Shown piece after piece: positions 1 through 64,000 of a stretch of DNA of 64,000 nucleotides. The stretch is from Monodelphis domestica. Taxonomy: Eukaryota; Chordata; Mammalia; Didelphimorphia; Didelphidae. The stretch spans positions 231,407,372 to 231,471,371 of the forward strand of contig NC_077233.1 in assembly GCF_027887165.1 (NCBI RefSeq). Reading direction: 5' to 3'. Numbering within the stretch: position 1 is the first letter of the stretch; each line of letters opens with the position of its first letter. Under the pieces are notes generated by a model that saw nothing but the letters and a program-made list of their open reading frames with translations, had not been told where the DNA came from and ran no database searches. The position numbers were made by a program, and so were the translations under genes.

Positions 1-194
1 TCAACTAGTGTTTCCAGCACCAGGGATAGCTCCTTTATTTTGAAGGCAGCTGCTGCTATGGTGCCCAGACCTCTCCCTTCATCCTTTTAGTGTTTGTTTA
101 TGGGAAACAAGAACATACTTTTATTGATTCTAGGGAAATCATTCTAAAAGACCATTCCATAGGGAAACATTCTAAAATACAGAACACTTTTATT
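1..194. other. No recognised feature
   Basis: AT-rich sequence with a short direct repeat (a block around 115-145 recurs near 180-202, sharing TTTTATTGATTCTAGG). No gene or element identified. Confidence 0.4.
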
Positions 195-375
195 GATTCT
201 AGGCTGGAAGGAAGATTAAAGGTCATGTAGGACAATACTCTAATTTGGCAGTTGAGGAAATACATCTGAAGAGTCAAAGGACTTACTCAAGGTTACCCAG
301 ATAGTGATTGACCTGTATTCAAACTATGATTCTCTGACTAAATCCAACTCTCTTTCTACTGTATCAAGCCTGTCT
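195..375 (-). repeat. Ancient MIR- or CR1/L3-like relic
   Basis: Diverged match to the pattern GAAGGA..AAAGGTCATGTAG..ACTTACTCAAGGTTACCCAGATAGT..CTCTTTCTACT, seen in many mammalian relics of the form 'ggaagggacctTAGAGGTCATctag...gttaagtgacttgcccaaggtcacacag'. Family assignment is tentative. Confidence 0.5.
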
Positions 376-880
376 GTTTTCCCAGTACTAAATATTGAAA
401 TCTGAAGTATAAGCTTAAAGGTCATAGTTATTCTCTAAATATCTCTCTCTAAAGGGGAATTATAATAATAGTACCTGCTCTGATTTCTATAGGATGTAAA
501 GATTTACAAACCACTGTCCTCATGACACTCCTGTAAGAGAGGCAGCATAATTTTTATTAACCCTTTTTGCACATAATACTGAGGCTGACATATACTCAGT
601 GATTTGCTTCAGGTCAAACAGCTGATAAAAAGCAGACATAGGAACTGAACCCAGGTCCCCTAACTCCAGATCCTGTGGGTTTTTTCTACTTAATACTATA
701 ATGCCTCCAGACAGTTTACTTCTCCTTCTTTTTGATGCTTTACTGATTTTGTATTTTACTGATTTATATGGATGTTCCTTTTTCTCCTCCTTTAAGAAAA
801 GAAATACCCCAAATTTCATCTTTGAATAGCCTTTATAATATTGTTATCTTTAATTCATTTAGTATTATCCTACCTCAGAC
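376..880. other. Unassigned sequence with MIR-like core (540-700)
   Basis: Around 540-700 the order TAAC..GAGGCTGACATATACTCAGTGATTTGCTTCAGGTCAAACAGC..AGGAACTGAACCCAGGTC resembles an antisense MIR. The rest is not recognised and has no coding signature. Confidence 0.4.
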
Positions 881-884
881 ACAT

Positions 885-1010
885 TCTAGCTGTGTTCTCA
901 GCAAATTATATAACCCCTCTTTACCTAAGTTACTGCATATGTAAAATGGGGATAATTTATAGCACCTGCCTCCTACAGCTGTTTTGGAGGTAGCATTCAA
1001 ATTCAGTTCT
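885..1010 (+). repeat. MIR relic
   Basis: CCTCAGACACATTCTAGCTG, then a TGTAAAATGGGGATAAT block and GCACCTGCCTCCTACAGCTG: the core order of mammalian MIR SINEs, strongly diverged. Confidence 0.6.
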
Positions 1011-1189
1011 TTCTGACTCCACATCTATGCATATTCTATCCATTGCACCTAGAGGACCTTTCATTTTTTCTTTACAAAAAAATCCACTTAGATAAATCAG
1101 AGATCATATTTCTAATTTTTAAAATGAGGAAATTTGTTTCTGGCATCATGATATAATGGGGAGTGCAATGAATTGGTAATGAGCGCATG

Positions 1190-1350
1190 GACTCTAAAAC
1201 AGGTTCGCTCACCAGCTAATTGTACAATTTTGGACAAATAAATTTACCCATCTGGGTTTCAGTTTTGTTCATCTGAATGATGAAGGGTAGGTTTAGAGGA
1301 TCTCTTAGGTCTTTCCCAGATCTCACTTCTAGGATTCTGTGATTATATAA
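1190..1350 (+). repeat. MIR-like relic
   Basis: Order ACTCTAAAACAGGTTCGCTC, CAGCTAATTGTACAATTTTG, a TCAGTTTTGTTCATCTGAATGA block and GATCTCTTAGGTCTTTCCC follows the MIR core and tail. Old and diverged. Confidence 0.45.
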
Positions 1351-1896
1351 CTTGCATAGGCACTCAATTAATGGCAAAAGCAGGACTAGTATGTGCTTTC
1401 TGCCACTCAGTTCCAGGTTACTCATGAATGAACTAAGACGGGGAAAGGGTTCCCCAAGACCCCCTAGTAGACTCCTAGTTTACAATTACTAACTTCAACT
1501 AAGTTACTGTGCAGTAACTGCTCAGCAATGGTCTGGCAGTAGAGGGCACTGTGGGAACATGCCCACACAAAACGTAGCTTAAATAATGTGCCTCTTCTAG
1601 AATTCACGCCCCAGTTGCTATCCTAAAGTATACTCCTCTACTCTATTTAGTGACAGAAAGCCATACAATTTAGAAGAAAAGATTCCAACTTTCTGATGAA
1701 GAACTTGGTGGTGATTAATATGTCATGGTAATAAAAAAATTATAATTCTCAAATCCAAAGAATTTTTCCTTTTACTTTCTTGTACCTTTCTTGTACCCCT
1801 TCCTTCTACTCTTCTTATTTTCTTTCCTAAAGTGAGTTCCCAAATACTCTTGAGTGACAGAAAACTACACAACTTGGGCAGAAATCCTTTTTAAGT

Positions 1897-2022
1897 TTCT
1901 TCCTTCCTTCCTTCCTTCCTTCCTTCCTTCCTTCCTTCCTTCCTTCCTTCCTTCCTTCCTTCCTTCCTTCCTTCCTTCCTTCCTTCCTTCCTTCCTTCCT
2001 TCCTCCCTTTCTTTCTTCCTCC

Positions 2023-2068
<46 letters not shown>
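1897..2068. repeat. (TTCC)n/(TTTC)n microsatellite
   Basis: About 26 near-perfect TTCC units (1900-2003) pass into TTTC units (2025-2068), then into a looser pyrimidine-rich tract to about 2195. The open frames through it (poly-Ser/Phe/Leu or Lys/Glu/Arg) are repeat artefacts. Confidence 0.97.
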
Positions 2069-2070
<2 letters not shown>

Positions 2071-2321
2071 TCATTACTCATTTCCTCTTTTTCTTCCTTA
2101 TCTTCTCATTCCTTCTCATCCCCCTCCTCTTCTTCTTCCTCCTCCTCTTCTTCTCCTTTTCTGCCTCCTCATTCTCTTCTTCTTCTCCCTCTCAATAGTT
2201 TTATTAGTATAGGCTAGTACTTTAGGTTTAAATTTGAAATAAAATTACATCCCTTGTAACCCTTCTAACAAAAGGAGATTTACTTCACCATATCAAGGGA
2301 AGGACATTAAAAATGGAAAGA

Positions 2322-2530
2322 GGGGCAGCTAGGTAGCTTATTGGATAGAGAGTCAGGTCTGGAGATGAGAGGTCCTGGGTTCAAATTTGCTGTCAGACAC
2401 TTCCTAGCTATATGACCCTGGACAAGTCACTTAATTCTAAACCCTAGTTTCCTAGCCTTCATTGCTCTTCTGTCTTGGAAATGGTATCAATTTTAAGAGG
2501 AAAGGTAAGGGATTTTTCCCCTAAAAAATC
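2322..2530 (+). mobile_element. Marsupial tRNA-derived SINE (GGTAAGGG-tail family)
   Basis: Starts GGGGCAGCTAGGTAGCTTAT, with GTTCAAATTTG as the B-box-like part, CTAGCTATATGACCCTGG in the middle and a terminal AAAGGTAAGGG before an A-rich tail. This is a very common marsupial SINE with a Pol III tRNA-like head. Confidence 0.9.
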
Positions 2531-3525
2531 AAAGAAAGAATATTCTTTATTGAGACAGTCTTGATTCAGTCAAGCACTATTCTTTTGTTGCTGATCTGTG
2601 GTTAGAAGCCTGAGGAAGATAGAGCCCTTTGTGTCTTGGCTGTTTTTCTATTTAGGTAACCAAGATGTGCCAATGGTTTGAGCATCAGTCTCCTAAGATG
2701 AAAAAGACAGTTTCAGTACCTTTTAAGGAAAACAAAAACAAAAAGTCTACCCTAATCTTCATAAGGCAAGACCTTAGTATATTGCTTCCACCACAATGGA
2801 TAATCTCTCTTTCCAAATTTGTTCTTCCTTGATGAAGGCAAAAAAGACAGTCGTCATTACTCAGATGCTGAAACTGCTACAGTAAAATATTTTGAAACCT
2901 CTCCTTCCTTCTTTCCAAGTCTAAAATATGTCCAAAGTCCAATGCTTATCTCATAGAAATAATGATTGAGAATAGGTGTGCAGAGGAAAATGAGAACAAC
3001 AGGGCAGAAAACAGGAGTGGAATGTCACAAAACGGCAAGGGATGATGCCCTAAACTACTCACTACTTAATTGACTTTAGAGGTGTTTTATTACTTAGGAA
3101 TACCTGAATAAGGGCTTTATAAACACTGATGAGTCAGTTCTACCCTAATCATAAATATTGCCACAGGATAAAGGATGGTGGTTATTTTGGGCTTAGTAAA
3201 GGGATTAACCTATTAAAAATTGAAAAAATTGAAAAAAAAAGGAACTCATCAGCTGCTGCTATTAGATGGCAAAGTCAAAGTATCTGTGGCTGGGGACTCA
3301 TCTGCATGAAGTCCTGGGATCATAGGTCTTTTTCTTCAGATGCTAGAGTTTGATCCACTCTCTTTTTTTTATCAACCAGGTTAACCTAAACTTGGCCAGT
3401 CATCTCACAAATCCATGCACAAAGGGAACCAAATAAGAGAGTGTAGATGATTAAATGAAATTCATTCCCTCTATTGTAAATAAACTCACTAAAATACACA
3501 TAATTATGATGGTTCATCTTTATGC
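2531..3525. other. Unassigned sequence
   Basis: About 1 kb of AT-rich DNA. A 74-codon frame at 3129-3353 has no recognisable domain. Nothing else identified. Confidence 0.4.
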
Positions 3526-3527
3526 AA

Positions 3528-3620
3528 GATGTCAGTTGCTAGCTGAGTGACCTTTAGCAAATTCTCTAACTCAGTAGCATTATCTATACAATGGGGGTTA
3601 TATAATACCTGAAATGCCTC
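3528..3620 (+). repeat. MIR-like relic
   Basis: TTGCTAGCTGAGTGACCTTTAG, ATTATCTATACAATGGGGGT and the following TATAATACCT follow the MIR core. Short and diverged. Confidence 0.5.
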
Positions 3621-3727
3621 ATCATGGCATAAAGTTGGCCATGAAAGAATACCAATAAATTTCAACAAATTCTACCATGTCAGAAAGGTTTCTCAGTATG
3701 GTCCTAGCAATATACCAAGTCTTCTTC

Positions 3728-4023
3728 TGTGACAGAGGCTGGCACTAGAGAAAAAGTGCCAGGCTGGAGTGTGTGAAATTGATCACCTCGATGGGAGAGG
3801 GTCCCTAGGAGTGGAATCCGGAGGAGGAGAGGACTCTGGTTGGGAGAGCAGTGAGGGCTCTCGGTCTTGAGAAGCCAAAGAGAGAAGTTGGGAAAAAGAC
3901 TTTCTCCTGAGGCTTACCCATTTTTCCTGATGGTGACTGGAAATCTTTTCCCCAAACACTTTCCAATTGAAGGGACTTCTGAAGAGAAACCTGAGCAGAC
4001 TTTACCTCAGCTCCTGTTTTGCC
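3728..4023 (+). repeat. Left inverted arm of the fossil
   Basis: Matches the reverse complement of 5538-5833. Shared landmarks include TTGATCACCTC, GAGAAGCCAAAGAGAGAAGT, GACTTTCTCCTGAG and GAAGGGACTTCTGAAGAGAA. Confidence 0.85.
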
Positions 4024-5309
4024 ATAATGTACTGTAACCAAACATGGTGGGATGCATTTCCTGGGTGCTCCTTTTGTGACCTTTCCTGAAGTCTCAGACT
4101 GCCCTTCCTCAGTTTCTTCATCATCCTCATCCTCAGAACTTAGCTTGCTTATCATATTTCTAAGATGAGGTTTAAATCGGAGTGGATCATTTTCACTGAG
4201 ATTGCCTGTCACTGCTGTTCTCACCAATTTGTCTATTTGATGCTTGGGTTTTTGATCCAAAGGATGCAGTTTCTCTAAAAGCGTTTGAATCTCCATCAGT
4301 CTCAGGATTGTAGGATGTTCCTAAAGTGAACTTCCTGAAGCTTTGTCCAGTATGAGGTAGCTCAGGTCCATTGAATAACAACTGGTCTTTTACTTCCAAG
4401 AAGCTAAGGCCTTTGTCTGTAGGGTAGGCTCCAGCCTGTACCTTCTTTGTCAGAGCTTGAATTTGGGCTGTTACAGCCACCACCTGCTCCTGGTAGTTGT
4501 TCAAAAGAGACAGTACAAGTGGCACATCTGACTCTAATACCTCTGGTGCTGCCACCTTGAGAGCATCACTTCCCTTCATCCCCTCTTTAGTAATTCCATC
4601 CCCATTCAATACACTATTATTAACTAGCTCTGTATCACTTTGGACCACTACTGTCTGTGAGATAACAGCTTGCTCAGAGGAAAGGTTTGTTTTTGTGTTA
4701 ATTTCAGTTTGAGAACTGCTTGGTGATATTTCACTATCAAAGACTCTTCTGTTCCCATTCCCTTAGATTGCTTTGCAGTCTCTGGTTCAGGGAATAGACA
4801 GTCATTGGAATTTTCATATTGATCTGTGCTAAACCCATCCCTGGGACTGGTATCTTTGAGTGTTTTAGGATTTTGTGGGTAAAAGTCTTTGGTTTTAGGT
4901 TTTACGTTAGTTCTCCCCTCGTTTTCCTTTCTTTCCCCTCTTAGATTTATAAATGTATCAGCTCCAACGGCTTTTGTAACAATGTCTCATTTGGCTATCT
5001 TGTCAGAATGATCTGGATACTTAAGTTAATAACTGTATTAAAAAAGATAAAAAGAGGGAAATTTGTACCCCAAGGGAAGTTTGGACTTTTGGTATGGAGA
5101 AGGGGAAAGAGAGGAGAACCCACTTCTCAAAGTGGGGTTCAGGGGAGACAGCAGATGTAATGAGTTGGCTCAGAGAGAGGAGAGGGGGTTTGAAGATTTT
5201 TCCCTCTTCTGCCTTCCCTCCTTGGCTAAAGTCACTCTCCCAGATTCACTCTTGTCCCTCTTGTCCCCCCTCCACTACTCTAGACCAAAGGGTCTCCCCT
5301 TATCTGTTT

Positions 5310-5336
5310 ACTCACACTCACACTCACACTCACACT
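5310..5336. repeat. (CACACT)n microsatellite
   Basis: Four to five CACACT units inside the LTR-like part of the fossil. Confidence 0.9.
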
Positions 5337-5537
5337 GGGGAACAGATAACTTTTAATGTCAACTCAATCAGGTAAATCAAAAGGAAATAATGGGCAGGGA
5401 AGAATGGGAAAAGGAATGTGGGAAAAGGGGGTTCCTGTCTCTATCTAAACCCTTTCCCCTCCCTCCTTGAGTTTGGGGGGAATTCAGGCCTTGGCAGCCT
5501 GATCCCCCTGAGAGAAAGTCAGGTTGACTTACCCCTG

Positions 5538-5833
5538 GGCAACAGGAGCTAAAGTAAAGTCTGCTCAGGTTTCTCTTCAGAAGTCCCTTCAATTGGGAAG
5601 TGTTGGGGGGAAAGATTTCCAATCTCCAGCAGGAAAAATGGGTAATGCTCAGGAGAAAGTCTTTTTCCCAACTTCTCTCTTTGGCTTCTCAAGACCAAGA
5701 GTCCTCACTGCTCTCCCAGCCAGAGTCTTCTCCTCCTCCAAATTCTACTCCTGAGGACCATCCCCCATTGAGGTGATCAATTTCATATACTATTCAGCCT
5801 GGCAGCTTTTCTCTAGTGCCAGCCTCTGTCACA
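5538..5833 (-). repeat. Right inverted arm of the fossil
   Basis: Inverted counterpart of 3728-4023. Its outer end reads CAGCCTCTGTCACA, the reverse complement of the left outer end. Confidence 0.85.
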
Positions 5834-6360
5834 ATTTCCAAGAACTATCCAAAATAGTACAGAGAATTGCATCATCAATAGGCTGGTCATATCGTGACAG
5901 AGAGTCGGCTTTCATATCAGGAAGACTTTAAGTTCAAATCCCAGCTCTAACAAATAGTGACTACTTTTCTGAGTTCCATGTAACTTTTTATTACTATCAG
6001 TTACAGAGGACTTGATCATCTACATTGGCAAAAGAATTTTCCTCAATGGAAGTTCCCTAAAACAATGAAATCACAAGTGTTATAAAAAATGGTCCATACA
6101 ACTTTGGAAGAATGTGATATAAAGAAGACTAATTAGGAGACTTTGGGATTGTACTGGTGCCAGATTATGAGGGTTAGGACTAATGTGGTAGCAGCAGCAG
6201 GGGAAGAATTTGAAAACATATTATGAGGGAATATTGAACACAATTAAATGAGTTCTCAAGGCTATTGAAATTGGAGTTTAGGGTTAAGTGACTTACCCGG
6301 GGATACACAGGTAGGAAGGAGCAAGCAAAGGAATAGGAAAATTAGGACAGCACAGTTTTA
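5834..6360. other. Unassigned old-repeat-like sequence
   Basis: No confident element. Part (6080-6300) looks like the upstream part of the L2-like stretch that follows. Confidence 0.35.
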
Positions 6361-6760
6361 GTCTAGAGAGAATAGAGCATGGTCATTCATGTCAAATACT
6401 ACTGAGGTGTCAAGGAGGATTAGGACTGGAAAAAGCCCAATGAATTTTATAAGTAGACCTTTGGTGTCTTGGAGAGAGCAATTTCAGAGTGGTAAGGGAA
6501 GAAAAAAGATTACATCAGTCTGAGTTAGGGATATTGAGAAAATAGAGATAACTGGTAAATTTTCTGATGGAAAAAAAAGGAGATGCAGAAATAGGGAGAT
6601 GACTTGGAGGAATTATAGAAGTGGAAGGGAATAGGGGAGGGGATTTTTAAAAGGGGAGACCTTGTCTTTGTTGGTTAAGGGAAAAGAGTAAATGGAGACA
6701 CAGAAATCAAGGAGAAAAGCGGGATGATGGACTCAGGGACTGGAGTGAGTAGAAAGAGAT
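6361..6760 (-). repeat. Ancient L2-like relic, antisense
   Basis: The order CTGAGGTGTCAAGGAGGATTAGGACTGG, TGGAGAGAGCAATTTCAG, then GGGGAGACC is the pattern seen in antisense L2 3'-region copies of other mammals. It is strongly diverged and assigned from memory of that pattern only. Confidence 0.4.
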
Positions 6761-7394
6761 CAGAATAATGATAACTACATGTGGCAGAATAGCAATGCAT
6801 GCTTTCTCCTTACTTCCCATAATCTTCCAAAATGAGTTTTAAAATCAAAGCTTCAACTTCACTTTAGAAGGATACCAGCAAAATAAGTAAATCTATTCAC
6901 CTGAACCTCTTAACAAAATACAGCCATTGTCCCTTCCCCCTCCAAATGAAATAAGTACATTAAAAAACTATTTTTCAACCTAGTGTGCCACTCTAAGTAA
7001 CTATTTTGAAATTAATCTATTGCATAATTTAGATAGAAAAGGTCCACTTATCTTTCTAACTGTAACATAATTATGCATGTCATCACATATCTTCTTTAAA
7101 CACAATCTCTCAGTCAAAAAACACTTATGAGCTACACCCACATCTAAAGACCATAACAATGTAGATGAGGTGCTAAGGAATTCCTTATGTTAGTATCTTC
7201 CAGGTTATTGGCAGCTAGGTCTCTCAGGAAGTGATGAGTCAGGTGCTCTCCACTCCACTACTCTCTCTATAAGTCAATTATAACTCAACCTACATACTCT
7301 TAACATCAGGAGATAAGGATTACTTCTCTCTTTTTTGTTTCTTGTTTCTTCTTTGTTTTCTTCATTATTTAGGAGTAGGTTTTCTTGATAGATA
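6761..7394. other. Unassigned sequence
   Basis: AT-rich, no coding or repeat signature that I can support. A fragment TAGGTCTCTCAGGAAGTGAT near 7216 may be SINE debris. Confidence 0.4.
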
Positions 7395-7491
7395 GCCCAA
7401 GGTTTCAATTTTGTCATATATCCAGTACCTATCATTAGTAGACATTTAATAAATGCTTGTTGGTTGGTTGATGGATGGATGGATGGATGGA
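7395..7491 (+). repeat. L2 3' tip with (ATGG)n tail
   Basis: TTTAATAAATGCTTGTTGGTTGGTTG then a GGAT/ATGG run: the L2 3' end with its short tandem tail. Confidence 0.7.
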
Positions 7492-7524
7492 ATGATTCCA
7501 CTATTAAGGTTTAGGGGTAGGGGT

Positions 7525-7650
7525 AGGAGTCAGGAAGACACTTACTAGTTTCATGACCCTGGATAATTTATTTGATCTCTCTGGGCTTCTGTTCTCTATT
7601 ATGTAAAATGAGGAGATTGGATTTATCTTCAATGTGGTTTCTAATTCCCA
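7525..7650 (+). repeat. MIR relic
   Basis: CTTACTAGTTTCATGACCCTGG, TCTCTCTGGGCTTCTGTTCT and TGTAAAATGAGGAGATTGGA follow the MIR core order. Confidence 0.6.
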
Positions 7651-7849
7651 GAAGTTAGCCTTTATCCCTCTCTCCTCTGTCTCACATTCCATTCCTCAAT
7701 TTCTGACAAGCCTATCATTTTAAGGAACAATGCCCTTCATTAGTTACAAGAACTTGGGCAGATCACTATAGCAAGTCATTTCTAAATCGAGGGGGTTGAT
7801 CTTAATGACTTTAATTACAAATATATTATTCCACTTTATGGTATATGAT

Positions 7850-7960
7850 ATGATAACTTTGGGTAACTGATATAACTACTTTAAGTTTCAGTTTCCTAAC
7901 ATGTACAATGGGAATGACAATTTTGATGACACCTACCTTGAATGGTTTTTGTGGGGAAAG
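7850..7960 (+). repeat. MIR-like relic
   Basis: TAAGTTTCAGTTTCCTAACATG, then ACAATGGGAATGACAAT and ACACCTACCTTG: MIR tail half. Confidence 0.5.
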
Positions 7961-8021
7961 TGTGAATTATCAATATCTTCATTATTGATGATAGGAGATA
8001 TGCCTGTTAGAACTTTTGTTT

Positions 8022-8243
8022 TTGTTGTTATTTAGTAATTTTTTTCTTGGCAAAGATACTGTAGTATATTATCATTTCCTTCTCCAGCTCATTTTATAAA
8101 TGAGGAAACAGAGGCAAATAGCATTAAATAGCTCAAATAGCAAATAGCACAGGGTCACACAGCTAGTAAGTGCCTGAGGCCAGATTTGAATTTGGGAATT
8201 CCTAAGTCCAGGCTCTATCTATTGTACTACTTAGCTACCCTGA
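8022..8243 (-). mobile_element. MAR1-like CORE-SINE, antisense
   Basis: Reads TTGTTGTTATTTAGT, CTTGGCAAAGATACTG, CCTTCTCCAGCTCATTTTA, GGGTCACACAGCTAGTAAGT and ACTTAGCTACCC: the reverse complement of a marsupial CORE-SINE with tRNA-like head and AACAACAA 3' end. Confidence 0.85.
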
Positions 8244-8260
8244 GTATAGCTTGCCCATTC

Positions 8261-8468
8261 TTTTTTTTTTTTTTTAAACCCTTACCTTCTGTCTTAGAAT
8301 CAATATGTGTATTGGTTCTAAGGCAGAAGTGTAGTTAGGGCTAGGCAATGGGGGTTAAGTGACTTAACCAGGGTCACACAGCTAGGGAGTGTCTGAGGTC
8401 AGATTTGAACCCAGGATATCTCATCTCTGGGCCTGATTCTCAAGCCACTGAACCACCCATCTGTCCCC
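8261..8468 (-). mobile_element. Marsupial SINE (GGTAAGGG-tail family) with target duplication
   Basis: T-run, AAACCCTTACCTTCTGTCTT, GGGTCACACAGCTAGGGAGT, ending CACCCATCTGTCCCC. It is flanked by TAGCTTGCCCATTC (8247-8260) and TAGCTTGCTCATTC (8469-8482), a 14-base target duplication with one mismatch, so the copy is complete. Confidence 0.93.
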
Positions 8469-8484
8469 TAGCTTGCTCATTCTT

Positions 8485-9158
8485 TTTTTTTTTATTTGAA
8501 ATTTTTTATTTAATTAATTAATTTAGAAAAATTTTTCATGATCACACGATTCATGTTCTTTCCTTTCCCTGCTCCCAACCCTTCCCATAGCCAACAAGCA
8601 ATTCCACTGGGTTTTACATGTGTCATTGATCAAGACCTATTTCCATATTATTCATATTTTCAGTAGAGTGATTGCTTAGAGTCTATATCTCCAATTATAT
8701 CCCCATCGAACCATGTGATCAAGCAGTTGTTTTTCTTCTGTCTTTCTGCTCTAATAGTTTTTCCTCTGAATATGGATAGTGTTCTTTCTCATAAGTCCCT
8801 CAGAATTGTCCTGGATTATTGCATTGTTGCTAATAGAGAAGTCCATTACTTTCAATTGTGCCACAGTGTATCGGTCTCTATGTATAAGGTTCTCCTGCTT
8901 CTGCTCCTTTCACTCTGCAGAAATTCCTGGAGGTTGTTCTAGTTCCCATGGAATTCCTCCAATTCATTATTGCTTTGAGCACAATAGTATTCCATCATCA
9001 ACAGATACCACAATTTGTTCAGTCATTTCCCAATTGAAGGGCATCCCCTTACTTTCCTTTTTTTTTGCCACCACAAAGAGTGTGGCTATAAATATTTTTG
9101 TACACAAGTTTTCCCCTATTATCTCATTAGGGTATAAACCCAGCAGCAAGATATGAAC
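8485..9158 (-). mobile_element. 5'-truncated L1, 3' end only
   Basis: Minus-strand L1: A-tail, 3' UTR (TTCATGATCACACGATTCAT, GGTTTTACATGTGTCATTGA) and the last ~120 codons of ORF2 (antisense of the [24 protein letters not shown] region). It ends at AGGGTATAAACCCAGCAG. Flanked by CTTGCTCATTCTT (8472-8484) and CTTGATCATTCTT (9159-9171), a 13-base duplication with one mismatch; the right copy is followed by AAAAG, giving a TTTT/AAGAATG nick site on the minus strand, matching the L1 endonuclease preference. Confidence 0.94.
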
Positions 9159-9284
9159 CTTGATCATTCTTAAAAGAAAGTTGCATTCAGGATTCAGGCA
9201 GATATCAATGGGAGGCAATAGTCATCATTTCCCTGTGTATTTAGTAATCAGAATTCTACAACAAAAAGGTCACTGTTTCTATAG

Positions 9285-9425
9285 CCAAAGAACCTTGGTC
9301 TAAATTCTGCCTTTGATACTTACTGTGAGGCCTTAGACAAGTCATTTAAATTCCTTAAGCCTCAGTTTTCTCATCTGTAAAATGAGGAAGTAGAACTAGT
9401 TTTTGGAGTCCCTTCCAAATTTAAA
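9285..9425 (+). repeat. MIR relic
   Basis: TTACTGTGAGGCCTTAGACAA, CTTAAGCCTCAGTTTTCTCA and CTGTAAAATGAGGAAGTAGA: MIR core. Confidence 0.7.
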
Positions 9426-9479
9426 ATCTGATAATTATCATTCAAATTTGGCTAATTCTGCACTATCCCATTTGGCTCT

Positions 9480-10734
9480 CCTACATGGCCATAACTTCTC
9501 TATTTTCAATAAAATACTCTTAGGCAGAAACAGGATGACAAAATATAAGCGGCAATCTAGCTGAACTCTTATAAGACTCTCCTCTAAGCAACTTTAAAAT
9601 AACTCCTCAAATCAAATTTTAGAATGGCAGAGACAACAAAAAGTCAGAATGAGACATTTTTTTCTGCCTAGGCAATTAAGAAAGTCAAAAGAAGTCTATG
9701 ACACTGGAGTATGTACCAGCTCAGAATGTACATGGTGGTAGCACCCAGCAATAGTAAGCTTTGAAGTATCCTCTTCTATGGTAGTGGAAGCAGAAGATTC
9801 AGAAACTCTTAGTCCAGAGATGATTGGAAGGGGATTGGACAATGGGTCAAAGCAGAGTATGTGGGATCCTTTGCTGGAACTGAGTACAGTTTGTGCTGAT
9901 TGACAACTCTATTGAGCATATGCATATACAGTTTCAGGGTAGAGAACAGTGTTTGTCATTGGTCACAAGGGATCAGGGGCCCTATTCTCCATTCCAAAGT
10001 CAAGAGGAGCACTAGCACTTGTGGCTGCAAATTAGTAGAGGTAAAGACTTCTTCTTGGGTAAAGTAGAGGTAAAGACTACTTCTTGGGTAAAGACAGAAA
10101 CACAAACCAGAAGAGCAATGAATATACCTCTTCTCAGATCATACCACCTTGGAAGCAATAAGAACTTTCAGACCTCCAGAGAGGGTTTTGAAAACAGCAG
10201 TACAAAAAAGCCTGAAACTTGGGACAGTGTCTCTCCATCCTCAGGTGAGCAAAGCCTAACTTTAAAACAAAAGCCAAAAATCAAGATATAGGCTAGAAAA
10301 AGGAACAAAAACCAAAAATAAAAAATAAGAGAACTGACCATAAAAAGCGACTATTTGGCAAGGAAGACCAAGACATAAATTTAGGAGACAATAATGTGAA
10401 AACAGCTATGACCAAAGTCTTAAAGAAAAAATGCCAATTGGACCCAAACCCAACAAGAATTTCTGGGAGAGTTAAAGGAAGAGATAAGAATAGCAAAGGG
10501 AAACTTGGGAAAAGAAATGAGAGTGATACAAGAAAACCATGAAAAGGGAATTAACAGTTTGGTTAAAAGAGGCACAAAAATACTGGAGAAGATAATACTT
10601 GGAAAACAGAATATGACAAATGGAAAAAGAGGTACAAAAGTTAACTAAGGGAATTTTCCTTAAAAATTATAATTGAGAAACTAAGGGCTAGGAGTTAAGA
10701 TAGGAACTTAATAGCAGCAAAAGCCAAAACTGCT
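9480..10734 (+). mobile_element. Old L1 copy A: 5' UTR and start of ORF1
   Basis: About 1.25 kb, plus strand. A 5' UTR-like stretch (landmarks CTTATAAGACTCTCCTCTAAG, ACATTTTTTTCTGCCTAGGC) is followed from about 10,240 by a Lys-rich region resembling the ORF1 start and coiled coil (KEKMPIGPKPNKNFW-type translation). It stops before the RNA-binding domain, where copy B begins. A 29-bp direct duplication lies at 10034-10091. Old, with many small changes. The 5' part could instead belong to another element. Confidence 0.55.
10034..10091. repeat. 29-bp tandem duplication
   Basis: AGTAGAGGTAAAGACTTCTT starts at 10034 and recurs at 10063 with one difference; both copies run into CTTGGGTAA. Confidence 0.8.
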
Positions 10735-11584
10735 CTGACTATCCTTCCATATCAATCTTTAAAAAACACTTTAAAAAGACAGGAATCCAAACAACAGGAA
10801 GAAGTCATGGGGCTCTCCCACTGAAGACAATTTGAAATAGAGGCAGAGTAAATTTTCATAGTATAAGAAGGAATTAGAAGTAAAACTGCACCCAGAGATG
10901 TGCTAGATGACCCCCAACTACTGCTCTAGGTTCTACAATTGGGTGTAGAATAACTTCAGGATCTCAGGACAGGGGTTATACCAGCAAAAATGTTCCTCAG
11001 ACCCACCCCTTGAAGTCCCAGGTCCTGGCAACAGCCTAAAGTGAGGACCAAAAGTCCTTCTGGCTGGGCACACTCAAGTCTCAGGCACTGGCTGCATTGA
11101 AGACTTGGCCCCAGGTCAAATTAGCTCACACTGCGTAACCCTGCAAACCAGCAGAAGAGAGAGAATCAGCAAGCAGCTTGCAGAATCTCCAATCTATAGG
11201 CAAAAACCCCAAGAGGCTTGAAAAATAGGCAAACAACAGAATAAAAATGTAACTCTCAAAAACTTCTATGGAGAAAAAAAGAGCAAAGAGCAAAACCAAA
11301 AGAGAATGAGGAGATTCAAGCAAGTACAAGTAAAACTGAAAAAAAAAAGAAATTAGTCTCATACTCTGGAAGAACTAAAAAAAATTCAAAAATCAAATAA
11401 GATAGGTTTATGAAAATGGGAAAAATAACAGCTTAAAAAAGCAAAATTGGTCAACTGGGAAAAGAGGCAGAAAAATCCACTAAAGAAAAGAGTGCCATGT
11501 AAAGTAGAATGAACCAAATGGGGGGGAAAAGATCAAAAGGTCATGTAATAAATTCAGTTTTTTTAATTAGAAGTGAATGGGGGG

Positions 11585-11751
11585 AGGGGGAAGCTGAGTA
11601 GCTCAGTGGATTGAGAGCCAGGCCTAGAGAAGGGAGGTTCTAGGTTCAAATCTGTCCTCAGTCACTTCCTAGCTGTGTGATTCTGGGAAAGTCTTTTAAC
11701 TATTGCCTAGCCATTACGCCTCTTCTGTCAAGTAAGAAGGTAATGGTTTTT
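11585..11751 (+). mobile_element. Marsupial SINE inserted in L1 copy B
   Basis: AAGCTGAGTAGCTCAGTGGA..GGTTCAAATCTGTCCTCAGT..AGAAGGTAATGG. Flanks TTAATTAGAA (11563-11572) and TTCATTAGAA (11750-11759) look like a short target duplication. It sits in ORF1 of the old L1 and is therefore younger than it. Confidence 0.88.
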
Positions 11752-14700
11752 CATTAGAATTGGGCAAATAGAAGCTAACAATAATAAAACAAAATCAAAA
11801 GAAGAAAAAATAGAAGAAAATATGAAATATTTTATTGAAAAAAACAATTGACATGGAAAATAGATCTAGGAGAGACAATTTGATAATGTTTGGACTACCT
11901 GAAAGTCATGATCAAAAGACAAAAAAGCCTGGACTTCATATTGCAAGAAATTATCCAAGAAAACTGCCCTGGTTTTCTTAAACAAGAAAGTAAAAAAGAC
12001 ATTGAATGAATCCACAGATCACCTCCTACAACAAATCTTCAAATGACAACTCCCAGGAATGGTATAGGCAAGTTCAAAAGTTCTTAGGTCAAGGAGAAAG
12101 TACCTCAAGAAGCAAGAAAGAAACAATTCAGATATCATGGAGTCTCCATCAAGATTACAAAGAATAAGGCAATTTCCACATTGAAGGGCCACAAGGCTTG
12201 GAATATGATATTCCAGAATGCAAGAGAACTGGGTTTACAACAAGAATCACCTACCAATCATAACTGACTATATTCTTTCAGGAGAAAGTATGGTTATTTA
12301 ATAAAAATAGAATATTTCCAAGCATTCCTGAAGAAAACTCCAGATTTAAACAGAAAATTGGATGTCTAAATAAAAAATTCAAAAGAAGCATAAAAAGTTA
12401 AATAAGAAAAAGAAAAAAATTTAAGGGCTTCAATAAGGTCATACTGTTTATATTCCTATATGGAAAGGAAATATCTGCAACTCTTAAAATTTGTTATCGT
12501 TATCATAGTAGTTAAAAGAAGTATACATAGACAGAGGGTGTGATAGTAAGCTGTTAAGGATGATATGCAAAAAAAAAAAAACCAAGGTGTGAAAAAGATG
12601 ATTACACTAAGAGAAATGAGAAAGAAAATAAAATGGGGCATATTATATCTCATAAAAAGGCACGGGGTGGGTGGCAACTATAACTGTGGAGGGTAAGATG
12701 AGAGTCGTCTCTCATGGTTAATACTTAAACTTTACTCTCATTAGAATTAGCTCAGAGAGGGAAAAACAGCTAGATTCATTGGGGGTATACTATGTTACCT
12801 TATCCTTCAGAAAAGTAGAAGGAGAATAAAGAAAGGAGTAGTGGGGAGGGGGGTAGAAGATAAGGGAGAGAAAAATTTGGGATGATTAAAAGATTCTATA
12901 GAGAAGTAAGAGGGGAATAAGAAGTGTGGTGGTGGGAAGGAGAGTAATTTAAGGGAAGGGGTAAGGGGGAGTGATTACAAGCAAAACACTGGTGTGGAGG
13001 GAAAGAATGAAAGGAGAAAGGGCAGGATAAAAAGAGGAAAACAAGATGGAAGGGAATACACAGATGGTAATCATAACTATGAATATAAATGGGATGAACT
13101 CATCTATAAAATGGAAGCAGATAGAAAAGTGGATTAAAAACTAGAATCCTATCATATGTTGTTTACAAGAAAAACATTTAAGGCAGGTAGATACACCCAG
13201 AGTAAAGGTGAGGGGCTGGTGCAGAATCTATTGGGATTCAACTGATACTCTACGCCCCCCCAAAAAAGTAGGAGTAGCAATCAAAATATCAGAGCTAAAA
13301 CAAAAATAGATCTGATTAGAAGAAATAAGGAAGTTAATTACATCTTGATAAAAGGTAGCATAGACAATGAAGTAATATCAGTACTTAACATATTTGTACC
13401 AATTGGCATATCATCCACATTTTTAAAGGAGAAACTAAAGGAATTTAAGGAGGAAACAGACAATAAAACTTTACTAGCAGAGGATCTTAACTTCTCCCAT
13501 CAGAACTAGATAAATCTAACAAAAAATAAACAAGAGTAAAAAAAGTGAATTAAGTTTTAGAAAAGCTAGATTTAATAGATATTTGGAGAAAAATGAGTAG
13601 GGATAAAAAAGGAATATACCTTCTTTTCAGCAACTCATAGTACATTTACAAAAATTAACCATGTACTAGGGCATAAAAACTTCATAACCAAATTCAGAAA
13701 AGTAGAAATAATAAATGCAACACATTTTCAGATCATAAGGCAATAAAATTATAATTAATAAGGGTACATGAAAAAGGTAAATTAAAATTAATTGGCAACT
13801 AAAGAGAATGTCATTCTCTTTAATGAATGACAATGGTGTGACAACATATCAAAATTTATGAGATACAGCCAAAGTAATACTCAGGGGAAAATTTATATCC
13901 CTAAGTGCTTAAATAAATAAAATAGAGAAAAAGGAGATCAATGAATTAAGTATGCAAGAACAACAACAAAAAAAAAAAACTAGAAAAAAGACAAATTTAA
14001 AATCCCAAATTAAAGACTAAATTGGAAATCTTAAAAATCAAAGGAGAAATTAATAAAATTGAAAATAAAAGAACTATTGAAATAATAAATAAGACTAGGA
14101 TCTGGTTCTATGGGGAAAAAAACAAATAAAACGTAGAGATTGGTTAATTTGTTTAAAAAAGGAAAGAAAAGAATCTTAAATTAGCAGTATCAAAAATGAA
14201 AAGGGTGATTTCACCTCTGATGAAGAAAAAATTAAAACGATCATTAGGAGTTATTTTGCCTAATTACATGATAATAAATCTGATAATATAGATGAAATGG
14301 ATTAATATTTTACAAAAATATAAATTACCTAAATTAATGAAAGAGTAAATAGAATGCTTAAATAATACCATGTCAGAAAAAGAAATTGAATAAGCTATCA
14401 ATGAACTCCCCAAGAAAAAAAATCCCCATGGCCAGATGGATTCACAAGTGAATTCTATCAAACATTTAAGGAACAATTAATCCCAATATATTCAAAATAT
14501 TTGGCAAAATAAACAAAGATGAAGTCCAAATTATTGTTTTGACACAAATATGGTGCTGATACCTAAGCCAGGAAGACCAAAAACAGAGAAAGAAAATTAC
14601 AGGCAATTTCTCTAATGAACATTGATGCAAAAATCTTAACTATTTGGTATTTATACCAGGAATGCAAGGCTGGTTTAATATTAGGAAAACTATCAGCATA

Positions 14701-15240
14701 ATTGAGCATATCAATAATCAAATTAACAGAAACCACATGATTATCACAATAAATAGAGAAAAATCCTTTGTCAAGATCCAAAATCCATTACTATTAAAAA
14801 CACTAGAAACCATAGGAATTAAAGGATCTTTCCTTAAAATAATAAGTATTTATTTAAAACCATCAGCAAGTATCATTTGCAATGGAGATAAGTTAAAGGC
14901 TTTCTGATTAAAATCTGGAGCAAAGCAAGGATGATAATTATCTCCACTATTATATAATATTGTATTAGAAATGCTAGCTTTAGAGAGGAAAAATGAATTG
15001 AAGGAATTAAAGAAGGCCATAAAGAAACTAAACTATAATTTTGTGGATAATATAATGTTATACTTAGAGAATCCTAGAAAATCAACTAAAAAACTAGTTG
15101 AAATAAATAATAACTTTAACAAAGTTGCAGGCTACAAAACAAACCCACATAAATCATCATTGCCATATATTTCCAACAAAACTCAGCAGCAAGAGTTAGA
15201 AAAAGAAACTCTATTTAAAATTACTCTGGACAAAATTAGA

Positions 15241-16315
15241 TTGGGAAAAAATCTTTATAACAAAAGCCTCTGACAGAGGTCTTGTTACTCAAATTTATAA
15301 GGAGCTAAATCAATTGTACAAAAAAATCAAGCCATTCCCCAGTTGATAAATGGGCAAGGGCCATGAATAGTCCGTTTTCTGAAAAAGAAATCAAAACTAT
15401 CAATAAGTACATGAAAAAAGTGTTCTAAATCTCTTATAATTAGAGAAATGCAAATCAAAACAACTCTGAGGTACCACCTCACACCCAGCAGGTTGGCTAA
15501 TATGACAGCAAAGGAAAGTAATAAATGTTGGAGGGGGTGTGGCAAAATTGGGACACTAATACATTGCTGGTTGAGTTGTGAATTGATCCAACTATTCTGG
15601 AAGGCAATTTCCAACTATGCCTAAAGGGATTTAAAAGACTGCCTTCCATTTGATCTAGTCATGCCACTGATGAGTTTATACCCCAAAGAGATAATAAGGA
15701 AAAAGACGTAACAAAATATTTATAGCTGTGCTTTTGGAGTGGCAAAAAACTGGAAAATGAGGGGAATGTCCATCGCAAATTGTGGTATCTGTTGGTGATG
15801 GATTACTATTGTGGTAAAAGGAATAATGAAATGGAGGAATTCCATTTGAACTGGAAGGACCTCCTGGAAGTGATGTAGAGTGAAAAGAGCAGAACCAGGA
15901 GAACATTGTACACAGAGCCTGACACACTGTGGCACAATCAAATGTAATGGACTACTCTACTAGCAGCAATGAAATGATCCAGGACAATTCAGAGGGTCTT
16001 GGGAGAAAGAATGCTATCCATATCCAGAGAAAGAACTGTGGGAGCAGAAACACAGAAGAAAAACATTTGCTTGATCACATGGTTTTATGGGGATATGATT
16101 GGGGATATAGACTCTAAAAGATCACCCTAATGCAAATATGAATAATATGGAAATGAGTCTTGATTAGTGATACAAGTAAAACCCAGTGGAAATGCTTGAT
16201 GGCTATGGGAGGGGGAGGGACAAGAGGAGGGAAAGAAAATGAATCATGTAACAATAGAAAAATATTCTAAATAGATCAATTAAATAAATCAATTAAACAT
16301 AAACAAATAAAATCA
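15241..16315 (+). mobile_element. 5'-truncated L1 nested in L1 copy B
   Basis: Copy B ORF2 reads up to the KITLDKI segment (15240) and resumes at about 16316 with TAGACAAATGCAGGGATTAT, matching the later [11 protein letters not shown] segment of the same protein. Between them is a separate L1 3' part. It opens at the NWEKIFI..SDRGLVTQIYKELNQLY region, runs through the CCHC region (GGAGGGGGTGTGGCAAAATT) and ORF2 end, and has its own 3' UTR with an A/AATA-rich tail. Thus two ORF2 C-termini appear in tandem, at about 15.3-15.95 and 17.0-17.75 kb. Confidence 0.85.
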
Positions 16316-18762
16316 TTCTAGACAAATGCAGGGATTATATGAACACAATTAGAAAACACTTTCCACACAAATAAAGTTAGATCTAAAGAACTGAAAAAAT
16401 TAATTGCTCATGGGTAACCCAAACTAATATTAAAAAATGGTAATATTTACTTATTCAGTGCCATACCAAACTACCAAAAAACTATTTTACAGAACTAGAA
16501 AAAAAACAATTAAATTCATCTAGAAGAACAAAAGACCAAGAATTTCAAGGGAACTAATAAAAAAAGTGAAGGATGGTGGCGTAGAGGTACCAGTATCTTT
16601 AACTGTACAAAAAGCAGTAATCATCAAAGCAATCTGGTATTGTCTAAGAAATAGAAGGGTGTATCAATGGAATAGATTATGAGCAAATGACCTCAATAAT
16701 CTAGTGTTTGATAAACCCAAAGATACCAGCTTTTGAGATGACCTCACTATTTGATAAAAACTGCTGAGAAAATTGGAAAATAGTATGAAAAAATTAGATT
16801 TAAATATCTAACACCCTATACCAAGATAAATTCAAAATAGATATGTGATTTAAACATAAAGAGTGATATTATAAATAAATTAGGGGAACATAGACTAGTT
16901 TACCTGTCATTTCTATGGAGAAAGGAAGAAATGACCAAATGAGATAGAGACATTACAAGATGTAAAAATAATAATTTTGATTATATTAAATTAAAAGGGG
17001 ATTGTACAAACAAAACCAATGTAACTAAGATTAGAAGGGAAACATCAAACTTGGGGACATTTTTATATAAAATTTCTCTGATAATGGTCTCATTTCTCAA
17101 AAATATAAAGAAATAAGTCAAATTTATAAGAATCCAAGTCATCCCCCAATTGATAAATGGTCAAAGAATATGAATAGGCAGTCTTCAAAGGAAGAAATCA
17201 AAGTTATCAATAATCATATGAAAATAGGTTCTAAATCACGTGATTAAAGAAATCCACATTAAAACAACTCTGAGATACCATCTTACACTTAGCAGATTAG
17301 CCAGTATGACAGTAAAGGAAAATGTAAATGTTGGAGGGGATGTGGCAAAATTGGGACATTAATACACTGCTGGTGGAGTTGTGAACTGATCCAACCATTC
17401 TGGAGGGCAATTTGGAATTATGCCCAAAGGGCTATAAAAGAATGCCTACCCTTTGATCCAGCCATAGCACTACTAGGTCTGTATCCCAAAGAGATTTAAA
17501 AAATGGGAAAGGACAAATATATTTATAGCTACTCTCTCATAGTGGCAAAGAATCAGGAACCAAAGGAATGTCCCTCATTTGATGTCTGTATAAATTGTGA
17601 TATATGACAGTAGTGGAATGCTATTGTGCTATAAGGAATGATGAACAGGATGATTTCAGAAAGAGCTAGAAAGACCCACATGAACTAATGGGAAGTGAAA
17701 TAAGCAGAACCAGAAAAACAGTGTGCACAGTAATATACTAACCACAATACAATCACCCAGAACAGTTCTGAGGGACTTATGAAAAGAATGCTATCCATCT
17801 CCAGAGAAAGAAGTGTTGGCATAAGAATGCAGAAGGAAGCATATGAGTTATCACTTTTTATGTGGGTATATGCTTTAGAGTTTTGGTTTTATAAGATTAT
17901 TCACTTATAATAATGAATAATATTGAAATATTTTTGCATGTATACATGTATAACCCAGAATGAATTGCTTGCCAGCTCTGGGAGGGTGTAGGGATGAAGG
18001 AGGGAGACAGCTTGGATTATATAACTTCAGAAAACTCATGTGGACATTTGTTATTAAAACTTTTTAAATTAACAAAAAGGATGAGAATGAGATGTCCTAA
18101 GAGAAGGGGGAAGGGAGAGATAGGATGGGGAAATTTTCCTCACATGAAAGAGATATATAAAGGAAGTGCTTTTATACTGGGTGGAAAAATGGTAGTGGGG
18201 TTTGTAGGCAATGCTTGAATCTCACTCTCATTAGAATTGGTGCAAAGATGGAGGAATATGTATACACACTTAAGCAGATATAGAAATCTATCTTACCCAA
18301 CTGGGAAATAGGAGGGAAAGAGGATAAGAGACATGAACTTCAGGGAGAGGGTGATGATAAAAGGTAGGGTATTTTAAGGGAGACATTGATCAGAAGGAAT
18401 ACAAACTTTAGAGGAGTGATAGGACAGAGATTTGGATAAACAGACAAAAATAGGATGGGGGAAAATACACAGATAGTAATGAGTTGTGAAAGAGAATGGG
18501 AAGAACACACTCATAAAATGGAAGAGGATAGCAGAATGGATTAGAAACCAGAATCCAACAATATATTGTTTATAAAAGAAACACTTGAAGTAGAAAGACA
18601 CACAGAATTAAAATAGGGAACTAGAGCATAATAAATCATTTTGTATTAATGCATTAAAAAGGCAAGGGTAGCACTTGTGATCTCAGACAAAGCAAAAGCA
18701 AAAATAAACATAATTAAAGAGATAATCAGGGAAATTATTTTTTTAAAAAAAATACCAGATGA

Positions 18763-18950
18763 AGGACAGTTAGGTGACTCAGTAGACCAGGTCTAGAGAC
18801 AGAAGGTCTTGCATTCAAATTTAGCCTCAGACACTTTCTAGCTATGTGGCTTTGAGCAAGTCACTTAATCCCAGTTGCCTAGCCCTTACCACTCTTCTAC
18901 ATTGGAACCAGTGCTAGTATTGATTCTAAGAAGGAATGTAAGTATTTTTT
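18763..18950 (+). mobile_element. Marsupial SINE in L1 copy C
   Basis: AGGACAGTTAGGTGACTCAG..CATTCAAATTTAGCCTCAGA..TTGATTCTAAGAAGGAATGT. GGTAAGGG-tail family, diverged; it lost part of the head-proximal region. Confidence 0.85.
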
Positions 18951-19844
18951 AAACTAAATAAAAGATACTACAGACAATGAAGTAATATCAAAAAAAGTTT
19001 TAATGCAAGTTCCTCTGATAAAAGTCTAATTTCTCAAATATACTGGAAATTGAATCAAATTCATAAAAATAAGAGCCATTCTCCAATTGATAAGTGGTCA
19101 AAAGGTGTGGACAGACAGATTTCAGAAGACAAAATCAAAGTTATTTATATTCATATGAAAAAATGCCCCAAATCACTGTTAATTAAAAATGCTAATTAGA
19201 ACAACTGAAGTACTACCTCACACCTATTGGAAATGTAAAATGATAGAGTGGATAAAAGAAAATCGGTACACTTACAAACTTTTGATGGAGTTGTGAGCTG
19301 GTTCAATCATTCTGGAGGACAATTTGGTACTACATCCAAAGGATAATAAAACTGTTCATACCCTTTGACCCATCAAAACAACTACTTGTCTCCCAAAGAG
19401 ATCAAAGGGACAGGAAAAGGACTTATGTGTATAAAAATATTTATAGCAGTTCTTTTTTATGGTAAACAATTGGAAATTGAGGGAATGCCCATCAACTGAG
19501 GAATGAATGAACAAGTTATGGCATATGATTGCAATGGAGAACGATTGTACTATAAGAAATGACGAGGAGGGTATTTTTAGAAGAAAACATCAACAACTTC
19601 AGGGCAAATCCTATATGAACTGTTGTAAAAAAGTGAAGTGAGAAGAACTAGATTATTGTGCATAGTAATAGCACTCTTATAATAATGTAATAATGACCAA
19701 ATGTGAAAGCCTTGACTACTCTGATCAATATAATGATCCAAGAGAATTCCAAAGCAATGATGATAGAAAAAATGCTATTTTCTTCCACAAAAAAATGATG
19801 AACTCTGAGTACAAATTGAAGTATAATTTTCTTTCTTTCTTTCT

Positions 19845-20022
19845 TAAAAAAAAAAAAAACAAAACCACTTACCTTCCATCTTAGAATCATACTGTGAAAT
19901 GGTTCCAAGGCAGAACTTATCCAGGGTCACTCAGCTAGAAAGTGTCTGAGGCCAAATTTGAACCTAGGACCTCCTGTCACTAGGCTGTGCTCTCAATCAA
20001 CTGAGTTACCCAGTTGCCCCCT
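19845..20022 (-). mobile_element. Marsupial SINE in L1 copy C, odd tail
   Basis: Antisense copy ending AGTTACCCAGTTGCCCCC. Its tail is unusual: on the SINE sense strand the body (..GGTAAGTGGTTTTG) is followed by a T-run and then AAGAAAGAAAG, instead of the plain A-tail of the other copies. Confidence 0.88.
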
Positions 20023-20151
20023 TTTTTGCTTTTTTTGTGCAACATAATATGAAAATGTTCTGCATTATTTCACATATGCAATTGCTATTATTTTGTTTGT
20101 TTTCATGGTGAGTGGTTGGAGGAGTGGGTGAGAATTTGGAATTCAATTTTA

Positions 20152-20351
20152 TTTTTAAACCCTTACCTTCTGTCTTGGAGTCATTACTGTGTATTGGCTC
20201 CAAGGCAGAAGAGTGGTAAGGGCCAGGCAATGGAGGTCAAGTGACTTGCCCAGGGTCACACAGCTGGGAAGTATCTGAGGTCAGATTTGAACCTAGGACC
20301 TCCCATCTCTAGGCCTGGCTCTCAATTCACTGAGCTACCCAGCTGCCCCCC
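20152..20351 (-). mobile_element. Marsupial SINE with clear target duplication
   Basis: TTTTTAAACCCTTACCTTCT..GGGTCACACAGCTGGGAAGT..CCCAGCTGCCCCC. Flanked by GGAATTCAATTTTA (20138-20151) and GGAATTTAATTTTA (20352-20365), 14 bases with one mismatch. Among the least diverged SINEs of the window. Confidence 0.95.
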
Positions 20352-20400
20352 GGAATTTAATTTTAAAAAGAAAAGAATGTTCAAAATAAATAATGAATTT

Positions 20401-20745
20401 TAAAGGAAAAAATGAAATACTCTTTTATTTTAATGTTCTCTAAGCTCATTCATGACTCTTACTCTGTCTAGCTTGTTGGTCCCTTCAGTTTCCATTTTGG
20501 TTGACAGTAAAAATTTTAGTTCTATCTCCCTCTCTATAGTTTTAAGCATCGGTCAATCATCTTTCTTCCCCCATGATCTTGTGGGAAATCTTACCCTGTC
20601 TGCACCTATTGCAATTTTTAACTCTTTTTCTGATGATTATTAACTCTTAATTTACTGCCTTACTTTTTGATCAGATATTACATCCAACAACACCAAGAAG
20701 TTTGTTAGTTGACAAACTAATCACTGTTAGAGTGGAAGAGGTTGG
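20401..20745. other. Unassigned sequence
   Basis: AT-rich; a 63-codon frame (20452-20643) has no recognisable domain. Confidence 0.4.
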
Positions 20746-20749
20746 AGAT

Positions 20750-20960
20750 GGCAACAGCTGACATTTATATAGCACTTAATGCACATTATTTTACTTGATC
20801 TTCACAACAAGCCTATGAAGTAAATACTAAAGATATTATTATTCCCATTTTCTAAACAAGGAAACTGAGTCTCAAAGTGGTTTAGTACCTTGCCTATGGT
20901 CACAAACCAAGAAAACAGTGTAAAAACGTTTTATCCTAGTCTGTTCTGACTCAAAGCCCA
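20750..20960 (-). repeat. MIR relic, antisense
   Basis: CATTTATATAGCACTTAATGC, TTGATCTTCACAACAAGCCT, AACAAGGAAACTGAGTCTCAA and CTTGCCTATGGTCACAAACC: long antisense MIR order. Confidence 0.75.
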
Positions 20961-21084
20961 AAAGCCAAACACATTTTTCAGTAAACCATAAAGATACAAG
21001 AGAAAGGGGGAGCAATTGATGGATTGAGTTCTTGGAGGGGGCAGGTGGGGACAATCCTTTAGCTTCCCCTAATAACCCATTATG

Positions 21085-21280
21085 GAGCTATCAGCCATGA
21101 AATTATTTAATCCTTCTTGAGACTAATTCTATTTTTATCCAGTATAACCTCTTAGGGTAATGCATTTCACACTTTTGCTACTCAGTGTGAGGAATAGTTC
21201 TTTTTGTTTGTCTTAAATCTGTACCTCTCTCAACTTCCTTTTCGTCCCTTTCTAGGGTATTCGGGTAATTAGGATAACCT
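21085..21280. repeat. Possible CR1/L3 relic
   Basis: GAGGAATAGTTCTTTTTGTT and TGTCTTAAATCTGTACCTCT resemble a segment common in mammalian L3/CR1 3' regions. Low confidence. Confidence 0.35.
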
Positions 21281-21439
21281 TTATTAAGGCACTAAATGGG
21301 AAGGACAATTTTGGAAATAAACTCTAGCTGGCTTGCAATGAGAGGAGGCAAGAACATTTCCTGAAATTATTCCAAAGTCTTTTTGTTTGATGGCACAAAC
21401 TATGATGCTTTCCCCAAACTTTGGCATGATGTACCACAT

Positions 21440-21645
21440 AAACAAAGATCACAAACTTAAAACTGTAAATGCTCTTACAAGTCATCTACTCCAACCTCCT
21501 CATTTTATTAATAAGGAAACTGAGACCCTCAAAAATTAAAAAAAAAATTGCCTAATGTCACAGTGACAAAATGTTGGAGGTGGGATTTGAACCTATTTTC
21601 TCAGGTTCTAAATGCAATTTTTCCCCCACCACACTACATTAGTGA
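21440..21645 (-). repeat. Ancient MIR- or CR1/L3-like relic
   Basis: CTTACAAGTCATCTACTCCA, TCCTCATTTTATTAATAAGG, AACTGAGACCC and GGATTTGAACCTATTTTCTC: the ancient 'TCATCTAGTCCAACC' family. Confidence 0.55.
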
Positions 21646-22008
21646 TAGCAAGAGAGACAATTAGATTACTTCCGTAGATAGGAGGCCTCATCAGTTACAT
21701 GCTCCTTTGAATAATGCAGATTGTAACCCATCCAAATTTTCTTATTTTGTTTTATTTTTTCCCCATATCGTCCCCAAAATTCTGTATAGAGGCTCTATAA
21801 CTAATGTACAGAAGGCCTTCCTCCACACTTTTTAACATTCTATGGGTACCAGGACAGCACCTGGGCTGCCCATCTGTTTTCACCTTCATGATGCTGTTGG
21901 CCTACTTCTATTCTTATCATGTATCCCCTAGATGGTATCTTTTATAATAATTCTTACATAAAGCAATTATGGGTAATAAGCTACAGGCCACTTATGCTTC
22001 CCAGGAAT
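21646..22008. other. Unassigned sequence
   Basis: No element or gene recognised. Confidence 0.4.
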
Positions 22009-22009
22009 T

Positions 22010-22345
22010 TCAGAGAATCACAGAATCATAGACTTAAAGCTAGGAGGGATCTTGGAGGGCTTCTAGGCTAATCCTTTCATTTTCTAGATGAGAATCATCT
22101 AGAAATCCTCCTCCTCATTGCCCTTGGGATCACTTAATTGTGCAGAGATTGGGGGCATTTCATGAGTTCTACTCCTAGGTTACTGAATCATTGATGTACG
22201 TTAATGACCAAAGTCAACACACAGGCATAGTCTCATCACTTAAAAAAAATCTCCTCCTTTAATGAAGGAGGAAAGAGTCCCCCCAAAAGTGAAATCACTT
22301 CCCCAAAGTCACATAACCTGTTAGTGGTAAGTCCAAACGAGGACC
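22010..22345 (-). repeat. CR1/L3-like relic
   Basis: CAGAGAATCACAGAATCATAG, TAGGAGGGATCTTGGAGGGC, then CTTCCCCAAAGTCACATAAC. Old, internally rearranged. Confidence 0.5.
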
Positions 22346-22494
22346 TCACTCTATGGAGTAGATGGAGTTTGGGGGCAGGAAAAAGACTGGGATTACAGAA
22401 ATCACAGCAGAGTTTACCAGATGCAAACTAGCCAGCTGTTTTCTTCCTGTTGAATTCTGGGCTCACCTCTCTGTCTGTCTGCGGTGTCTGCCTA

Positions 22495-22532
22495 ATATAT
22501 CTATATCTATGTCTATATAATCTATATCGACT
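22495..22532. repeat. (TATCTA)n microsatellite
   Basis: Imperfect TATATC/TCTATA repeats. Confidence 0.8.
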
Positions 22533-22689
22533 TACAGGTTTGCCTATATGTGCTTTTTTTTTTCGTCGATGGGTTTTTGAAGCCTAATCAATCTGAATTA
22601 GCCTGTTTGCTAAAATGGTTAACTGCTCATGCTATGGCTTCTTGGAACCATAGGTGAGAGCTGGGTGAAAGGTGGACACCAAAAGTGGA

Positions 22690-23075
22690 GGAGCAGCCCT
22701 GAAAAGGGCATGGCAAGCCTCCATTCTAGAGGCCTCCAGTAGGGAGATGTCAACCCCAAGCATGTGAAGACTCCTTCCAGCAGCATGGGCAAATGAGGAC
22801 AATTGGCTCCACCAGCCAGGAAAGTAGCTGAAGCAGGTGCCACGGAGTACTTAGAGCTCATTAAAGACACCAAATTCATCCAGTGCATCCTGGACCATCA
22901 CCAGTCATTCTGACTTTTGTCTTGGGTTTGGACCTTGATGACTCTGGAAGAGAGGAGGAGGCTGATGGTTTTATGCAAGTCTGGCTCATTTAAATCTAAT
23001 TCTCTTGAAAGCCAAAATATTGCTCTGTGATGTCATTAGCTCTCTTCAAAAACAAAGGGCAAAAAACAACATGTA
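22690..23075 (+). repeat. Marsupial interspersed repeat, possibly RTE-linked
   Basis: Homologous to 35390-35735. Shared landmarks: CCCAAGCATGTGAAGACT, CAGTGCATCCTGGACCATCA, CCAGTCATTCTGACTTTTGT, GAGGCTGATGGTTTTATG, and an end with CTTCAAAAACAAAGGGCAAA. The 'CTCTTCGAGAACAAAGGACAAACAACAA' type 3' end is widespread in marsupials; linkage to RTE/MAR4 is from memory and tentative. Confidence 0.6.
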
Positions 23076-23089
23076 TATGTGTTTTCCCT

Positions 23090-23430
23090 AGCCCTATGAG
23101 AACATTTCCCCAGCTCCTGGAGAACAAGGACTGGTTTTGCCTTTCTTTATATTCCCAGGGTTCAGCACAGTGCCTGGCACACAGTAGGTGCTTCATAAAC
23201 TCTTTAAAAAGATATATTACCTTCTGTCTTAGGATCAATGTCAACTTTAAGGCAGAAGAGTGTGTGGGCTGGGCAACTGGGGTTAGATGACTTGCTTGGG
23301 GGGACACAGCTAGGAAGTGTCTGAGGCCAGATTGGAAAATAGGACCTCTCTTCCCCAGGCATGGCTCTCTCTCCACTGACTCGCCTAATTGCCACCTTAA
23401 TAAATTATTGTTGATAGATTGGAATAGTAG
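23090..23430 (+). repeat. L2 3' end split by a SINE
   Basis: TTCAGCACAGTGCCTGGCAC and ACAGTAGGTGCTTCATAAAC (23161-23200) continue after the SINE as TTAATAAATTATTGTTGATAG (23397-23417). An L2 3' end with an insertion at its tip. Confidence 0.8.
23203..23393 (-). mobile_element. Marsupial SINE inserted in L2
   Basis: Antisense copy from AAAAAGATATATTACCTTCT to CTAATTGCCACC, with GACACAGCTAGGAAGTGTCT. CTTCATAAA (23191-23199) and CTTAATAAA (23396-23404) are the likely duplication. Confidence 0.88.
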
Positions 23431-23552
23431 GAATGGAAAAGAGAGAAGACAGAAGAACGTTAAGGGAATTGGAAGATGACCTAGTCTAGTCCTCTGCCTC
23501 TGGGCTCTTTAGCTAGTTAACATTTTTATGAATGACATATAAAAGATTAGAA

Positions 23553-23758
23553 CAAGGGTTGGCAGACTGCAGTTCAAGGGCCAAACTTGGCCAGTCCCCT
23601 CTTTTTGCACTGTCCATAGCTGAGAATGATTTCTGCATTTTTAAAACAAAAAATCCATCTGAAAATATAGAAATGTTACAACTGTTCTTAAATTACAAAG
23701 CATACAAAAACAGGCAGCTGGCCAGCTAGGGCCCTTCGGCTCTAGTTTGCCAAACATT
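23553..23758. mobile_element. hAT-type (MER5-like) MITE
   Basis: CAAGGGTTGGCAGACTGCAG opens, then GGCCAAACTTGGCCAG, and the end reads TAGTTTGCCAAACATT. These match the terminal inverted repeats and ends of hAT-Charlie MITEs (consensus CAGGGGTCGGCAAACT and its complement). The short interior shows a non-autonomous copy. The flanking 8-bp duplication is not clear. Confidence 0.75.
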
Positions 23759-23759
23759 A

Positions 23760-24485
23760 GCGTAGATGGTATGCTATGACAGAAAGCTGGAAACCATTGC
23801 CAACACGTTGAGAGTAGAATCAGCATCCAAAAAGATCTCGACAGGTTGGAATATTCAGCTGGATCTAAGAGTATAACGTTTAGTAGGAATAAAGAGGAGG
23901 TTTTAAAATTTGGACTAGAAAAATAAATTCCCCAAGAAAAGAACAGGGAGATATGGCCAGATATCAGCTTTCTTGAATAAGAGATTTCAGTTTTGGTGGA
24001 CCATATGCTGAGGAAGAGTTAATAATGTGATTATTGCTCTTCCCTTAAAAAAAATAAGCTGATGTACTTGGGCTGGATTAAGAAAGATAAAGTCTTCCGG
24101 GCCAGCGAGATGATAGCTGTACAAAGCTCTCTTCCAGTGAGACTGCCTCTGGTAGACGGGGTTCAATTCTGTGGCTACAGGGGAGTAAGGACATTGATAA
24201 ACTGCAGAGGGTCCAGGGGAAGGGTGAGTCCGGGGTGAGGACTTAGTCTGGAAAGGAGAAAGAATAATATTTGGTGACAAGAAATTTGAGCTTAACTCCA
24301 AATAGCCATTGATCCTACGTGATTCCCAACTGCTTTTGTTCTGATAACTCCCTTCCACAACAGAAAACTGTTATGAACTGCAGAGGTAATTTAGTATACT
24401 ACTCAATATTCTGCAATTATTTGCTGCTTACGGCACCTTTAAAGAATTTTTCGTTTGAACACTTTGGACCATTATCTTTAACATC
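23760..24485. other. Unassigned sequence
   Basis: A 123-codon minus-strand frame at 23987-24358 shows no recognisable domain and no splice or start context worth naming. Otherwise nothing identified. Confidence 0.4.
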
Positions 24486-24489
24486 TTGT

Positions 24490-24560
24490 GAACCACTGAC
24501 CTAGATAAATCATTTAACTCCTGGTGCCTCAATTTCCTCATTTGTAAAATGGTCCTGGGG
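24490..24560 (+). repeat. MIR relic
   Basis: GACCTAGATAAATCATTTAAC, TGCCTCAATTTCCTCATTTG and TAAAATGGTCC. Confidence 0.6.
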
Positions 24561-24569
24561 AAAAGTGGG

Positions 24570-25090
24570 AAAGGAAAAATAATAGTAGGAAAGAGAAATG
24601 AGAATAGAAGAAATGAACTATGACAGCAGAGATGTGGGAGGGAGGAGGGGGTTGGGATGGATTTCTAGATGGTGAGGGGAGAAGGTATTAGTGATAAGAA
24701 TGAGGAGAGAGGGGAAGGTAGAAAAACTATAGTAGGTGATGGATCATGGGTTTAGAGCTAGAAAGGAATCCTGAAGTCTTACAGTCCAACATCTTCTTGG
24801 TGGAAATGAAAAAAGCAAGGCCAGGAGAGTGTGAATGGTGCAAGGACATGCAGTTCATTAGGGGTGAGTGTGGGGTGGTTAAAATGGGAGAAAAGAAGGG
24901 AAGAAAGATGTGATAGGAGAGAAGGGCAGAAAAGGAAGACAGAAGGAGCGATTAAATGGGGGAGTGATGGAGAAGAGAGGAATGAGCAAGGAAGGAGATG
25001 GGGGAGGGCTTTCAGAGAAGAGCTGATCTTTCAGAGCAGTGTAGGAGAGAGGTTGCCATGGCAACACAGAGAATGAAATCAATGTTCAGC
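24570..25090. other. Purine-rich tract, no gene
   Basis: About 500 bp of G/A-rich sequence with an ancient TAGAGCTAGAAAGGAATCCTG relic at 24750-24850. The 81-codon frame inside is a composition artefact. Confidence 0.5.
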
Positions 25091-25324
25091 TTTGGATAGG
25101 GAAGTAAATCACTGCCAGTCACCTCCTCTGACCTTCTCTCCTCTATAGTGAGGGGGAAGATCCTGCCCTAGCCCTTTTCCCCAAGATCTCCCTAGATCCC
25201 CTAAGAGTATGAGGTGATAGAGGATTCCCTGGTCCAAAGGACTCATGAACACTATAGCCCCAATCCTAGAAGCTCATCTGTAGAAATGGGAGGTAGTGAA
25301 GTATAAAAAAAAGTGTACTTTCCC

Positions 25325-25510
25325 TGGAGTCCTGAGTACTCTGGAGTCAGAGGACATGGGTTCAAATCCTGCCTCTGGTGTTTACTATTCATATAAACTG
25401 AGCAAGTGATTTAACCCTTCTGGTCCTCAGAAACCTCATCTATAAAATTGCAGGGTTGGTCTAGATGACCTTTGAGGTTTTCAACAGCTCCAGGTCTGTG
25501 ATACAGTGGT
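25325..25510 (+). repeat. MIR relic
   Basis: GAGTCAGAGGACATGGGTTC, AAATCCTGCCTCTGGTGTTT, AACCTCATCTATAAAATTGC and CTAGATGACCTTTGAGG: nearly full-length MIR. Confidence 0.8.
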
Positions 25511-25739
25511 GTCTATGATGAGATCCTCCCCATTTATTCAGGGAGTTTTATTGTCTCCTAGAGCTCCTTTGAATCTCAAGCTTCCATGACTCTATAGCTC
25601 CAGGGGCAAAAGTCTGAAAGAGAGGAATTCCCCTTAAACTTGTAATCAACATTCATTTCTCAAGTGCATGGACTGTGGAAACATGATCAGAGAGCAATTT
25701 TCCTTAAAAAGGTACTAAAGTTCTAGTGAGCTAACTATA

Positions 25740-26700
25740 TGTCAGTCAACAAACCTTTAAGTGCTTACAACATGCTAGGCACTGTGCTAAGTACTAAATA
25801 TTTATCTACAAAGAAAGGTAGAAAATAGCTTCTGCACATAATATGCTGCTAGTGGAGTTGTGAATTGATCCAACCCTTCTGGAAGGCAATTTGGAATTAC
25901 ATCCACAGGGCTTGGAAAGAATGTCTGCCCTTTGATCCAGCCATGCCACTGCTGGGTTTGTACCCCAAAGAGATAAGAGTGAAAAATGATTGTACAAAAA
26001 TATTCGTAGCTGCGCTCTTTGTAGTGGCAAAAAATTGGAAGATGAGGGATGCCCTTCAATTGGGGAATGGCTGAACAACCTGTGGTACCTGATGGTGATG
26101 GAATATTAGTGTGCAATAAGGAATGATGAACTGCCTGATTTCTATATGAACTGGAAAGATCTCCATGAACTGATGTGGAGTGAAATGAGCAGAACCTCGA
26201 GAACATTGTAACAACTGAAACACTGTGGGATGATCAAATGTAATAGATTTTGCTACTAATAGCAGTGCAATGACCCAGGACAATTCTGAGAGACTTATGA
26301 GAAAGAACGCTCTTCACATCCAGAGAAAGAACCATGGGAGTATTCACATAGAAGAAAAGCATATGATTTATCACTTGTTTATATGGGTATAGGATTGGGG
26401 GTTTTGGGTTTAAAAGATTATCATATTACAAAAATGAATAATATGAAAATAGCTATCAAGTGATAACACATGTATAACTCGCTGGAATTGCTTGTCAGCT
26501 CTGAGAGGGTGGAAGGTAGAGGGGAGGGAGAAAAAAATGAATCATGTAACCATGGAAAAATACTTTTAAATTAAAAAAATTTTAAAAGAGCACTTGAGCC
26601 ATGAGCTGGGAAAAAAAACAGCCCCTGCCCTCAAAGAGCTAACAAGCGAATAGGGAAAAAACATAAATTCAATGCCAGAAAAGCTAATGTAACCAGATTG
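25740..26700 (-). repeat. L2 3' end, antisense, split by an L1
   Basis: GTCAGTCAACAAACCTTTAAG, GCTAGGCACTGTGCTAAGTA (25740-25835) resumes after the L1 as CAGCCCCTGCCCTCAAAGAG (26620-26640). Together they give the reverse complement of the L2 3' end. Confidence 0.75.
25836..26590 (+). mobile_element. 5'-truncated L1, 3' end only
   Basis: It opens at the ORF2 CCHC region (ATGCTGCTAGTGGAGTTGTG) and continues through the last ~130 ORF2 codons (QPFWKAIWN..LPFDPAMPLLGLYPK readable from 25865). It ends with a 3' UTR carrying a G-rich stretch and an A-tail. A few stops and frame changes occur in the coding part. It was inserted into an L2. Confidence 0.92.
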
Positions 26701-26734
26701 GACTAAGAAAGAATATCTTGGATTAAGGAGAGAG

Positions 26735-26895
26735 GAAACATACATTTATATAACAGTTCAAGGCACTTTACAAATATTATCTCATTAAATACAGCTCTGG
26801 AAGGTAGATACTATTATGATTCCCATTTTACAGTTGGAGAAACTGATGCAGACTGAGTTGTTTTTTAAGTAACTTGCCCAGGGTGGTTCAGCTAG
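26735..26895 (-). repeat. MIR relic, antisense
   Basis: CATTTATATAACAGTTCAAG, CACTTTACAAATATTATCTC, then a CATTTTACAGTTGGAGAAACTGA block and CTTGCCCAGGGTGGTTCAGC. Confidence 0.75.
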
Positions 26896-26899
26896 TATT

Positions 26900-27150
26900 T
26901 TTCTTAAAAAAATTTTTTCACATTAGATGTCATTGCAATTTAATATTCACTTTTTGACATTTTGCAATCTATCTCTCTTTCCCTCCCATCTTTTCCCATG
27001 TCCCCCAAAAGGCAAGTATTGTTGTACGTACATATCTTATGTACATACATATGTAATGTACATATATGATCATATAATACATATTTCCATGTTTGTCAGT
27101 TGTGAAACAAGTTACACTAGAGAAAAATTCATAAAGGAAATAAAATGAAG
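26900..27150 (-). mobile_element. Old L1 3' UTR fragment
   Basis: TTTTTTCACATTAGATGTCATT.., CTTTCCCTCCCATCTTTTCC and TCCATGTTTGTCAGTTGTG resemble the 3' UTR of an older marsupial L1. A GTACATATAT-type repeat lies inside (27030-27085). Confidence 0.5.
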
Positions 27151-27885
27151 CAGGGCATGTTTGCAAATATTCTTGATGGCAAGAGAAATTCATTAAGAGA
27201 GAGTTATAAATTAAATAATAAAATAAAATTAACAGAAAAATATCCTTTTCAGATAAAAAATAAAAGGTCACCGTAAAATAGCTTTTAAGAATCAACTTAA
27301 GCTTATAGGAGGCTTGTGTGTGTGTGGGGGGGGTTGGAGTGGAGGGGGGATGAGGGATGGTGTCAGAACAGTGCTAGAAGGGGCGTATGACATTTTATGA
27401 GGGCTAATGAGTGAAGAGAATGAACCACATGCATTTCACAAGTTGGCAAAAGATTTCCAGAAAGTAGAAATTGCCAAAAAGACAGACAGCAGCTCCCAGG
27501 GCACCCAGTCTAGAGCAGCCTGTAGGTTCTGAAGAGCCTGTGGGTGGGAGGCAGCCTTGCTAGGAAGGGGAAAAATGTGTCTCTGCCACTGAAGAAAATA
27601 TGACAAGATGTGTTTAACAAGCTCGTAGTTGCCAACTTTTTGCTATCTGTCTTTTTTTTAATAAATAAAATAAAAGTAAAGTTTTAGAGCCTGAGGTTTC
27701 TAAGTGAATAGTTTATCCTAAGGAGAGAAATGCCATTACCTATATCTCATGGGGGCCACAAAGTAGAAATAAACTATTGTATTATTCCTGAAAGTGTGTT
27801 GAGGTGGCCTTGGGTTGAGAAGTCTAAGGACAGGCAAATCACTAAAGTCAAGGCCAGGGGTGGGGGTGATTGAGAAAAGCAGTAA
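27151..27885. other. Unassigned sequence
   Basis: Includes a short (GT)n/G-run at 27315-27345. The 27,360-27,620 part has mixed composition and resembles no repeat known to me. Confidence 0.4.
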
Positions 27886-27889
27886 GATA

Positions 27890-28055
27890 TAATGAAAATA
27901 TCTTTGGTTTGGAGTCAGAAAATGGTTCTGGTATTACTTCTGGTCTCTAGTTGTGGGATCCTGTGCAAGTTATTTCTCCCAGGCTATGAACTCTTCATCT
28001 ATGAAATGAAAGGTTATATTAAAGCCCCTTCTAGCTCTTCACATTCCAGGATATC
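27890..28055 (+). repeat. MIR relic
   Basis: TTTGGAGTCAGAAAATGGTT, TAGTTGTGGGATCCTGTGCA and CTTCATCTATGAAATGAAAG. Confidence 0.7.
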
Positions 28056-28391
28056 AGTTATTTATCATTTATTAATGTTGTTTGAGCCCAACTTTATGTG
28101 CTTAGGGACTGTTTGCACCCAAAATATTATCCTGACCTCAGTAACTCTCTAGGAATGCTGGAGATGACAAGGAATTCTGATTCTCTCAGGTCCCAGATCC
28201 ACCCAAAGCATTCTTATTTTGGGTCTACCAAAGCTTGTGTTTTGGTTTCCTTCACATTATTTTTGTTCAGATATCTTACATAATGTAAACTTTCCAGAAT
28301 CTAGGAGAGGGAGCCACCCCTTTTTTCCACACTGTCTTAATACCAAATGATCTAATAAATATCTTTCTAAAACTACTTCAGTTTTGTTCTT

Positions 28392-29390
28392 TTTCCCTCC
28401 TTTTTTTTACTTAGAATATTTTTCCATGGCTACATGATTCATGATTCCCTCCCCTTGCTATTTCCTCCCCACTCCTGAAGCTGACAAGCTTGTATCATTG
28501 TTCAAAACCTATTTCCATGTTATTCATATTTACAGTAGAATGATCCTTTAACATCAAAACCCTAATAATATCCCCATAGAACTACATGATTGATCAGATA
28601 TTTTTCTTCTGTGTTTCTACTCCTACAGTTCTTTCTCTGGATGTGGATAATGTTCTTTCTAATAAGTCCCTCAGGATTGTCCTGTATCGTTGCATTGCTG
28701 CTAGTAGAGAAGTCCATTACATTCAATTGTACCACAGTGTATCGATCTCTGTATACAATGTTCTCCTGGTTCTGCTCCTTTCACTCTGCATCAATTCCTG
28801 GAGGTTGTTCCAGTTCATATGAAATTCCTTCAGCTCATTATTCCTTGTAGCACAATAATTTTCCATCACCATAATGTACCAAAATTTATTCAGCCATTCC
28901 CCAATTAATGGACACCCCTTGATTTTCTAATTGTTTAAATCTAGTTTTAATTGTGTGAAAAGTGTTTTGTGGTTGTGTTCATATAATTCCTGTGTTTGTC
29001 TTGGCAGATAGATTCCTAAATATTTTATATTGTCTAGAGTGATTTTAAATGGAATTTCTCTTTCTAACTCCTGCTGCTGGGTTTTGTTGGAAATATATAG
29101 AGAAATCCTCATGATTTGTATGGATTTTTCTTGTACCCTACACCTTTGCTAAAGTTGTTAATTATTTCCACTAGCCTTGTAGTTGATTTTCTGGGGTTCT
29201 TTAAGTATTCATCATTTCATCTGCAAAGAGTGATAGTTTAGTCTCCTCAATGCCTACTTTAATTCATGCAATTTCTTTTTCTTCTCTAATTGCTATCACT
29301 AGCATTTCTAGAATATTAAATAATAGAGGTGATAATGGGCATCCTTGCTTCACTCCTGATCTTATTGGGAAGGCTTCTAACTTGTCTTGG
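28392..29390 (-). mobile_element. L1 copy with one large internal deletion
   Basis: A minus-strand L1 flanked by GTTTTGTTCTT (28381-28391) and GGTTTGTTCTT (29391-29401), the latter followed by an A-run, i.e. a TTTT/AAGAAC nick. The 3' UTR and last ~120 ORF2 codons (28400 to about 28935) join directly to the RT thumb and palm region (28940-29390; it reads [21 protein letters not shown] and [14 protein letters not shown]). About 1.2 kb of ORF2 is missing between two places that share AACTGGAAAA-like sequence in the young L1. The 5' truncation falls just upstream of GVKQG. Confidence 0.93.
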
Positions 29391-29401
29391 GGTTTGTTCT
29401 T

Positions 29402-30160
29402 AAAAAAAAATAATGATTCCAGGAAATATGATGAAAAGAACTTATTCAGGTTGCAAGAAAATGTTGTGGCCAAATTGAAAGGAAGCAGGATCTGGATCAA
29501 GAGACAGGTCTTAATCACTGTTGATTATCAGATCTATTTATTGAGCCACCTTCCTTCATTCAGGTTCTCCAACACAACTACATTGAGTTTGGGGCATGAA
29601 TCTCAGCATGAATAGGACCCCTATGATCAAAAGGGACCTTTCCCTTCTACCTGTTCAGCTACCTTTTTCTAGGGTCCATGGTCTTTAGTAAATAATTTGA
29701 GACAGGGATATCTTGTCATCTTTTTCTCTCAAGGTCAACATGCTACTGTGAGGTGATGCATATCTAGATGTACTGTCAGCTAGAAAGGATCTTCAAAGGA
29801 AGTTTGGATGGGCTGATAGAGCCTATAAGTTGGTGCTTTTAAGTAAAGTTTGATTCATCGACTCTTGCCCAAGGTAGAGTCATTTGTGAAAACCAGTCAA
29901 CCCTGATAAATGCAGAGTAAGTCCTTGTTCTCCTGGAGCATATGGGACACATTGTTAGCAAACGATGAAGCCCTCAATTGTGTGGTGTGCATTTTGAGTG
30001 CCATAGAAGCACAAAGAAAGAAGAGGAACATATGATTTGGAGTAATCAGGAGAAATCTCATAAACAAAGTTCCGCTTACAATGGGTCTTGAAGACTTGGC
30101 AGTATTTAGAAAGACCAAAGGGAGAGGAGAAAAGCCTGGAGGTGGGAAAGGACATCATGA
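29402..30160. other. Unassigned sequence
   Basis: No element recognised. Short open frames (for example 29897-30118) have no domain. Confidence 0.4.
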
Positions 30161-30164
30161 GTAT

Positions 30165-30360
30165 AATGATCAATGGATAACAAGATGACTAGAGAGGAGA
30201 AATACTAAGTCATGATAAGAGAGAAAGCTAGATGAGTAGGATGAGGCCAGATAGTAGAAAACCTTGCATGCTAGCATGGATTGTTAGGAGGCAATAAAGA
30301 ATCATTGAAAATTCTTGAACATGAGAATGAGAGGATGATGGTGACATTTTAGAAAAATTA
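30165..30360 (-). repeat. Possible antisense L2 relic
   Basis: GGAGGCAATAAAGAATCATTG..GATGGTGACATTTTAGAAAA resembles the 'GGCAATAGGGAGCCATTGAAG..GTGACATG' stretch common in antisense L2. Confidence 0.5.
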
Positions 30361-30363
30361 ATC

Positions 30364-30548
30364 TCAGGGCAGCTGGGTAGCATAGTTGATAGAGTGCCAG
30401 GACTGAGTTGGGAGGAACTGGGTTCAAATTTTGCCTCAGATATTTCCTAACTCAGTGACACTGACAAATCATTTAATGGCCATTGCCTAGCCTTTGTTGC
30501 TCTTCTGTCTTAGAAGTGATACTAAAGCCAAAGGTAAGGAAAAAAGAA
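30364..30548 (+). mobile_element. Marsupial SINE (GGTAAGGG-tail family)
   Basis: AGGGCAGCTGGGTAGCATAG..GGGTTCAAATTTTGCCTCAG..CCAAAGGTAAGGA then an A-rich tail. Confidence 0.9.
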
Positions 30549-30759
30549 AATTGACATAACAGTAGTATACAAAGAGAAAAACCCAAAATCATGGAGGACA
30601 AAAAGTTTCTAAAGAAATCCAGACATGAGAGGATAATCCATTCAGAGATATCTTCAGAAGAGGGCACCTCCCTAGTAACATGTCCTAACACTTTAATATC
30701 TATGCATTTTGCTTACCAGGCCAATGGATTGTGGGTTTGGGGGATAGAAACTGTGATCC

Positions 30760-30950
30760 TTCATGTGATATGGTGGGAAAAGCATTAAGTGAAGTATGAA
30801 AGGACATGGGTTCGAATCCTAGTTCTGCTTCTTATGATCTATGTGATCTATGTGACTAGATCATTCTGGAACTCAGTTTCCAAAAATGTTAAAAAAAGAG
30901 ATTAGACTGCACAATGTCCAGGGTTTCTTCTTGTCCTAAATCCTGTTATT
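30760..30950 (+). repeat. MIR relic
   Basis: GGACATGGGTTCGAATCCTAG, TGGAACTCAGTTTCCAAAAA and TTAGACTGCACAATGTCC. Confidence 0.65.
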
Positions 30951-31138
30951 CCTTTTGGGTGCAGAGTGCTTAGATTATCTGCTGATTTATCCTAAAGAAG
31001 TTGAATATCCTTTCCATTTCCACCTTCTAGCTCCTAGAGATTAGTAATATGATTTCTAAGGTGGGATTCTTAGTCTTATTAGCACATGGGACCACAATAG
31101 AAATCAGGACTCCTGGATATTAATCGAAGCCAGGCTAT

Positions 31139-31381
31139 TTTGTTGTTGCTCTCCAGTTGTATCTGACTCTTCATGACTCCATTTGGGGTCTTCTTGGCAA
31201 AGATACTGGAGTGGCTTGCTATTTTATTCTCCAGCTCATTTTACAGATGAGGAAACTGAGACAAATAGAGTTAAATGATTTGTCCAAGGTCACGAAACTA
31301 GTAAGTGTCTGAGGTCAAATTTGAACTCAGATCTTCCTGACACCAGGCCCCTTCTATCCAGTGTGCCACCTAGCTGCCCAC
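31139..31381 (-). mobile_element. MAR1-like CORE-SINE, antisense
   Basis: TTTGTTGTTGCTCTCCAGTT, TCTTCATGACTCCATTTGGG, CAGATGAGGAAACTGAGACA and CACCTAGCTGCCCA: complete order. Confidence 0.92.
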
Positions 31382-31589
31382 ACCTTGCTGCACTTTACAC
31401 TTCCATGCCTGTTTTGTCATCTATAAAACAAGAATGATAACATCTTTTCCCCTACCTCAAAAGAATTCTCATGAAACTTAAATGGGATTATAGACAGGAG
31501 AGAAAAAAAAAAAACAGAAGCACGACAAAAACTGCTAAATAAGGTCAGAATTCCACTGCTGCAACAGAAAACAATTTCGAGGTCAGAAA

Positions 31590-31670
31590 ATAGGATGTTT
31601 CATTCTTGCCTCTGTATCCCAGGGCCTGGCATATAGTGGTTGCTTAATAAATGCTTGTAAATTGATTGGT
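31590..31670 (+). repeat. L2 3' end
   Basis: CCTCTGTATCCCAGGGCCTG and TTGCTTAATAAATGCTTGTA. Confidence 0.7.
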
Positions 31671-32250
31671 TTTATTTATGATTCTTTTCTCTCCTGCAAA
31701 CACTCCCTAAAGGAATTCCGTACACAGCATACATCCTTATGCATTCCGAGAGTAAATTCCAGATGCCGGAGACAAGCAAACAGCTAAAAGCCTTGCTTGA
31801 GACTCCAACAGGGTTACACAACCTCAGAGGCCTGCCGCTGTTTGGAAGGCAGCTTTATTGGTCTGCTTTGATTACTCACTTAACCTCCTCGGGCCTCAGC
31901 TTCCTTATCTATAAAATAGAGAGCTGGACTTGGCCTCTGAAGCTCTTTCCAGCTCTAGATCTCTGACCCTATGAACCTTTAGGCTGAAAGACTGCAAAGA
32001 ATAGAGTTAGTTTGTCCTCCTTTGAGCTCCCGACAAGGCTGCCTTTTTGGGTGGGGATTAGTGAAGGAGAACTGAATGAAACTGTCAGGAAATAATGGAA
32101 GGGAAGGTTACTTTGTTGCCATTTTGAGAAACAGACAGAAGGTGTGAGGATCATAAAGGAAGCAAATCCAGGGGAGTCTTACTGCTTGCATCACCAGGTT
32201 TTAGGCACTAAAGTTTAGCACTCCCTTCTCCAACATAGACCATTGTTAAG
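31671..32250. other. Mostly unassigned; MIR tail at 31875-31960
   Basis: GGCCTCAGCTTCCTTATCTA and AAAATAGAGAGCTGG mark a MIR tail half; the rest is not recognised. Confidence 0.45.
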
Positions 32251-32255
32251 GTTGC

Positions 32256-32345
32256 CTTTGTTGTTATTTAATCGTTTTTTCAGTCATTTCCAACTCTGTG
32301 ACCCCATTCAGCATTTTCTTGGCAAAGATACTGGAAGAGTTGTGA
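32256..32345 (-). mobile_element. MAR1-like CORE-SINE fragment, antisense
   Basis: TTTGTTGTTATTTAATCGTT..TCTTGGCAAAGATACTGGAA: 3' part only. Confidence 0.8.
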
Positions 32346-32405
32346 AGGTTATCCAGCTCTGAACTTGAGCCCTGAAGGTCCTGTCCAGCAGAAATCTGCA
32401 TTTCA

Positions 32406-32408
<3 letters not shown>

Positions 32409-32473
<65 letters not shown>
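32409..32473. repeat. (TC)n microsatellite
   Basis: About 32 uninterrupted TC units. It leads into a polypyrimidine region. Confidence 0.98.
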
Positions 32474-32481
<8 letters not shown>

Positions 32482-32850
32482 GTGTGTGTCCCTCTGTCTC
32501 TTTCTGTCTCACTCTCTGTCTTTGCCTCTTCCTTCCCCCCTCTTACCCTCCCTCCTTCCCACCCCCTCTCTTTCTCTCTGTCTCTTTCTTTCCCTTCCTT
32601 CCTTCCTTCCTTCCTTCCTTTTTCTTCCTCCTTCCTTCCTCCCTCCCTTCCTTCCTTCCTCTTTCTTTCTCTTTTATTCTATCTCTCTCCCTCCCTCCAT
32701 CCATCCATCCTTCAAGTCTGACTCTATCTCTGTTTCTGTGACTATCTCTGTCTCTATTTCTCTCTTTCTCTCTGTCTCTATCTCTCTTTTCCTTCCCTCC
32801 CCCACTCCATCTCTGTCTTGCTCTCAGTCTTTGTCTCTGTCTCTCTCCTA
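32474..32850. repeat. Polypyrimidine region (TCTG, TTCC, CTCC units)
   Basis: About 375 bp with almost no purines on the plus strand, including TTCC and CATC runs. Frames of more than 100 codons through it are artefacts. Confidence 0.95.
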
Positions 32851-33475
32851 CTTCTAAGAAACAAAACCATTAGCTCCTGGCTTCGTCTAGCAATTTCCCT
32901 TTAGTTTGTTTCTAAGGCTTTGTCCAGGGAAGAAATGACCTTCAGGAATAGCTCTGGGAGATTTGTCCTCCCTCCCTCCCTCCCTGCCTCCCCCACCATG
33001 TGGGAATGAATCGCTGACCTGCTCCTGTAGCTCTACTGAGAGATCTTTGTACCATAAAATCAGAGTTGGTTCAAGGATATAATTTTGTGCTTTAAAAGTC
33101 AATCGCTCATGTTCCCTGCTGAACAATACCCATTTGAAAGGGCCAGTCTGAGACTGGAGGTTCAATCAGCTTTGGGTAAATATTCTTTCTGATGTGCAGC
33201 CACCTTCCTGTGAAGGGATATGACATGGACAGGACTGCAGCAAAATGGGCAGATTGAGGAAGAGATAATTTTACACAGAAAAGGTTCCTGGAAATGGGGG
33301 TGGGGAAACATACCCATGGAATGCTTTTTCTTTCCTAGTAAAGACTTTAAATAAAGAGCATCCTTCCCATAGACTGTCCTCTGAATTCATAGACTACAGA
33401 ATTAGGTCTAGAAGAGATGCTTCCTTTAATTGTGGTGTCTTCTCTCTGTGGATTATGTCTTATTTATCCTATACT
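32851..33475. other. Unassigned sequence
   Basis: Contains a short (CCTC)n stretch at 32968-32990; no element or gene recognised. Confidence 0.4.
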
Positions 33476-33476
33476 T

Positions 33477-33731
33477 TTGCTGTTGTTGAGATGTTTCCAC
33501 TTGTGTCTTGCTCTTTTGTGACTTCATTTGGGGGTTTCTTTAGCAAAAATATTGGACTGGTTTGCCATTTCCTTCTCCAGATCATGTTACAGATGAGGAA
33601 AGTAAGGCAAACAAGATTGAATGATTTGCCCAGGGTCACACAGTCAGTAAATATTTGAGGCCAAATTTGAACTCAGGTCTTCCTGACTTTTAAGCCTGGT
33701 GTTCTATCTACTGTACCACCTCGATGCCCTA
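33477..33731 (-). mobile_element. MAR1-like CORE-SINE, antisense
   Basis: TTGCTGTTGTTGAGATGTTT, ATTTGCCCAGGGTCACACAG and TCAGGTCTTCCTGAC. Confidence 0.9.
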
Positions 33732-33754
33732 ACTAATCACCTAGGTCTCTCCAT

Positions 33755-33930
33755 TCATAGACTTGTAGAATGATTGTGTTAGAAAGGATCATAGACATCC
33801 TGGAGTCCTGCATCCTTTTTTAGAGATGAGAAAACCAAGACCCAAAAGTCATGTTCAAAGTCTTGTAGCTTGTTCTTGGCAGAACCAAGACAAGGGCCCT
33901 CAGTATCCTGATTCCCAGATGATTATTGTT
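33755..33930 (-). repeat. Ancient MIR- or CR1/L3-like relic
   Basis: AGACTTGTAGAATGATTGTG, TAGAAAGGATCATAGACATC, TAGAGATGAGAAAACCAAGA. Confidence 0.55.
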
Positions 33931-34550
33931 TATATTTTGTTTAAAAAAAACATTGGAAATCTGCATCTTTTCACTTCTTCAGGACTTAATAAATGATAAG
34001 AATTTACTTAACTGCCCATGTGATTCCAGTTTCCCAATTAATCTCCCATTTCTGTGGTTCTTCATGTGTATATAAGTGGAGAAGAAACAAAAGAAAGAAA
34101 GAAAGAAAAAGGAAGAAAGGAAAGAAAGAGAGAGGGAAAGAGGAAAGGAGGAAGAAAGAAAGATAAGTGCAATGGAGGATGTTTATACTTTGTTCTGTAA
34201 GTAATCTATCTTTTTTCCATTAAATCATGACAGCATTTATCCAACTTAACTTCACACACTAGATGGGCAAGCTTTCTGAAAACTAGAAAGACTTTTAAAC
34301 AAACTTCTGAGTATTTTGCACTCTATGGGATATTTACTTTTAAAAAACACACATTAATGGTGTAAATGAATCTAACATCCAATTTTATCCTCAAGAAAAC
34401 TCAGGGTGAAGATGAGGGACTAGTTGTTTATAGATATGGAAACTCAGGGCATTTGATTCACCCAAGAACAAATTATGTTACCCAAAAATTATTTACCCAA
34501 GAAAATAATTATGAGAGAAAACTGAACCAGAATCATGGTTTCTTGATTCT
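33931..34550. other. Unassigned, with a purine-rich (AAAG)n tract at 34080-34165
   Basis: GAAA/AAAG/GGAA repeats near 34,080-34,165; the rest is AT-rich and not recognised. Confidence 0.5.
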
Positions 34551-34551
34551 T

Positions 34552-34662
34552 TTAAAAAAATGCTTACTGTCTGACTTAGTATCAAGTATAAGACATAAAA
34601 GCAGCAAGCTAAGCAATCAGGGTTAAGTGACTTACTTAGGGTCATACAGCTTTGCCTCTTGA
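34552..34662 (-). mobile_element. Marsupial SINE fragment, antisense
   Basis: AAAAATGCTTACTGTCTGAC..AATCAGGGTTAAGTGACTTA..GGGTCATACAGCTT: 3' half of the GGTAAGGG-tail SINE, diverged. Confidence 0.7.
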
Positions 34663-35380
34663 TTGTTAATACAAGGTTTTGTCAAAGCTAGTCAAAGTCA
34701 TCTCTAGTACCTTGCACCTAGTCTAGCTTTTCGATTCTTGGTAGCTTCAAAAATTGTTCGATGAAGAATTTCTCCCAGTCTTCCTCTCAAATTGTGAATC
34801 TGCGAAGCTACTGGATCTAGCCCCAAGGTGTGCATAGGTATAAAAGTGTGCAGTCGACACATATGATCACAGCACAGGGATTTATCTAGGATGTCCCAGA
34901 TAAGAGACCCTAGATACTAAAGATACTTTCTTTCTTCCAAGTCTGTTGAGTGTTCTTTTGTAATAGAAGAAAGAGAGGAGCTAAAGACCACATTCAGTAC
35001 CTATCAAAGAATCTTGCTTTAAGTCTAAGGATTATAAAGGGGGAAAATTCAGTAATTTATTTCCCCAAATTTCTCCAAATCCTTTTTTTTATAATCTTCA
35101 CAATAACCCAATGAGGGAGGTGTTATTATTTTTATTTCACAGTTAGGGACATTGAGTCAAAAAGTGCTCTTTAGAGTTGAGAAAACCAAACCCTGGAGTA
35201 TTTAAGTGACATTCCTAGGATCACAGATAGGGTGTTCAAGGAGGACTAGTATCTCTGGTGTAAGGGCTTGCCAAACCCTTTTCAGGGATCCTCGTCCACC
35301 TTTGGAGTATAACCTTTTATCCAACCTTCATCTCTGGTTCCAAAATGTACAATGCCATTGTCTCTGCAGATGGGCTAAAT
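34663..35380. other. Mostly unassigned; antisense MIR at 35085-35235
   Basis: AATCTTCACAATAACCCAATG and CAGTTAGGGACATTGAGTCA mark an antisense MIR. The rest is not recognised. Confidence 0.45.
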
Positions 35381-35389
35381 CAGGTTGAG

Positions 35390-35735
35390 AGTAATCAACA
35401 AACCTCAAAACCGTCGATGAGTCAGGATGAGTCTATCCCAAGTATGTGAAGATTTTCCCTGGTAGAATGAGTAGATGTTTCAATTTTTTCCAACTGCCAT
35501 GAAGTGCTTAGAGCTTGGTCAGATAGAGAATATGCCAAGATTGTCCATTGCATCCTGGGCCATAGCCAGTCATCCTGACTTTTATTTTGTCACTGGACTT
35601 TGGTGACTGGAAGAGAGTGAGGCTGATGATTTTATGTAACTCTGACTCACTTAAATCCAGTTCATGAACAAGTCAAGACATCACCTTAAGCTGTTATTGG
35701 TCCTCTTCGAAAACAAAGATCAAACAGCAATCCTC
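35390..35735 (+). repeat. Marsupial interspersed repeat, second copy of the 22.7-kb family
   Basis: Landmarks shared with 22690-23075: CCCAAGTATGTGAAGATTTT, CATTGCATCCTGGGCCATAG, CCAGTCATCCTGACTTTTAT, GAGGCTGATGATTTTATG, CTTCGAAAACAAAGATCAAA. Confidence 0.65.
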
Positions 35736-35752
35736 TTCAAATTTAATATATA

Positions 35753-35955
35753 GAGGCAGCTCAGTGGCAATAGTGAATAGAATACCTACCAGGCCTGGAG
35801 TCAGGAGTTTCTAGGTTCAAATCTGGCCACAGACACTTCCTACCTAAGTGGCTGTGGGTAAATCCTTTAATCCCAGTTACCTAGCCCTTACTGCTCTTCT
35901 GCCTTAAAACCAACATTGTTTCTAAGACAGAAGATAAGAGTTTTAAAAAAACAAA
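35753..35955 (+). mobile_element. Marsupial SINE (GGTAAGGG-tail family)
   Basis: GAGGCAGCTCAGTGGCAATA..AGGTTCAAATCTGGCCACAG..AGACAGAAGATAAGAG then an A-rich tail. Confidence 0.88.
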
Positions 35956-36570
35956 ACTAGACCATGCCAAAGATAGGAGATTTTCTCCAAGCTGTCCAAA
36001 TGTCAGTCAATCTATGACTTGGTTTTAAGGAGTTAATCTGTAGCTCATAGAGGTTAAGTGGAGGCTTTTCTTTATTCACTATGTCATGTTGCCATCAAGG
36101 GAACACATAAATTATAAAACCATAGTGGACATGGACCAAAAAGACTCATATTGAAAAAATGTGAGCCATTCTAAGATGGTGCCATTTCTTCTTCACTCTC
36201 TGAATAGGACCAAAGAAAATCAGGTGCACGTGCACAATAGAGAAGGTAGACTTTATTAGTGATATGGCCACATAGAATGTGGAGTCAACTGGGTATAGCC
36301 ACCACATTACTAGGTGAAATTCCAAGGCAAAGAAATGAAATGCAACAACTTTCAGTGGTCTACAGAGTGTTAGGGGCTACAGAATGTTGCTAAGATATAG
36401 AGAGACAGACCAAGAGAGATTATGGGAGTGATGGCAGGAATATGAATACTGATCATGGACAAGGAGACATGGATAACCTATTAACTAGTGTAACACTTAA
36501 TTTTAGTTTTGACTAAATATGAGTTATGAAAGTGGTCGCCATTTATAAAATATTAGCTCCTAAGTCAAAA
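35956..36570. other. Unassigned sequence
   Basis: May belong to the LTR-like element that follows (see 36575-37180), but no landmark proves it. Confidence 0.35.
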
Positions 36571-36574
36571 TGAC

Positions 36575-37180
36575 TGTTAGCAGCTTTTATTTACAACAAG
36601 GTAGAGATAGTGAAAGTGGGAAATATAGGAAGGAGACAGAACCTTGTCTAGCCTACCAGCCTAAATGCTGATCTGGTGAAGTATGGCTTAGCTCCCAGCA
36701 AGGGCTCCCTCAAGTCCCAATCTCCACATGGAAGTTCTGAGGGTATCTTCAGCCAGAAATCCACCAATGCAGCCTCTTTCTTCAGCCTGAGTCACTCACC
36801 CAGCAAGCCTCTTCAGTGTAGAAAGCTCCACTCTTCCAAGAGTCTTCCTCTAGTATGGCTCACCAACACAGAGTAAATGAATCAGTCCTTGGACTTGCCC
36901 TTTTATCCCTCCTTTTCCACATCACTTTCTCTCCTCCTCTTTACAGGAACCAATTTCAGTTTCTAAATTTGCCTAGCACTGCCCAAGGTGGGTGCAGTGC
37001 TTGTGGACTTTTGGGAGTATGAACTAGTAAGTGACTTGTGAGCTCCCTTACCTAATGGATAGGTAGCTACTAAGTAAGGGTACTTTAAGTTCTTGATTTG
37101 ATTAACTAAAATAGACAAAGGGAGAGTTAATTCTATCTTCACACTAGGAATCAGCCTTGGGACCTGCAATTCAGTTAACA
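36575..37180 (-). mobile_element. Possible solo LTR fossil, antisense
   Basis: A ~606-bp unit with ends TGTTAGCAG and AGTTAACA, i.e. TGTTA...TAACA, the usual LTR form. On the minus strand it carries AAATAAAAG near one end and a TGGTTCC/CCAAT-like area. The ACCAATTTCAGTTTCTAAATT and GACAAAGGGAGAGTTAATTC stretches resemble a repeat that I associate with marsupials. No target duplication is visible. Solo copy, no genes, probably old. Confidence 0.42.
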
Positions 37181-37192
37181 AGGCATTTTGGG

Positions 37193-37420
37193 GTAGTTTC
37201 AGTTGTGTTCACTTATCATGACCTCATTTGGGGTTTTCTTGGCAGATACTAGAGTAGTTTGCCCCCTCCTTTGCTAGCCCCTTTTAAAAATAAAGAACTG
37301 AGGCAAATGGAGTTAAGTAACTTGCTCAGAGTCACATAACTAGTCAGGCACACAGCTAATAAGTGTCTGAGGTTCTATTTGAATTCAGGAAGATGATACT
37401 TCCTGACTTCAAGCCTAGCA
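37193..37420 (-). mobile_element. MAR1-like CORE-SINE, antisense, with internal duplication
   Basis: GTTTCAGTTGTGTTCACTTA, CCTCATTTGGGGTTTTCTTG, GAGTCACATAACTAGTCAGG, then a repeated CACACAGCTAATAAGTGTCT. The 'cacacaGCTAgTaag' block appears twice. Confidence 0.85.
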
Positions 37421-37499
37421 CTTTTGTTAGACTCAGAGATTTCTGAAAGCCAGCTTCTGATTTTCCAAGGAGGAACCCCAGATGGAAGTAAAATGAGCC

Positions 37500-37700
37500 C
37501 TTCAAGACCCATTAAAGACATCCCAATTTGTCTATTAGAGGTTAGGGTACAGAATTCTCAGAGTGAAAGGAATCATAATGATAAAGTCCAGATGTCTCCT
37601 GTTAAAGAGGGGAAAATTGAGGCTCAAGGAAAGGAAAGGATTTGCTCAAGGTCATAAAGCTTACTTCTGACACAGCTATAAATGCAACTGGGTTTGCTTC
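37500..37700 (-). repeat. Ancient MIR- or CR1/L3-like relic
   Basis: AAGTCCAGATGTCTCCTGTT, AAAATTGAGGCTCAAGGAAA and TTTGCTCAAGGTCATAAAGC. Confidence 0.5.
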
Positions 37701-38670
37701 CTGCACAGGCCAACCTAAGATGACATATATCTGTGCTGCTTTCTATTTATGTAAGGGGGATGGGGAGGGTTGATGTAGCTAATCAATCAAACAACCTACC
37801 CTGCTTCCTACCTGTTGATTGATTGTTCAATCAGCTCCAAGCCTTACATTTATATTGCATTTTAATGATTTATTTTACTTCATACTTCTATTTGGAGTTA
37901 TCAGTTCCTGAGGTTTATTTGCATGGAGTTAGCAAAAACATAATGTAGAATCCTTCATAATACACTGGCACCAATAAGGCTAAAGAAGAGTGAATAACTC
38001 TGAGATGCATCTCTCTCTACAATGAATGACTGTGATCTTGTGCAGAGAAAAGGGAACAGCTCATTGGGCTGATCTCCCAGAAGCGAGTGGGCAAACATCT
38101 ACAAGATTGGTGTTGTGAACTGGCAGAGACATATTGCTTCCTGTTGGCCTGGCCTCACTGGAGAGGTGCAGAGCTTGTATCTGGGGATAGGCAATGGCTC
38201 TTTCAAGCCCCAGGAGCCAGGGGATCAATAGCAACTAAGTGGAAGATGGGCACCTCAGGGTTAACGTGCCTCCAAAGAGTGGATAAATTACTCCCAGTCC
38301 TCTGCCCAGGGTGAATCAATGTTTCTATTCTGCTAACCCTTAAATGCACAGTTGAGCCAGCGTTCTTGTGTCATCAGATTCTCCGCATGGATCCGCCCAG
38401 ATTCACCGCATTTGTAACTGTCTTCTACATATTCTTAGCAAAGATCTTTCTTAATCCAATATTCCCCAATCTCTATTATGGCAGCCACTGGAGCAGTTAC
38501 AAAATGCAAGGTCATCATCTCTCCTGCACTCTCTGGGATTTCAATTCCTTACATAAGGATTTCTTATTTGAGCCCTTGGAAGGAACTAAATTTATAGAAA
38601 CAACATTAACTCTGGTTCTATGAGTTGTGTGGCCAATTTTTGCACACGGGCATACACAGATGACACCCCT
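37701..38670. other. About 1 kb of unassigned sequence
   Basis: Balanced composition, no repeat recognised. Frames at 38087-38314 (75 codons) and 38366-38623 (85 codons) lack any domain. A candidate for comparison with other marsupials. Confidence 0.4.
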
Positions 38671-38674
38671 ATGT

Positions 38675-38762
38675 TGCAATATAAGCTTCTTGAAGAAGAG
38701 ACTATATTGCCCCCTTTTTTGATATATTCTCAAGGCTTAATAAATGCTTGCTGACTGATGAG
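38675..38762 (+). repeat. L2 3' end
   Basis: ATAAGCTTCTTGAAGAAGAG and CTTAATAAATGCTTGCTGAC. Confidence 0.7.
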
Positions 38763-39360
38763 TAGAAAATATTTAGTAGAAAACATTCTGCACAGTAGAA
38801 AACACTCAAACTGCCTGTTTCATTTGACTCTGTGAGTCAATAGAATCTCACAAAGCCACTGCTTTGAGTTATGAGGACATAGAGCAGAAATTGATACCCA
38901 GCTACTGTCCCAGGCTTTTCTACTCTAGTCCCTTGGTTTTATAGAAGAGGAACTGACAAGTCCAAGGTCACACAGGTAGTAAATTGCACAGCCAGGATTT
39001 ATTCTCAAGTCCTCCAATCTACTAAATCTTTTGTTCTTTCTATTATGACATCCTGCCCCTACATGCAATGTGGATTCATGACAAGAGCCTACAACTTGGA
39101 CTCAGGAGATGCATGTATTTCTGTTGTGGTGGATTTTTCCTCAGTTATTATTCAATTAACCTTCACAAGGTCCCGGTTCCACCATGGACTGACTATATGA
39201 CTATGGCCAAGGAGTCTTCCTAATTTGGGCCTCTTTCCCTTGATAAAAATAATGATGATTGATAACATCACAGAATATGGGGAAATCAGAGATAATACAT
39301 AGTCCAATAAAGCCTAAATAGGAATCTCTCCTGCAACATCTTCTGTAACTGATAGCCAAC
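38763..39360. other. Mostly unassigned, MIR-like pieces
   Basis: AGGAACTGACAAGTCCAAGG (38947-38966) with the following CACACAGGTAGTAA, and CATGGACTGACTATATGACT (39183-39202) are MIR-like. No gene. Confidence 0.4.
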
Positions 39361-39361
39361 T

Positions 39362-39558
39362 TAAAAAATCTTTACTTTCTATCTTAGAATCAATATTATA
39401 TATTGGTTCCAAGCCAGAAAAACAGTAACAATTAGGCAATAGAAGTTGAATGACTTGCCCAGGGTCACACAGCTAGGAAGTATCTGGGGCCAGATTTGAA
39501 CCTAGGACCTTGGGTCTCTAGTCCTGGCTCTCAATTCACTGAGTCACCCAACTGCCCC
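39362..39558 (-). mobile_element. Marsupial SINE (GGTAAGGG-tail family)
   Basis: TAAAAAATCTTTACTTTCTA..GGGTCACACAGCTAGGAAGT..GAGTCACCCAACTGCCCC. Confidence 0.92.
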
Positions 39559-39599
39559 AAGGCTGCCTTTTCTCAGAGACCTTTAATGAGAGAAAACCT

Positions 39600-39930
39600 T
39601 CCACTCTCATGATGCAGCCCATTTCACCTCTGTATAGAATTATGGATGCAATCACCTGGAATAATTATGTAAAATGCTTTTCCTTATGTAGCCCTTGAAT
39701 CTACTTCTCTTCAACCTTCACTTGTCACTTATAACTCTATCTTCCAGTTTCAAACATAACAAATCTAATTCCTCTTTCATATGACAACCCATCAAATATT
39801 TGAAAGCAGTTATCAGGTCTCCTTTAATTTTTTTCTTCTCTTGCCTAAACATTCCCAGTTCCTTCAACCAAGCCTCATGCGGTATACTGATCATCCTAAT
39901 TGCCCCCTTTTTAGACACACCTCAATGGCA
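39600..39930 (-). repeat. CR1/L3 relic
   Basis: TTGCCTAAACATTCCCAGTT, CCTTCAACCAAGCCTCATGC and CCTAATTGCCCCCTTTTTAG match the pattern of mammalian L3/CR1 antisense copies. The upstream part recurs at 42130-42260. Confidence 0.65.
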
Positions 39931-40740
39931 CAGAAAATGTACAGTTTTGGGAATCCGACACCTTGTCCAAAGTTAAACGATTTTGCTGAATCTCAGACTC
40001 AGTTTCCTAATTTGCAATATGGTCATAATTATATCTCTCTTTACCTACCTCATCACTTGACTCTGAGGAAAGTAGTTTGCCAAGCACTATGTAAATGTGA
40101 GTTATTATTATTATCTGTAAGATGCAGAATGGCTTGAAGTGCTTCTTTAGATTATTGAAACCACTTTTCATTTAAACTTGTTAAACCTTTTGTCAGGTCT
40201 TTTCCCCAGAATCCTCCACTCCCAGGGTGCTGGGTAAATAGCCTTCAAAATATACAATGACTCCCAATTTTGATTAAGCACTTTGCCGGCTTTTAAATTC
40301 TTAGGCAAGACTATTACTCTGTGCTTGGATATTGCATTATGTAGCCTAGTGATGGACTGAAACAGACCTGGTCCCCTTTACTTTGCAGCTATTTCCTCAA
40401 GTATTTTGATCTTGGCGAGAAGTATGACATTATTGATTTGCTCTGCTCTGCTCACACTGCAGCCTCATCTGCAAGAACAGATTCTTTATGACTTCAATAA
40501 TTTCCCTGAGTGCAGAGAACTCTTTTGTATTTTTGCTTAGTGTTTAGCAATTCTTTAAATTTTTTATGGGCTCTGAAGTTAAATATCAATCCCTCGCTCA
40601 ATCATGTTAGAGGCTTATTTGGGCACCTGATACTGCTCTGGGTAAATGGTACTTTTCTACATCCAGTAGGGTCAAGGTTTCTTCCTTTCCCCCTCCAAAA
40701 AATGATGAGGTTGGTCTAAGACTAGAACCTTCCAGTTAAA
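39931..40740. other. Unassigned; MIR piece at 39985-40120
   Basis: CTCAGACTCAGTTTCCTAATT and GTTTGCCAAGCACTATGTAA form a MIR-like piece. The rest, 40,240-40,700, is not recognised. Confidence 0.4.
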
Positions 40741-40804
40741 GTTACTTGGCATTTAAAGAATCATAGATCCAGACTCAGGAGGAACTTTAACTGATCTAAT
40801 CCAG

Positions 40805-40970
40805 AGGTTCTGGACCTGAGGTTCATGAGCTGAAAAATTATTTTTGCATAACTGTATTTCAGTGTCATTAGTTTCCTTTATACTCCTTTGCGTTTGATTT
40901 TATGTACTTAACGCTATTGTGAGACAGAGTCCATAGGTATCACCAGAAGGTGAGGGGGTTCATGACACAC
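40805..40970. mobile_element. Short DNA-transposon-like relic
   Basis: AGGTTCTGGACCTGAGGTTC opens; TGTATTTCAGTGTCATTAGT, TCCTTTATACTCCTTTGCG and GGTTCATGACACACAAGAAG follow. The same order occurs at 63635-63830. It resembles a mammalian MITE whose ends read GGGTTCTTAACCT and its complement. Confidence 0.5.
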
Positions 40971-40989
40971 AAGAAGCCTAAGAGTCCTT

Positions 40990-41690
40990 ATCTTGTCTAA
41001 CCTTCCATTCCATCCAGAACATAAGTTAATGGGTGCCTTGTTCAGAACCCCGAATAGATGGTCATTGAGCCTCTGTGTCAAATTTATCCTCTGTGAATGG
41101 AAGATTCATCAATTGGTTCCCTGGCTCCCAAACAGAGTCCATTCCATTATTGGACCGCTTCATTTGTTGGAAAGTTTTTCTTTCTGGCAAACTGAGATCT
41201 CTCTCTCTCTAAGTAAAACCCCAGAGTGCTTATTCTGGGAAGGAACTCAGAAGGTTGCTTGAGGAATTGCCCATGGCCAGGTGACGGGAAAAGGTGACTA
41301 AGCCAAAATCTTGGGAGATAGGAATACTTTGACCTCTTAACCCTGCAAATCTGCTTGGTTTCCCTTTCTCGGGATCTGTATTTGTTTCATTTGAACTGAG
41401 AGCTGAAGTATTCTGATCACAAGTAAGCAATGTTTGTGTGACCCCAGGTGGTGCCTTTTCTCTCCCAATGTTCGGCAATACTGGTGAGAAAAATTGCTGT
41501 CCCTGGAATTAAATACATTTGTGGGAATTCCAGGAGGCTCCTAGAGCATCTGGCAAAAAAAAAAAAAAATCCCTGGTTGTGTTGGTCATTGATCAAGATG
41601 AATGAGACAGATTTGGGGGGCTGCTCATAATCTCTCTGTAGGCAACTGGTGCTGTCTCACAATCCCCAGGGAAAGCATTCTCAATGTACA
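40990..41690. other. Unassigned sequence
   Basis: About 700 bp without a recognised repeat; short frames show no domain. Confidence 0.4.
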
Positions 41691-41692
41691 AG

Positions 41693-41850
41693 GTATGTGT
41701 GGGGTTAGTTCTCATTTTATAGATGAGGAAATTGAGGCAAAGAGAGGCTAAATGACTTGTCCTGAGTCAAAACCAGTAAGCATCTGAGGCTGAATTCAGA
41801 TCTTCCTGGCTTCTGGTTCATAGCTCTATCCACTGCACCACCTATATGGG
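41693..41850 (-). mobile_element. MAR1-like CORE-SINE fragment, antisense
   Basis: CATTTTATAGATGAGGAAAT, CAAAACCAGTAAGCATCTGA and TATCCACTGCACCACCTAT. Confidence 0.75.
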
Positions 41851-41852
41851 GT

Positions 41853-42130
41853 TTAAAAAGTACCCACTATGTGCTTAGGGACTGTGCTAAAAGGTTTCTC
41901 CTCTTCCTCCTTCTCCTTCTCTTCCTCCTCCTTTTCCTCTACCTTCTCCTGCTCCTCCCTCTTATTTTTTTTAACCAAATTTTGAGTGACTTGATCCTTA
42001 AAATCATCCTATGAAGTAGGAGCTACAAAGATCCCTATCTTACAGTTAACTAAGGGAAACAAATTAAGTGACTTGCTCAGGATCACACATCTAGTAAATG
42101 TTGGAGGCTAGAAATGACTTCAAGTCTTCC
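41853..42130 (-). repeat. MIR/L2 relic, antisense, with (TCC)n
   Basis: ACCCACTATGTGCTTAGGGA, then a (CTTCCTCC)-type tract at 41895-41960, then ATCATCCTATGAAGTAGGAG and GACTTGCTCAGGATCACACA. Confidence 0.65.
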
Positions 42131-42260
42131 TGAACAGTCACCTCTTTAGAAGGCATTATGGATACAATCATCTGGATAAGAAACATGGCATTACATCAGA
42201 TTTAAGTCTGCCTCTCTTCAACTTTTCACTCATCACTCCTAATTCTGTAATTCACCCAAA
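42130..42260 (-). repeat. CR1/L3 relic
   Basis: GGCATTATGGATACAATCAT and CTGCCTCTCTTCAACTTTTC parallel 39640-39740. Confidence 0.5.
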
Positions 42261-43100
42261 GTCTCAGGGAAGTAAAGGTCATATTAGAACCCCGGAAAAA
42301 TTCTGATAAATACATGTTTCCATTTTACCAGACAACTGTCTGTTCTCTCCCTCTCTTTGAGCCTCAGTGAACTGTAGGTCTCATCTTGAGCCTACTTATT
42401 CAGTGACCCTCTAATTGCTTTGGATGTTTTTTATTCCTTGCTTCTGGTTAAGGAATGATGCTCACGATCATCTGCCTAAGCCAGCTTTGAGAATCTGTCC
42501 ATTATCCACACAACAGCACCACCCGCCCTCTGAGCTAACTGTGATTCTCTGTGACCGATGATTCTACCAATGTTCTATCAGTTTCTCATCTCCCCCTCCT
42601 TGGATGCTTAGACAGCCTTGGTTTACTTTGTTGGTTTTCATTTTGACATAATCTATATTTTCTGCTTTAAATATTTATAGTGATCTTGGATGGAAAGTTC
42701 CCCCCAAAGACTTTCTAATGTAATTTAGCAGTCAAGGTTACAGCAACTGGCATGCCGAGCTTGGCATCTGCCTTATGCCTTGGAGCATCAGATAGAGGCA
42801 TATAACTGAGAGCTACTTTCCCCAACATTTAATGGAAGCTGGTTTTCTCGGCCATGAAGTGATTCAACCACGTATGGCAAGTAGAAACTGTTGGATGATT
42901 ATGTTTTAAGGCAAATACTTCAAGAACTAAGAGCAGTACAGCATGGTTTATGATTTTAGCTTCATCACAAGTATTATAAGATGTTCAAAGTCCATCTAGG
43001 TGTCCCATTGGAATAAAGTTGGGTCATTTACTCAGTATAGCAGAAAGACTGTAGTATACGGGGAAGAGGAAAAGTATTTATGAGGTTCCTGCTATGTGCC
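42261..43100. other. About 840 bp of unassigned sequence
   Basis: No repeat recognised; mixed composition with homeobox-type AT words. No coding frame of note. Confidence 0.4.
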
Positions 43101-43358
43101 TGTTGTTATTGTTGTTTAGTTGTTTCAGTCATGTCTAACTCTTTGCAATCCCATTTGGGGTTTTCATGGCCAAGATACTGGACTGGTTTGCTATTTCCTT
43201 CTCTAGTTTATTTTATAGATGGGGAAACTGAGGTAAATAGGGTGACATGACTTGCTCAGAGTCACACAGCTAGAAAATGTCTGAGGTTAGATTTGAATTC
43301 AGGATGATGAGTCTTTCTGATTCCAAGCCCAAGGTTCCATCCACTGTGCCACTCCATG
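43101..43358 (-). mobile_element. MAR1-like CORE-SINE, antisense
   Basis: TGTTGTTATTGTTGTTTAGT, TGCAATCCCATTTGGGGTTT, CAGAGTCACACAGCTAGAAA and CCACTGTGCCACTCCATGC. Confidence 0.92.
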
Positions 43359-43765
43359 CTTTTTTTGTGGAAATTAATTGCATTTAATCAGTGTTCTTTT
43401 TATTATTGTTATAATGATATATGTTATAAAAGACCAGATGCCATGTCATCTTCTTCCTCATACGTACCACAATGCTATGCTCCAGTATTTGAACATGGAA
43501 TCAAATTTTCTTTTAGGTATTGGTGGGGAGTGGAGAGGAACACAAAAGAGATAAAAGCCAAGGACCTGATCCTAGAATTCTCAAGTGAATTGGAGACAAG
43601 AACATTTCCAATTTGCCTGGTGGGCTTGGATCTTAGAGCATTATGCAGGTAGAAACCTTTATGTGTCACTTAGCACACCTCTCTCAGGTGGCAGTTTCAT
43701 ATCTGATCCTGTGGTCCACTTAAACCCTAGAGATTAAAAGATGAAATTTCTTTTGTAAAACTATA
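43359..43765. other. Unassigned sequence
   Basis: A 98-codon frame (43356-43652) begins in SINE sequence and has no domain. Confidence 0.4.
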
Positions 43766-43768
43766 CAG

Positions 43769-43945
43769 GAGCAGGAAGGTAGCACAGTGGATGGAAAATC
43801 AAGGCTGGAGTCAGGAGGAGATGGATTCGGACACTAACTAGCTATGTGACCCTGGGCAAGTCATTTAACCCCAGTCACCTAACCCCTGCCAATCTTCTGT
43901 CTAAGAATTGATGCTATTAGAATTGATAAGTTTTAATTTTAAAAA
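43769..43945 (+). mobile_element. Marsupial SINE, diverged
   Basis: AGCAGGAAGGTAGCACAGTG..CTATGTGACCCTGGGCAAGT..CCAATCTTCTGTCTAAGAAT. Confidence 0.85.
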
Positions 43946-45040
43946 TAAGTGTATTCAATATCTCCCAGGTAAAAAACATTCCCCTAGATGCTGAAAAGGA
44001 ATCCTAAAACCAACAAAAACAGAAGAACAGCCAACAAGAAAATGAAAAGCAGTCTCAAGAAAGTTCCCAGAGGTTTCAGAACTATTCCTTGTCCAGAAGG
44101 CGCACAGCTAGGTCCCAGATCAATGTCCCTGGGGACAAAGTGAATTGAAACTGCCCCAGGTCTGCTCCCAGCAGCACCACTCAATGTTAGGGAGTATGAA
44201 CTGCAACCACCCCAATTCCAGCAAAGTCCTGATCTAGAACACCAACCTCTCCTACCCATTTTACACATGAGAAAACTGTTGCCCAGAAGAGTAAAACAGC
44301 ATGTCCAATATCATCCACTGAGCATTTCAACAGCCTAAGTAAATACAGAACCCAAGTTAACTCATTGCCAAGGCAGTGTACTTTCCCTCAGCTATCACCA
44401 TGCCCTTTCTCCTTTCTCTTTCCTAAACCCAGAAGCCTTGGATTCTATACAGTATCAATGAAATTGATTCTTTACTGTCTCTGAAATGGTCTAAGGACAA
44501 AAGACTTGAGCACAGATTAATTTCGGGGTAAAATATGCAATTTCAGAAAGACACTGATTAATCAGAATGTTGAACCTCTACTATGTGGAAAAGGACACTC
44601 AGTGATTTCTGTCCTGACCTCAGTCGGAATGTCCTGTGCCCGGAGGGAACCATGACAAAGTTTTTACCTTCAACCATCATTTTTCTACCTCAGAGGAAAT
44701 CTACAACCCTCAATTCCAGGTCCTAATTCCCCGTGGGGAGGGAGAGCTCCACATGTTTAAGGAGCAAGTTCCCCATTGGAGTTTCTTCTTTACCAGAAGC
44801 TCAGCTTTTCATGGCTTCTAGTTTTTCCTTTTGTTGTTTGATTCTGTTTTAGTTTTTCCCTTTTTCATTTCTTGCCTCTTTTCTCCATTTTCAGGCATAT
44901 TCTCCAATTCACTGTGGAAAAGGTTCCCTGACTTCAAAACTAGAGCTATATCTCGTGCTGCTTCCTGTAGCCACATTATGCATATCTATATCTATATATC
45001 TATGTTGGTGTTAGCTACTACCATCATCACCACCACCACC
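43946..45040. other. About 1.1 kb of unassigned sequence
   Basis: 43,990-44,280 is A-rich on one side and GC-richer on the other, a little like an L1 5' UTR/ORF1 junction, but no landmark is decisive. A 94-codon minus-strand frame there has a hydrophobic C-terminus and no recognisable domain. Confidence 0.35.
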
Positions 45041-45103
45041 CCCAACCCCACGCCCACTACTACTACTACTACTACTACCACTACTACTACTACTACTATT
45101 ACG
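45026..45103. repeat. (ACC)n/(ACT)n microsatellite
   Basis: CACCACCACC passing into about 13 ACT/CTA units. Confidence 0.95.
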
Positions 45104-45269
45104 TTCATCCCAGCTTTTTTGTTGTTGTTGAGGACAGCAAATATTTCAACTGAAGGAACAAGCATAGTACTCCCTTAGAGATACGTGATAGGGGGGTTCT
45201 TTGCCCCCCTTCACTAAGACACTTTGACGCAGTCTCAGATATCCTCTAACTGTAACCATGAGGACTCTT

Positions 45270-46195
45270 TAAATTTTAAAAGATTTTTATTATCATCCAA
45301 AACACACTCCATTTTGGTCATTGGTGCAAGAACACTGTTATATATAAACAAAACCCCAAAACAAAACCATAAATACGCTGATGTAAAAGATAGCATGCTT
45401 TGATCCTCATCCATCTGATTCCAACTCTTTTAAAGAAAGTTTTATTGATATTTTGTTTCTTATATCATCATAGTATCTATTTCATGCATCCTTCCCTGTC
45501 TCCTTTCCTAAGGGCAATCCCATATGACAATAACTCTTTTTAGAGAGGAAAATAAAGACAGCACAACTTATCAAAACACTGAAAAGGTCAAAAAATATGT
45601 GCAATGTGCAACACTTGTCCCATCTGTAGCAATGGAAAATTCCCTAGGAATTCTGACCCAACCAGGCTCAGCAAGCCCCTGTCCATCATTCCTTGCACCC
45701 TTTATTGTCCATTGCTACACACCTCTACAAAGGGGTAGATTGGGCGTGTCTTCACATATCTCTTCATTCATGTCCCACTTCATCATTATAATTTTGTTCC
45801 ATTTACTTTTTTTGGTGACTTGTCTATTTCCTTTTTCATCATTGTAGTAACTATATGTATATTATTTTCTTTGCTCTCCTTACTTCATTCTGTCAGTTCA
45901 TATAGATTTTTCAATGCTTCTCAGTCTTAATCACATCCTTTCTTATAGCACTGTAATATTTCATTCTCCAATTGATGTGCATATCCTTTGTTTACTATTC
46001 TTAGTTGTCACAAAAAGGACTGCTATAAATATTTTGGAGTATGTGGGGACTTCTATTGCTGCTTTCTTTGGGGTATATACCCAGTAATGGAGTTTCTTGT
46101 TCAAAAGGAATGGCCATTTTATTGTTTCCATAATTCCAAAATGCTTTCCAAAATGGTTGTACCAATTCACAATTCTACTGCCAATGCATTTGTCT
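45270..46195 (-). mobile_element. Older L1 subfamily, 3' part
   Basis: Minus strand: 3' UTR (45270-45840) and the last ~120 codons of ORF2 (45840-46195; antisense of the SIGEW..NYWVYTPKKA..KWPFLLNK stretch, with ATTCTCCAATTGATG). It differs clearly from the other L1 3' ends in the window, so it belongs to another, older lineage. The coding part is broken. Confidence 0.75.
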
Positions 46196-47138
46196 GCCTA
46201 TCTTTCCACAACTCATTCAATAATGAATGTTGCCTTGAGAGGAATGAACACATGCTGGCCTGGACATCCACCTTGAATGGAGAGTCTGGGTAGAGCCAAC
46301 CAATCAGTAGAGGCTGCATGGTTGGAAGGTATTTGAGCTTCTAGGATAAAGAAGTGTCTGAGACATGGAGGTAAAGGAAAGAGTGCAGCTTGGAAGGGAA
46401 TGAGGAAAAGGGCAGGAATTGGTGTAAGTTGCCAAATCCCTGAGGTTTTAGGCTAGTGATGCCTGGTTAGACAGTGCTAATAAAAAGGAAGTTAGTAATT
46501 CATGCTTTTAATCGCTTAATTGTTACCCTCTAATCATTTGTATTAATCTTGAGTGACTTGAGCAACTATCTGTTAATCCATTAGTATCTGTGTGATTTGT
46601 AATAAGAGATGGACCCAGTTATTTCAATAACTGTGCTCATAAATACAATAATCCTAAAACAGACATAGTCATAGGGTATGAGTTTAGCATTATAGATAAA
46701 GATAGCTAACTGTCCTCCGAATTCATATATATAAATAAAGAAACTTAGCATTCTAACTTGTGATTTCACTAATACTCTTACAAACCCAATGTGGGGGAGA
46801 AAAGAGGAGCTGAGACCCATCTGAAGAGCATCCTGGGACCAAGTGAGCCATAACCAAGACTGAGGCTACTGAGACCTAACCTGGAAGGGTCTAGCCACAC
46901 CATTTCATCACTGCCCCTCATTTATGATATAAATGTACATCAAGTGTTAGATGTAGGGTAGACTCTGTAGACCATGCTGGATATATCAGTAGACATCTGA
47001 TACCTGTGTTTGATGTCCTCACAAGAAAGTCAGATTTGCTCAGATCTTTGCTCCATCTTTTTCTTATACTAGACAAGGAGAAAAGCAAAACTGTCCCTAC
47101 CTTCAGGTAGTTAACATTTGGTTGGGAGAAATATGTAC
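46196..47138. other. Unassigned; weak LTR-like look
   Basis: A CCAATCAG word near 46299 and AATAAAAAG near 46480 hint at LTR-type signals, but no ends or duplications are visible. Reported as unassigned. Confidence 0.35.
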
Positions 47139-47140
47139 CA

Positions 47141-47385
47141 AGATGTTGTTGTTGTTGTATTGTTCTTTTTGTGTCTGACTCTTTATGACCCCATTTGGAT
47201 TTTCTTGGCAGAGATACTGGAGTGGTTTGCCATTTCCTTCTCCAGTTCATTTTCCAGATAAGGAAACTGAGGCAAACATGATTAAGTGACTTGCCCAGGG
47301 TCACACTGGTCTGAGTCTAGATTTGAATTTAGGTCTTCCTGACTCCAAGTTGGACCTTCTATCCACTATGCCCCTTACTTGCCCT
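47141..47385 (-). mobile_element. MAR1-like CORE-SINE, antisense
   Basis: TGTTGTTGTTGTATTGTTCT, CTTTATGACCCCATTTGGAT and GACTTGCCCAGGGTCACACT. Confidence 0.92.
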
Positions 47386-47389
47386 AATG

Positions 47390-47840
47390 GAGGTGATAAT
47401 TCCCTTGATTGAAAATCTTTAAGCAAAGGTTGATGACCACTTTGGACTTTGGTAGAGAGTGGGAGGTAAAGTTTTGACTAGATGGCAGCTCGAGTCCCTT
47501 TCCAATTTGAAACTCTGTGATTCTGTAGCAACCTACACAGGGGGGCGGTGGGAGCTGCGATGTGGTTTATGGTCAACACCCCCAAACCCCCCCGCCCCCC
47601 ACCATGCACACATTTAGAGTCAGGAGGCCAGCTTAGTTCGAATACAGAGTAGATGAGAATTAATTCTGTGGACTCAGACTAGAAACAGGTTAAAACTGGC
47701 TTGTGAAGAGATTTCAACAGCAGAAGAGTTTTTATTTTATCAGCAAGGCAACAGAGAGTCCGAAACTTTTTGACCAAGGAAATGTCACCGTCTGACCTTT
47801 GCCTTAGGAATATCAATTTGGCAGCCATGTAGCAAGGTGA
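47390..47840 (-). repeat. Antisense L2-like pieces with a C-rich stretch
   Basis: GATGGCAGCTCGAGTCCCTT..AACTCTGTGATTCTG is MIR/L2-like; TTTTATTTTATCAGCAAGGC..AATATCAATTTGGCAGCCAT matches an antisense L2 pattern. C-runs lie at about 47578-47603. Confidence 0.5.
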
Positions 47841-47845
47841 TTTGT

Positions 47846-48084
47846 TGTTCAATAAGTTTTCAGTCTGACTCTTGAGGACTGCATTTGGGGTTTTCTCGGC
47901 AAGAATCCTAGAGCAGTTTTCTACTTCCTTCTCTGGCAGATCCAGTGGATCCTTTTGTCAGACAATCAGAGATGACTGGCCCAAGGTCACATAGTTAGAA
48001 AGTGGCTGAGGTCTGCATTTGAACTCAGGTATTCCCAACTCTGGGCCCAGAACTTAATCCATTGAGCCATTTAACTGCCTCCTA
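47846..48084 (-). mobile_element. MAR1-like CORE-SINE, antisense, diverged
   Basis: TTTGTTGTTCAATAAGTTTT, GCATTTGGGGTTTTCTCGGC and AAGGTCACATAGTTAGAAAG. Confidence 0.85.
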
Positions 48085-48294
48085 CACATATAGAGATTAA
48101 GTGACTAGCCCAAGGTCTTATGTCTAGGACATGGCTGTAGCTGGATTTTAATTTAGGTCCTCCTGACCCCAGGCCCAAAAACAAGGGGAAAGGGGGGGGT
48201 TCATTTAAGGTAAGGAATTCAGTTAGGAGGGAACAATATTATACACAAAAGATTGTGATGTCTTGATCTAATATGAAGGCTAAGCTAGTAGAGA

Positions 48295-48560
48295 GTAGCA
48301 ATAGCCAACATTTACATAGCACTTTATTTCCAGTTTATAGAATGCCTTAGGACAATTATCTCATTTGATCTTCACAACAATCCTGAAAGGCAGGTGCTAT
48401 GATTATCATCCACATTTTATAAATGAGGAAACAGAGGCATATATAAGTTAAGTGACTTGTCCAGGATCCAAAGCTAGTAAATATCTGAGACTAGATTTGA
48501 ATTCAGATCTTCCTAACTCTAGGTTCTGCTTTCTAGTCCCTGTGTCACCCATCTGCCTCT
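48295..48560 (-). repeat. MIR relic, antisense
   Basis: CATTTACATAGCACTTTATT, TTGATCTTCACAACAATCCT, TATAAATGAGGAAACAGAGG and TCTTCCTAACTCTAGG: close to full length. Confidence 0.8.
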
Positions 48561-48935
48561 AGATAAAATTTCTGGAGAGGGGAGTAGATGCCAAAGATGC
48601 AGCAACAAACTTTGACTACTGTCTGCCTCTGGGGAGTGATGGAGAGTGAAAAGTTCTCTTTTCTCAGTAAGAAGAAGATAAGTCCTCCATGAGGGGGTGT
48701 GAGGTGGGGTATGTGTAAGAGATTTGAGGAAATGATGGGAAGTTTAGAACATTGCATGACCTCTTCCAGTATTGCTCAAAAGCATGTGAATACAAGTAGA
48801 GGAGACAGATAGATAATTGGGGGGGGGAGGGAACCAGAGTTGGAGCTTGGAAGGATAGTTGGGAGCTAGGATAGGACAAGGGGGCAAGGGGTGGGGTGGG
48901 GGGGCAGTGAGCAGTGCAATTATAAATTGGTTAAC
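48561..48935. other. Unassigned, G-rich at 48815-48905
   Basis: G-runs (GGGGGGGGAGGG; GGGGTGGGGTGGGGGGGC) near 48820 and 48890 could form quadruplexes on the plus strand. No gene. Confidence 0.5.
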
Positions 48936-49324
48936 TACTCAAGACAAGATGCAAGCATTTACTAATTGTCTGCTATGTACCATGCACTATTCTAGACCAT
49001 GAGATTCAAAGAAAGGCCAAGCATCCCCTGCCTTCAAAGAGCTCACAATCTAATAAGGGAGACAGTACGCAAACAACTATGTACCCCAAAAGAAAACTTA
49101 TACAGGATAAATTGGAAATAATCAACAGAGGGAAGACACTAGAGTGTCTAGAGGGAGATTAAGAAAGCCTTCTTACAAAAGGTGAGGTTTTAGTTGAGAC
49201 TTGAAGGAAATCAAGGAAGCCAAAAGATGAAGAGGAGGACAGAGAGAATTCCAGACATGAGGAATAGCCAGGGGAAATGTATGGAGTCAGGATGTGGAGT
49301 GTCTTAATCAAGAAACAACAAAGA

Positions 49325-49520
49325 TGGCAGCTAGGTGACTCAGTGTATTTAGAGTCAGGTCTAGAGATGGAGGTCCTGGATTCAAATTTGACCTCAGACA
49401 CTTCTGTGAGACCTGGGAAAGTTACTTAACCCCCATTGCCTAGTCCTAACCTCTCTTCTACCTTGGAACACAGTATTGATTCTAAGATGGAAGGTAAGAA
49501 TTTTAAAAGAAAAAAAAAAA
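49325..49520 (+). mobile_element. Marsupial SINE with target duplication, inside L2
   Basis: GGCAGCTAGGTGACTCAGTG..GGAAGGTAAGAATTTTAAAA and an A-tail. Flanks GAAACAACAAAGA (49312-49324) and GAAACAGCAAAGA (49521-49533), 13 bases with one mismatch. Confidence 0.94.
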
Positions 49521-49634
49521 GAAACAGCAAAGAGGCCAGTGTCACAAGACCAAAGAGCACATGGAGGGAAATAAGGCATAAGAAGACTAAAACTGTAGAA
49601 TGGAGCCAAGCTAAGAAGGTCTTTACAGAAGTTG

Positions 49635-49805
49635 ATAGGCGACTCCATGGTAGGTCCTGAGTTCAAATATGATCTCTTGACACTTTTTGGCTGTGTGACC
49701 CTGGGCAAATCACTTAACCCCAATTGCCCAGCCCTTACAACAATTCTACCTTGGAACTGATATTTAGTATCAATTCTAAGACAGAAGGTAAAGTTAAAAA
49801 AAATA
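49635..49805 (+). mobile_element. Marsupial SINE, 5'-damaged, inside L2
   Basis: TAGGTCCTGAGTTCAAATAT..CTGTGTGACCCTGGGCAAAT..TAAGACAGAAGGTAAAG then an A-tail. The tRNA-like head is partly lost. Confidence 0.88.
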
Positions 49806-49935
49806 ATGGTTTTACATGGCAAAGAGAGGATTTTATATTTGATCCTGAGGTAATAGGAAACCAGTGCTACTTATTGAATGAGGAGGAAATTGTCAAGATA
49901 GGGAAGAGAGGAAAGTGAAACCAGAGCAGGGGTGA

Positions 49936-50555
49936 TGGGCCAAGGGATCAAACTCTGACCCAGTTTATTTCTATTGCTTCTCAGAAGTGTCAGGTGAGAG
50001 AGAAGCTGGAAGCTTGACCCCATTTCTATGACAACTGCTATTCTCTATCCAGGTTGCCAGCTCAGGGTAAATGGTTAATTCTGGACCCTGGGTAGGTTTT
50101 CCTATCCATCTTGAGTCCACGTATTATTTTGAGGACTTGAGGAATGGTTCTCAAATGAGCGGGAACAGAAAATCCCTATTCTGAAATTTCATGCATTAAT
50201 GTGTGAACATCTGTCCCGGAAACTATTCACTCCAGTAAATCTTTTCCTTGTTTATGACCTGGGGGAGACTTAAGGCCAGCTGGGGGGTCTTTTAAATATT
50301 AGATACCACCAAAAAACCAAAGGTAATTCCATATTGGCAAGGACATTGATGTCTGATACGAGCACTGGAGACTCCATGGCATATGGCAAAATGGATTAAT
50401 ATGGTGGGAGAGATTTTCCTTCTATGAGAAGTATCCGATTTCATTTACATAAATTAACACTTAATGGATGAGATCATTTCCTCTAAGTCAAAGGGAACAA
50501 CAAGCTAAGAGACTGGAAAAATCTTGATTAAATTGTCTGATTGATAGGGTAGGAT
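49936..50555. other. Unassigned, candidate conserved noncoding DNA
   Basis: No repeat recognised. 50,150-50,480 is dense in AT words of the kind bound by POU/homeobox factors (ATGCATTAAT, ATTTACATAAATTAA). No coding frame. Confidence 0.35.
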
Positions 50556-50559
50556 AATA

Positions 50560-50760
50560 GATTTCTAACTGAAAGGGATCTTTGGAAAAGTCTTATTCCA
50601 ACACCATCCGATTAAAAATGAACAAACTGACATCTAGAGAGTTTAAGTGACTTGCCCAAAGACACATGAGTAGTAAGTGTCTCTAGTGAGATTTGAATTC
50701 AGGTCCTTTGATTTGTCACCCCAGATTCTTTATTCTATACCACTGCCTTTCTAAAAATGA
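50560..50760 (-). repeat. Ancient MIR- or CR1/L3-like relic
   Basis: TAACTGAAAGGGATCTTTGG, CATCTAGAGAGTTTAAGTGA, CTTGCCCAAAGACACATGAG. Confidence 0.6.
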
Positions 50761-51079
50761 TAGTTTTGGGGTGTTCTTTGGAGAATTCTTTGCCTTTCAA
50801 ACATTTCTAATGGACAGAAATACATTTACTTTTCTGACAACAAAGTAGGAATATCTAGTGGCTAAAATGTGCATTCCAGACAGAGTTTATACACAACCTA
50901 TTTTCCTATTATCAGGCAGCAATGTGGGTTGTATGAATGATGTGAGATGGTTTGTTCCCCCTCTTTAACCAAACCAAAGTCCTAATAATCTCTAAGAACT
51001 ATTGCAATTTCAAGAGGGAAAATATTGTTGTAGAACTCCAAATAGTTATTTGGTAGTAATTAAGTTTGTCTGTAATTCA

Positions 51080-51300
51080 GGATAGTGGGAAGTACTAAAT
51101 CTATAATCAGGAGACCTGGGTTTGAATCATGACTCTAATATTTGTAAGTTATTTGATCATGAGCCGTTTAATCTCTCTAAGCTTCAATTTCCTCATCTGT
51201 AAAATGGGGTTAATAATTCTTGTACTGCCTGGCTCACAGGATGCTTGTGAAGAATGTATTTTATAAACTTTAAAAGTACGACAGAAATGTGAGCTATTTT
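51080..51300 (+). repeat. MIR relic, nearly full length
   Basis: TAATCAGGAGACCTGGGTTT, AATTTCCTCATCTGTAAAAT, GGGGTTAATAATTCTTGTAC and CACAGGATGCTTGTGAAGA. Confidence 0.85.
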
Positions 51301-51590
51301 TATTATTGTTCAAGGTCTTCCACAACCTTTACACAATCTACCTTTCCAGCTGAAAAGATTTATTCTTAATACTATGATATTCGATCTCTAATATTGCTCT
51401 AACTGTATTATTTGATTTCTAATACTCTGCTCTAATGTATTTTTCAAAGTCCTTTCCTTATTCCGGTGTCCTGACAATCCTAAGAATGCTCTCATGTTTC
51501 CTGGCCCAGACCTGCTTCTAAAATTGTAATAATTAAGATTAAGACTATAAACTCTGAATTGTTTAGTAAACAAAAACTGATTTTGGCCAA
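51301..51590. other. Unassigned sequence
   Basis: AT-rich; no feature recognised. Confidence 0.4.
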
Positions 51591-51595
51591 AAAAT

Positions 51596-51990
51596 GTCTG
51601 TGGGGGTGGGGGGCACCATCCTTGATTCCTCTATTGGGATGAATGTGGGAAAGTCATTCCTAGCCAGGCCTAACTTGGTTTCTTCATCTAGATCAGAGCA
51701 AGGATATTGGAATCCTATGATCAGGTATGTGATTTTCCCAGTATCATGGGAGGAGCAGGGAAGTACTGGAAAATTATCTCCTCATTAGGAATCCACCAGC
51801 TTGCCATGTTTTCAAGAGAGTTGAATAATGAGCTCCTGAAACTGAATTTAAGAACTTAAGATACGGAATGAATTAGTCATTGATCATGGAGTGAGATCAC
51901 TGACCAATTAACTTCTTGATTATTGCTAGGCTGATCAATAAATTGATTTTACTTATCTGGAGCCCAGTGTCAGAACTTTTACTCATCACA
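51596..51990 (+). mobile_element. Possible solo LTR fossil
   Basis: About 395 bp from TGTCTGTGGGGG to TCATCACA with a CCAATTAAC word and an ATCAATAAATTG polyadenylation-like word 50-100 bases before the end, as in LTRs. No target duplication. Weak. Confidence 0.28.
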
Positions 51991-52189
51991 GGGCATTCTA
52001 TCCCATAATCCTTCTCTATACACTCTCTGCTCCAGGTAAGCTGGATTCGTTATCTTTTGCATATGATGTGTGATTTTCTGCCTTTAAGTCTTTTCCCATG
52101 CCATTCCCCACACCAAGAATTTCCTCCAATCTTACTTCCATCTATTGAAACTACTCAACCTTCAAGGACTAGTTTAAATACCACTCTTT

Positions 52190-52335
52190 CTATGACAATG
52201 AATGAATGATTAAATGAAGTGAGTGAATAAAAAACATTTAGTAAGTGCAAGGTATTAATTTCTGTACTAGAAATAGACATATATAAATGAAATGGTGTTT
52301 GCTTTAAAGGAGCTTACATTTCAATATGGCAAGAA
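52190..52335 (-). repeat. L2 3' end, antisense, diverged
   Basis: AATGAATGATTAAATGAAGTG, ACATTTAGTAAGTGCAAGGT and AAGGAGCTTACATTTCAAT. Confidence 0.55.
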
Positions 52336-52363
52336 AATACATTTTGGGATCTGGTAGCTAGAG

Positions 52364-52612
52364 GCAACTAGATGTTGCAGTGGATATAACTGTAGGATTG
52401 GAGTCTGAAAGGCTCATCTTCCTGAGTTCAAATCTGACCTCTGGCACTTACTAGTTGTGTGACTCTAGGCAAGTCACTTAATTCTGTTGTCTTAGTTCCT
52501 CATCTGTAAGATTAGCTGGAAAAGAAAATGGCAAACCATTCTAGCTTCTTTGCCAAGAAAAACCCCAAATGGGATCACGAAGAGTCAGATAGAACAACAA
52601 CAAAAGCTAGTG
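52364..52612 (+). mobile_element. MAR1-like CORE-SINE, sense
   Basis: GAGGCAACTAGATGTTGCAG, ACTTACTAGTTGTGTGACTC, TTAGCTGGAAAAGAAAATGG, CCAAATGGGATCACGAAGAG and a final AACAACAACAA. The only sense-strand copy of this family in the window, and complete. Confidence 0.92.
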
Positions 52613-52869
52613 AATGGTGTTTTGATCCGAGAAGCTGCAGAACTTAAACAAATTGTATGAACTGGTCCTAACACTCTTGCTCTGTAGCATCATTTCACTT
52701 CACTTAATGGCTTTCATTCCTAAATTGATCAAGGACTCCCTACCACACACATAGATCTCATTAAAAATGAACAATCTGTGATTAATTGATTGATTCAGAC
52801 AAGAAATCCAAGCTTTCTGTAATTATTGAGGTAGAGGAATGGAGTATCCTTCTTATAATTACATTTGAT

Positions 52870-53045
52870 CAAGGTAGTCCCCCTCAACAGCCCTGTGATA
52901 TCATTATTCCCATTTTACAGATGAAGAAATTGAGTATGAAAGAAGTTAAGTGAATTGCCCAAGGTCATATAACTAAAAATGTCTGAATAAGGATTTGAAT
53001 TCAGGTTTTCCTAACTCCTAGTCCAACACTATATAGACTAGAACC
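52870..53045 (-). repeat. MIR relic, antisense
   Basis: CAACAGCCCTGTGATATCAT, TTCCCATTTTACAGATGAAG and TTGCCCAAGGTCATATAACT. Confidence 0.75.
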
Positions 53046-53359
53046 TCTCATTTTGATCTGCTGGAATTCGACACTCCAAATTCTGGCTTTTAATGAAAAG
53101 CTTCTGTCCTAGTGCCAGTACTTTATTAGGAAGGAAGTGTGAATGTACCACTAAAGAAATTCTTTTCATAGGTCAATGATTCATTGATTTAGTAGATATT
53201 CCTTATCAGAGTCAGGAAAACCTGGATTGATGTCCTACTGCTAAAAGAAACTGGGAGTGTAATCCTGTAGACAGTTAACTTCTCAGTCTTGCCCCCAGGC
53301 AAGATTTTAAGTTGCAAAAGCAATTGTTCTGAATCCAGGAAACAAACTGTTTTTCTTAT

Positions 53360-53482
53360 CTATGTCTCTGTCTGTCTCTGTGTCTGTCTATCTCTCCTCT
53401 GCTCTGTTTCTCCTTTCTCTTTGTCTGCCTCTGTTTTTCTTCTTTCTCTGTCTCTCCTCTTTGTCTCTTTCTGTCTTTTTCT
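53360..53482. repeat. CT/CTGT-rich simple repeat, left of the young L1
   Basis: TCTGTCTC/CTCTTTGTC-type repeats; continuous with 59889-60075 before the L1 inserted. Confidence 0.9.
53465..53482. repeat. Target-site duplication, left copy
   Basis: CTCTTTCTGTCTTTTTCT here matches 59889-59906 exactly over 18 bases. It directly abuts the T-run that is the tail of the minus-strand L1. The surrounding CT-rich repeat makes part of such a match likely by chance, but the interrupted pattern (CTG and T5 in the same places) is specific. Confidence 0.88.
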
Positions 53483-53828
53483 TTTTTTTTTAAATATATT
53501 TTATTTGATCATTTCCAAGCATTATTCGTTAAAGACATAGATCATTTTCTTTTCCTCCCCCCCACCCCCCATAGCCGACGCGTAAGTCCACTGGGCATTA
53601 GATGTTTTCTTGATTTGAACCCATTGCTTTGTTGATAGTATTTGCATTAGAGTGTTCATTTAGAGTCTCTCCTCTGTCATGTCCCCTCAACCTCTGTATT
53701 CAGGCAGTTGCTTTTTCTCGGTGTTTCCACTCCCATAGTTTATCCTTTGCTTATGAATGGTGTTTTTTTTCTCCTGGATCCCTGAAAGTTGTTCAGGGAC
53801 ATTACACCGCCACTAATGGAGAAGTCCA
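53483..53828 (-). other. L1 3' UTR with G-rich tract and A-rich tail
   Basis: About 346 bp follow the ORF2 stop. On the sense strand it contains GGGGGGTGGGGGGGAGGA (53554-53571), a candidate G-quadruplex resembling the polypurine tract of the human L1 3' UTR. Equivalent G-rich stretches occur in the older L1 copies here (16206-16232, 26506-26530). The tail is an A-run interrupted once (T-run on the plus strand). Confidence 0.85.
53500..53505 (-). terminator. L1 polyadenylation signal AATAAA
   Basis: The sense strand reads AATAAA about 17 bases upstream of the A-tail, the usual L1 arrangement. Confidence 0.75.
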
Positions 53829-56354
53829 TTACGTTCGATGATACCACAGTGTATTAGTCTCTGTGTACAATGTTCTCCTGGTTCTGCTCCTCTCGCTCTG
53901 CATCACTTCCTGGAGGTTGTTCCAGTCTCCATGGAACTTCTCCACTTTATTATTCCTTTGAGCACAATAGTATTCCATCACCAACATATACCACAGTTTG
54001 TTCAGCCATTCCCCAATTGATGGGCATCCCCTCGTTTTCCAGTTTTGGGCCACCACAAAGAGCGCAGCTATGAATATTTTTGTACAAGTCTTTGTGTCCA
54101 TTATCTCTTTGGGGTACAGACCCAGCAGTGCTATGGCTGGGTCAAAGGGTAGATATTCTTTTGTCGCCCTTTGGGCATAGTTCCAAATTGCCCTCCAGAA
54201 TGGTTGGATCAGTTCACAACTCCACCAGCAATGAATTAATGTCCCTACTTTGCCACATCCCCTCCAGCATTCATTACTTTCCTTTGCTGTTATGTTAGCC
54301 AATCTGCTAGGTGTGAGGTGATACCTCAGAGTTGTTTTGATTTGCATCTCTCTGATTATAAGAGATGTAGAACACTTCTTCATGTGCTTGTTAATAGTTT
54401 TGATTTCTTTATCTGAGAACTGCCTATCCATTTCCCTTGCCCATTTATCAATTGGAGAATGGCTTGATTTTTTGTACAATTGATTTAGCTCATTATAAAT
54501 ATGAGTAATTAAACCTTTGTCAGAGGTTTCTATGAAGATTTTTTCCCAATTTGTTGTTTCCCTTCTGATTTTAGTTATATTGGTTTTGTTTGTACAAAAG
54601 CTTTTTAGTTTGATGTAGTCAAAATTATTTATTTTACATTTTGTGATTCTTTCTATATCTTGCTTGGTTTTAAAGCCTTTCCCCTCCCAAAGGTCTGACA
54701 TGTATACTATTCTGTGTTTACCCAATTTACTTATGGTTTCCTTCTTTATGTTTAAGTCACTCACCCATTTTGAATTTATCTTGGTGTAGGGTGTGAGGTG
54801 TTGATCTATTCCTAGTCTCTCCCACACTGTCTTCCAATTTTCCCAGCAGTTTTTATCGAATAGTGGATTTTTGTCCCAAAAGCTGGGATCTTTGGGTTTA
54901 TCGTATACTGTCTTGCTGAGGTCGTTTTCCCCCAGTCTATTCCACTGATCTTCCTTTCTGTTTCTTAGCCAGTACCAAATTGTTTTGATGACTGCTGCTT
55001 TGTAATATAGTTTGAGGTCTGGGACTGCAAGGCCCCCATCATATGTGTTTTTTTTCATTATTTCCCTGGATATCCTTGATCTTTTGTTCTTCCAAATGAA
55101 CTTTGTTATGGTTTTTTCTAAATCAGTGAAGAAGTATTTTGGTAGTTCAATGGGTATGGCACTAAATAGATAAATAAGTTTGGGTAGGATGGTCATTTTT
55201 ATTATATTGGCTCGTCCTATCCATGAGCAGTTAATGTTTTTCCAATTGTTCAAGTCTAGTTTTAGTTGTGTGGCGAGTGTTTTGTAGTTGTGTTCATATA
55301 GTTCCTGTGTTTGTCTTGGGAGATAGATTCCTAGGTATTTTATTTTGTCTAAGGTGATTTTGAATGGGATTTCTCTTTCTAGTTCTTGCTGCTGAGCTGT
55401 GTTGGAGATATATAGAAAAGCTGATGATTTATGTGGGTTTATTTTGTATCCTGCAACTTTGCTAAAGTTGTTGATTATTTCAATTAGCTTTTTGGTTGAA
55501 TCTCTAGGATTCTTTAAGTAGACCATCATGTCATCCGCAAAGAGTGATAACTTGGTCTCCTCCTTGCCTATTCTGATGCCTTCAATTTCTTTATCTTCTC
55601 TAATTGCTACTGCTAGTGTTTCTAGTACAATGTCAAATAGTAGAGGTGATAATGGGCATCCTTGTTTCACTCCTGATCTTATTGGGAATGCATCTAGTTT
55701 ATCCCCATTGCAGATGATATTAGCTGTTGGTTTTAGATATATACTGTTTATTATTTTTAGGAATGACCCTTCTATTCCTATGCTTTCTAGTGTTTTTAAT
55801 AGGAATGGGTGTTGTATTTTATCAAAGGCTTTTTCTGCATCTATTGAGATAATCATGTGGTTCTTGCTAGTTTGCTTGTTGATGTGGTCAATTATGTGGA
55901 TGGTTTTCCTAATGTTGAACCAGCCCTGCATCCCTGGTATGAATCCTACTTGATCATGGTGAATGATCCTTCTGATCACTTGCTGGAGTCTTTTTGCTAG
56001 TATCCTATTTAAAATTTTTGCATCTATATTCATTAGGGAGATTGGTCTATAGTTTTCTTTCTCTGTTTTTGACCTGCCTGGTTTTGGAATCAGTACCATG
56101 TTTGTGTCGTAAAAGGAGTTTGGTAGAACTCCCTCTTTGCTTATTATGTCAAATAGTTTGTATAGTATTGGGGTTAACTGTTCTCTGAATGTTTGATAGA
56201 ATTCACAGGTGAATCCATCAGGCCCTGGGGATTTTTTCTTAGGAAGTTCTTTGATGGCTTGATGGATTTCAATTTCTGATATGGGATTATTTAAGAATTC
56301 TATTTCCTCTTCTGTTAGTCTAGGCAGTTTGTATTTTTGTATATATTCATTCAT
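53829..56354 (-). CDS. L1 ORF2 C-terminal block: reverse transcriptase and CCHC
   Basis: 841 codons from an internal Met; the frame is in fact open upstream to about 56,680. It holds the reverse transcriptase that copies L1 and SINE RNA at the nicked target. Motifs in order: [81 protein letters not shown], and the catalytic FADD at 55530-55541. The thumb has [16 protein letters not shown]. Near the end is the Cys-rich motif [18 protein letters not shown] (CX3CX7HX4C), as in L1 ORF2p. The whole ORF2 span, 57633-53829, would be about 1,268 residues, matching the roughly 1,275 of human ORF2p. No stop interrupts this block. Confidence 0.96.
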
Positions 56355-56649
56355 TTCTCCTAAATTGGTGTATTTATTGCCATATAATTGGGCAAAGTAA
56401 TTTCTAATGATTGCCTTAATTTCCTCCTCATTGGAGGTGCTGTCCCCCTTTTCATCTTTAATGCTGTGAATTTGCTTTTCTTCCTTCCTTTTTTTAATTA
56501 GATTGACCAGTACTTTGTCTATTTTGTTTGTTTTTTCAAAGTACCAGCTTCTTGTCTTATTTATTAAATCAATAGTTCTATCACTTTCGATTTTATTAAT
56601 TTCTCCCTTAATTTTTAGGATTTCTAATTTGGTTTTCTGCTGGGGGTTT

Positions 56650-57633
56650 TTAATTTGATCGCTCGAGTTTTTTCAATTGCATTTCCAATTGATTGATCTC
56701 TGCTCTCCCTTGTTTGTTAATATGAGCTTTCAGGGATATGAATTTGCCTCTGATTACCGCTTTGGCTGCATCCCAAAAGGTTTGAAAGGATGTTTCGCCA
56801 TTGTCATTTTCCTTGATGAAATTATTAATTGTTTCTATGATTTCTTCTTTAGCTAAACGGTTTTGGAGTATCATATTGTTTAATTTCCAATTGGTTTTAG
56901 ATTTGGTTTTCCATGTACCATTACTAATCTTTATTTTTATTGCCTTGTGATCTGAGAAGGCTGCATTCATTATTTCTGCTTTTTTGCATTTGTGTGCTAT
57001 GTTTCTGTGACCTAATGTATGGTCAATTTTTGTGAATGTGCCATGTGGTGCTGAGAAGAAGGTGTATTCCTTTTTATCCCTATTTATTTTTCTCCATATG
57101 TCTATTAATTCTAATTTTTCTAAGATTTCATTCACTTCTTTTACCTCTTTCTTATTTATTTTTTGATTTGATTTATCTAAATTTGATAATGGTTGGTTTA
57201 AGTCTCCCACTAGTATGGTTTTATTGTCTATTTCTTCCTTCAATTCTCCTAGTTTCTCCATTAGAAATTTGGGTGCTATATTATTTGGTGCATACATGTT
57301 GATTAATGATATTTCCTCATTGTCTAGAGTCCCTTTTAACAAAATATAATTACCTTCCCTATCCCTTTTGATCAGGTCTATTTTTGCATTGGCTTTATCA
57401 GATATCATGATTACCACTCCTGCCTTCTTTCTATCAGTTGAGGCCCAGAAGGTCTTACTCCATCCTTTAATTCTGACCTTGTGGGTGTCAACCCGCCTCA
57501 TGTGTGTTTCTTGAAGACAACATATGGTAGGGTTTTGGATTCTAATCCATTCTGCTATTCGTCTACGTTTTATGGGTGAGTTCATCCCATTCACGTTCAA
57601 AGTTATGATTGTCATTTGTGGACTCCCTGGCAT
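56650..57633 (-). CDS. L1 ORF2 N-terminal block: endonuclease
   Basis: The first 327 codons of ORF2 carry the apurinic/apyrimidinic-type endonuclease that nicks target DNA. Recognisable catalytic and binding residues are present: the Asn in TLNVNG (about residue 13), Glu in CLQETH (42), Asp and Asn in LVGDLN (about 143-147), Asp in KIDHTLGHR (about 205), and SDH (about 228-230). A second Met, in [10 protein letters not shown], could be the true start. The frame ends at 56650. The protein continues in the neighbouring frame, and the switch lies at or just before an A6 run (56668-56673 on the complementary strand), consistent with a one-base length change in a homopolymer. Confidence 0.95.
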
Positions 57634-58164
57634 TTTGATTGCCTTCCCTAATTCTAACCTTTTCTTCTTTGGCTCTACCTTTTAGTCCAGTGATTTACTT
57701 TGAATCAGTCCCCCTTGTCCCCTCCCTTGATGTTTCCCTTTTTAGTCCCTCCCTTTTTGTTCCCTCCCCCTCCCCCCTCTCTTTCCCTCCCTTTTTGTTC
57801 TCCCTCTCCCCCTCCCCCCCTTGGTTTTCCCTTCTCCTTACCCTTGTTGGGTAAGATAGAATTCAAGATCCCAATGGATCTGGATGTTTTTCCCTCTCAG
57901 AGTTGATTTCCCTGAGATTGAGGTTTAAGTAACACCCCCCCCCTCTCTTCCTCTCCTTCTTATAGGAGTTTTCTTCCCCTCCCCTTCCCCTGTGAATCTT
58001 TGTGTGAGAACCATTATTCTATTTGGTCTTTCTTTACCCCCTATTTATACATTACATTTTCCCCACATATTAGTATACATAGGTTGATATAAATGTAGTC
58101 CTTATAGAAGAGAGTTTGAGTAAAAGAAGATAACATTTTTCCCCTTTCCTTAATATTTACCTTT
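57634..58164 (-). other. L1 inter-ORF spacer, purine-rich, 531 bp
   Basis: The spacer between ORF1 and ORF2 is strongly purine-rich on the L1 sense strand. Runs of three to seven Gs sit opposite C-runs at about 57761-57820, with another near 57931-57940. A block reading CTCTGAGAGGGAAAAACA is shared almost unchanged with the spacer of the old L1 at 10.7-18.1 kb (about 12752-12770). So the spacer is an inherited part of the element and not a recent insertion. Possible roles are a G-quadruplex or an internal ribosome entry region for ORF2; neither is shown. Confidence 0.8.
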
Positions 58165-59088
58165 TCAGGTATTCCTTGCTCTTTGATTTTCGGTATCAAA
58201 CTTTCCACAGAGCTCTGGTCTTTTCTTTGCAAAAAGTTGGAAGTCTTCTATTTTGTTGAATGCCCATACTTTCCCTTGGAAGTATATAGTCAGTTTTGCT
58301 GGGTAGCTGATTCTTGGTTGGAGACCCAGCTCTCTTGCCTTTCTGAAGATCATGTTCCATGCCTTACGATCATTCAGCGTAGAACTTGCAAGGTCTTGTG
58401 TGACCCTGATTGGCATTCCTTTATATCTAAATTGTCTTTTTCTGGCTTCCTGTAGGATTTTTTCTTTTGTTTGATAGCTTTGGAATTTGGCAATTACATT
58501 CCTGGGAGTTGTCTTTTGGGGGTTTAGTGTAGAAGGTGTTCTGTGAGCTCTGTCAGTGGCTGTATTGCCCCCTTGTTCTAGAATCTCTGGGCAATTTTCT
58601 TTGATTATATCTTGTATCACCATGTCCAGTTTGGTGTTTATTTCTGGCTTTTCTGGGAGTCCAATTATTCTTAAATTTTCTCTTCTCCCCCTGTTTTCCA
58701 GATCTATCACCTTGTCGGTGAGATATTTTATGTTCTCTTCTAATTTCTTGGTGTTTTGGCTTTGCTTTATTAGTTCTTGCTTTAAAGCCTGGTTTTCTTT
58801 TACAGTTTGGTCAAACTGGTTTTGTAGATGCGTGAATTTCTTTTGCATCATTTCCCACTTTTCCTCCCAGAGGGCTTCCATCTTTTTGGTCCTTTCTGAT
58901 TCAAATTCTTCATGGGTTTGTGGAGAGTTTCTATTTCCTTTGGAAGATTTTGGAGAATTTTCTTGTATATCTTCTTCTATCTGCTCTGTATTTTGTATTT
59001 TGGCTCCATAGAATGTGTCCAGAGTCGCCCCTTTCTTCTTATTTTTCTTGGTATTTTGGGGCTTCTGTGCTTCTGTGGAGTTTGTCAT
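58165..59088 (-). CDS. L1 ORF1 protein, 307 residues, intact
   Basis: ORF1p is the trimeric RNA-binding chaperone that coats L1 RNA in cytoplasmic particles and is needed for retrotransposition. The sequence has a basic, Ser/Asn-rich N-terminus (about residues 1-75) and a charged heptad-like coiled coil (about 75-130, EKWEMMQKKFTHLQNQFDQT onward). The RRM begins at the family signature ENRGRRENLRIIGLPE (about 130-145), followed by the C-terminal domain containing ARELGLQPRISYPAKLTI. The length is close to that of placental ORF1p (about 340). The chosen ATG has G at -3 and overlaps the end of an upstream ORF. There is no internal stop. A 531-bp spacer separates it from ORF2, far longer than the 63 bp in human L1. 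Confidence 0.95.
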   Translation of the reverse strand: MTNSTEAQKPQNTKKNKKKGATLDTFYGAKIQNTEQIEEDIQENSPKSSKGNRNSPQTHEEFESERTKKMEALWEEKWEMMQKKFTHLQNQFDQTVKENQALKQELIKQSQNTKKLEENIKYLTDKVIDLENRGRRENLRIIGLPEKPEINTKLDMVIQDIIKENCPEILEQGGNTATDRAHRTPSTLNPQKTTPRNVIAKFQSYQTKEKILQEARKRQFRYKGMPIRVTQDLASSTLNDRKAWNMIFRKARELGLQPRISYPAKLTIYFQGKVWAFNKIEDFQLFAKKRPELCGKFDTENQRARNT

Positions 59089-59348
59089 CTCTGAACGTGG
59101 AGGATTGGCTTTTCTTGTCTTTGTCTGGTGATCAGAGGCTTTAGTCCTGGGCAGATGTTGGTTCTATGAGCGTTCCCTGGGTTAAACTGAATATGCCTCA
59201 CTGGAACTGGAATGGAAGGGTCGGACCACGAGGCCACACTCTCCCCCTGGCTCGATTTCCGGAAGTTGCCTTCAGAATCCCTGGCCGTGAGGCTGTTTCG
59301 ACGGCCTGCGGGGGGATGGGCTGCCGCTTCCCCAAGCTCCGAGAGCAC
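59085..59348 (-). CDS. Upstream ORF overlapping the ORF1 start (87 codons)
   Basis: An open frame in the L1 5' UTR runs into the start of ORF1. Its TGA (59087-59085) overlaps the ORF1 ATG (59088-59086) as ATGA. That layout is used for termination-reinitiation in some viral and retrotransposon RNAs. The translation is Arg/Pro/Ser-rich with no family I recognise. In GC-rich DNA an 87-codon frame can arise by chance, so coding is not shown; the exact overlap is the notable point. Another 89-codon frame (59467-59198) overlaps its upstream part. Confidence 0.3.
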   Translation of the reverse strand: MLSELGEAAAHPPAGRRNSLTARDSEGNFRKSSQGESVASWSDPSIPVPVRHIQFNPGNAHRTNICPGLKPLITRQRQEKPILHVQR

Positions 59349-59431
59349 AGACTTTCACTGAGACTTGGATAGCAGGATCCAGCCCGTGAGGCTGTCTTGC
59401 CCGCCCTGAGGGTTGCTGTTGTTTTGACCAG

Positions 59432-59575
59432 CTCTCTGCAGCGGAGGCCCCAGGCAGTAACTTTCACCCGGACCTACCAGCTCTTTGCAGCGGAGGCCCC
59501 AGGCAGTAACTTTCACCCGGACCGACAGGCTCTCTGCAGCGGAAGCCCCAGGCAGTAACTTTCACCCGGACTGGG
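59432..59575 (-). repeat. Three 49-bp tandem repeats in L1 5' UTR
   Basis: Units begin at 59432, 59481 and 59530, each with the core CTCTNTGCAGCGGANGCCCC, and differ by only a few bases; the third is slightly short. Tandem monomers in the 5' UTR are known as promoter units in mouse L1. The 49-bp period is not a multiple of three, so these are not protein repeats. Confidence 0.85.
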
Positions 59576-59865
59576 ACTTGGGTAGAAGACCCTGAGGGTT
59601 GTTGTTCCTCAGACCCTGCTCTCTGAGCCCGGCGCGGCTGCCGCTTCCGGGAGCCTTGGACTCTGCGCTCCTACCCCTGAGGTCCGAGGGATCTCGGGTT
59701 CTGGCTTTTAAGGGGAGCCGTACCTTTTGAACCGGGTCCAGGTCCAGGAGGAGGGTTCCCAGGGTCTGTGCTGTTGATCGTTTTGAATTTCGGCGCCTTA
59801 GGAGCTTCTAGTTTGAGATCGGTCGGGAAGGGTTTTCCGGAGATCTGAACTTCAGCTTTCTCTAA

Positions 59866-59876
59866 GCCGCCATCTT
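59866..59876 (-). promoter_or_regulatory. YY1-type motif at the L1 5' end
   Basis: The sense strand reads AAGATGGCGGC, the classic YY1 consensus, about 13 bases from the L1 5' end. In human L1 a YY1 site (CAAGATGGCC) sits at almost the same place and helps fix the transcription start. The same arrangement here supports both the 5' boundary and a working promoter layout. Confidence 0.8.
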
Positions 59877-59888
59877 AACCGGAAGTCC

Positions 59889-59906
59889 CTCTTTCTGTCT
59901 TTTTCT
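59889..59906. repeat. Target-site duplication, right copy
   Basis: Exact 18-base copy of 53465-53482, starting directly after the 5' end of the L1, whose sense strand begins GGACTTCCGGTTAAGATGG. It fixes the 5' boundary and shows that the element is not 5'-truncated. Confidence 0.88.
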
Positions 59907-60075
59907 GTCTCTCCTCTCTGTCTCTCTTACTCTTATATCTCTGTCTCTGTCTTTGCCTCTCCTTTCTCTTTGTTTCTCAGTTTCCATTTCTGTCTACTCT
60001 CAGCCTCTTTCTCTTTTTCTCTTCTTTCTTTTGCCCCACTTCCTCTTTCTGCCTCCCACTCTCGCTTTCTCAGTT
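59889..60075. repeat. CT/CTGT-rich simple repeat, right of the young L1
   Basis: Continuation of the repeat at 53360-53482 beyond the L1. Confidence 0.9.
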
Positions 60076-60159
60076 ACCATCAACCATACCCAGGATCTGT
60101 CTATCTTAGCATCTCAGAAAACCAGCTCTAGCTTCATATGGGAAGCCAGGGCTCAGTGT

Positions 60160-60325
60160 GTGGGCACACCACTGACAACTGGTCCTAGCTCTTTCACTGA
60201 CTAGCTGTGGGACTTTGGGAAAGGGATCTTACCTCCCAAGTTTCATTTTTTTTCCTCTGTCAAATGGCCGTTTTTACTAGACGACCTCTGAGGGTCCTTT
60301 TAGCACTCACTTATGATAAATAGTT
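60160..60325 (+). repeat. MIR relic
   Basis: TCACTGACTAGCTGTGGGAC, CTCCCAAGTTTCATTTTTTT and CTAGACGACCTCTGAGGGTC. Confidence 0.65.
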
Positions 60326-60670
60326 GGCCCAAGCTTGAGCCCTGGTGGATGGTTCAGTGAGGAGTTCTGGGAATGCAAAATTCAATCTGCGCTTTCCCCT
60401 AAATAGAGAATAGCTTCAGTAATAGAAAGTCATAAACTTAGAAGAGTCTATAAAATAAACAAATGTTAATTAATTCCAGTACTCTTATTGTGTGGGATAA
60501 AACAGGATTGGAATCATCTCACCTGCAGGAGAATAATAAAGGAGCTCTGCAACCATCAGCCACCTTCTTTAAGGGTTCTATTTGTGACAATGGCTTGGGG
60601 GGAGTTGGGGCAGAGAGCTGAAAGAGTGAAATAAAGAGCAAACAGTCTCCAAAGCTGGATAGCCATACAA
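60326..60670. other. Unassigned sequence
   Basis: No feature recognised. Confidence 0.4.
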
Positions 60671-60674
60671 TTTC

Positions 60675-60765
60675 AGTGAATATTTGTCAGGCCTCTACTG
60701 CTAGGCCCTGGGAATACCAAAACAAAAAAGTAATAGTCATTGTCTTCAAGGAGCTCACACTGGAC
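60675..60765 (-). repeat. L2 3' end, antisense
   Basis: TGTCAGGCCTCTACTGCTAG, GCCCTGGGAATACCAAAACA and CTTCAAGGAGCTCACACTGG. Confidence 0.65.
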
Positions 60766-60929
60766 ATCATTCCTCGTCCATCTTTTCCTTATGTAATGAA
60801 ATTGATCAAAAGCAATAAAAGCCTGGAATACTCCTGTCCCTTCCCATTCAAATCAAGTCCATGCCTAAGATTCAATATCTTATTTCCTGTAGGAAGAGTC
60901 TTCCATGACCCTCAGAGCCTACAATAATC

Positions 60930-61310
60930 TCTCTGTCTCTGTGTTTCTCTCTGTGTCTCTCTCTGTGCCTCTGTCTCTCTCTTTCTTCCCTCTTTCTTTT
61001 TCTTTCTTTGTTTCTTTTTTCCTTCCTTCTTTCTTTCTTCTTTCTCTCTCTCTCTTCTCTCCTCTTTCTGTCTTTCTCCTTTTCTCCCCCTCTTTCTTCC
61101 ATTCTTTTCTCCCTCTCCCCTTCTCTCCTTTTTCTCTTCCCCTTTCTCCCTTTTCTGTTTTCTCTCCTTCCCCTTCTTTCCCTTTCTTTCCCCTCTCTTC
61201 ATTTTCTCTCCCCACACTCATTCATCTCTCTCCCTCTCTCTCTTTCTCCCCTTTTCTTCTCTCTCTCCCTCTCTTCTATCTCCCCACCCTCCATTGAATT
61301 TTTTTTTCCT
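60930..61310. repeat. Polypyrimidine region
   Basis: About 380 bp almost free of purines on the plus strand (TCTG, TTTC, CCTC units). Frames up to 138 codons are artefacts. Confidence 0.95.
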
Positions 61311-61534
61311 CCATTGAATTTTGATAGCACTTATTCTTTGTACACTTCTCATGTACTATCTTGTGTCTTTTCTGGCCAGCTTGAAATGTTCATCCACTCC
61401 TGTGAGGCAGAGTTGTCTAATTGAAAAAATACTTACTGAGAGGCTTCAGCATTCTAAGACATCTGGGCTCAGGTCCTGCCTCTGTCATCTAACGGTTATA
61501 TACCCTTGTGAAAATCACTTAAGGGGAAAGAAAG

Positions 61535-61735
61535 AAGCAATTTTGTAGTGCCTAGTATGTGCCAGGTACTTGGCAAATATTATATTATTTTGTTCCTACA
61601 ACAACCCTGGGAGCCAAGTGCTTTATTTATTCCCCTTTTTTAGCTGAGGAACTGAAGCAAACAGATTAAGTGACTGTGACAGAGGTCACGGAGCTAGCTA
61701 GGCTAAAATGGAACTCAGATCCAGCAATCTATCCA
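61535..61735 (-). repeat. MIR relic, antisense
   Basis: CCTAGTATGTGCCAGGTACT, TTCCTACAACAACCCTGGGA, AGCTGAGGAACTGAAGCAAA and AGAGGTCACGGAGCTAGCTA. Confidence 0.75.
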
Positions 61736-62690
61736 CCAGGTCACCAACCATTCATTTGTGGACTTCAATTTTCCATATTCAAAAGAGAAATAATTGCATT
61801 TGCATCACTTTCTTCCCAGGGTGGGTCCAGTGAGTTAATGTATCCTGAGTGTTTCTTTCCTTGATCTTGAGGGAGGAGGGTGGGGGCGGGGGAACTAGGT
61901 GTTTGAGCATCTCCCCAGAAATTTCTGCAAGGGGCAGGGGAGAGACTGGAGCTCCCAGAGACTCTCCTGTCACTGAACAGAAAGTAAGTTACAGTTCCAC
62001 ATTCAAATGCTAAAATCAACACCTGTTTTGTCATTGAAGTGCTAAGCAGCTCTCATCTAGTTCTCATTTGCAGAAGCTCATCAATATGCTGTTTCAGCTT
62101 CACAGATGCCAAGAGAATAAACAAATTGGAGGCTCCCTTATCTGACATCTCACATTGGGGCTGGGGAGGGACCAGCCCCCTACACTGCTCCAAACCATGG
62201 CAGCCTTCTGTCTTCCAAAGGAATCTCTGTCCAACCCCTCCATGTGAAAGCAGCTGCCACCGCTGTCAAAGCAGGCTTGGAGTCCTCCTCCGGGAAAAGC
62301 GTCTGCAATTGAGAAAATGGCGCTGGAATTCTAAGGACCCAATGAGTGGATTGTTTCCCCAGAATCCATTAATGATGGAAGAAAGGTTGTGTGGGTTGCA
62401 GCTGGGTTCTACTGCCTGAGCACTTGAACTTTGTAACTCCTGCTGTGTTACCAAGAATTGAGTGTGATTCTTCCTGGAGGGCTTTCTGGGACTCTGACAA
62501 CCCTGTGCTTTGCCAGACTGGGTATGGCTAGGCTAGGCTGGCCTGAGAAGGCTGAAGCTTTTTTCCTCAGCAGCCAGGAAAAGTGTAGGAGGCCTCAGGG
62601 ATGATTGCTTGTTACAGCTGACTGATAACGGCATAAATGTCAGCCTTTCCCCATCTGTGTTCCCAGTAAAGCTACCTGAATAAAATGAGA
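61736..62690. other. About 950 bp of unassigned, repeat-poor sequence
   Basis: Moderately GC-rich with several CAGCTG E-box words and GAAAATGGCGCTGG near 62311. A 126-codon plus frame (62039-62419) has no recognisable domain or splice context. Best candidate here for host regulatory DNA, but unproven. Confidence 0.35.
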
Positions 62691-62699
62691 GTGGCCAAC

Positions 62700-63100
62700 T
62701 CTTTTCACTAGGGCAGAAGTTTCTTTTTCTTTTCTTTCCTTTCTGGTTCTTTTCATCTTTCCCCTCCTCTGCCCTCCTACCTTCTCCCCTCCTCCCTTCT
62801 TCTCTTCTTTCTTCCTCTCCTCCTCCTCCTCCTCCTCCTCTTCCTTCCTCTCCTTTCCTCCCCCTTCTTTGCCTCGCTTCCCCTCTCTTTCCCATTCCTT
62901 TCTTTCCTTCTCATCTCTTCTCTTCTTTTCTCCTCTCTCCTTCCTCTTTCCTTTCCTATCATCTCCTCTTACATCCCCTCTTCCTTTCCTCTCATCCTCT
63001 TCTCTTCTTTCCTTCCCTTCCCTCCTCTTTTCCTTTCTTCTTTCCTTTTCCCATCCTTTCTCCTTTTCAATAATATTCATTTCTTTTCTCTTCCTCTCAC
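62700..63100. repeat. Polypyrimidine region with (TCC)n
   Basis: CTCCTCCTCCTCCTCC run at about 62816-62842 within 400 bp of pyrimidine-rich DNA. Lys/Glu/Arg-rich frames of up to 154 codons on the minus strand are artefacts. Confidence 0.95.
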
Positions 63101-63630
63101 CCAACTCCTAATTTCAAAGAAAAGAAGAAAATACAAAACCCTTATAATTCATTGGACATTTTGAATACATCATCTCTCTCAAGCAAAAGGCTAGCATGTT
63201 TGAGCATCATGCCACTGGAATTGTGGTTAGTCATTTCAGTAATCAGAATTCTCTCTTTCGAAGTAGTTGTTTTTTTAAAATTGATTTTTTTTCAATGTTG
63301 TTATTTTATAAATTATTCTCCTGGTTCTATCCACTCCATTTTATATTATTTTATATGAGTATTTTTATATAGGTCAGAAGTTTCTTAGAGTCATCATTAT
63401 TCTGGCAAAGAACTTTATACCAGCTACCTAAAGAATGATCAAGATGTGGTTTTTTTTTTCTCTCATACTTCCCTTTGAATTACCTTGTTTAATTTTTTCT
63501 CTTACTTTTTCCTCTTTCTTATTCCTCCTTTCTGTTTTCCTGACTTAAAATCCTAGTATAGGTAGAAAGTGTTTTGTAGGCTAACAGAGTAACCTGAAGG
63601 AATATTACAATAGGAGGACCCCTCAAGGCA
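63101..63630. other. Mostly unassigned, possible L1 scrap at 63310-63380
   Basis: ATTATTCTCCTGGTTCTATCCA resembles the late ORF2 antisense stretch of older L1s. Too short to be sure. Confidence 0.3.
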
Positions 63631-63634
63631 GGGG

Positions 63635-63830
63635 GTTTTAACCTGGAGTCCTTGAGTTTGGGTTTTTTAAAAACATTTCAATAGTTTTAATTCATTAAAA
63701 TTGGTTCCTCTGCAATCTTATGTATTTTGCTTTATGTTTTTGAAAACATTATTCTAGGGCATCCACAGACTCCACCATATTACCCAAGGTGTCTATGATG
63801 TCTCAAGGCAATAACCACTTGACCAACAAG
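63635..63830. mobile_element. Short DNA-transposon-like relic, second copy
   Basis: GGGTTTTAACCTGGAGTCCT, TTTCAATAGTTTTAATTCAT, ATCTTATGTATTTTGCTTTA and CCACAGACTCCACC follow the same order as 40805-40970. Confidence 0.5.
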
Positions 63831-63864
63831 TTTGGATGATTCAAGAAGCATTTTTTTTCAAGTC

Positions 63865-63970
63865 ATGGATGCATAGAATGTTGAAGCTAGAAGGAATCTT
63901 AGAGATAATTCATTCCAACTCTCTCATTTTACAAGTGAGTAAACTGGGGCTACAAAGTGACTTGCCAGTT
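63865..63970 (-). repeat. Ancient MIR- or CR1/L3-like relic
   Basis: GAATGTTGAAGCTAGAAGGA, TCTTAGAGATAATTCATTCC, AACTCTCTCATTTTACAAGT and AGTGACTTGCC. Confidence 0.65.
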
Positions 63971-64000
63971 CTCTTCCACTTTCTCTCTTTCTCTTCCCTT

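Follow-up and report, generated by a model that had tools for sequence, protein, structure and literature searches.

Human LINE-1 (L1Hs; PDB 2ykp, 8uw3 and 8sxt) runs in the order 5' UTR, ORF1, ORF2, 3' UTR and poly(A), with a YY1-type site at its very start, an endonuclease, a FADD motif and a CX3CX7HX4C motif; a role for YY1 at the start of the element is described in part of the text of PMC11602158. In mouse L1, according to the excerpted sections of PMC3600994, the coiled-coil region of ORF1 is length-polymorphic (66/42 bp), and recombinant ORF1 sequences point to exchange between families. The spacer between the two ORFs spans 18–580 bp over 31 species with a median of 63 bp, and long spacers are reported from marsupials, Laurasiatheria and Afrotheria (PMC4072516, in part). 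The same excerpts give a 445-bp spacer with an inhibitory effect in megabat L1 (family 1A) and state that the American opossum was omitted from the alignment owing to non-homologous regions. Since long spacers have been published for marsupial L1s in that source, the trait is already known.

The locus described here lies in a window of 64,000 nucleotides (the whole stretch of DNA that was analysed) and is almost certainly a complete LINE-1 that inserted recently and belongs to a marsupial lineage still active now or until very recently; the host is most likely Monodelphis domestica. Its minus-strand anatomy, listed below, has the same order as L1Hs and the same YY1-type start, endonuclease, FADD and CX3CX7HX4C motifs but, unlike L1Hs, it has a 531-bp spacer and a 5' UTR with 49-bp units in tandem. 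Where ORF2 is intact in sibling copies of the opossum element it encodes 1,268 aa, compared with 1,275 aa in human.

53465–53482, no strand: target-site duplication (TSD), copy at the LINE-1 3' end, exact 18 bp
53483–59888, minus strand: full-length LINE-1 insertion, 6,406 bp
53483–53491, minus strand: poly(A) tail of 9 A, with one further A that also belongs to the TSD
53492–53828, minus strand: 3' UTR, including a polypurine tract rich in G; homology to older copies in the window
53500–53505, minus strand: AATAAA polyadenylation signal, read directly
53829–56672, minus strand: second open frame of ORF2, with reverse transcriptase (RT) and C-terminal cysteine-rich region
54216–54269, minus strand: CX3CX7HX4C motif
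55530–55541, minus strand: FADD motif of the RT
56650–56672, minus strand: stretch of the ORF2 frame change, a small gap private to the window copy (all 15 siblings have letters here)
56650–57633, minus strand: first ORF2 block, APE-like endonuclease, 327 aa
57634–58164, minus strand: 531-bp spacer between the ORFs, containing six upstream AUGs and a tract rich in purines
58165–59088, minus strand: ORF1, 307 aa, with coiled-coil region, RRM-like domain and C-terminal domain
58378–59172, minus strand: block (end of the 5' UTR and most of ORF1) whose history differs from the rest among siblings
58781–58782, minus strand: site where long-form siblings have an extra 42 nt (14 codons) of ORF1
59089–59888, minus strand: 5' UTR, 800 bp, 58% GC, CpG observed/expected 0.58
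59427–59573, minus strand: 5' UTR array of three 49-bp units in tandem, copy number variable among siblings
59866–59876, minus strand: YY1-type site AAGATGGCGGC, beginning at element base 13
59889–59906, no strand: TSD, copy at the LINE-1 5' end, exact 18 bp

Both proteins carry the features of the L1 clade. ORF1 is open over all 307 aa, as the original prediction held, and residues 88–293 match solved human ORF1p (E = 1.8e-32), with domain matches to PF02994 and PF17490; it contains a coiled coil (assigned by alignment to ORF1p, not by a prediction program), the L1 RRM-like domain and the C-terminal domain. In ORF2, residues 5–325 of the first block and 1–829 of the second match human ORF2p. 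Alignment to the solved human protein also bore out the claim that the recognizable residues are kept, including N, E, Y, D/N, T, D and SDH of the endonuclease, D of the RT and the CX3CX7HX4C motif, with the usual catalytic residues in place. An APE-type endonuclease, a FADD RT and a cysteine-rich C terminus are thus all present, with one frame break between endonuclease and RT. For the ORF2 blocks, searches of prokaryote and viral collections yielded no relatives that could be confirmed, which is expected of an element from a vertebrate.

The 5' end is complete, again as predicted: it opens with the YY1-type start, and its first 34 bases recur exactly at 2,087 places in its own genome and at 8,574 places with up to three mismatches (reversed controls, 0 in both cases). 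The CpG observed/expected ratio of the 5' UTR compares with 0.09 in window positions 1–53464. G-quadruplex motifs in the spacer showed no excess over shuffles (3 starts versus a mean of 2.52), and an Rfam search gave no matches.

The TSD, CTCTTTCTGTCTTTTTCT, occurs just twice in the whole window on either strand, and both copies abut the element ends, so the perfect 18-bp duplication of the original prediction is real; together with the poly(A) tail it provides both hallmarks of target-primed reverse transcription. It sits within a pyrimidine-rich microsatellite, where some chance matching is possible, and the longest word shared by dinucleotide-shuffled 150-bp flanks averaged 11.6 and reached at least 18 in 1 of 400 shuffles, counting words anywhere in the flanks and not only those abutting the element ends. 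Pyrimidine-rich microsatellites of considerable length occupy positions 1899–2070 and 60928–61285, and CTTC is repeated 43 times among them. Some points count against a recent L1 insertion: the L1 nick consensus is TTTT/AA, from which the site here (TTTTTC/TG or TTTTTCT/GT) differs, and the A tail is short at 10 nt, although A runs in the five closest siblings measure 10–21. TSDs of 11–18 bp were found at 13 of 15 full-length siblings, while the same script found none at the remaining two (L058 and L060). In the sequence of events suggested by these features, L1 RNA would have been transcribed from the internal YY1-type site acting as a promoter, then copied into the pyrimidine-rich microsatellite by target-primed reverse transcription, leaving the 18-bp duplication and poly(A) tail; one small gap breaking ORF2 would have been acquired after (or during) insertion.

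Siblings were taken as the first 20 places with an exact 5' end along contig C1, a sample that leans young, and 15 of the 20 span the whole element. The other five (L048, L057, L059, L061 and L062) have a perfect 5' end but lose similarity after about 1.2–2.4 kb, a pattern that internal deletion, inversion or subsequent insertion would produce. These five were excluded from the tree and the full-length counts. Directly after the 3' end of L056 lies a second L1 piece, 69.9% identical, which suggests that this sibling inserted into an older L1. Divergence of the window copy from the 15 full-length siblings ranged from 0.35% (L058) to 2.32% (L053), with five siblings (L044, L049, L054, L055 and L058) at 0.35–0.48%. 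Counting substitutions against subfamily copies, the check that had been proposed, yielded 22–31 differences to these five in about 6.3–6.4 kb. In the tree, the window copy falls in a six-row clade (SH-aLRT 99) on a terminal branch of 0.0014 (0.14%). Across 6,218 columns, singletons within that clade number 5 for the window copy and 9–15 for the other five rows. The three open frames, which total 4,743 coding positions when the short stretch shared by both ORF2 frames is counted twice, contain no inner stop; this places neutral divergence at or below about 1.2–1.5%, in agreement with the short terminal branch. Many copies with low mutual divergence mark a recently active subfamily, and the description of a nearly intact, recently inserted copy stands. 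At a neutral rate of 2–3e-9 per site per year, the insertion is probably under 1 Myr old, at roughly 0.3–0.7 million years, with the rate as the weak link. The original prediction had also pointed to the decay of the other L1s in the window; matching pieces are indeed only 65–83% identical to the element, but their decay does not date this copy. A cluster of old, overlapping L1 pieces, about 67–78% identical to the young element, extends over 11782–19560.

The alternative of an old L1 that has stayed intact through chance, or through selection acting on ORF1, would fit an ORF1 that is open while ORF2 is broken. It would also fit the greater divergence of the non-coding parts from the five closest siblings (about 0.2–1.8% by part) than of ORF2 (7–13 of 3,805 sites), as past or present constraint would give. 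Even those non-coding parts are less than 2% diverged, however, and with a whole-element distance of at most 0.48% to five of the 15 full-length siblings and so few singletons, great age is very improbable. The recent insertion is nevertheless damaged: its ORF2 carries a two-column gap, the only frame change between the two blocks, just as had been claimed, at a position where all 15 full-length siblings have letters. Both ORFs are open in six of these siblings (6 of the 20 fetched; L044, L045, L046, L047, L049 and L055), with an ORF1 of 307 or 321 aa and an ORF2 of 1,268 aa. A competent L1 has both ORFs intact and, because the small gap breaks ORF2, the window copy most likely cannot now move by itself, with ORF1 still open.

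If the frame change were a sequencing or assembly error, the copy would be fully intact, like those six siblings, and it is true that the gap is the sole coding defect seen, is private to the window copy and adjoins a six-base A run. We consider an error unlikely, given that homopolymer errors more typically alter one base than leave a two-column gap and that a broken ORF in 9 of the 15 siblings makes a real lesion ordinary. Programmed ribosomal frameshifting could also join the two ORF2 blocks, and the A run does precede the frame change, but a frameshift signal would be common to the siblings, all of which carry letters at the gap, and ORF2 is a single 1,268-aa frame in 7 of the 15, making this explanation barely conceivable. 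A real, private lesion in a recent insertion is the reading that we retain.

Two length forms of ORF1 circulate in the lineage: 17 of 30 loci carry a short one that encodes 307 aa, and 13 carry a long one whose coiled-coil region is extended by 42 nt. Genome-wide, junction words with up to two mismatches numbered 4,606 for the short form and 2,473 for the long form (reversed controls, 0). The 42-nt segment shows no evident origin by tandem duplication of adjacent sequence (at most 20 of 42 positions agreed over the 12 offsets tried), and an old copy in the window loses similarity at about this segment, where the ancestral ORF1 form would show. In ORF2, the long-form siblings L046 and L060 show 11 and 9 differences from the window copy over 3,805 sites, compared with 7–13 for its own clade. 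In the first part of ORF1, the counts against the window copy are 21 and 20 of 410 sites, yet only 1 and 2 of 452 sites separate these two siblings from the otherwise distant L056. Codon differences from the window copy in this part were 17 nonsynonymous and 4 synonymous for L046, versus 4 nonsynonymous and 5 synonymous for the short-form L063. A two-breakpoint scan over five triples, with 300 shuffles each, placed an odd block at element positions 717–1511 in the three triples where L046 or L060 was the child and at 667–1553 in the two where the child was the window copy or L058; the observed value was reached by 0 of 300 shuffles in each triple. In AU tests, one clade of young rows plus L046 and L060 was rejected for the ORF1 block (p = 0.013), and a short-form clade was not rejected for ORF2 (p = 0.097).

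Because L046 and L060 are near the window copy in ORF2, yet near L056 in ORF1, we take the ORF1 mosaic as apparent recombination between L1 lineages, direction aside, with which the AU tests agree in part only. It is possible, if on balance somewhat doubtful, that two forms of ORF1p, set apart by 14 residues of the coiled coil and by a cluster of amino-acid substitutions, have been swapped by recombination onto a near-identical young ORF2 backbone, with ORF1 serving as a replaceable cassette in a still-expanding lineage during an arms race with the host. The 42-nt coiled-coil length difference and the exchange of ORF1 are shared with mouse families as excerpted in PMC3600994, from which the opossum element differs in its marsupial host and in a 42-nt segment without evident tandem-duplicate origin.

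The long spacer is a family trait, measuring 527–534 bp across the 15 full-length siblings, and an old window copy that is ~70% identical in coding parts keeps a homologous spacer stretch at 12722–13044 (E = 1e-20). A long spacer is also found in megabat L1 but, whereas that element is extinct (PMC4072516, in part), the opossum long-spacer lineage is young and abundant. The 49-bp repeat of the 5' UTR was present in 0, 1, 2, 3 and 4 copies in 1, 18, 5, 5 and 1 of the 30 loci, respectively. Across these loci (L014–L043), three or four copies were seen at 6 of 17 short-ORF1 loci versus 0 of 13 long-ORF1 loci.

The surrounding sequence agrees with the predicted marsupial host. Using search patterns that we take to represent the CORE sequence and the RTE-type tail, we identified six SINEs in the window that combine both, with a spacing of 43–45 bases; they occupy six sites in 31202–52548 and are pairwise 66–76% identical. 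As excerpted in PMC3403934, SINEs of marsupials can have RTE tails, and the CORE-SINEs of placental mammals comprise MIR and MIR3 only, both long inactive. At about 3964–4552 on the minus strand lies a frame-broken copy of neuroguidin (NGDN) that matches residues 2–61 and 83–201 of the human protein (7mq8) in two frames, close together. It looks like a processed retrocopy, since the two matches adjoin without room for introns.

The element is of an ordinary kind, has thousands of close relatives and represents no new type of system. Its spacer, 49-bp repeat, and ORF1 polymorphism and exchange have published parallels in mouse and megabat, and the opossum details (the 42-nt ORF1 forms, their exchange and the repeats) were not found in the open-licence literature searched. 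The locus and its siblings provide direct evidence of a large, very young population of full-length L1s in a marsupial, and a natural comparison in which ORF1p occurs in a short and a long version alongside ORF2 backbones that hardly differ; their value is comparative.
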